DNA of 31,351 nt from a virus, in IMG/VR virus record IMGVR_UViG_3300037069_004336, positions 1-31,351 of that record, one strand, 5' to 3'. Made by a program: the position numbers and the translations under genes. Positions 1-31,351 of this stretch are shown in pieces. The notes beneath the pieces were generated by a model that was not told where the DNA came from, did no database searches, and was given only the letters and a program-made list of their open reading frames with translations. Positions within the stretch are counted from its first letter, which is position 1; each line of letters opens with the position of its first letter.

Positions 1-159
1 GATACCTGGATTAACTTCTGCACTTAATATTGCCTGAGCAATGATTTGAGCCATCTGCTGAGAGTATAAGGTCTTTGCTTGTTCAGCATCAGTCTGAGTC
101 AACATAGACTCTCCTAGAGCTTTTATTTGATCTGCTATAGTACTTATATTTACCGCCAT
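1..159 (-). CDS. Small tail/baseplate protein, N-terminal part (gene cut by the window start)
   Basis: ATG at 159-157, two bases after the stop of the spike gene. The frame is open to base 1 and continues at the right end of the window (31225 down to 31162), giving a 73-residue protein when the circle is closed. This part is mostly helical and rich in Gln and Ala (Q-Q-M-A-Q-I-I-A-Q-A). The part across the junction is a Gly/Ala/Thr-rich tail. It lies between the spike (gpV-like) and gp25-like wedge genes, so a role in the baseplate is likely by position only. No family is recognised. Confidence 0.75.
   Translation of the reverse strand, partial: MAVNISTIADQIKALGESMLTQTDAEQAKTLYSQQMAQIIAQAILSAEVNPGI
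2..127. repeat. 126-bp terminal overlap, left copy (circular genome)
   Basis: Bases 2-127 are identical to 31226-31351. Joining the ends restores one continuous reading frame, so the overlap reflects circular or circularly permuted DNA, not an internal duplication. Base 1 (G) differs from its counterpart 31225 (T). Confidence 0.95.
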
Positions 160-160
160 A

Positions 161-664
161 TTATTGTTTAAAAAGAAGGTTAATTTTATCTTCAAAATCC
201 TTTTGAAGTTTGGTTAATGCCTGTTGGTTTGTCGCTAAAGGACCAGCACCAGACATTCCTGAAGGTGTCGTAAAAACCATTTTATTTATCTCATCAATAA
301 CGCCTTTTGAAAAAGAAACCAAAGATTCTTTTAAAGATGTGATTTTATTGGTATCAGGATCCAAAGTTTGTACAACAAAATACTTAACTGAGTCGCAAGA
401 TACCACAAATGGGTTTCTTAAATCCAAGAAATTTACAAATACAATTGTTCCAGTGTTTGGCACCTCATATGAAGTCGAATTGCTTGAAGGGCATATTCTA
501 ACTCCAACATAATCTGCGTCACCATCCAATGGAGTTATAACACAAGTCATATTGGTTTCATCCACAGAAACAACTGTTCCTGGCTTAACAAAAACTTCTT
601 TTGATCCAACAATTTTGGTCAAAACATCTTTTAATTGCTTGTTTGAAACTGGAATATTATGCAC
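161..664 (-). CDS. Baseplate spike / baseplate assembly protein V-like (OB-fold)
   Basis: 167 residues. After a short helical N-terminus, residues ~26-95 have the alternating beta pattern of an OB-fold (K-P-G-T-V-V-S-V-D, then C-V-I-T-P-L-D, then G-T-I-V-F-V-N-F), as in the P2 gpV and Mu gp45 central spikes that pierce the outer membrane during contraction. The C-terminal ~50 residues are helical and may trimerise. The start is GTG, since no ATG lies further upstream in frame and it overlaps the hub gene by 8 bases, which implies translational coupling. Hub upstream and 73-aa and gp25-like genes downstream support the call. The assignment rests on fold pattern and order, not on a catalytic motif. 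Confidence 0.7.
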   Translation of the reverse strand: MHNIPVSNKQLKDVLTKIVGSKEVFVKPGTVVSVDETNMTCVITPLDGDADYVGVRICPSSNSTSYEVPNTGTIVFVNFLDLRNPFVVSCDSVKYFVVQTLDPDTNKITSLKESLVSFSKGVIDEINKMVFTTPSGMSGAGPLATNQQALTKLQKDFEDKINLLFKQ

Positions 665-2606
665 TTCTAAATGTTAGTTTATATTGTTGAATAAATGAAG
701 CATATTTTTCTGCAACAATTCTTTGAGTTTGAATTTCAATTGCCTGGTTAATGTTTCTTTTACCAGCTTCAACGGCTAAAACATCAATGTCTATTTTATC
801 TTGATCAATTTCTTTTCTTATATCGGCTGCTTGGTTGATATCTGTTTTTATACCAGTTATCATATCAGTTATTGGTTTGATTAAAGTATTCTCAGAACGA
901 ACAAAATTAGATTTAATATCAATTGTTGGTTTCCCAACAAAATTGGTTGGATCCGTAATAGTAGTCGTATAAGCATAGAAGTTTAATGCAACAGCAGTTT
1001 TTTGACCACGATTTCTTAACGGAATAAACTTTATTGTATTATCCAAAACTCTCTTACCTTTCGCATTGATAGTATTTATCAATTGTTGATCATTTAAACT
1101 TGTAGGATCAATTGTAGTTAATTTTGGTGTGTTTGAAGCAAATCCAGAATTAATATATCTTTGAACATCTCCTTTATATAATGAATTATTATCTAATCCA
1201 TTATCAATTTTTATATTTGAACTCAATAATGGGCCAAGAGTAATTGTAGTTCTATACCCAGAAGAAGAATAAGATGTTTGTACTCCTTGAATAAAATATT
1301 TTTGTAAAACCAAATTATATGGTTGAGTATTTAGAGTTTGGTTCTGGTATACATCACAAAATATGATTTCATCGAATAAAGAAACATAATGTCCCAATAA
1401 ACCAACTGAAGAATTTCTTTTGAATCCAGTGAATTTTACAGAATTCAAAAATTGATCCTTAAATTTTTCTATCTGAGCTTTTGTTGGATCATCAAACAAA
1501 ACAACATCGTGTGATTCTCCACCAGAATCACCATATGAATAACTTTTTGTGGTATTATCTTTAGAAATAATTTTGAAGTTAATTCTAACAGTAATATCAC
1601 GAGCATCCTGCCAAGCAAGATTTTTTGTAATCACATATTTAAATATGGGTTCAGTTATTTGAATTCCTTGATTTCTTATTTGTTGAATGATATAATCATC
1701 TGTTAATCCAATAGTTTCATACCACAGATCATAATTTTTTATTATGAATTGTTTATCAAAAAAACTAACCAATTCTGGGGGAAGTCCTGTCAACTCAGCA
1801 ACTCGAAATAAGTTGAATAATCCTCCAATAAAATATGTTTTACCACCATCCAAATTTGGAATCTGAAAGAAACAAGATTTTGTAAAGTATGTTGTGTCCA
1901 AAAATGTTAATATATCCATTCCTGTACAGTTTGGAGCACGATAATTTAAAATATCATAATCAACATTAATTAATTTGTCAACTTTTGTAATTAAAAGATA
2001 ATCCAAAACTTTTGTTTTTAAAGAAGAATCTTTAATGCCATCCAAAGTTGTTTTATATATTTGTGGAACTCTTTCATTATATAAATCAATAACCTTATAC
2101 ATCAAATCTACAACATTTATTTTTGGTGTAGAAAAGTTAAATAAAAACTTCCTAAAATGATAGCACTGGTTCTCAATAATGACATTTGACATTTTTGCAT
2201 TTGTATTATCAATGTTTTTTACAAATCCAAAAAAGTTTTCATAACGATCTCTTTGGTCATTCTCATTATAAGTTAATTCAACAATTACAATATCTCCAAT
2301 TTCATATGAAAAAGAATCAAATCTATCTCTATATCTATTTGGTATCGTAATATCAGCTCCATTTTTTGGCAACTGATTTGTCATCTTTAAATTATTTGAT
2401 CCATCATTTAATTTTATTACTCCATTAACATCATAGGTAGATGAAAATTGCAAAGTACATAATTCTGATATATCACCTTTATTTCTAGTGATTTCAGCAG
2501 ACATTAAACCAATATCAGTATTTTTGTTATCACCAATGTTTGTGATTACAAATGATTCACCTTGTCTATTGATTATAGTTATTCTATGTACGAGATTTAA
2601 TATCAT
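657..2606 (-). CDS. Baseplate hub protein (gpD / gp27-like)
   Basis: 649 residues. The N-terminal half is beta-rich, with the hub-type sequence F-F-G-F-V-K-N-I-D near residue 125. That element recurs in P2 gpD and Mu gp44 type hubs, which cap the tail tube and hold the spike. The last ~170 residues include a long charged helical region (about 580-645). ATG at 2606 overlaps the previous stop in a TAATG junction, so the genes are translationally coupled. It lies between a DUF6046-like tail protein and the spike gene, the usual hub position. The protein is longer than P2 gpD (about 390 residues), so extra domains are present. The family call is moderately secure. Confidence 0.65.
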   Translation of the reverse strand: MILNLVHRITIINRQGESFVITNIGDNKNTDIGLMSAEITRNKGDISELCTLQFSSTYDVNGVIKLNDGSNNLKMTNQLPKNGADITIPNRYRDRFDSFSYEIGDIVIVELTYNENDQRDRYENFFGFVKNIDNTNAKMSNVIIENQCYHFRKFLFNFSTPKINVVDLMYKVIDLYNERVPQIYKTTLDGIKDSSLKTKVLDYLLITKVDKLINVDYDILNYRAPNCTGMDILTFLDTTYFTKSCFFQIPNLDGGKTYFIGGLFNLFRVAELTGLPPELVSFFDKQFIIKNYDLWYETIGLTDDYIIQQIRNQGIQITEPIFKYVITKNLAWQDARDITVRINFKIISKDNTTKSYSYGDSGGESHDVVLFDDPTKAQIEKFKDQFLNSVKFTGFKRNSSVGLLGHYVSLFDEIIFCDVYQNQTLNTQPYNLVLQKYFIQGVQTSYSSSGYRTTITLGPLLSSNIKIDNGLDNNSLYKGDVQRYINSGFASNTPKLTTIDPTSLNDQQLINTINAKGKRVLDNTIKFIPLRNRGQKTAVALNFYAYTTTITDPTNFVGKPTIDIKSNFVRSENTLIKPITDMITGIKTDINQAADIRKEIDQDKIDIDVLAVEAGKRNINQAIEIQTQRIVAEKYASFIQQYKLTFRSA

Positions 2607-3382
2607 TAAAATTGAATTAATGTGTTTGTTTCAGCTTCAATTGTAAAACGTTGAATATTCTTCATCGTTGGATCTGCTGGAAGTGAAAAAGATTTTATAA
2701 TACAACTAGCTGTGTTTATTCCAGTTTTATTTGAAATCCAATTATTTAATAAGTTAAATTCTTTATTGCGAGTACACATCGTTACAAAATCTGTAACGTC
2801 AGGTCTATTTTGATCAGGCACCAATGGATCATCACCAACAAATTTTGCTATAAATAAACCTTCAATTTGAAGTTTATAACTTGATGAGTTAACAAATTCT
2901 TGAATATTTCCTTGGTAGCCAATTGGCATTGATTCAACGTAATTATTTGTTTGTGAAATAGAAATTGTTGCGATAGGAATATTCAAAGTAATTGTTTCTT
3001 GATCGTTGATCGTTGAATCAAAGAAATTCCTTAATCTATAAGAAGAAGTTAAAATCAAATTTGGAATTATTGCCTTATTAAAATAACCATCAACATTTGT
3101 TGTGGGATTATTTGAAATATTTAAAGCAATATTCTTTCCATCATTATTTATTTGGTCTTGAATTATTTTACCAGAGTTTCCATTTCTATTATAAGGCAAA
3201 AATCTTGCAGCAAACTGTTGTGCAATAGCTGCATAAAATGTTGCATTTAATACAGTATTATTTACAAGTTGTGGTTGCAAAACTGCATTAATTAAATCCT
3301 GATTCAAATCACCGTGAGTAAACTCAATTATTGGTTTGAAATGATATGGATTTGGAATATTATTTAAGTTAAGATTAGGCAT
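2606..3382 (-). CDS. Tail protein between tape measure and hub (DUF6046-like)
   Basis: 258 residues from the ATG at 3382, whose codons overlap the tape-measure stop by 8 bases. An upstream TTG at 3409 is also in frame but lies deeper inside the tape-measure gene, so the ATG is preferred. The centre is beta-rich (I-P-I-A-T-I-S-I-S-Q, then S-S-Y-K-L-Q-I-E-G-L), and the C-terminus repeats this pattern after a helical segment. This layout resembles the DUF6046 proteins of Bacteroidota phages. The gene order (tape measure, this, hub) suggests a tail-tube initiator or baseplate-tube connector, as held by DNA-circulation-type proteins in Mu-like phages. This is inferred from position and pattern. 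Confidence 0.5.
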   Translation of the reverse strand: MPNLNLNNIPNPYHFKPIIEFTHGDLNQDLINAVLQPQLVNNTVLNATFYAAIAQQFAARFLPYNRNGNSGKIIQDQINNDGKNIALNISNNPTTNVDGYFNKAIIPNLILTSSYRLRNFFDSTINDQETITLNIPIATISISQTNNYVESMPIGYQGNIQEFVNSSSYKLQIEGLFIAKFVGDDPLVPDQNRPDVTDFVTMCTRNKEFNLLNNWISNKTGINTASCIIKSFSLPADPTMKNIQRFTIEAETNTLIQF

Positions 3383-5093
3383 ATTGTGAGAAGTCTTCGG
3401 ACACACCAATCAATAATTCAAGCATTTGTTGCTTAACTGTTTGTTGATCTCCCATATTTGATATATTTTGATTTTGAATGTTTTGTAATGCACCCAAATT
3501 AACAATAATATTTTTTACTTCACCAGTTTGTGAACTCTTAACATTATTGTCCATAGCTGCTCCAGCTATTGATGATACAGATTTATTACTTGTAGAAGTT
3601 TCGTCCACAACACCACCTTCAGCAGTTCCTAAAGCATTTGAATCGGATTCAACTTTTATTGGGTTCTTTGTGACTTCCAATAATCGATCACCAAGCTTAT
3701 TTAATGTATCATTGAATAATAAAAACCCAACAACTTTTGCTATAACACCAAATATTTTTTTAGTTAAATCCCAAACAAAACCAAGTGTAGAAGTAAGCCA
3801 TCCAAATACACGTTTAAGTGAATCAAATACTCCTTCTCCAAAAATAGCTGACCATATTTCATTTATCGCTTCGCCAACAGAAGAAACAATATCCCAAACA
3901 GTTTTGAATGCGTCAATTAATTGAGGCAAAATTTTATTTACAACTTCCATAATAGGTGTTGCAATTTTCCAAAACGCAAGTTCAAGTTTTTTACCCCATT
4001 CAGAAATCATTTTCATTATTGGGATAATTCCTCTAGTTGCTTTAGATTGTTCTTTTGTTATTTCAAGATTTATATTTCCTTTTTTTGCAACTTCATCATA
4101 TTTCTGTGCCATCTCATCAAGAGATTTTGTATTGGTAGAGATTGCCAAAAGCCCTTTTTGACCCAAGTCTTCAGCGGCACTACCTCCGAGGCCTGAATTT
4201 AATTCTTGTGCAACTTTAGGATCAATTTTATCAACTTTGGAGAATACTTCTTTAAAAGCTTCTTCAGCGGTTTTTGATCCATTTAATATTTCTTTTTGAA
4301 ATTTATCTGCATTAATACCAGCTTTACCTAAAGCAATTTTTGTTGCATCTGGTAATTCTTGTTTTATTCTTGTAGTAAATTCTTTCATCGCATCAACTGA
4401 TTTATTTGAGAATAAACCATTCTCAGAAGATACAGATAAAGTTTTTATTAATGACTCAGCATTTCCTCCAGCTCCTTTTATCTGAGAAGAAAACTCTTTT
4501 ATATCATCAAGATTTAATTTTCCATTTGTTGCTGTCAAGCCTTTTGAGACAAGCTCAGCTGCTTCTGCACCTTTTATACCAAACTCATTTACTAATACGT
4601 TTGTAGCGTCTGTAAGAGCCTTAGGATCGATACCATCAAATGTTTTTGATATACCACGAACAATATCTGTTGTTGCTTTTAAATCATCGTTTGATTTTGC
4701 AAATCTTTGAACTTCAACATCAACTTGTTTAATATCTTCAGCTGTTTTATACATTGCCGTTCCAAAAGCTACAGCAGCAGCAGTAGCCGCACCAATAGGA
4801 TTTGTTAAAGCTCCAATCGCTGGACCAACTCCAGGAATATCAGCAGCAAGGCCAGAGATATTTCCTTTTAAATCTTTGAATGCATTACCAACAGAGGCTT
4901 TAAATTTATTTGCTGTTGCTATAGCTTTGTCAGCACCTTTTGTTGCAATATTAATTACAGTTGGGTTATTATTAATTGCCTTCAATTTATCTTGAAGGAT
5001 TTCAATAATATTACCAGCAGATTTTACCGAAGGTTTTACCTCGGCTTCAATCCCCAAATTAAAAATTACTGACTGTTTACTATTAGATGGCAT
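3375..5093 (-). CDS. Tail tape measure protein
   Basis: 572 residues. It is Ala/Lys/Gly-rich with long amphipathic helices. A hydrophobic Gly/Ala segment lies at about 88-114 (G-P-A-I-G-A-L-T-N-P-I-G), followed by a tape-measure core with repeated K-G-A/E-A-A patches and more hydrophobic helices around 350-450. Tape measure proteins fix tail length and help deliver DNA. The size is small for this role, which implies a short tail. ATG at 5093 lies inside the end of the frameshifted chaperone gene (11-base overlap), the standard arrangement chaperone G, G-T, tape measure. Position and composition make this call firm. Confidence 0.85.
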   Translation of the reverse strand: MPSNSKQSVIFNLGIEAEVKPSVKSAGNIIEILQDKLKAINNNPTVINIATKGADKAIATANKFKASVGNAFKDLKGNISGLAADIPGVGPAIGALTNPIGAATAAAVAFGTAMYKTAEDIKQVDVEVQRFAKSNDDLKATTDIVRGISKTFDGIDPKALTDATNVLVNEFGIKGAEAAELVSKGLTATNGKLNLDDIKEFSSQIKGAGGNAESLIKTLSVSSENGLFSNKSVDAMKEFTTRIKQELPDATKIALGKAGINADKFQKEILNGSKTAEEAFKEVFSKVDKIDPKVAQELNSGLGGSAAEDLGQKGLLAISTNTKSLDEMAQKYDEVAKKGNINLEITKEQSKATRGIIPIMKMISEWGKKLELAFWKIATPIMEVVNKILPQLIDAFKTVWDIVSSVGEAINEIWSAIFGEGVFDSLKRVFGWLTSTLGFVWDLTKKIFGVIAKVVGFLLFNDTLNKLGDRLLEVTKNPIKVESDSNALGTAEGGVVDETSTSNKSVSSIAGAAMDNNVKSSQTGEVKNIIVNLGALQNIQNQNISNMGDQQTVKQQMLELLIGVSEDFSQYA

Positions 5094-5609
5094 TTGGTTC
5101 TGACTTTAATTTATTGTATGCTGAAGACTTTAATTCTAAAACGTATTGCAACTTTGCCCATTCACGACAAAGCTCGTCGTAACTCATACTTCTCAATTCT
5201 GAGGGCTGAATATGAAAGTAGTACTGTAAAAGCGCTTCTACTTTGCTTACGTCGTCTTTTTCGTGAATTTCAGCAGATACTAGTTTTTTTTTAAACTAGC
5301 ATTCTTAAGTTCGATCAAAGCAATGCATTGAATTGATGCTGCAATACTTAAAGCTTCATCAGTACGTATGTCCATATCGCCTCCAATCCAACATTCAGCC
5401 AAGATAATCTCACCTGCTGTGATGAAGTCTGGTTTTGAACCATCAAATGGAGAAATTAAAGGAAATACTGTTTTAAAAGTTTTTTTATCAATCTTGCAAA
5501 GATATCCTTTTTTGCCTTCAACCTCAATTGTATATTCTGCGCCAATTGGAACGATTTCTTTAATTTCTTCTTTTGGTGCATTAATTGTCACCGTTTTTTG
5601 CTTTGCCAT
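5083..5609 (-). CDS. Tail assembly chaperone G-T fusion made by -1 ribosomal frameshift
   Basis: The chaperone frame ends in TTA AAA AAA AAC TAG. Slipping back one base on A-AAA-AAC bypasses the stop and reads 66 more codons to a TAA at 5085-5083, making a 175-residue fusion. The extension has the lambda gpT-like look: a Q-Y-Y-F-H-I-Q-P-S-E stretch, then M-S-Y-D-E-L-C-R-E-W, then a charged helix. In the -1 frame a TAG lies just before the A run, and no ATG, GTG or TTG start lies between it and the extension, so the conserved-looking part can only be reached by frameshifting. It sits directly before the tape measure and overlaps its ATG. Mechanism known from lambda G/GT; frameshift efficiency unknown. 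Confidence 0.85.
5280..5609 (-). CDS. Tail assembly chaperone G-like (unshifted product)
   Basis: 109 residues ending at the TAG right after the slippery run. It starts with a Lys/Glu-rich stretch (K-T-V-T-I-N-A-P-K-E-E) and continues with short beta strands and a helical C-terminus (S-I-A-A-S-I-Q-C-I-A-L-I). Lambda gpG-type chaperones bind the tape measure and recruit tube subunits. The longer G-T form shares these residues. The ATG lies 121 bases downstream of the tube gene, with a strong terminator hairpin between them, so this gene is probably expressed at a lower level than the tube and sheath. The role is assigned from position and the frameshift. Confidence 0.8.
   Translation of the reverse strand: MAKQKTVTINAPKEEIKEIVPIGAEYTIEVEGKKGYLCKIDKKTFKTVFPLISPFDGSKPDFITAGEIILAECWIGGDMDIRTDEALSIAASIQCIALIELKNASLKKN
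5283..5289 (-). promoter_or_regulatory. Slippery heptamer A-AAA-AAC for -1 frameshifting
   Basis: The heptamer lies in the correct phase (A AAA AAC) within a run of nine A followed by C. It is one codon before the zero-frame stop TAG. A-AAA-AAC fits the X-XXY-YYZ rule for simultaneous tRNA slippage. Confidence 0.85.
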
Positions 5610-5648
5610 AATTTATTTTTTTAGGGTTATTTGTATAAATAAATAGAC

Positions 5649-5692
5649 AAAAAAAAGCACATCGATTGCAGATTTCACTCTGCAAGATGCGC
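5649..5692 (-). terminator. Intrinsic terminator between tube and chaperone genes
   Basis: On the minus strand, GCGCATC-TTGCAGA pairs with TCTGCAA-GATGTGC (one G-U pair, 2-base bulge, 6-base loop). Eight T follow directly. It comes 38 bases after the tube stop codon and before the chaperone gene, so it probably ends or attenuates the sheath-tube transcript. Confidence 0.8.
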
Positions 5693-5730
5693 CTTTTATT
5701 ATAACCCTTTAAATTATAATTTCTTATTTA

Positions 5731-6198
5731 CTAGATTGCAGAAGCTCCCCAGTTAATGTTACCTATTGAAATAGGTAGTTCAACGATAATACTTGTATCT
5801 CCTTGATTCATTCCACGAATATTTTGTGTGAAGTTTACGAATTGAAGTTCGTCAACAACAACAAATTGTCCGTTTTCAGAAGGTATGTAAGATACAATGA
5901 TTGAAATTCCATCCAAGTCCAAAATTGAACCAGTGCTTGATCCAGCTTGTCTTGCAGCTGCTTGAAGTTTTAACACTTCAGACATACGAACAGAAATACT
6001 TCCTTGGAATTCTACGTTTCCAGCTCCTTTGGAGATTGGTAAACGACCATAACCATATAAGTTATCGATTGTTTGTGTTTCTTGATAGTTAACAGATAGA
6101 ATGTCTTTAATAACAATTCCATTTATTGTCAAAACAACATTCCCCCAAGAATGGGCGAAGTTGTTTATGATTGGCATAGTTTGTGGGCCTCTAGGCAT
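5731..6198 (-). CDS. Tail tube protein
   Basis: 155 residues. It is beta-rich with a central loop region and has the pattern of short myovirus tube proteins. Near residues 22-36 a V-L-T-I-N-G-I-V-I-K-D strand pair occurs, then Y-G-Y-G-R-L-P-I-S-K-G, a loop like the metal/turn region of XkdM and FII-type tubes, then a strand-rich C-terminus with S-I-I-V-E-L-P-I-S-I. Tube subunits stack as hexamers inside the sheath around the tape measure. It lies directly after the sheath gene and before the chaperones, which is the classic order. Highly expressed structural gene; a terminator follows. Confidence 0.75.
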   Translation of the reverse strand: MPRGPQTMPIINNFAHSWGNVVLTINGIVIKDILSVNYQETQTIDNLYGYGRLPISKGAGNVEFQGSISVRMSEVLKLQAAARQAGSSTGSILDLDGISIIVSYIPSENGQFVVVDELQFVNFTQNIRGMNQGDTSIIVELPISIGNINWGASAI

Positions 6199-6224
6199 AG
6201 TAATTTTAGTTTAAAGTGTTTGAA

Positions 6225-7388
6225 TTATGTAGTAAGACTGAAACCTAAGTTAACTTGAATTTCACGAGCCACACCAACTGGAACGACTTTAACACCAATC
6301 ACCAATTTAGATGTGCTTAACACATTTTGAGTAGGATCGATTGAAACACTGAAGCCAGATAATTCACCAGCACCAACCATTGAATTCAATGCACCATTTA
6401 CAAGTGTTTTGAAATATTGAATTGTACCAATTGCAATTTGTCCAGTAGCTGCATCAACATTCAAAGGAGAATTGATAGATGGCAACAAAGCAGTTCTGAT
6501 TTGTCTTGAACATTTTTGAATTGTTCTATTATTCTCGATTGTACTGAAGTCACTAGTTACAAGATCAGCAGTCCATCCATAATTAAACCAGGTACCAGAA
6601 GCTCCAACCAATTGTCTACAGAATATGTAACCAAAGGAGTCCAGCGTGTTTAATAAAGTTGTTGATTTGTCTGTATACAAAGATCCATCGATAAAACCAA
6701 CAGTAGAATAACCAGTTTGAACCAAGTTAAAGGCTGCAATCCAACCGATAGATTCGTTAACAGCAGCTTTTGAAACAATACCAAGAGTTGTTCCCAAGGT
6801 ACCAACCAAAGTTGCACCAGAAGCTCTTAATACTACTGGTCTTGAACCATCAGTAAAATCATCACCAATTACATAAGATACTTTAGGACAAGTTAATTGA
6901 TGTATATCAATCAATGTCTCTACAGTAGCTCCAGAAGCTAGTCTAGATGAATAAATAGTTTGAAGAGGTGCATATTCCAACTCAGCTTGATCAGCTTGTC
7001 CTTGGATAGCTGAAATGCTTGTAGATACATATCTCTTATCAGCATCAAAAATACCAACTTGTTTAACTGTCCCGTTAGAAAAGTTTTTCAAATCAAGTAA
7101 TTCTGAATAAGTAGTTGTTCCTGTTTTTACGACAGAAATATAAAGTGAAGATTGCGAATTTCTGAAGTACTCATCGATGTGGTATTTCAAAACTTGTCCA
7201 CCAGTGAGAGTATCACCCGTGATTCCAAGAACGCTTGAAGAGTCATCTGGAGAAAATAATTGATACTTACCAGCTGACAACGTTGTTGCTGTGGAGTAAA
7301 AAATTATCCCAGATATACCGTCATCGCTAACTTGAGGTCTTGCAAGACCGCCATTAGAAATTACGACGTTAACATTAGGTAGTGCCAT
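6225..7388 (-). CDS. Contractile tail sheath protein (DUF2586-like)
   Basis: 387 residues. It begins with a hydrophobic strand (N-V-N-V-V-I-S-N-G-G-L) and has an ordered run of sheath-type elements: D-G-I-S-G-I-I-F-Y-S near 23, a Y-H-I-D-E-Y-F-R-N helix near 69, and a C-terminal strand ending V-N-L-G-F-S. This matches short DUF2586-type sheath proteins of Bacteroidota phages, which lack the large surface domains of T4 gp18. It defines the virion as myovirus-type. The stop lies 26 bases upstream of the tube ATG, and the two genes are likely transcribed together. The sheath gene begins just after the terminator that follows the capsid gene, so it may have its own promoter; none is recognised. 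Confidence 0.8.
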   Translation of the reverse strand: MALPNVNVVISNGGLARPQVSDDGISGIIFYSTATTLSAGKYQLFSPDDSSSVLGITGDTLTGGQVLKYHIDEYFRNSQSSLYISVVKTGTTTYSELLDLKNFSNGTVKQVGIFDADKRYVSTSISAIQGQADQAELEYAPLQTIYSSRLASGATVETLIDIHQLTCPKVSYVIGDDFTDGSRPVVLRASGATLVGTLGTTLGIVSKAAVNESIGWIAAFNLVQTGYSTVGFIDGSLYTDKSTTLLNTLDSFGYIFCRQLVGASGTWFNYGWTADLVTSDFSTIENNRTIQKCSRQIRTALLPSINSPLNVDAATGQIAIGTIQYFKTLVNGALNSMVGAGELSGFSVSIDPTQNVLSTSKLVIGVKVVPVGVAREIQVNLGFSLTT

Positions 7389-7416
7389 ATTAGTTTTTTA
7401 ATTTAAATAATTTTAT

Positions 7417-7446
7417 AAAAATGTGCAGAGAATATTCTCTGCACAT
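7417..7446 (-). terminator. Perfect 26-bp palindrome terminator after the capsid gene
   Basis: Bases 7421-7446 form a perfect palindrome, ATGTGCAGAGAAT and its reverse complement. On the minus strand it is followed by TTTTTAT. It sits between the major capsid stop and the sheath start, so it acts as an intrinsic terminator or attenuator. Confidence 0.75.
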
Positions 7447-7462
7447 TGAAATTTTGTTTTGA

Positions 7463-8419
7463 CTACTTCTGAGCTAAGATATACAAACCTTTAGAGTCTG
7501 TTCTTGATGCAGATGCACCAGCAACCATTTGTACAGAAGTTTTTTGACCGTAGTAGTCAGGATCAACCAAAGTATAAACTTCAGCAGGAGCAGAAGCATA
7601 AGCAATTGAGTTTGCAACGAATGCAATACCAGCACCAGCAGTTTGGTTAGACAATGAAGTGAAAGGATCAACAGCCAAAGAACCAGATACAGTTGTTGAA
7701 GCTGAAACGCCAGACATTTGAAGAACAGTATTTTTCTTAATGATGTTGATACCGTTAAGTTTCAAAATCACACCAGAAGCAGCAACTGATTCACCAGTAC
7801 CCAATTCATTTGCTTTCAAGATTGCTGGATCCAAAATCAATGATGCATACATATTTGCAGGAAGAACTAAGAATCTATCTCCAACAACGTTGTCACGATC
7901 AAACAACAAACCAAGACGAACGATGTCAGAGAAAGTGACAGCTGAACGAGCAGTTGTACCATCTGGACCAAACGAAGTCAAAGCACCAGTAGTTGTGATT
8001 GTATTTCCAGAAGGAACATTTTTTGAAGAAGAATAAAGAATTGATTTACCAACAAATTCAGCTAATGCATTTACAGAGTTCGAAAGAGAACCAGCTCTTT
8101 TATCCCACGCAGATATTTGTTGTTCAAAATCAGTTGTAATAATTGATTTTGTTTGGAATGATTCAACATTGAAAGTCAAAGCTGCTTCACTTGTTCTAGA
8201 ATCTCCGTTTCCAGAAAATCCGTAGTTTACTCCACCCACTTGGACGAAGTCTTTCATAATCGAAGCAGTTGCTTGATATTGAGGTATTGAAACAGTTCTG
8301 TAATTCAAATATTCAGATGCATTCATCCAAAGATCTGTGAAAGCCATTGTTTCGTAAAGTCTCTCTTTTAATTTCGAGTCGAAAAAGGTTGAGAACGGTG
8401 ATGTTGTTAAATTTGCCAT
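7463..8419 (-). CDS. Major capsid protein (HK97-fold)
   Basis: 318 residues. The N-terminus (N-L-T-T-S-P-F-S-T-F-F) is followed by helical segments and extended strands. The middle has an I-T-T-D-F-E-Q-Q-I-S helix and the C-terminal half carries a P-domain-like pattern with F-L-V-L-P-A-N-M-Y and a V-D-P-D-Y-Y strand near residue 283. It has the size and order typical of HK97-fold coats in Mu-like phages. It lies directly after the protease/scaffold gene and is followed by its own terminator. Codon and amino acid use fits a highly expressed structural gene. The call rests mainly on order with the protease and on size. Confidence 0.8.
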   Translation of the reverse strand: MANLTTSPFSTFFDSKLKERLYETMAFTDLWMNASEYLNYRTVSIPQYQATASIMKDFVQVGGVNYGFSGNGDSRTSEAALTFNVESFQTKSIITTDFEQQISAWDKRAGSLSNSVNALAEFVGKSILYSSSKNVPSGNTITTTGALTSFGPDGTTARSAVTFSDIVRLGLLFDRDNVVGDRFLVLPANMYASLILDPAILKANELGTGESVAASGVILKLNGINIIKKNTVLQMSGVSASTTVSGSLAVDPFTSLSNQTAGAGIAFVANSIAYASAPAEVYTLVDPDYYGQKTSVQMVAGASASRTDSKGLYILAQK

Positions 8420-8464
8420 AATAATTGTTTAAATATTTTGTTGTTAAATTGGTTACTTGTTTAA

Positions 8465-9580
8465 TTAAAATCTTTTTTTGTTATCAGCTAATACTGCTGC
8501 ATTGAATGCTTCAATATCAGTTGTCATTAATTGAATTCTTTCTTCTGATGTCATATTTGAATATGTTTTATTTTCAACTTTTGCAGTCAAATCAAATTCA
8601 ACTTTTGGAGATACTTTATTTACTGTTACAGTTTTGATCAAAGATTTAATTTTGTCGATTGGTTGATCCAACCAGACTTGATGATTTTTTGCATCAATCC
8701 CAGCTTTATTTAAAAGAGCAATTTTATCAATTACTTCTTCGCCAGTTTTATACTCAGCAAGTTCTGCTTTAAGATCTTCAATTTGTTTTTGAAGTTCAGC
8801 GATCATTGCATCTTTATCTTCAGCAGGCGCATCTTCATTCATTGGTTCATCTTCTGGAAGTTTTTCATCTTCATTCATTGGACCTTCCATTTCTTTTTTC
8901 TTTTCATCTTCTTCAGATGCGTTTTTTAAGTTGTCATTAGCTGTATTAAGTGCCATAATTTCCGATTTGTATGTATTAAATAAATTTATATTTACTAATT
9001 TGAACAGCTCTTGAGCTGAATTTTTAATGTTTTCAGGTGTTTTTTCACCTTGAATTATGCCCATTTTTACCATTTCTGAGCGATTTAACCAAGTTTCTTC
9101 GGTCATCATCGAATCAAGGTCACCAGGTATATCTTTGGCCAAAATGACCATTAATGACTCTTTCATCTTGTCTAATACCTTTTCACTGCCTCCAGAGGCA
9201 TTATGAATCATATAAAGTCCAAAATCAACCATCGAACGGTTAGAAATAGGCGCTGCAAGGTAAATTACAGCTGCAATTGATGCACAAATGCCCTGAATCG
9301 AACAGAAAACTTCTTTTCCATAAAGATTTTGCGCATCTTTTAATGCTGAATAAATGCTGAAACCTCCGAAAACAGAACCTCCTGGAGAATTTATAAGCAT
9401 TTTAATGCTTTTAATTTCATCTAGAGAAGCAGCCATTTGAATGAAATCAACCAACTCACGAGAGTTCTCAACAGTGATTTCATCATTTACTAATGCAATC
9501 GCTTGTTCTCCGTCTTGAAATGTTGTGAAAGGTTTTGATGCTTGAGCTAATTCAAGCCATCCATCGTTTTCTATTGCCAT
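8465..9580 (-). CDS. Prohead protease (ClpP/SppA type, S14) fused to a scaffold-like domain
   Basis: 371 residues. Residues ~25-180 are a ClpP-type serine protease domain: the I-N-S-P-G-G-S-V oxyanion element at about 63-70, catalytic Ser101 in G-I-C-A-S-I-A-A, and catalytic His126 in Y-M-I-H-N-A-S. These prohead proteases cut the scaffold and often themselves. From ~205 to 290 there is a very acidic linker with two copies of P-M-N-E-D, then a coiled coil (E-L-Q-K-Q-I-E-D-L-K-A-E-L). That region looks like a scaffold that guides capsid assembly, so protease and scaffold are one polypeptide. It is followed by the capsid gene. Internal starts could make a separate scaffold; not shown. Confidence 0.85.
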   Translation of the reverse strand: MAIENDGWLELAQASKPFTTFQDGEQAIALVNDEITVENSRELVDFIQMAASLDEIKSIKMLINSPGGSVFGGFSIYSALKDAQNLYGKEVFCSIQGICASIAAVIYLAAPISNRSMVDFGLYMIHNASGGSEKVLDKMKESLMVILAKDIPGDLDSMMTEETWLNRSEMVKMGIIQGEKTPENIKNSAQELFKLVNINLFNTYKSEIMALNTANDNLKNASEEDEKKKEMEGPMNEDEKLPEDEPMNEDAPAEDKDAMIAELQKQIEDLKAELAEYKTGEEVIDKIALLNKAGIDAKNHQVWLDQPIDKIKSLIKTVTVNKVSPKVEFDLTAKVENKTYSNMTSEERIQLMTTDIEAFNAAVLADNKKRF

Positions 9581-9621
9581 AATTTATTTATTGCTATACA
9601 TAAATATGTATAAATTTTTAA

Positions 9622-9638
9622 ATGCAATTAAGTTGCAT
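9622..9638. repeat. 17-bp palindromic motif ATGCAAtt..gTTGCAT, copy 1
   Basis: The motif lies just after the stop of the HxH fibre gene on the minus strand. A near-identical copy is at 16293-16309 (two mismatches). It could form a short hairpin, but the following T run is weak, so a terminator role is uncertain. Confidence 0.4.
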
Positions 9639-10766
9639 CTACATATTACATATTTCTTGATAAAGATTTGAATTGAAATTATAAAATTGATTTACTGATT
9701 GATATCCATTCCAAGAAATTATGTTACAGAGCAATCCTTTACCACTAACATCAACAGGAGAAGGAGTTTGTTTTAATCCAAATGTTTCACCATTTCCAGT
9801 TTGGCCAGAAATTGTATGTGAGTGACTTCCGTCGTAAGCTGGATTTGAAAGCGGTGTTGAAAAACGAATATCATTGAAAGTTGCACCCATTCCAGCTCCA
9901 CCACTTCCATCACCTGAAGATACATTACCAGCATTTCTTAGATAATGTTGATGTTTTGAATTTGCATCTTTATTTGCAATCAAAGAACCTGAATCGTGTG
10001 TATGTGCAGGAATATTTTGAAGGGCCAAACTAATAGCATTCTCTCCCTTAAATGTTCCAGCTATTCCTGACTCACCATCAAAGTTTTTAATATCAAAAAT
10101 ACCTTGATTTCTATAGGAGGTATATCCCAAGTATTTCCATCTTCCGTAAACACCGTTGAATAAAGCGCTAGGAGCCGTTCCAACGATTGCTTGTCCAGTT
10201 TCGGTAACATTTACCAACATTGTTCCTGCAATCGTTCTAATCTCATTTAAACCAGTTCTTAAGTTATTTAAAATGGTTGTTGCCTTTTGTGCAGTGAATG
10301 GATCAAAATAAATTTCTGTATTTGACAAATCTGAAGGCATAATATCCTTCAATGTTGGATTTGTTGGAATTGATGGAAATGTAAATGATGTTCGAATTGC
10401 ATATGAATAATCATTTGCAACAGCTTTTGGATTTCCATCAAAGAATATTCTCTCGTCAACCGTAACTGTTCCAGGAATTATTGAAAAAGGATAATTGAAG
10501 GTGCCTCCACTAAAATACATTGCAACATCATTCAATAAAATTATTCCATCAGTTAAAGTAACTGTTTGTGCATTTGTGTTAAGAGCGTCAACAAGACATC
10601 CTCGAAGAACACAGGCAAATCCTTTCAGCAAAGATAAATTACCAAATAAACTTGTTGCATTGTCTTCTAATGAAGTTAGATCTTCTCCAAATAGTGGAAG
10701 ACCTCCAAGTGAAATTGGTAAGGATAAACCTGAATTTGAATCTCTATTAAATAATTTTGTACTCAT
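9639..10766 (-). CDS. Tail fibre / collar-type receptor-binding protein with HxH motifs
   Basis: 375 residues. The C-terminal half holds three histidine pairs: A-H-T-H-D (around 257), K-H-Q-H-Y (around 272), and S-H-S-H-T (around 317). Such repeated HxH motifs bind iron or zinc along the trimer axis in T4 gp12/gp37 and other collar-domain fibres. The stretch between them is Gly/Ser-rich, and the N-terminus has beta repeats with T-V-T-L-T-D-G. The P2/Mu order J, I-like, fibre places it at the fibre position. Metal-binding by these residues is inferred from the family. Host receptor is unknown. Confidence 0.7.
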   Translation of the reverse strand: MSTKLFNRDSNSGLSLPISLGGLPLFGEDLTSLEDNATSLFGNLSLLKGFACVLRGCLVDALNTNAQTVTLTDGIILLNDVAMYFSGGTFNYPFSIIPGTVTVDERIFFDGNPKAVANDYSYAIRTSFTFPSIPTNPTLKDIMPSDLSNTEIYFDPFTAQKATTILNNLRTGLNEIRTIAGTMLVNVTETGQAIVGTAPSALFNGVYGRWKYLGYTSYRNQGIFDIKNFDGESGIAGTFKGENAISLALQNIPAHTHDSGSLIANKDANSKHQHYLRNAGNVSSGDGSGGAGMGATFNDIRFSTPLSNPAYDGSHSHTISGQTGNGETFGLKQTPSPVDVSGKGLLCNIISWNGYQSVNQFYNFNSNLYQEICNM

Positions 10767-10771
10767 AAGAA

Positions 10772-11323
10772 TTAATATTGAACGACGTTATAGTTTGTGC
10801 CAACAAAAATATATTGATCGATGATGGCACGTAATTGATTTAAATTTATTATTGAATAAATAGCAGCAGGAATACGAACAACAAAATCATATTGAAATTG
10901 AATTTCATCTTTCCTAAACACATATGATTGTGTCGCACCAGTTGGAATTGCTTCATTCCTATTAAATATATATCTTTCTTGGCCTATTGGAGGCTGCTCA
11001 AAAGAATTATAAACATACAATGTTTGAAAGTTTATTAATGTATTTACAATCTCAATCCCATCTTCATTGTTATTGAACATAACATTCAATGCTTTTTCAA
11101 GCACGATTGTTTGCCCATTAATTGCTGTTGAATGCAAAACCAAACAACGATAGTTCATAAACTGCAAATAGAAATTCCAAATGTATTTGAATGGTACTGA
11201 TAATAATGCAAAGAATTTTGGAACCCTACGCAATATTGGCAAATAGTCATTCAACATCACCAGCCAATTAAATGGATATGTGAAGTTGGAACGATTTGAT
11301 TTTATGTCACAAATAAAAGCCAT
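10772..11323 (-). CDS. Baseplate protein at the gpI/Mu gp48 position (unrecognised)
   Basis: 183 residues. No motif is recognised. The first 80 residues are aromatic and hydrophobic, with a Pro-Phe-Asn-Trp start segment and a helical run with F-K-Y-I-W-N-F. The rest is beta-rich with a V-Y-N-S-F-E-Q-P-P element. It starts 3 bases after the stop of the J-like gene, so the two are translationally coupled, and is followed 5 bases later by a fibre gene. P2 gpI (176 residues) and Mu gp48 occupy this position and connect J to the fibre. That analogy comes from size and place alone. Confidence 0.45.
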   Translation of the reverse strand: MAFICDIKSNRSNFTYPFNWLVMLNDYLPILRRVPKFFALLSVPFKYIWNFYLQFMNYRCLVLHSTAINGQTIVLEKALNVMFNNNEDGIEIVNTLINFQTLYVYNSFEQPPIGQERYIFNRNEAIPTGATQSYVFRKDEIQFQYDFVVRIPAAIYSIINLNQLRAIIDQYIFVGTNYNVVQY

Positions 11324-11326
11324 ATA

Positions 11327-12154
11327 TTATTCTCCCAATATCATTGTTATCAAAGATGAATCAGCATCAAACGTTGCATATCCAGCCTGAGTTGAAAATA
11401 CTCGATTAAAAGGTTCTTCGCTGCCACCATCCTTTATGGCCGAAGCTGATACAAGCAAAACATCATTCACACCTTCCACGGCTTGTATCACATCAACCAA
11501 TTTCGATAAATGTATAATTCCATCAAATGTTAATTGTTGCAAATATGTAACAACAGCATTTTGAACATTTGATTGAACAGTTGATTCAACATACATTCCA
11601 TCATAATAAATGTTCATATTTAATAATAACTTATCAGCAGGAAAAGACACAACTTTTATTTGTGCACCAGCTGCTTGAACTCTATCAACATATGTTGCAG
11701 CAGCCATCAACTCATCATTTGATAATTGTGTTGGTGCTCCAGAACCATTGTCCTTTGCAACCTTAATTGTTACAGATCTGTTTAATGTATTTGTTACAGT
11801 TGAACAGAAATCAATTATCTTTTTTGTGTCATCAATAATTGAATAATAATAAACGTAGTTGTCTGTAATTTTTAAAACTCCACGATCAGGATCAGCTGGT
11901 GCATATTGAAAATAGTTTTTCATTCGATCATTCCACCAAGCAGAAGTCATTGAATATGTTGTATTTTTCTGATATTCCAAATCTTGTTTGAACACATCCC
12001 ATATCTGCTCCATTACGCTAATAGCTGTAGCTGTGGCACCGTAAAATACTCTCCACATTGCTGTGATCGAATTAGATGTAAGGCCGCTTAAAAGTGGCTC
12101 CTGTTCCTTTATTTGAACTAGAGAATTATATACTTCGGAAGGTGTTCTTGCCAT
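11327..12154 (-). CDS. Baseplate wedge protein J-like
   Basis: 275 residues. The central helix-rich N-terminus (I-T-A-M-W-R-V-F-Y-G-A) is followed by the J-like strand pattern, then A-P-A-D-P-D-R-G-V-L near 99, and C-terminal repeats with S-F-P-A-D-K-L-L-L-N-M-N. The V-D-V-I-Q-A-V-E-G-V-N-D-V segment near residue 227 is characteristic of the C-terminal part of Baseplate_J proteins (P2 gpJ, Mu gp47), which form the wedge around the hub. It is a little shorter than P2 gpJ (302 residues). The gene is coupled to its neighbours with 2-3 base gaps. Confidence 0.75.
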   Translation of the reverse strand: MARTPSEVYNSLVQIKEQEPLLSGLTSNSITAMWRVFYGATATAISVMEQIWDVFKQDLEYQKNTTYSMTSAWWNDRMKNYFQYAPADPDRGVLKITDNYVYYYSIIDDTKKIIDFCSTVTNTLNRSVTIKVAKDNGSGAPTQLSNDELMAAATYVDRVQAAGAQIKVVSFPADKLLLNMNIYYDGMYVESTVQSNVQNAVVTYLQQLTFDGIIHLSKLVDVIQAVEGVNDVLLVSASAIKDGGSEEPFNRVFSTQAGYATFDADSSLITMILGE

Positions 12155-12156
12155 AA

Positions 12157-12534
12157 TTAATTAAATTTGCCGATTAAATCAGCCGCCATTACTTTTGAAA
12201 GGAATATATTATATAGCTCCAATGGATTTCCAGCAGCCAATTGAAAGAAAGAATATTGGCCCATTATTGCAGTTGGGTCATCAGCTGGAACTATTTCTCC
12301 ATATTGATTAACCATATCAGTATTGTCAGCCGTCAATGTTCTTTTGTAAACAGGCAATGTTTCAGAATTTACATTCTCGCCTGATTTAAATCTATACACA
12401 GTGCAATCCAAACGAAAAAATCCATTATTAGGATCTAATCCACAATAAAATGAATCTACATCTACTTTTCGTTGTAATCCTGTAACTGGATCATCAGAAA
12501 TAATAATATTTTTTATATCTTCAAAAGTTGCCAT
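12157..12534 (-). CDS. Small structural-operon protein of unknown function
   Basis: 125 residues. It has a helix-strand-helix look and no recognised motif. The middle contains an R-L-D-C-T-V-Y-R-F-K strand, the N-terminus a charged strand pair, and the C-terminus a hydrophobic helix (F-F-Q-L-A-A-G-N). It is coupled to the J-like gene with a 2-base gap and follows the long fibre gene by 13 bases. A role in baseplate or fibre attachment is possible by position, and nothing in the sequence settles it. Confidence 0.55.
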   Translation of the reverse strand: MATFEDIKNIIISDDPVTGLQRKVDVDSFYCGLDPNNGFFRLDCTVYRFKSGENVNSETLPVYKRTLTADNTDMVNQYGEIVPADDPTAIMGQYSFFQLAAGNPLELYNIFLSKVMAADLIGKFN

Positions 12535-12547
12535 ATATAATAAATAG

Positions 12548-15500
12548 TTATCTTTTTCTAGTTGCTACAATAGATCCAACAAATTGTGGATTTCCCAATG
12601 TAAATGTTGCTTGTGTATTTAAATAATATTGGGTTGTACTTGAAAATGAAGCTGCAAATTCAATAGAAACGGATTCTTTGCTTGTTCCCAATAATGCTGC
12701 TTGAGGAATGTAAACAATATTTAATCCTTCAATAGTACCAGCTGCCGATGCACTTGTTGTAGACAAATTAAATATTGCATTTGCAGCTGCTGTTATTGTA
12801 GCTGTATTGGCATTAAAAGTTCCAGTTGCTTTTATTAACCAATCTCCCGCAGTTAATGAAACTGTCGTTGCTGATTGATATGTTGCCGTTGTTGTATAAT
12901 TTGTATAAGAACTCAAAATAGATTGAACCGTTTCTCCAACAACTCCCACTGGGGCTATTGATCCGTCCGAAAATCCTTTTGACGTAATGGTTCCAGCAAA
13001 TAAATTTGGTGCAGTACCATCAGCATATATATTATATGTGGTAGCACCAGATGGATCTATATTTATACGAGATCTTACACCATACAATGTACTACCAGAT
13101 GTTAATGTATTAACAGCTGGATTAACATCAATCATAGTAGCTGTTTGATTTGAAGCACCAGCTAATATAAGTCCTGCGGTAATATTTAATGCCTTTAATG
13201 ACCCTGTTCCAGCAACACCAGGTATATAATTAAATGCCCCTAACGTCAATAAACTTACAGTATTATTATTACCATTAATGTTACCGTTTGGAACTATAGT
13301 TACACCGTTTGTTGTCGATGTTCCACCAGCAAATTTTAAGAATAAAGATGTATTAGCAGCCGTACTACTTATAGCTGGATTATTTGCTGTAAAATTAAAT
13401 TGAACTGCTGGTGTTGTTATTGATGTAAATCCATTGCCAATTCTTAATGTATTGGTAGCTGATGAATCTAAAGCAAGTTTTTGTGTTGTTCCATCTAATA
13501 TGTTTACGGTTGTAGATGATATTGATGATGCAGATAACGAAGGTATTGTTGTAAGTCCTGCCAAATAGTTTTGTGCAGTACCAGAAGCTAAAATATTATA
13601 AGTTGTTCCAGCCGAAAATGTATTAATGTTTGAATAAACACCTGCCAATGTACCTCCACTGGATACTGAAGTAACGGTTGGATTTATAAATAAACCAGCA
13701 GCTATACCAGTATGACCAGCTGTTTGGTTCACCGAACCAATCCAAGCATAACCAGAACCAATACCAAAACTACTAGAACTAGCAGCCATATTACCACCTA
13801 CAGTTACTGAAGATTGTGTACTAGTATTGAATCCTATATTAGTTGTAAAAGTGGAAACTGGACTTATATTCAAAATAGACCAACCACCACCAAATGTCAT
13901 TGTATTAGATCCAGTTGCTATTGTTTGCTTATATGTAACCGAACCATCGAACATATATAAGTTATTGGGGAAATTCAATCTAGAAAACCCATTACCTACA
14001 TTTAACTGAGCAGTTGCTAAGTTAGAAGCCAAAGCAGATTTTTGTGTAACCCCATCAAAATCTAAAACATTTATTGTATTGGAAGATAAAGTAGAAGCTG
14101 ACAATCTAATATTCAAAGAAGTTCCAGAAGTATTTAAATTGTTTAATGTTGCACTTGAAATATTTACAGAAGGTGCATTTGATGTACCAGCAGTGAATGT
14201 ATTTATACCATTCTGTATTGGCATTGAATCAGCTGCTGCAATAGTTGCAAAGATTGAACTCAAATCAGTGGAGCCAGAATATATTGTTGATGCAGACAAT
14301 GTGACAGCCGAAATAGCACCCGTAAATGTTGCTCCAGATAAATTTGCTTTGGTTGCAAGCTGTGCTTGATTACTTGCAATCGCAGATGCATTAGCTGTGA
14401 AATATGTGTTTAGATTTGTGCTACCAGAAAATATGCTTGTTCCACTCAAAGAGTTAAAGCTCGCCCCCGAAAGGCTCGCTTTTGTCCCAAGTTGATTCTG
14501 AACCAAAGCCTGGTTGCTTGCAACTGTTCCTGTATAGTTATTAAACGTATTTAAATTTGCATATCTTAAATCATATGTCGCATATCCTCCTGACCAAACC
14601 ACAGTCGTTGGAATAACAGTTGTTCCTGAACCTGACACATCTCCTGTTAAGGAGATTGTTTGCGCTGAAGGCGCAATAATATCACTCAACATTGCAAAGG
14701 TATCATTACTTTGTTTATTGGGAATGAAATAAGTTAATTGATTGTCTGAGTTCAATGTACTTATGGAAGCTCCTCCACCAGTTATATTGCCAATGGATAT
14801 CCCATCTGTTCCATTATAGCTTAATATACCAAACGTTCCTCCAGAATTGTACTGACTTAATTGCAGTCCATTATTGGGATCCAAGATCAATTCAGATCTA
14901 TTTGTTGTATCTGGGTCAAATCCTTTTAATAATAATGCGTTAGAACTCAAATCAACAACAGAACTAGTATCATTATTGAATATCAAGTTTGCCCCGATCA
15001 AGTTATTCTGTCCAAGATTAATTTCGCCTGACATTGTGCCTCCTGAAGTCGGCAAATAGTTTCCTGATGCAGTTCCTCCAGAGAACTGTGATGCGATATT
15101 ATAGATGATTTGACTTAGCTCTGTGCCACCAGAATAGTAGACATCAGAATATATTGATTGTCCTGATACTGATAATACTTGCAATTGTCCATTGGCATCA
15201 AGCCTAGCTGCGCCCTCCTTGATGCGTCTCCCAGTGATCGAATTAAATACTGCAAGTGTTCCATCAGTTGAGCTTGGTGGTCCCACCACAAAGCCACAAG
15301 ACTGTTGTGTACAATCATCACAACCGCATCCAGCTGTCGCTCCCGATGCGGTATTCCCTGTATAGCATCCAAGATTATTGATTGGTGAACCAAAGGCACA
15401 AGAGTTATTCATCTTCAAATGAGTGTTGAACTGCCAGTTTGTTACACCTGTTGTTGTTCCTGAATATGGAGTATTTGACCAATCTCCTATTGGCACATAT

Positions 15501-15967
15501 GAATTGAATGGTCTGGTATCAACATCAAAGGTTGTTGAATATTGATTCTCGTATACATATAAGCGACCATCGAAGTTATTATCTGTTCTACCATAATACC
15601 TGGTCATTGAAGCTCCCCAGTCTCCCCAGAAGTTCAAATAAGAATTTAGAATTTCTTGATGTTCCAACACATTAACGTGATTCAAATCAGCTTCCTCATA
15701 GAACAACTTAACGATAATATCTTGATGTCCTTGCTGATATTGAACCGATAGATTATCATATTGCACCTCTGAGAAATCAATGAATACTGTTGGAGATTTC
15801 CAAGGCATTGATTCTGATTCAAAGAGATCTTGACTATTGTACATACGAACGTCGTTGACGAATGTACAAGTACTTAGAATACGATTACGAAGCGAATGGA
15901 AGATGTAGTGTTGCAATGTCTTATTTGGGTTAATTTGTGGCCAAGGCCATATAACATAAATATGCAT
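12548..15967 (-). CDS. Long tail fibre with tail-terminator-like N-terminal domain
   Basis: 1139 residues from the ATG at 15967; a TTG one codon earlier (15970) is also in frame. Residues ~15-150 look like a small tail-terminator or neck fold: L-R-N-R-I-L, then P-T-V-F-I-D-F-S-E-V, then D-I-I-V-K-L-F-Y. Residues 190-224 hold six Cys (191, 202, 215, 217, 220, 225 in the TTG count), with a C-G-C-D-D-C cluster. A fibre linker, G-P-P-S-S-T-D-G-T-L-A-V, follows, then repeats with S-T-I-Y-S-G-S-T-D-L and two copies of an I-N/V-N-P-x-V..S-G module. The C-terminal ~140 residues (L-T-A-G-D-W-L-I-K and a closing R-K-R) match the receptor-binding head common in many phage fibres. A fused neck-like domain is unusual and is inferred. 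Confidence 0.7.
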   Translation of the reverse strand: MHIYVIWPWPQINPNKTLQHYIFHSLRNRILSTCTFVNDVRMYNSQDLFESESMPWKSPTVFIDFSEVQYDNLSVQYQQGHQDIIVKLFYEEADLNHVNVLEHQEILNSYLNFWGDWGASMTRYYGRTDNNFDGRLYVYENQYSTTFDVDTRPFNSYVPIGDWSNTPYSGTTTGVTNWQFNTHLKMNNSCAFGSPINNLGCYTGNTASGATAGCGCDDCTQQSCGFVVGPPSSTDGTLAVFNSITGRRIKEGAARLDANGQLQVLSVSGQSIYSDVYYSGGTELSQIIYNIASQFSGGTASGNYLPTSGGTMSGEINLGQNNLIGANLIFNNDTSSVVDLSSNALLLKGFDPDTTNRSELILDPNNGLQLSQYNSGGTFGILSYNGTDGISIGNITGGGASISTLNSDNQLTYFIPNKQSNDTFAMLSDIIAPSAQTISLTGDVSGSGTTVIPTTVVWSGGYATYDLRYANLNTFNNYTGTVASNQALVQNQLGTKASLSGASFNSLSGTSIFSGSTNLNTYFTANASAIASNQAQLATKANLSGATFTGAISAVTLSASTIYSGSTDLSSIFATIAAADSMPIQNGINTFTAGTSNAPSVNISSATLNNLNTSGTSLNIRLSASTLSSNTINVLDFDGVTQKSALASNLATAQLNVGNGFSRLNFPNNLYMFDGSVTYKQTIATGSNTMTFGGGWSILNISPVSTFTTNIGFNTSTQSSVTVGGNMAASSSSFGIGSGYAWIGSVNQTAGHTGIAAGLFINPTVTSVSSGGTLAGVYSNINTFSAGTTYNILASGTAQNYLAGLTTIPSLSASSISSTTVNILDGTTQKLALDSSATNTLRIGNGFTSITTPAVQFNFTANNPAISSTAANTSLFLKFAGGTSTTNGVTIVPNGNINGNNNTVSLLTLGAFNYIPGVAGTGSLKALNITAGLILAGASNQTATMIDVNPAVNTLTSGSTLYGVRSRINIDPSGATTYNIYADGTAPNLFAGTITSKGFSDGSIAPVGVVGETVQSILSSYTNYTTTATYQSATTVSLTAGDWLIKATGTFNANTATITAAANAIFNLSTTSASAAGTIEGLNIVYIPQAALLGTSKESVSIEFAASFSSTTQYYLNTQATFTLGNPQFVGSIVATRKR

Positions 15968-15980
15968 CAATTCCCTTTTC

Positions 15981-16010
15981 GCCCATCCCCTGCTTCGCAG
16001 CCCGATGGGC
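15981..16010. repeat. C-rich hairpin A just upstream of the fibre start
   Basis: Outer arms GCCCATC (15981-15987) and GATGGGC (16004-16010). Inner arms CTGC (15990-15993) and GCAG (15997-16000) around a TTC loop. It stands 13 bases upstream of the fibre ATG on the minus strand, where it could hinder ribosome access. Related in sequence and plan to the hairpin at 16319-16355. Confidence 0.7.
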
Positions 16011-16292
16011 TCTCTTTCCCAAAAAATCTTAAATCATTTATAAACATCTTTATGTTGCAATATGGGATACGAGCCCTGGAACAAATGAAGCATCTGGAAT
16101 CAAGTGAGGCGAATGCCGAATGATGATTGGGGATGCGAAATGAAGTGGGTGGGCGAGAAATAACTTGGTTCTCTTTGTTATGAACCAAAAGAACTTTGAG
16201 AAACTTTTTGGCTTGAAAGAAAGAAAGGGATTGTAGAATTGCGCATTTTAGATGCCAAAAGATGGTTGTTTTTAATTCAAAGGGGTATGAAG

Positions 16293-16309
16293 ATGCAATT
16301 GTGTTGCAT
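16293..16309. repeat. 17-bp palindromic motif ATGCAAtt..gTTGCAT, copy 2
   Basis: This is two mismatches away from 9622-9638 and lies in the non-coding stretch between the two C-rich hairpins. Arms ATGCAA and TTGCAT flank a short centre. Confidence 0.4.
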
Positions 16310-16313
16310 TTAC

Positions 16314-16355
16314 AAAAAGGGCCCCTCCCCCGTGCTTTCGCACCCGTCGGGGCCC
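16314..16355 (-). terminator. C-rich hairpin B followed by T5 on the minus strand
   Basis: Outer arms GGGCCCC (16319-16325) and GGGGCCC (16349-16355), inner arms GTGC (16332-16335) and GCAC (16340-16343), loop TTTC. On the minus strand TTTTT follows directly (16318-16314), so it can end leftward transcription. It shares a C..TGCTT.CGCA..CCCG plan with hairpin A, in the same orientation. Confidence 0.6.
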
Positions 16356-16409
16356 AATTCCATACCAATTCGTACCAAAAAGTGCATCAAAAATAACATT
16401 AAATAAACG

Positions 16410-16434
16410 AAAAAACCCCCATTTAAGGGGGTTT
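16410..16434 (-). terminator. Terminator of the lipoprotein gene
   Basis: AAACCCCC and GGGGGTTT form an 8-bp stem with an ATTTAA loop. Six T follow on the minus strand (16415-16410). It lies 50 bases after the lipoprotein stop and closes that gene's own transcript. On the plus strand only three T follow, so it works leftward. Confidence 0.8.
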
Positions 16435-16483
16435 GACTCACAAAATCATTCAGATTTGGATCTGAACAGAATTGTTCTTTTTA

Positions 16484-17176
16484 TTATTTATTAATAACTA
16501 AAGTTGTCCAAGTAGATGCATTTTTATATACATATTTTTGGTTGTTGTAATAAAAAACTGCATCGAAGTTTATTAGATATCTATAATATCCATTTGAGAT
16601 AGAAGACTCATACCAATAGTTAGAATTATTTGTTTTTCCTGCTTGATAATTGGCAAGTTGTCTTGCTTCTTTAATTGGATTAATTGTATCAAGACATACC
16701 TTTTCTTGGAAATTGATTACATAATCAGTTGCTTCAATATTCTCAACATTTCCATCTTCGTTATATACTTTCAATAAAGCTTTTGTTGTAGTAGATTCAA
16801 CTTCAACTTTAAATGTTTGATTATTGATTGAATCTGTTATATTTGTATGATAAGGATTTGCTTCATACACATTTTGTGACCAATCTGGAGATGTTGTTTT
16901 CTTTTTATCTTTTTGAAAAAGTGTTGTATTATTTACATCAAATACATATATTTCATAACCAGATTGTCTTGGTTGAGTTGCATATTTATATTGATCTAGT
17001 GGCCAGCAGTTTCCTATGTTATTTTTGTATAGGGTATCTGGACCATTAATTTCACATATTTGTCCTATTTGGTTTGATATTGAACCGTTATTTTGTGGTG
17101 TTGGGTCTTGCTCTTGTTTTTTGCAAGATGATAAAGAGATTAGAGCAATTGCGATTATTGTAAGCATTTTTTTCAT
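16484..17176 (-). CDS. Lipoprotein with its own promoter and terminator (moron candidate)
   Basis: 230 residues. The N-terminus is a bacterial lipoprotein signal: M-K-K, hydrophobic core, lipobox L-S-S-C with the lipidated cysteine at residue 18. It is followed by K-K-Q-E-Q-D, a charged stretch similar to the short surface-export signal described in Bacteroidota lipoproteins. The rest is beta-rich and Asn/Tyr-rich with W-Y-E-S-S-I-S near 188. No family is recognised. A TTTG-N20-TATCTTTGC promoter lies 40 bases upstream and a terminator 50 bases downstream. A host-type promoter on a single gene, unlike its neighbours, marks a moron, which might alter the host surface (for example superinfection exclusion). 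That function is inferred. Confidence 0.75.
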   Translation of the reverse strand: MKKMLTIIAIALISLSSCKKQEQDPTPQNNGSISNQIGQICEINGPDTLYKNNIGNCWPLDQYKYATQPRQSGYEIYVFDVNNTTLFQKDKKKTTSPDWSQNVYEANPYHTNITDSINNQTFKVEVESTTTKALLKVYNEDGNVENIEATDYVINFQEKVCLDTINPIKEARQLANYQAGKTNNSNYWYESSISNGYYRYLINFDAVFYYNNQKYVYKNASTWTTLVINK

Positions 17177-17216
17177 ATTGTTTTTGGTTTAAAATTGATT
17201 ATATGTATTTATACGG

Positions 17217-17248
17217 CAAAGATAGATAAAAGGTTTCACTTTTCCAAA
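17217..17248 (-). promoter_or_regulatory. Bacteroidota-type promoter of the lipoprotein gene
   Basis: On the minus strand TTTG (17248-17245), 20 bases, then TATCTTTG (17224-17217) followed by C. This matches the Bacteroidota consensus TTTG-N19..21-TAnnTTTGC. The start codon is 40 bases downstream, leaving a leader of about 33 bases. Confidence 0.8.
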
Positions 17249-17249
17249 T

Positions 17250-17603
17250 TTATTTTCGATATTGGTTTGCTTTTTTTGTTAACCATTCCTCTTTTTGTTT
17301 ATTCCACTGGAACATTGTAACAAGTCTTTTTGTTCGACGTTGCCACAGGTATTTATCCAATATCTTGATTACTTGTGGTTTAAAATCTTCTGGGTATTCG
17401 TTTATAAGAAGTGTGATCATCTTATTCTTTCCTTGGATCTCTTTTGTAATTTTTTCTGCTGGTTGCTTATAAATGGTGTTATATGATTTTGAGCATCGGA
17501 TTCCTAGTTCTATTAGATCAAAGGAGCTAAATGGAATACCTTTCATTAAAGGGGTTTCTTTGAGCTGATTAATAAATGATTCGAGTGTGAAGTGATTTTG
17601 CAT
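17250..17603 (-). CDS. Small unknown protein
   Basis: 117 residues and basic, mainly helical. It has no recognised motif. The C-terminal third is rich in Lys, Arg and Trp (L-W-Q-R-R-T-K-R near residue 86), which would suit nucleic-acid binding but proves nothing. It starts at the ATG at 17603, 35 bases after the previous gene, and its stop lies next to the lipoprotein promoter. It is part of a run of small genes between the replication-like gene and the lipoprotein. Confidence 0.6.
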   Translation of the reverse strand: MQNHFTLESFINQLKETPLMKGIPFSSFDLIELGIRCSKSYNTIYKQPAEKITKEIQGKNKMITLLINEYPEDFKPQVIKILDKYLWQRRTKRLVTMFQWNKQKEEWLTKKANQYRK

Positions 17604-17638
17604 ATTAGATTTTTTTGTTTATTATAAATATCTGTTTT

Positions 17639-18085
17639 TTAATATAAAGGCTTTATGGTCCTAATGAATCTTATTTGTTCATTGAACATTGGTTTATAAA
17701 TATGTCTATCCATAAATCCCAATCGTTCATAGGCAACAAACTGGATGCACATAAATTCACCACAGGGGGTTGGTGAGTACATTTTATGTACTTCTATTGT
17801 AACTCGATCATATTTTATTTTCAGTTGTCTGTATAAATCTGGGAATGCGAATTTTATAACATCAATTGGGTATTGTTCCATTTTTCCATAGAAGTTAACT
17901 GCATTTTCAATATAATAGGCTGATACCTGTTGTTCGTCTAATACATCTAGATTTTCTGTTATACATTGGTGGACATATTTGAATGGTTGGCCTATTAGAT
18001 GTGTAGGGAAGTTTTTTATCTTAAAAAAAGGCTTTCCTTTGTAATAAAATATCTCTTTTGAATAATATCCGTTTGTCCAGCTCAT
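17639..18085 (-). CDS. Small unknown protein
   Basis: 148 residues, basic, with many aromatic residues (W-T-N-G-Y-Y-S-K-E near the start, Y-I-E-N-A-V-N-F-Y near 80) and a Cys-Gly-Glu-Phe-Met-Cys pair at about 113. No family is recognised. Its ATG overlaps the stop of the 55-aa gene before it in an ATGA junction, so the two are translated together. Confidence 0.6.
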   Translation of the reverse strand: MSWTNGYYSKEIFYYKGKPFFKIKNFPTHLIGQPFKYVHQCITENLDVLDEQQVSAYYIENAVNFYGKMEQYPIDVIKFAFPDLYRQLKIKYDRVTIEVHKMYSPTPCGEFMCIQFVAYERLGFMDRHIYKPMFNEQIRFIRTIKPLY

Positions 18086-18249
18086 TTCAATATATTGTTT
18101 ATTTCTGCCAATGATTCATTTGGAGATATTGTTCCATTTGAGCGGTAGAATAGTTCAATGATATTTTTTATTCGCTGAATTTGCTGCTCTTTGGCAGCAA
18201 TTGTTTCAGCTTGTTTTTTTGTTACGATTAATAGTGGGTTTTGTTCCAT
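18082..18249 (-). CDS. Small 55-aa protein
   Basis: 55 codons plus stop. ATG at 18249, with an A-rich leader (A-A-A-C-A-A-A-A-A-A-C-A-A-T before the start), very similar to the leader of the lipoprotein gene. The peptide is helical and charged (K-K-Q-A-E-T-I-A-A-K-E-Q-Q-I-Q) and could be a coiled coil. The stop overlaps the next ATG. Nothing shows its function. Confidence 0.65.
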   Translation of the reverse strand: MEQNPLLIVTKKQAETIAAKEQQIQRIKNIIELFYRSNGTISPNESLAEINNILK

Positions 18250-18261
18250 ATTGTTTTTTGT

Positions 18262-18387
18262 TTAACGCTCGCCATTCGGCTCGCTTTGTTCCTTTTTTAA
18301 TAACTCTTCAAATGTAAAGTATTCAAATGGATTTATTTTAATTTCACAACCATAAAAGTTGCAAATGATAGATATATTTTTACCATT
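18262..18387 (-). other. 41-codon reading frame without a start codon (possible frameshifted small gene)
   Basis: The frame from 18387 to a TAA at 18262 reads as a sensible small protein (I-S-I-I-C-N-F-Y-G-C, then N-P-F-E-Y-F-T-F-E-E-L-L-K-K-E). It lacks ATG, GTG and TTG. An ATG at 18386-18384 lies one frame away and overlaps the previous gene's stop, as usual here. One extra A in the five-A run that follows would join this ATG to the frame. A sequencing or real deletion is the simplest explanation. Confidence 0.4.
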
Positions 18388-18592
18388 TATGTTTATTAAT
18401 TAATTTTGCAATATTTCTTAAGGTTTCTTTTAATTCTTCATTTTCTTTTTCAAGCAATTGATACCCTTCATATGAATTTTTAAGATATTTATCTTTGTAT
18501 TCGGCAGCTTGCTTCATATAAAAAGCAACTTCTTCTTGATATTTTTCTTCTGTTGATCTTTCTTGTGGTGTTCTGTTATCTCCTTTATCCAT
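18380..18592 (-). CDS. Small coiled-coil protein
   Basis: 70 residues, very charged, with long helical heptads (Y-Q-E-E-V-A-F-Y-M-K-Q-A, then E-K-E-N-E-E-L-K-E-T-L). It resembles a coiled-coil dimer. Starts at the ATG at 18592, with a 34-base gap to the gene before. No function can be named. Confidence 0.6.
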   Translation of the reverse strand: MDKGDNRTPQERSTEEKYQEEVAFYMKQAAEYKDKYLKNSYEGYQLLEKENEELKETLRNIAKLINKHKW

Positions 18593-18626
18593 TTTATTTG
18601 TTTTTTAAGTTTTAAAAGTTTTTTAA

Positions 18627-18926
18627 TTATTGGTATGTTTGTTGGTATGTTAACTGTGCGATATATTTGTCATTTAAAGTGTCATAAATTGAACTTAATT
18701 GTTTTTTGCAATCAAATGAAAGTACTAATGAGTATTCTTGTTTTATATCATCAACACAAATTTTAAATCCAGAATTATGTGTTTTAGATTCATATACTGA
18801 ATCTTTAATCAATTCAAGATATTTTTGAAAAGAAGAATCAAAACCAGTAAAATCTTTTTTAATAATTCTTTCTAGATCTGAACAATCTAAATTTTCTGTG
18901 GGTGCTTGGAGAATTGAATTGTTCAT
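18627..18926 (-). CDS. Small unknown protein
   Basis: 99 residues, mostly helical with a Tyr/Gln-rich end. No motif is recognised. Its ATG lies at the end of a 43-bp leader repeat shared with the next gene upstream (18922-18964 and 19204-19246), which overlaps the end of the 87-aa gene. The same leader at both suggests matched translation or regulation. Confidence 0.6.
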   Translation of the reverse strand: MNNSILQAPTENLDCSDLERIIKKDFTGFDSSFQKYLELIKDSVYESKTHNSGFKICVDDIKQEYSLVLSFDCKKQLSSIYDTLNDKYIAQLTYQQTYQ

Positions 18927-18964
18927 TTGTAAGTCTTTTTCGGTTTATTTATTGTTTTTATATA
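18922..18964. repeat. 43-bp leader repeat, copy A
   Basis: Matches 19204-19246 with one mismatch in 43 bases. Minus-strand reading gives an A-rich leader with AAACCGAAAA and ends in the start codon. This copy also encodes the last codons of the 87-aa gene. Confidence 0.85.
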
Positions 18965-19208
18965 TGTAATTAGTTCTTGCATCACATAATAACATTATAT
19001 TGTATTTTTCACCTGCACTAAAATATTGTGTTTGTAATCTTTCGTCAGCAAAATAAAATTCTAGTATATCTCCATATGATTGTTCAACTAAAGCTTGAAC
19101 ATCAGAACCATAATAATGTTTTCTGCGCCTAATTAGAAGGTGCAATAAATCAATAGGTTGATCTAATAATTCTAAAGCTTTATGGTATGTATTATGTGTC
19201 TTTTTCAT
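18945..19208 (-). CDS. Small unknown protein
   Basis: 87 residues. Helical N-terminus rich in His and Leu, with an R-R-R-K-H-Y-Y-G-S patch at 28-36, and a Y-N-I-M-L-L-C-D-A-R strand near the end. No family is recognised. The last codons are part of leader repeat copy A, so the downstream gene's leader was built into its 3' end. It probably forms an operon with the 99-aa gene. Confidence 0.6.
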   Translation of the reverse strand: MKKTHNTYHKALELLDQPIDLLHLLIRRRKHYYGSDVQALVEQSYGDILEFYFADERLQTQYFSAGEKYNIMLLCDARTNYIYKNNK

Positions 19209-19246
19209 TTGTAAGTCGTTTTCGGTTTATTTATTGTTTTTATATA
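19204..19246. repeat. 43-bp leader repeat, copy B
   Basis: Second copy of the leader repeat, here in the non-coding stretch in front of the 87-aa gene and ending in its start codon. The following bases match again after a 4-base gap. Confidence 0.85.
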
Positions 19247-19263
19247 AATATGTAACAATTTTA

Positions 19264-19271
19264 CAAAAGTA
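19264..19271 (-). promoter_or_regulatory. Partial promoter-like box in the early gene leader
   Basis: TACTTTTG on the minus strand matches the TAnnTTTG box, 56 bases before the 87-aa start. No TTTG lies at the right distance upstream, so the promoter is doubtful. A 12-base element GTACCAAAAAGT (19280-19291) and a 22-base element (19285-19306) shared with 27328-27349 lie just upstream. Confidence 0.35.
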
Positions 19272-19328
19272 CGAAATAAGTACCAAAAAGTAAAGAAAAG
19301 TGCAAAAAAGAATTATTTAATTTTAATT

Positions 19329-19679
19329 TTAAATTCTTCTAAATTGAGGTCTTCCTTCTTCTGAAATAGTTAATACAATTATTTGATTACCACCACAATT
19401 AATCCATTTTTCTTTATATAAACCAGCAAATTTAATATCATATATTCCATCAGCAATTTCATCTTGGACAAACTTTAATTTTCTTTCATACTTGTATAAA
19501 TAAGACATTTCATCGATTTCTTTTTTATTAATTTTATACAACTCATACCCAAAAATTGATGATTGATATTTTCTTGCTGCGAAATCATAAACCTGAACAG
19601 CTGATATTTGATCCAAGTTTTCTTTTAAGAATTCATTATCAAGCCATTGTATTTTGTAAGTTTCAATGTAATTAAGCAT
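19329..19679 (-). CDS. Small unknown protein
   Basis: 116 residues. Helical with a tyrosine-rich middle (Y-E-L-Y-K-I-N-K-K-E near 45) and a beta-rich C-terminus with a G-G-N-Q-I-I-V-L-T strand. No family is recognised. The ATG at 19679 overlaps the stop of the replication-like gene, so the two are translationally coupled and may share a role. Confidence 0.6.
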   Translation of the reverse strand: MLNYIETYKIQWLDNEFLKENLDQISAVQVYDFAARKYQSSIFGYELYKINKKEIDEMSYLYKYERKLKFVQDEIADGIYDIKFAGLYKEKWINCGGNQIIVLTISEEGRPQFRRI

Positions 19680-20601
19680 ATATATTTGATTTAAAGGATT
19701 TCAGTAATCGATCTTTTAGGTTCTGGTCCACCTGTTTGCATTTTTGTTCAACTCGTTGTTGTGTTTGCTTCACAGTTTCAATTGTTGGCTGTTTTGGTGA
19801 GTCTGGTACCACGATAACTTCTTGAACTGGTGTTGGTTCAATTTCTTTTGTGTATAGCTCCTGCTCTGCTTGAGCACGGTATTTTTGAATTGTTGTTTTA
19901 GATAAACTTGAATACAAGGCAATATTTCTTATTGTTGTTTTTTTGCCTTCTAATTCTAATTTTTTTATCGCTTCATTTATTGAATTGGAAATATTATTTG
20001 ATTTATAATCAAATTCTTCTTGTTGTCCAATAATTGACTTCAAGTATTTTTTTATTGTTAAATGACTCAAGCTTTTATCCAAATAAGAATCAATTACTTC
20101 TTTTACTTCTTTTGGAGTAATTTGATAAGTTTTATACTGAAGATGTTCCAACATTAAATCTACAGCCATTTGTATTGTTTGTGTTGATGATGCTTTTCTG
20201 AAAGAGTGAAAGCAATCAAGCTTTTCTCCAACCATCCAATTTATATTTGGATTGAACCAATAATATTTTTTGTTGGTTATTTCTTTTGGATTCAAAAAAG
20301 CTTTACGAACTGGAGCTTTAATCTCTTCAGAGTTGAATGGTTCTATTGCAAATCTTTCATTTATTTTTTCTGCCTCGAACAATAACTCTTCAAAAGTTAC
20401 ATCTTTGTTATTGAATTTTATTTCAGATAGAGTTGTATAAATGGCTGAAAATAAACCATTTCTTGGAATTTGTTTATATAAATACCATTTTACTCTTGTG
20501 TCTGCAAATGGCAAACCATTAGGTATATGAATAATTTTTTCTCCTTTTTTGAAAAGAGATGGGGAAATTTGGGTAAATCTGTTTAGATATCTTTTTTTCA
20601 T
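19672..20601 (-). CDS. Putative replication-initiator or DNA-binding protein
   Basis: 309 residues, basic, helical. Residues ~215-245 contain a helix-turn-helix-like segment (R-N-I-A-L-Y-S-S-L-S-K-T-T-I-Q-K-Y-R). Residues ~50-110 (F-S-A-I-Y-T-T-L, then T-F-E-E-L-L-F-E-A) and 140-190 look like winged-helix or primase C-terminal type helices. A Pro/Gln-rich linker and helical tail follow. Phage replication initiators such as O-like proteins have this plan, and the AT-rich, hairpin-bearing non-coding stretch upstream suits an origin. No catalytic motif is visible, so a transcription regulator is equally possible. Confidence 0.45.
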   Translation of the reverse strand: MKKRYLNRFTQISPSLFKKGEKIIHIPNGLPFADTRVKWYLYKQIPRNGLFSAIYTTLSEIKFNNKDVTFEELLFEAEKINERFAIEPFNSEEIKAPVRKAFLNPKEITNKKYYWFNPNINWMVGEKLDCFHSFRKASSTQTIQMAVDLMLEHLQYKTYQITPKEVKEVIDSYLDKSLSHLTIKKYLKSIIGQQEEFDYKSNNISNSINEAIKKLELEGKKTTIRNIALYSSLSKTTIQKYRAQAEQELYTKEIEPTPVQEVIVVPDSPKQPTIETVKQTQQRVEQKCKQVDQNLKDRLLKSFKSNIYA

Positions 20602-20707
20602 CGTAATTTATTTTGAGACTGGAATCCCGTTATTTCCTATATATAGGAGGAAATTTATAAAAGATAGGATTAATTCAAGAAAAAGTAAACATTTTATAAA
20701 AAAAATT

Positions 20708-20735
20708 GGGGAAATTGGTTCCAGCCATTTTCCCC
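20708..20735 (-). terminator. Hairpin with a T-tract in the leader of the replication-like gene
   Basis: GGGGAAATTGG (20708-20718) pairs with CCATTTTCCCC (20725-20735), one mismatch in 11, loop TTCCAG. On the minus strand a run of T follows two bases later. It lies about 107 bases upstream of the replication-like start, so it may act as an attenuator. Confidence 0.5.
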
Positions 20736-20860
20736 GAAAAGTCTATTATACGATGAAGAGCTAGACAAAGCTCATACATAAATAATCATTTTTATTGAAA
20801 AATCAAGGTTTTTGTGCAAAAAAGTGAAAAAATTTTTTTATATAATATATGGAAAAAACT

Positions 20861-20942
20861 TTTTGTACCATTTGAGTATATCATCTCCTTATAATAATAT
20901 TACGTAGTTAATAAGTAGTACATATACCGAAGTGGTACAAAA
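20861..20942. repeat. 21-bp inverted repeat around a 40-base centre
   Basis: Left arm 20861-20881 and right arm 20922-20942 are reverse complements with three mismatches in 21. The outer part TTTTGTACC / GGTACAAAA is perfect. It looks like a paired binding site for a phage regulator or initiator. GGTACAAA occurs again at 27371-27378, in front of the rightward operon. Confidence 0.7.
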
Positions 20943-21135
20943 TTTATGATTGAACCAGGATATATTTGTTTACCAGTTTTTTTCGACCCCAAAGTCGAGA
21001 AAAAAACAAAAGATGATTGAATTAATAAGAAATGGGTTTTAAACGACTTATAAGCCATTTGAATAAATAAACAGGTATTGAATCAATAAAAGAAAAATAA
21101 GTGTAGAGAATCGATCTAATAGATAAAAAAAGAGT

Positions 21136-21167
21136 GGTTCTTCCTCTTCCGTTGGGACGGAAGAACC
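21136..21167. terminator. Two-part hairpin flanked by T-tracts on both strands
   Basis: GGTTC (21136-21140) and TTCCGT (21147-21152) pair with ACGGAA (21157-21162) and GAACC (21163-21167), loop TGGG. TTTTAT follows on the plus strand; ACTC then seven T follow on the minus strand. Bidirectional terminator is likely. Confidence 0.6.
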
Positions 21168-21204
21168 TTTTATAATAAAAAATGCATTGCTGCGGCCATA
21201 AAAC

Positions 21205-21232
21205 AAAAAAGTCCCCGAATTAAATCAGGGAT
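21205..21232 (-). terminator. Terminator of the small transcript
   Basis: TCCCTGA pairs with TTCGGGGA (one G-U) on the minus strand and C then six T follow (21210-21205). It lies about 35 bases after the stop of the 23-codon ORF and ends a transcript of roughly 130 bases from the promoter at 21346-21377. Confidence 0.75.
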
Positions 21233-21265
21233 CTTCTAAATGCAAATGTCACAACTTCCTTTCAA

Positions 21266-21337
21266 TTACATTCTTTTCTCCCTCTTATTCTTCATAAGAA
21301 ATAGCAAAAGCAGCGATATGAATAAGAAATAGATCAT
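21266..21337 (-). CDS. 23-codon small membrane-peptide ORF
   Basis: ATG at 21337, stop TAA at 21268-21266. The peptide has one hydrophobic helix (I-Y-F-L-F-I-S-L-L-L-L-F-L) followed by a basic tail (K-N-K-R-E-K-R), the plan of small single-pass membrane peptides such as type I toxins or lysis peptides. An AGGA lies four bases before the ATG. A Bacteroidota promoter ends 8 bases upstream, so the mRNA leader is only a few bases long, which weakens the case for translation unless a few bases suffice. It follows the holin gene. If it is not translated, this is a small RNA of about 130 bases. Confidence 0.45.
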   Translation of the reverse strand: MIYFLFISLLLLFLMKNKREKRM

Positions 21338-21345
21338 TTGTCCTG

Positions 21346-21377
21346 CAAAGTTACAGGATCAATTATAAAAAACCAAA
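21346..21377 (-). promoter_or_regulatory. Bacteroidota-type promoter of the small transcript
   Basis: TTTG (21377-21374), 20 bases, TAACTTTG (21353-21346), then C. It has the same spacing as the lipoprotein promoter and matches the Bacteroidota consensus. The -7 box is framed by a TCCTG/CAGGA inverted pair. Confidence 0.8.
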
Positions 21378-21396
21378 CTTATTTCAAAAAAAAGAT

Positions 21397-21816
21397 TTAT
21401 TTTTTATCTTCTGGTTTGGTTAAGGAATCAATATTGCGTCTGAATGCATTTTTAAGAGCCGTCCACAGGTCCAAACCCAATAGGCGATTAATTGACTCAC
21501 TTATTGATTTGAATTCAACAATGGCGATCAAACCAAGTATTATGCGCACAAATCCAATTTCTTTCAACAAATACGTTTCACATAAAAAACCAGACAATAT
21601 GGCTGCATTATAAAGCAAGAACTTGCTTATTGATTGAGACATTTTTCTTGAAGTGATTGTTTCTTTCAATTTCCAGGACACATAGATGGCAACAAAAAAA
21701 TCAATTACAATCAACATACCAACAGCAATAAAAGCGGGAAATAAAGGTGTTAAAGCAATAACAACATAAATCCAACTCTTTTTCAAATACAACAAAATTG
21801 TTTCTTTAACTCCCAT
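21397..21816 (-). CDS. Holin
   Basis: 139 residues with three or four hydrophobic segments (about 15-30, 32-47, 66-85, 88-105), charged loops and a basic/acidic C-terminal tail ending P-E-D-K-K. The W-I-Y-V-V-I-A-L-T-P-L-F-P start and D-F-F-V-A-I-Y-V-S-W element resemble the phage holin 4 / toxin secretion-lysis holin group. Holins form lesions in the inner membrane that release or activate the lysin. The ATG follows the gpG-like stop by 2 bases, so it is the last gene of the packaging operon. No endolysin is recognised nearby. Confidence 0.75.
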   Translation of the reverse strand: MGVKETILLYLKKSWIYVVIALTPLFPAFIAVGMLIVIDFFVAIYVSWKLKETITSRKMSQSISKFLLYNAAILSGFLCETYLLKEIGFVRIILGLIAIVEFKSISESINRLLGLDLWTALKNAFRRNIDSLTKPEDKK

Positions 21817-21818
21817 AA

Positions 21819-22235
21819 CTACTTCAATCCCAAAAACTTAAACATCTCTTTATTTATTACATCCAGTATTATTTTATTTACTTCAGGTGAGTCATACAAC
21901 ATCTCACGTGCAGGAATATTTTCTGTACCAAATTGATGGAACTGTGCATAAGGTGTTTCGTTACTTATTATAAACCCCTTCAATGTGCTTTGCAAATGAA
22001 ATCCGCTCTTCATTCTTCCTGTGTCATACAGAAGTGGTTTATCATTTTTTTTGTTTTGTCTTTCAGCCCAGTTAACAAAAGCACCAGATTCATTTTCACT
22101 TCCTTCTTTTGTGAAATTTCTTAAGAAGTGCTTCAATACATTTTGACCTGCCTTCTTTGAAATCAAACTCAAAGTTGAATCAGATATCTTATTTGGAATC
22201 TTGAAGTCGAAGTTTATATTTTTCTTTATGGCCAT
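21819..22235 (-). CDS. Tail completion / virion morphogenesis protein (Mu gpG-like)
   Basis: 138 residues. The middle shows the family signature: L-L-Y-D-T-G-R-M-K-S-G-F near 71, then Y-A-Q-F-H-Q-F-G-T near 96, then I-P-A-R-E-M-L near 106. Phage virion morphogenesis proteins (Mu gpG, P2 gpS) join the tail to the head or finish the tail tip. The gene is coupled by 2-base gaps to the MuF-like gene and the holin gene. Placing it in the packaging block follows the Mu order portal, MuF, gpG. Confidence 0.8.
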   Translation of the reverse strand: MAIKKNINFDFKIPNKISDSTLSLISKKAGQNVLKHFLRNFTKEGSENESGAFVNWAERQNKKNDKPLLYDTGRMKSGFHLQSTLKGFIISNETPYAQFHQFGTENIPAREMLYDSPEVNKIILDVINKEMFKFLGLK

Positions 22236-22237
22236 AA

Positions 22238-23020
22238 TTAATCGAAAGCTCCTTGTTTGCCTTTATAATATTTCCTTAAGACGGATGTCCCTTCAAATAT
22301 TGGAAGGTCTTCATTGAAGACATCAACAGTTCCGTTCTTTATATCAATTTTTGATGGAATATGTTCATCATCAACTTTTATTTCATTTTCAGGACGAACA
22401 GGTCTTGTTTTTTTTATTTGAACAATATTGCAACGACAGTTGTATTCAGATAAAAGTTTTGCTCCAACTTTGGTCCACCAGGGATCATTTGCTGGCAACT
22501 TGGTCCCATTGGCTGCTTTATGCTGTGGACGGCACTTGGAATCATTTTCTGATACATATTGCAGATATCCACCACTAGATGCTACAACAGCTGTTTCTGT
22601 AGTTCTATCAACCTGTTTTCTTTCAACTTTTTGTTGATCAATAAACATCAATTTGCTTAATGAATTAATTCTTTGGTTAACCAATTCTGGTTCTCCTTCT
22701 TTTATTTTATTCAATGAAGAAATTAGTTTAAACGATTTGGCCACGGAGAAGTTCCACAAGTTATTATCAATTGAATGGTACAACTTATTATTAAATTTCT
22801 TTTTTACTTTATTCTCTCCACGCAAATCATCATAGATTGCATTTACAAATAAAGCGTCAAACAAAGTACCTTTTGTATTTGCTTTAGCAAGATCTCTTAT
22901 ATAGCTCCAGAATACATTTACAGGACCATTACTCAACTCTTTAAAGTCAAATGGTTCTACCGCATCCAATACCTCAAAGAGGTCTGAATCCTTCTCGTAT
23001 AGCTTATATAGACTGTTCAT
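22238..23020 (-). CDS. Minor head protein, MuF / SPP1 gp7-like
   Basis: 260 residues from the ATG at 23020 (a TTG at 23023 is just upstream). The C-terminal half carries the MuF pattern: D-S-K-C-R-P-Q-H-K-A-A-N-G-T-K near 163, then D-P-W-W, then the Y-N-C-R-C-N-I-V motif near 196. MuF domain proteins sit in the head near the portal and take part in DNA packaging or ejection. The first 17 bases overlap the portal gene's end. Confidence 0.8.
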   Translation of the reverse strand: MNSLYKLYEKDSDLFEVLDAVEPFDFKELSNGPVNVFWSYIRDLAKANTKGTLFDALFVNAIYDDLRGENKVKKKFNNKLYHSIDNNLWNFSVAKSFKLISSLNKIKEGEPELVNQRINSLSKLMFIDQQKVERKQVDRTTETAVVASSGGYLQYVSENDSKCRPQHKAANGTKLPANDPWWTKVGAKLLSEYNCRCNIVQIKKTRPVRPENEIKVDDEHIPSKIDIKNGTVDVFNEDLPIFEGTSVLRKYYKGKQGAFD

Positions 23021-24308
23021 CAACTATAGGTGTTTCTTCAATTGGTCCAGCAATTTCTGTAACTGGAATACCAAATCTTTCTTGAATGAATGATGCGGGA
23101 ATTGAATATTTGCCAGATGCAAGTAATGTGTTCACCATCGCAAATTCCTCCGATGCGTTGGCCAACTTGTCCATCTTTTCAATCTCAATTTCAATTGATT
23201 CATCCTGGAATTGAGGGATTCCAAGATATCTTAAGTTGGCCACCAATTTGTCTTTGAAGATGTGCTGGAACATCAATATATCTGAATCGGATACCATTGA
23301 TGCCAATTGAGCGCTTATCTCCATTGATCCGACAAATGCACCCTCGGTGTTTAAAACATCCGTACCTAATATAGCCTTGGCCATCTGGCTATGACATTGA
23401 TCAACGAAATTTAAAAATATATCACTCCCTTTAGTTGAAGCTTCAACTGCATCAACTGCCACTTCTTGAGGCACGATCAAATATGTTGAATTACGTGCAT
23501 TCTTTAAAAACAATTCTAGTTGTTTGAATGCATCTGGTTCAAGCATCGACGATAATTGTGCCTTCCAAGTCGGAGAAGCAAAACGAGAAATCAAATCAAA
23601 TAAATGAAACTGAGTGTCTTTTTTATAAACATATAGAGGAGCACACTTTGTCAATAAACCAAGATAATCGTGACTTCCATCATTTACGTCGAAGAACCAA
23701 CCTCTTAATTTTTTGTCCTCATAAATATTTATTCCATTTGTATCAGAAAAGTTTTTTAGCAACTCGTGTGATTTGGGATTATAATATTCCCTTCTCAAAG
23801 ATTTAACTTCACAAACTTCATCATCAATTATATTTCCAACTTGGAATATTGAATATCCCCAAAATAAAGATTCAATTACTTCTCTTTGAAATGTTTTGAA
23901 CCAATATTTATTGAAATAATTTGTTAGATATTCATCTTCTTTTCCACCTTTAAGTACTTTAAAACCACGAGATGTCAAGTTATTTATTCTTATGTTAATC
24001 AATGAAGTAACTTGAGGATCAAGCATCACCTCTTTATAAAATCTTATTTGAGGATAATATTGGCAAGTTCCAATTGGATTCTCAGCTGAGATAATTGCTT
24101 TTCTCCACAGATCAATTGATGTAGCTTCACGATACATAACGCTATCACCTTTTCTTTGACCAAAACCAAATTGCGCTTTTTTATTATCATCATTTGCCAA
24201 GTCAGGAGTTTTTTTGCTAACATCAACAATTGAATCAAATGATTCTAATGTGCCAGTAAGTGATTGTCCTGTTTGTTTAAACTTGGGTGTATTTTTTCTT
24301 TTTGACAT
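23004..24308 (-). CDS. Portal protein (Mu gp29 / DUF935-like)
   Basis: 434 residues. Typical DUF935 portal elements are present: R-F-Y-K-E-V-M-L-D-P-Q-V-T-S-L near 87, then the F-W-G-Y-S-I-F-Q-V-G-N segment near 147, then a mid-domain with R-F-A-S-P-T-W-K near 240, and a long helical C-terminus (Q-A/S-M-A-K-A-I-L-G). Portals form the 12-fold ring that takes the packaged DNA. It lies between the gp36-like gene and the MuF-like gene, as in Mu. ATG at 24308; the previous stop is 1 base away. Confidence 0.85.
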   Translation of the reverse strand: MSKRKNTPKFKQTGQSLTGTLESFDSIVDVSKKTPDLANDDNKKAQFGFGQRKGDSVMYREATSIDLWRKAIISAENPIGTCQYYPQIRFYKEVMLDPQVTSLINIRINNLTSRGFKVLKGGKEDEYLTNYFNKYWFKTFQREVIESLFWGYSIFQVGNIIDDEVCEVKSLRREYYNPKSHELLKNFSDTNGINIYEDKKLRGWFFDVNDGSHDYLGLLTKCAPLYVYKKDTQFHLFDLISRFASPTWKAQLSSMLEPDAFKQLELFLKNARNSTYLIVPQEVAVDAVEASTKGSDIFLNFVDQCHSQMAKAILGTDVLNTEGAFVGSMEISAQLASMVSDSDILMFQHIFKDKLVANLRYLGIPQFQDESIEIEIEKMDKLANASEEFAMVNTLLASGKYSIPASFIQERFGIPVTEIAGPIEETPIVDEQSI

Positions 24309-24309
24309 A

Positions 24310-25335
24310 TTAGTATCTGTATTTATTTATTTCTGAAAAGTTATTCCAACCAAATCTAACGCCAAAACCTTGTTGTGTTATTTCTGGAAATTCTGATGCA
24401 TATTTTTTTAATTGAATATTTCTGATGCTTCTAGACATATCTTCAAGAGCTTTAACTGCCAAATCGTGTGAATCAACCACTGGTTTGGTCATATCTCTAT
24501 AAGATACTCTTTTAAGTACTTCATAAATAATAAGATCTGTGGCCAAACTAATCAATGTATATGAACGATCATCTTCAATAAAATCAGTTGCTTCGTTTTG
24601 AAGCAAATATTCATTGAAGTAATTAACATCATTTTGAAATGAACTTGGGGTTAAGCCTGAAACCAAAGACATATAGTTAAAATCTATTGTTTGAGTGGTT
24701 GCGGTTAATCCAGTAGATGAACCCGTAGGAATATATTGTGTTTCGAAATAATTAAAATTTGTTCCAATAGAATCAGTTTTAACTTCTATTGAGGTACCAA
24801 TTGTTCCACCAGTTAAAAGTTGATTATATTCATCAGCTGTTATTGTACTTCCATCAGTTGTAGCTGAATAATAAAGTACTCCACAAGAAGCTACATAGTC
24901 AGGATTATCGTATTTAAAAATTGTCGGATAAACAAAATTCGAAGGTACATAAGCCGTATTATAAAGGTTATTCATATATAAAGACTGTGACCAATCAGCC
25001 AATTTTGGTTGACAAGCATTAATTCTTTTTGTTAAAATAAATTCTTTTGTGACTTCATTATTTACTAATAATTCGCCATTTGCCACTTCCCAGGCAGTAC
25101 TTGCTGAATTAGCCAAAATTCTGACTCTTTGTCCATCTGGGTATACAACACCAGGTTCAAAATCCACCCAAGGGCGAAATTCATATGCCATATCGAATTT
25201 GGTGATATATTGAGATATCATTTCAATAACTTTTCTCTCAGCTCTGTCCAAAATGGCATCATCACAACCAGTTACCTGGTCAAGAACTGGTCCGACCAAA
25301 TTATCAGTTAAGTTTGTTTTTAATAGAAATTTCAT
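24310..25335 (-). CDS. Head-completion protein (Mu gp36 / DUF1320-like) with a large insertion
   Basis: 341 residues. The N-terminus (D-A-I-L-D-R-A-E-R-K-V, then D-M-A-Y-E-F-R-P-W) and the C-terminus (S-Y-T-L-I-S-L-A-T-D-L-I-I-Y-E-V, then H-D-L-A-V-K-A-L-E-D-M) match the two ends of the gp36-type adaptor. Between them, about 150 beta-rich residues are inserted (T-T-D-G-S-T-I-T-A-D, then T-Q-Y-I-P-T-G-S). Mu gp36 proteins connect head and tail. The usual family length is near 140 residues, so this one is about twice as long. The portal gene follows directly. Confidence 0.6.
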   Translation of the reverse strand: MKFLLKTNLTDNLVGPVLDQVTGCDDAILDRAERKVIEMISQYITKFDMAYEFRPWVDFEPGVVYPDGQRVRILANSASTAWEVANGELLVNNEVTKEFILTKRINACQPKLADWSQSLYMNNLYNTAYVPSNFVYPTIFKYDNPDYVASCGVLYYSATTDGSTITADEYNQLLTGGTIGTSIEVKTDSIGTNFNYFETQYIPTGSSTGLTATTQTIDFNYMSLVSGLTPSSFQNDVNYFNEYLLQNEATDFIEDDRSYTLISLATDLIIYEVLKRVSYRDMTKPVVDSHDLAVKALEDMSRSIRNIQLKKYASEFPEITQQGFGVRFGWNNFSEINKYRY

Positions 25336-25373
25336 TTGTGATTGTTTATATTAATAAATAGGAGAATATTTGG

Positions 25374-26762
25374 TTAATAACCAGCTGTACGAGGAGCTTC
25401 AGAACGAACCATAATATCTTTTGTAACTCCCAAGAATCTCTGGAATTCCTTATCCAACATTGAATTTGGGCTTAAAACCAAATAATCTGTCGCATCACTC
25501 ATATGGGCAAATTTTTGATATTTCTTTGTTTCGTCACCAACTTTCATTGAGTACATTTTTTTTGACTTTTCTTTGCCAGTTTCTGACCAAGGGCAGGTCA
25601 ATAAATCATTAATCAATTTTTTGCATTCAGAGTTAATTACAACTCTACCTTCAGCAAACATTTTGTTCATAAACATTATCCTTAAATAAATTGTATCATT
25701 TCTTGATTTAAAATTTATTTTTGAATTAACTCCAGCAAATATTTCTTTTATTTTTGTAACTCCATTATAACCTCTCTGTGCCATAGAGCTTCCATTACGT
25801 ATTGAAGCATCTCCAACCAATATAATTTCATTTTGGTGATTTGAGAAATGAGTAAATACAGTCATAACCGTTTCTTCAAAGTTTTTTCCTTCTAACGCAA
25901 ATTCTTTGAAAACATAAAAAACATCTCCCTTATATTGTCCACAAACAACCGCATTGTATGGAAGCATATTTTGATCGAATGAAATTATTATTGGTGATGT
26001 ATCATCATATTCATATTGTTTTTGTAACTCAAAGTTTTTAACAACATCAAATCTATAACACTCACCTCCATTTGTTAAAGTACCAAATACACCCAAACAT
26101 AAAATTTGATAATACAATGGATTATAAAGTTGATAGTCCTCAAGTATTTTAACCAAATTCGGATGTATGAATTTATTATTTTTATAAGTTGAATGATGTA
26201 CTCTAAAGTCATCATTTCTATCTGTTCTTTCCCAAAAGAATTTGTAAACCCAATTTTGATCCGATACAGGATTAAATAATAAAAATATTTGACTCTCTTT
26301 TACACCATTACGAATACGACTTATTATCATTGAAAAGTCAGTTTCAGTAAGCTGCGTACATTCTTCAAGAACGCAATAATCAATGTTATCAATACCTTTC
26401 AGCTCTTCAGGATCTTCACATCCTGTGAAGAAAAATTCTGATCCATTCTCAAGAGTTATTGTTTTTGCAACCTTATTTCTTTTGAATTTTATTCCCCACT
26501 TCCTTAAAATAGAAAGCACGACATCAATACAAGTTTTATCAAGAGTGGAAGCTGTTTTTCTGATTACAAGACAACGTTTTGTTTCTTTCACCAAATTCAT
26601 AATCATAAGCTGCCAGGCAAGATAAGATTTGCCTGATCCAGAACCCCCATAGATTAAAATGAAGTTTTTGAATTCATCGTTCTTTTGATCATATTCTAAT
26701 TGATTATATATTTCAAAAAACTGATCATTGAAATCTTTGGCTTCGAATCTTAATTTTGCCAT
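25374..26762 (-). CDS. Terminase large subunit
   Basis: 462 residues. ATPase domain: Walker A G-G-S-G-S-G-K-S (about 39-46) and Walker B D-Y-C-V-L-E-E (about 128-134) with the catalytic Glu, and a coupling motif L-L-F-N-P-V-S-D near 160. Nuclease (RNase H-like) domain: acidic residues in I-I-I-S-F-D-Q-N and V-G-D-A-S. It packages the genome into the procapsid. ATG at 26762, 2 bases after the PD-(D/E)XK-like gene. No classical small subunit is recognised next to it. Confidence 0.9.
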   Translation of the reverse strand: MAKLRFEAKDFNDQFFEIYNQLEYDQKNDEFKNFILIYGGSGSGKSYLAWQLMIMNLVKETKRCLVIRKTASTLDKTCIDVVLSILRKWGIKFKRNKVAKTITLENGSEFFFTGCEDPEELKGIDNIDYCVLEECTQLTETDFSMIISRIRNGVKESQIFLLFNPVSDQNWVYKFFWERTDRNDDFRVHHSTYKNNKFIHPNLVKILEDYQLYNPLYYQILCLGVFGTLTNGGECYRFDVVKNFELQKQYEYDDTSPIIISFDQNMLPYNAVVCGQYKGDVFYVFKEFALEGKNFEETVMTVFTHFSNHQNEIILVGDASIRNGSSMAQRGYNGVTKIKEIFAGVNSKINFKSRNDTIYLRIMFMNKMFAEGRVVINSECKKLINDLLTCPWSETGKEKSKKMYSMKVGDETKKYQKFAHMSDATDYLVLSPNSMLDKEFQRFLGVTKDIMVRSEAPRTAGY

Positions 26763-26764
26763 TT

Positions 26765-27280
26765 TTAAATCGTAAAATGATATGCCATTGAAATAGGCAA
26801 CTTGTAATTTTCTTTTTCTATTGTTTCTCCAAAACCCTTTAAATCTGTTGAAGAAACTTTAACATAAAAATCTTTTTGTAAAGAAAGTTTTTTGAATTCA
26901 AAATCCTTTTCAGTCAGATTGAACCAATAATAATTATTTGCATACTTATCGCAAGACACATAAATTGATTTATATCCACTTTTTTCGTATTGCTTAAGTT
27001 TTTTGTATTTGTCATTTTGAATCATAAGACTTCCCCAGCCATTAATTATATCATTATGGTAATTTCTTGTCTTGAATTCAATTGCATATTTATCAAATAA
27101 CTCTTCTCCTTTATATACATCAACTACTGCATCAATTGTGAATTTTCCTTTTTGATTAAGCAGTGTAACTTCAAACCTATATTTTGGATAGGTACGTGCC
27201 ATATGGGCAAACATTTTGTTTAAGTGGTTTGTTTCGTACATAAGATTTTCGTCAAATGAATGAAAGTTGGGCAATTGCAT
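26765..27280 (-). CDS. PD-(D/E)XK nuclease-like protein
   Basis: 171 residues from the ATG at 27280. A longer GTG-started frame begins at 27334 but reads as a spurious hydrophobic leader. Asp50 or Asp54 in T-I-D-A-V-V-D and Glu68-x-Lys70 in Y-A-I-E-F-K-T form a PD-(D/E)XK active site, followed by the helical K-Y-K-K-L-K-Q-Y-E. A core strand lies at K-S-I-Y-V-S-C-D. This fold cuts DNA in many restriction, repair and phage enzymes. It is the first gene of the packaging operon, so it may work with terminase or as a resolvase. Only motifs support this. Confidence 0.6.
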   Translation of the reverse strand: MQLPNFHSFDENLMYETNHLNKMFAHMARTYPKYRFEVTLLNQKGKFTIDAVVDVYKGEELFDKYAIEFKTRNYHNDIINGWGSLMIQNDKYKKLKQYEKSGYKSIYVSCDKYANNYYWFNLTEKDFEFKKLSLQKDFYVKVSSTDLKGFGETIEKENYKLPISMAYHFTI

Positions 27281-27395
27281 ATCAGAAGATTTCCTATAAA
27301 TAAGAAGAAAAAATAAAAAAGTATTTATTTGCACTTTTATTTACTTTTTTGCTTTTTTTATCTATTTATAGGTACAAACAGAAAATATATCCCAA
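27281..27395. other. Divergent intergenic region
   Basis: About 115 bases between the packaging operon and the rightward operon. It is very A/T-rich and has a 22-base element (27328-27349) like 19285-19306, and GGTACAAA at 27371-27378, as in the large inverted repeat. No full Bacteroidota promoter is seen, so regulated phage promoters are likely. Confidence 0.5.
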
Positions 27396-27533
27396 ATGAT
27401 TGATTTACATAAAAAAGAAAAAATTAAGGAGCTAAGAGGTCAGATCAAAGAAAAACTTGAATTATTTAACAAAGAATTAAAAAATCTTGGTTTGCAATCA
27501 CAAATTAAATTAGAAGTAACAATAAAAAAATAA
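27396..27533 (+). CDS. Small coiled-coil protein of the rightward operon
   Basis: 45 residues. ATG at 27396, TAA at 27531-27533. The peptide is Lys/Glu/Leu-rich (K-I-K-E-L-R-G-Q-I-K-E-K-L-E-L) and likely a single long helix. It is followed by the next ATG after 4 bases. As the first gene of the only rightward operon it may be regulatory or early. No family is recognised. Confidence 0.65.
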   Translation: MIDLHKKEKIKELRGQIKEKLELFNKELKNLGLQSQIKLEVTIKK

Positions 27534-27537
27534 AAAT

Positions 27538-27864
27538 ATGAAATTGAATTTAACTACAGACATCGAAAAATTAGAAGAAACGGTAATTAAAATTAATGAA
27601 GCAATAACAGATCTGATTCAAAAAACACCAAAAATTAATATGAATGCATCAAATGGATGGTTGTCTTTTGATAGTTTTAACTACATAATGAATCAAATCT
27701 CTAATTACCAATTATTGTATAATCCACAATATGGTTTGAAGATAATTAATCAAACTAGATATGCGCAAGACTTACTTTCAAAAGATACAATTGTAATTGA
27801 GTATTACATTCAAATGTTATCAGAAGAAAATTATCAAAAATTAGAAATTAAAATAAGAAAATAA
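27538..27864 (+). CDS. Unknown protein of the rightward operon
   Basis: 108 residues. Helical N-terminus (D-I-E-K-L-E-E-T-V-I-K-I), a Trp-Leu-Ser-Phe-Asp middle and a polar tail. No motif is recognised. It is in a tight operon with the 45-aa and 104-aa genes (4- and 2-base gaps). It has no counterpart that I can name. Confidence 0.65.
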   Translation: MKLNLTTDIEKLEETVIKINEAITDLIQKTPKINMNASNGWLSFDSFNYIMNQISNYQLLYNPQYGLKIINQTRYAQDLLSKDTIVIEYYIQMLSEENYQKLEIKIRK

Positions 27865-27866
27865 AA

Positions 27867-28181
27867 ATGGCTCGTAATCCTTATACCGCAGTAAATAGAG
27901 TGCTTAAAACAATTGGAAGCACAATTGGAACATTTAAACAAGAACAATTAGAAGATGCTTTATCTAAAGTATCTCCAGAAGCATTCTTAAGAAATTATTT
28001 GGCTTTGTCTGAATTATCTTTGAAATACAAAGATGTTTTGAAACCAGAAGTAAAAGAAACTAAATCAAACAATGTAATTGAATTCTTTGACTCATCAACT
28101 CAACAAGTTGTAAAACCAAAGAAAGATAAGAAATTGGTTGAAACCACATCGCCCGATAACTTTGAGTCGGGAGAATTATAG
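27867..28181 (+). CDS. Small protein of the rightward operon, possible small terminase
   Basis: 104 residues. The N-terminus is basic with an A-V-N-R-V-L-K-T-I helix. The middle has a helical L-S-K-V-S-P-E-A-F-L-R-N-Y-L-A-L segment, and the C-terminus is an acidic/basic tail with K-K-D-K-K. The size and helical content allow a DNA-binding small terminase, and the large subunit lies about 1.1 kb away on the other strand, but no motif proves it. Strong terminator after it. Confidence 0.55.
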   Translation: MARNPYTAVNRVLKTIGSTIGTFKQEQLEDALSKVSPEAFLRNYLALSELSLKYKDVLKPEVKETKSNNVIEFFDSSTQQVVKPKKDKKLVETTSPDNFESGEL

Positions 28182-28216
28182 ATTAACTCATTTCTATATA
28201 TTTTTTATGTTAATAA

Positions 28217-28241
28217 CCCCGCTTAATTGCGGGGTTTTTTT
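28217..28241 (+). terminator. Terminator of the rightward operon
   Basis: CCCCGC (28217-28222), TTAATT loop, GCGGGG (28229-28234), seven T (28235-28241). It ends the 27396-28181 transcript 36 bases after its last stop. It also lies just past the stop of the convergent fibre gene, with a weaker T tract on the minus strand. Confidence 0.9.
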
Positions 28242-28242
28242 A

Positions 28243-30543
28243 TTATATAGCTTGAAGAACTAATGTAAATGAAACATCTCCACTTAAATTTCCAACTAGT
28301 GGACGTAAGGTGAAAACCCCGCTAACTCCACTAGAATAACTATTTATAAGTGGGTTAATGAGTTTAACAGAACTTGCATTACCAAAAATAGAACCAGCTG
28401 TCGATCCAGAAGAAAATGTTTTTTGTAAAACTGATGTTCCAGCACCAAATCCTAAATCAATTGTAGTTCCTGTTCCAACAAAATTTGAACCAGTTGAGGT
28501 TATTAACTTTGTTGGAACATAAAATGATGCTTGAATATCAAATAAATTTATTGAAGTTCCAGCAAGACCTTTTCCAGAAGTCCCATCAAATGTTATTAAA
28601 TTTGTTTTCATAACCAAATCTCCTGCTGGTGTTTGGGTCAATCCATAAACATCAAATTCAACTGTTGAAGATGATCTTGAATATACAAATTCATTTACAT
28701 CGACTGAATAAAATGATCCATTTTGATTTTGTAAATAACTTGCATTATTTAATTTTACTTCATTAATTGTTTTTGTATCAAAATAGTTGTCAGTAAAATA
28801 ACTTGCATTTGTTACTTTTAAAACATTTGAAGTCCCATTCAATAAACTATTGTTTGAAAACGTACTTAAGTTATTAACTTCAGTCTCATTATAATTTCCA
28901 TTGTAGAAGTAGTTGTTTGAGAATGTTGAGTTATCAATTTTTAATCCTCTTAAATATGCTCCCAATATCATTGTTTGACCAATATTAGTCTCATCAATTT
29001 GACAAAAAGATAAACCTCCATTAATATATAATTCAAATCCCAAGTTTTTATTTATTGTTAAATTTGTTATCGAATTATGACCCCAGGGAAAATCTTGTAA
29101 TAAAGGAGAAAATGGTTGATCATTCACTAAAACATTTTTTATCGAATCAAAACAAGATGAAATCGTAAAAAATTGAGTATTAACTTCAACAGAATATGAT
29201 TCCAATGTTGGGTTTTGACCAATACCAATATTACCTGGATTATAAATATCATAAAAGTTTGAATCAACATTTATAAATGATGAATCAATTGAGTTTGTTG
29301 CTGTTGACCAAATAAAAACAACAGCGTTATTTATTGCTCTTGCATCCCATCCTGTTATAGATGTATTTGAAGCGATATTAGAAACAATTAATGAAGCAGT
29401 TGTATTATTATCAGTATCGTATTGAATAGGACCAGAAATTAAATTTGAACCATTTATTGTTATACCAGATATATATTGTCCAGTTGTTCCAGAATTAATA
29501 AATATTGCTCCGAAAGGCTTGATATTTGTATTTCTCAACCAGGTACCTGAAGAGCCTAGACTATTTGGTGACATTGCTGGCAAAATAATTGTCCCTCCCT
29601 GGAATGGATTCACCACAGCATAAAAAGATCCAGGAACCAATTGTGAATTATTGATTCTGTTTGTTAACTCTGAAGTTGTTACGTAAGTTAAATTTGAAAA
29701 TGAAGCACCTGAAGCAATTTTAAATAATTGTCCAGTTGAATCAGTTGTTAATATTTGTTCTGCTCCATTTATTGTTCTTGTCGGAAGTGAATCAATAAAA
29801 ACATTTGGAATTGAATTTATTGCAAAACTTGAAGTAACATCTGCACCAACATATTGAATTGCTGTAACGTTTGGACCACCAGCCATAACATTTGGACCTG
29901 ATTTGAAAACTCCATTTGTATAATTAATTGTTGAACCTGTTCCAACTGCACATACCTGCCAGTTTGTGTCAGAATTTGATTTTGTGTAAAATATTCCATT
30001 AAATGGCAGAGGATTATACCTCCTCATTCCAGTAGCATTTGTTGTGCTATTGAAAACCTCAAGCATTCCATTTCCAGATACAGGATAAGGTTGTGCCAAT
30101 CCAACAGAAGATGCTACAGCTTTTGTGTGATAAAAACCAGTAACCAATGAATTCAAATTTGCATCATCAGCCAATTGAACAATTGTTTTTGCAGTCCCCA
30201 GTTCAATTCCTTGAGTTTTTAAAATGAACTGATTTGTTTGGCCAGAAAATGAATTTACAAATGTCCATTCATTAGATATAAATGAACCAGCAGTAGTTCC
30301 TCCAGTAGCAATTACTTGAAAAAGCGCTCCAGAATAAATTACACCTTGTCCTGGTGAATAAGAACCATATGAGTTTGACCAGCCATATAGGCCAAGCAAA
30401 TTTTTATCTGTTGTCTTATTTGCATAATTATCAGATATAGCTAACATAGCCGTTCTTCCTGATAAAGCTGAAATTAAATTTGCGTTGTTATCAGGAACAT
30501 TTGCAGCGATTATCGCCCGAACCTGTGAAGTATTTAGTGGCAT
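28243..30543 (-). CDS. Second long tail fibre with a beta-helical middle
   Basis: 766 residues. The N-terminus has helical parts then a phage fibre-type segment (G-L-Y-G-W-S-N-S-Y, then I-Y-S-G-A-L-F-Q-V near 70). The middle (about 400-640) is rich in Asn with repeated N-N/N-Y-F turn units (F-S-N-N-S-L-L, then Y-F-T-D-N-Y-F), the pattern of a right-handed beta-helix. The C-terminus is Gly/Ser/Thr-rich with a strand tail. It is the last gene of the tail operon and follows the small LysM/X-like gene. Receptor-binding or depolymerase work is plausible; no active-site triad is claimed. Confidence 0.65.
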   Translation of the reverse strand: MPLNTSQVRAIIAANVPDNNANLISALSGRTAMLAISDNYANKTTDKNLLGLYGWSNSYGSYSPGQGVIYSGALFQVIATGGTTAGSFISNEWTFVNSFSGQTNQFILKTQGIELGTAKTIVQLADDANLNSLVTGFYHTKAVASSVGLAQPYPVSGNGMLEVFNSTTNATGMRRYNPLPFNGIFYTKSNSDTNWQVCAVGTGSTINYTNGVFKSGPNVMAGGPNVTAIQYVGADVTSSFAINSIPNVFIDSLPTRTINGAEQILTTDSTGQLFKIASGASFSNLTYVTTSELTNRINNSQLVPGSFYAVVNPFQGGTIILPAMSPNSLGSSGTWLRNTNIKPFGAIFINSGTTGQYISGITINGSNLISGPIQYDTDNNTTASLIVSNIASNTSITGWDARAINNAVVFIWSTATNSIDSSFINVDSNFYDIYNPGNIGIGQNPTLESYSVEVNTQFFTISSCFDSIKNVLVNDQPFSPLLQDFPWGHNSITNLTINKNLGFELYINGGLSFCQIDETNIGQTMILGAYLRGLKIDNSTFSNNYFYNGNYNETEVNNLSTFSNNSLLNGTSNVLKVTNASYFTDNYFDTKTINEVKLNNASYLQNQNGSFYSVDVNEFVYSRSSSTVEFDVYGLTQTPAGDLVMKTNLITFDGTSGKGLAGTSINLFDIQASFYVPTKLITSTGSNFVGTGTTIDLGFGAGTSVLQKTFSSGSTAGSIFGNASSVKLINPLINSYSSGVSGVFTLRPLVGNLSGDVSFTLVLQAI

Positions 30544-30546
30544 ATA

Positions 30547-30816
30547 TTATAAATTATTAAAGTCGTCGTTATAATCATCATTGAATTCACCAATCAAATA
30601 AATTGGTAAATCTCTATCTCTTGTACAAACAATTCTATTAGCAAATTTTAAATTTTGAGAAAAAGAATTGTTTGTATAAACATCAAGATCAACACCTTGA
30701 AGGTTTTCGTTTATTGTTGTTAAATTAGAATCACAAATAAATTGAATTATTCCATTTATATTGCCATTTTTTGTGGCCAATACATCAAATATTGATATGT
30801 TTTGCTGAAGTTTCAT
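30547..30816 (-). CDS. Small LysM- or gpX-like baseplate protein
   Basis: 89 residues. The first two thirds follow a LysM-like pattern: I-S-I-F-D-V-L-A-T-K-N-G-N near 8, then I-I-Q-F-I-C-D-S-N-L-T near 23, then G-V-D-L-D-V-Y-T. P2 gpX-type proteins have this domain at the tail-tube end. The rest is an acidic tail (D-D-Y-N-D-D-F). It lies between the gp25-like gene and the fibre gene, with 2- and 3-base gaps. The assignment is by pattern and position. Confidence 0.45.
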   Translation of the reverse strand: MKLQQNISIFDVLATKNGNINGIIQFICDSNLTTINENLQGVDLDVYTNNSFSQNLKFANRIVCTRDRDLPIYLIGEFNDDYNDDFNNL

Positions 30817-30818
30817 TC

Positions 30819-31142
30819 TTATTTAACTCTTTGTCCAGATGCATTAATTATTAATTCTTCCATTGATAAATTTCCAGAAACAGACAACAAATCTGTTGAA
30901 AATCCATCATATGTCATATTTGATTTAATTATCCTTTTCAATTCAATTACAGATGAATTCAGTGGTGAATTTAAGTATTGAATGAGGTTCACTCCAAATG
31001 TAGAATCAAGCTTATAATCGTTTGTAACCGAATTTACAAGGGCATAAAGATGCTCAATAGAGCTCTCTGTTAGTGTTAAATCACCAGTTGAGAAGTCTAA
31101 ATCTCCCTCAGTTAACTTGAAATCAAATGCTTGTACTGCCAT
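30819..31142 (-). CDS. Baseplate wedge subunit gp25-like (gpW)
   Basis: 107 residues. It has the gp25 pattern: D-F-S-T-G-D-L-T-L-T near 16, then H-L-Y-A-L-V-N-S-V helix, then Y-K-L-D-S-T-F-G-V-N-L-I-Q-Y-L near 43, and a D-G-F-S-T-D-L strand. T4 gp25 and P2 gpW start sheath assembly on the wedge. The ATG is 19 bases after the 73-aa gene's stop. The gene lies one position after that gene in the spike-wedge string. Confidence 0.7.
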   Translation of the reverse strand: MAVQAFDFKLTEGDLDFSTGDLTLTESSIEHLYALVNSVTNDYKLDSTFGVNLIQYLNSPLNSSVIELKRIIKSNMTYDGFSTDLLSVSGNLSMEELIINASGQRVK

Positions 31143-31161
31143 ATTCTATAAATAGCTTTAA

Positions 31162-31351
31162 TTATTGCAATGTACCTGTACCAGTTGTTGCTCCAGCTCC
31201 AGCAGGAACCGCAACTTGAACTGTTATACCTGGATTAACTTCTGCACTTAATATTGCCTGAGCAATGATTTGAGCCATCTGCTGAGAGTATAAGGTCTTT
31301 GCTTGTTCAGCATCAGTCTGAGTCAACATAGACTCTCCTAGAGCTTTTATT
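31162..31351 (-). CDS. Small tail/baseplate protein, continuation across the window end
   Basis: The frame enters from base 31351 and ends at a TAA at 31164-31162. The part beyond the overlap reads as a Val/Pro/Gly/Ala/Thr-rich C-terminus (I-T-V-Q-V-A-V-P-A-G-A-G). It is the same gene as bases 1-159 and joins to give 73 residues. The overlap includes its first 42 or so codons. Confidence 0.75.
   Translation of the reverse strand, partial: IKALGESMLTQTDAEQAKTLYSQQMAQIIAQAILSAEVNPGITVQVAVPAGAGATTGTGTLQ
31226..31351. repeat. 126-bp terminal overlap, right copy
   Basis: Identical to bases 2-127. It marks the join of the circular map and lies within the 73-aa gene. Confidence 0.95.

Follow-up and report, generated by a model that had tools for sequence, protein, structure and literature searches.

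A candidate -1 frameshift joining G and T into a tail chaperone of the G/GT type in a family of Bacteroidota phages

The tail assembly chaperones gpG and gpGT of phage lambda arise by a -1 frameshift (Xu, Hendrix and Duda, reviewed in PMC5009743). We analysed an IMG/VR virus record of 31,351 bases, taken at its full length and called the window below, on the minus strand of which a -1 ribosomal slip very probably joins a short gene, G, to an extension, T, in a tail chaperone frameshift of the lambda G/GT (or P2 E/E′) type; judging from sequence, we put this reading at roughly 93%. The mechanism is already known from these two phages, and what is new is its assignment to an unnamed, widespread family of Bacteroidota phages, phrog_19076. 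The assignment provides a likely function for this family, adds a missing T domain that is skipped by ORF callers, and supplies about 100 natural slip sites, a series for asking what makes Bacteroidota ribosomes shift frame.

G, the slip site and the T extension in the window

G lies between the tail tube and tape measure genes, the position expected of a tail chaperone of the G/GT type, within the gene order sheath, tube, G, T (in the -1 frame) and tape measure. The features are as follows.

6225..7388, minus strand: tail sheath, DUF2586 (PF10758, E=2.5e-44; phrog_907, tail sheath)
5731..6198, minus strand: tail tube-like protein (phrog_4579, tail protein, E=7e-13)
5280..5609, minus strand: G, putative tail assembly chaperone, zero-frame product of 109 aa (sequence; phrog_19076, E=4e-14; place between tube and tape measure)
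5296..5298, minus strand: TAG ahead of the slip site, shutting the -1 frame (sequence)
5284..5292, minus strand: A9 run, putative slip site, AAAAAAAAA on the minus strand (sequence)
5289..5295, minus strand: T_TTA_AAA, in-phase heptamer, third overlapping option (sequence)
5286..5292, minus strand: A_AAA_AAA, in-phase heptamer, most likely slip site (aligns with A_AAA_AAG in 43 relatives and A_AAA_AAA in 18 others)
5283..5289, minus strand: A_AAA_AAC, in-phase heptamer proposed by the initial annotation, adjoining the G stop (sequence; forced in locus L036, only heptamer in L010 and L013)
5083..5283, minus strand: T-like extension in the -1 frame, 66 codons (CTA 5283 to ATC 5088-5086) and stop TAA 5085-5083 (held-out T profile, E=1e-12; family alignment; AlphaFold2 three-helix model, pLDDT 82)
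3375..5093, minus strand: putative tape measure protein, 572 aa, its start overlapping the end of T by 11 nt (position and length; the homologous position is named 'tail tape measure' in FPSV-S1)

The 572-aa tape-measure-like ORF matched no family in PHROG and Pfam profile searches; baseplate-hub-like proteins are also encoded downstream of G-T. No tRNA genes were found in the window, and an Rfam search of it returned no match. With an exact 126-bp repeat at its two ends (positions 2-127 and 31226-31351), the record probably represents a complete genome that is circular or circularly permuted.

The 3′ end of G reads AGT TTA AAA AAA AAC TAG, the stop being TAG 5282-5280. The initial annotation had the 109-aa frame ending at an in-phase heptamer, which is correct, and had set this heptamer one codon before the TAG, which is not, as A_AAA_AAC directly adjoins the stop. 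The genes of the window hold 90 in-phase heptamers of the form X_XXY_YYZ (Y = A or T), only 3 of which end within 10 nt of their own stop, and all 3 overlap at the end of G (T_TTA_AAA, A_AAA_AAA and A_AAA_AAC). Downstream of TAG 5298-5296, the -1 frame is free of stops for 70 codons (5295..5086), 66 of them beyond the slip, and terminates inside the start of the tape measure gene (ATG at 5093). Both frames are thus open together over no more than TTTAAAAAAAAAC, which confines any shift to the A-run. The run is flanked by an inverted repeat, CTAGTTT / AAACTAG (5280-5299), which is probably a by-product of the TAG stops in both frames.

Whichever of the overlapping heptamers is used, the GT fusion read from the sequence has 175 aa; its residue 109 would be Asn via A_AAA_AAC and Lys via the others. 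The +1 frame offers no more than a 6-codon ORF, and a +1 slippage product would therefore be almost nil; of the two further events proposed earlier for the nine-A run, +1 slippage would thus add hardly anything, and transcriptional slippage is possible. We built a T profile from 104 loci that did not include the window; it picked out the -1 extension of the window at E=1e-12, the runner-up in the window scoring 0.63, and by this sequence measure the extension is more than chance. The description of the extension in the initial annotation, which gave no strand, holds on the minus strand: a coherent gpT-like sequence of 66 codons ending within the tape measure start, closed off upstream by a TAG, with no usable start codon between this TAG and the extension, and missing from the ORF list.

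Conservation of the -1 frame among relatives

Relatives of G were drawn from viral contigs, GTDB genomes and phage records, and removal of duplicates left 107 readable loci, the window included. A single-protein G search of viral contigs found none, and queries with alignments succeeded; a search with the tube protein gave two loci, one of which was inspected and carries no readable G region. Nearly all relatives are Bacteroidota phages and prophages, and the titles from the genome collection name Bacteroidota except for one Chlorobiaceae MAG. In 106 of the 107 loci, at least 40 open codons follow the G stop in the -1 frame; the +1 frame offers as many in 11 of 107. The alignment establishes that the T extensions are homologous across loci. 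Relatives lacking the slippery run and having two separate genes, which the initial annotation had named as a refutation of the frameshift, were looked for, and this refutation failed; instead, 106/107 keep the -1 extension. Together with the gene order and the conserved slip bases described below, these counts strongly support the proposal of a G-T tail chaperone made by a -1 shift.

The region between the upstream -1 stop and 12 codons beyond the G stop contains no ATG, GTG or TTG in 86 of 106 loci, which makes independent initiation of T unlikely and no general option. In the window, the first start candidates of the -1 frame are TTG 5196 and then ATG 5187, and the former already falls within the conserved T core. 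G thus carries an in-phase slippery site at its 3′ end and, beyond it, an open shifted continuation devoid of an independent start, as in the G/GT type. We consider it very unlikely, for these reasons, that T is a separate small gene with its own start, as which it is annotated in lotta8-1 (gp39); such a gene would also leave the conservation of slippery bases without a reason, even though the GenBank records of lotta8-1 and fF4 do annotate small, separate ORFs past G. These T-region fragments (lotta8-1 gp39, L002 3312-3440; fF4 QHJ72924.1, L105 5414-5557), recorded as hypothetical genes, are likely annotation artefacts of the frameshift.

Homopolymers of nine bases are error-prone and the window comes from an environmental virus collection, so that a sequencing or assembly error could be imagined, the real run being A10 and G-T one uninterrupted gene. 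This is extremely unlikely, given that the relatives, isolate phages and bacterial genomes among them, have the frame break too, mostly at runs of no more than 6-7 A. Nor is there any appreciable probability that T is a chance extension or a decaying remnant devoid of function: a single relative has a broken extension, against a T domain and synonymous slip bases that are conserved across a very diverged family. In that relative (L119), a further frame change breaks the T domain, which resumes in another frame; this suggests that the extension is decaying or that the MAG contains a sequence error.

Two further observations concern the margins of the family. In Meiothermus phage MMP7 (L106, ~5346), the +1/-2 frame, and not the -1 frame, leads into a T-length ORF past an XkdN-like gene, the junction reading CTC TAA with AGGAGG upstream; this outgroup may use another shift direction. 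The G proteins of lotta8-1 and FPSV-S1 (L002 and L003) have about 175-180 aa, longer than that of the window, and appear from their sequences to comprise two copies of the G domain (two match places per FPSV record, and the translations).

Slip-site classes and the probable origin of the shift

The slip position is fixed, mostly two codons upstream of the G stop, and the 106 loci fall into A_AAA_AAG (43), A_AAA_AAA (19, of which 7, the window included, continue with AAY), A_AAA_AAC alone (3), N_NNA_AAG only (32) and other sites (9). We compared the codons at this position with the expectation from each locus's own codon use. Where two Lys codons are present (63 loci), the preceding codon ends in A in 62, compared with 21.8 expected (log10 p of -34, a value that takes no account of kinship). 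AAA encodes the first Lys in all 63 (42.3 expected), and AAG encodes the second in 43 (20.7 expected). Loci with a single Lys (n=34) have A as the third base before it in 33 cases (15.2 expected), and this Lys is AAG in 32 (9.7 expected). A -1 slip site should leave its mark as selection on synonymous bases, and the slippery synonymous bases are indeed conserved. With the extension kept in 106/107 loci, this codon bias gives the family the joint conservation of slip site and extension expected of G/GT. Kinship among loci means that the p-values overstate independence; at least 27 changes of site class are required on the tree, and the fixed slip position is therefore not simply one inherited sequence.

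The usual site of the relatives, A_AAA_AAG, aligns with A_AAA_AAA at 5292-5286 in the window, one codon upstream of A_AAA_AAC at 5289-5283. From this alignment, A_AAA_AAA is the most likely slip heptamer of the window, and A_AAA_AAC possibly serves instead, being the sole usable heptamer in one relative (L036, ATT AAA AAA AAC TAA). The initial annotation had called A_AAA_AAC canonical; the heptamer is in phase and could function, but it is canonical for mammalian ribosomes and not for bacteria (PMC5009743), and the site of the relatives lies one codon earlier. Of the three A-rich heptamers, A_AAA_AAG is by far the most prone to shifting in E. coli, A_AAA_AAA and A_AAA_AAC being weak by comparison (PMC5009743).

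Several loci depart from the common sites. In the 32 loci with only A_AAG (L050, L055, L062, L054, L071, L089 and others; for instance CTG GTA AAG or TTG GAA AAG), the P-site tRNA, mostly Val or Glu, is unable to re-pair fully in the -1 frame. One clade (L098, L101, L130 and L133) has GAG GAA at the slip position, carries neither a standard heptamer nor A_AAG, and shows an SD-like AAGGAGG upstream. Replacement sites are found in L095 (GTT TTT TTG, i.e. T_TTT_TTG) and in Flavobacterium phage fF4 (L105; GGGAAAG, of the lambda type).

A downstream stimulatory fold, which the initial annotation had suggested looking for, was not detected in the window (z of -0.2 to +0.9 for 40-100 nt, and of -1.0 for a 50-nt stretch), and an SD-like upstream stimulator is absent there as well. 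Across the family, upstream SD-like sequences are weakly enriched (29 observed versus 21.1 expected), and downstream folding is slightly stronger than in the control stretch (mean z of -1.0 versus -0.39). Bacteroidota ribosomes use Shine-Dalgarno pairing differently from those of E. coli. Strong hairpins are predicted directly after the slip site in L010, L013, L036 and L100, the first three being the loci that have A_AAA_AAC only, a number (n=3) too small for a claim. Certain tailed phages are known to shift at low rates without stimulators (PMC5009743).

The fusion could also be made at the level of transcription: RNA polymerase might slip on the A9 run and add an A to some of the mRNA, yielding GT alone or together with ribosomal slippage. 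A-runs longer than 7 have been linked to transcriptional slippage (PMC3711429), and A9 is the only 9-nt A/T run of the window. Moreover, where the second Lys is AAA, the next codon begins with AA in 8 of 20 loci and so lengthens the run, versus 0 of 43 loci with AAG in that place (Fisher p=3e-5, kinship not considered). This association comes down to five independent contrasts on well-supported branches, a number that does not allow a test. In the family as a whole, however, a run of at least 8 A, as programmed transcriptional slippage would call for, is not kept: it occurs in only 13 of 106 loci, and the other 93 have shorter runs with the -1 geometry unchanged. In the AAG loci, it is the heptamer that is conserved and not the run length. 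The family mechanism is therefore best read as ribosomal, and we regard the polymerase as an unlikely source of GT, although it may contribute at the A9 of the window; ribosomal slippage on A_AAA_AAA and one added A in the mRNA would yield indistinguishable peptides.

As a more speculative extension of the ribosomal reading, which we hold to be rather doubtful, the -1 shift of this family may depend on neither a fixed heptamer nor a fixed stimulator, the near-constant elements being a Lys codon in the A site and the A that precedes it. Long A-runs, such as the A9 of the window with its three stacked heptamers, would then compensate for the loss of AAG, possibly with the help of RNA polymerase slippage.

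Protein families and comparison with known tail chaperones

All 51 G proteins tested match phrog_19076, the family to which the G of the window belongs (E=4e-14). Pfam gave no match for the window G and none above cut-off for T, and PHROG matches to the T part reached E=0.004 at best. P2 GpE (PF06528) is the one Pfam family that the window T touches, at an E of about 0.1 and 12.6 bits over 17 residues, short of the gathering cut-off of 23. The G model (pLDDT 89) has as its top Foldseek match among 350,542 PDB chains 2ob9, the HK97 tail assembly chaperone, at a weak E=1.0 and probability of 0.30; VIA-align superimposes the two at Z 3.3 and an rmsd of 6.2 over 73 residues, 5ir0 scoring higher (Z 4.4). 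This resemblance to 2ob9 is weak and may serve as a lead, not as proof. The helical T model returned no fold match at E <=0.001, all VIA rows having Z <5; the alignments used for structure modelling omit three rows from annotated-record loci. The T profile also matched the sequences of two solved structures, S100-A9 and CBFA2T1; we set these aside as apparently chance similarities between helices.

By analogy with lambda gpG/gpGT and P2 gpE/gpE+E′, we propose that most ribosomes would translate G and halt at TAG 5282-5280, and that a minority, with the Lys-Lys codons of TTA AAA AAA AAC in the P and A sites, would move back one base. The slipped ribosomes would bypass the stop in the -1 frame and add the 66-residue helical T, giving the 175-aa GT. 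G would form a coat on the tape measure, and GT, the minor form, would bring in tail tube subunits through its T domain; both G and GT would be absent from the finished virion.

We compared the locus with described groups and systems. phrog_19076 is the G protein itself, listed by PHROGs under 'unknown function'. The Winoviridae lotta8-1, FPSV-S1 and Peternella_1 share with the window the order sheath, tube, G, T and tape measure, and have an in-phase A_AAA_AAG with a -1 T extension; in contrast, their records either give the T region a gene of its own or leave it out. We found no description of a G/T frameshift in Winoviridae or Bacteroides phages in the open literature, an absence that is not proof. 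The P2 system, gpE/gpE+E′ (PF06528), differs in that the T match falls far below the Pfam cut-off, and resembles the window in its contractile tail and in its minor form extended by a -1 shift. Lambda gpG/gpGT shares no sequence family with the window proteins in the searches made, has the slip site G_GGA_AAG in place of the A-rich site found here, where no stimulator is visible, and contrasts with the contractile tail of the window phage. The likeness to lambda lies in the arrangement: a gene between tube and tape measure, a short zero-frame product, a -1 shift near the end of the gene and a C-terminal T domain.
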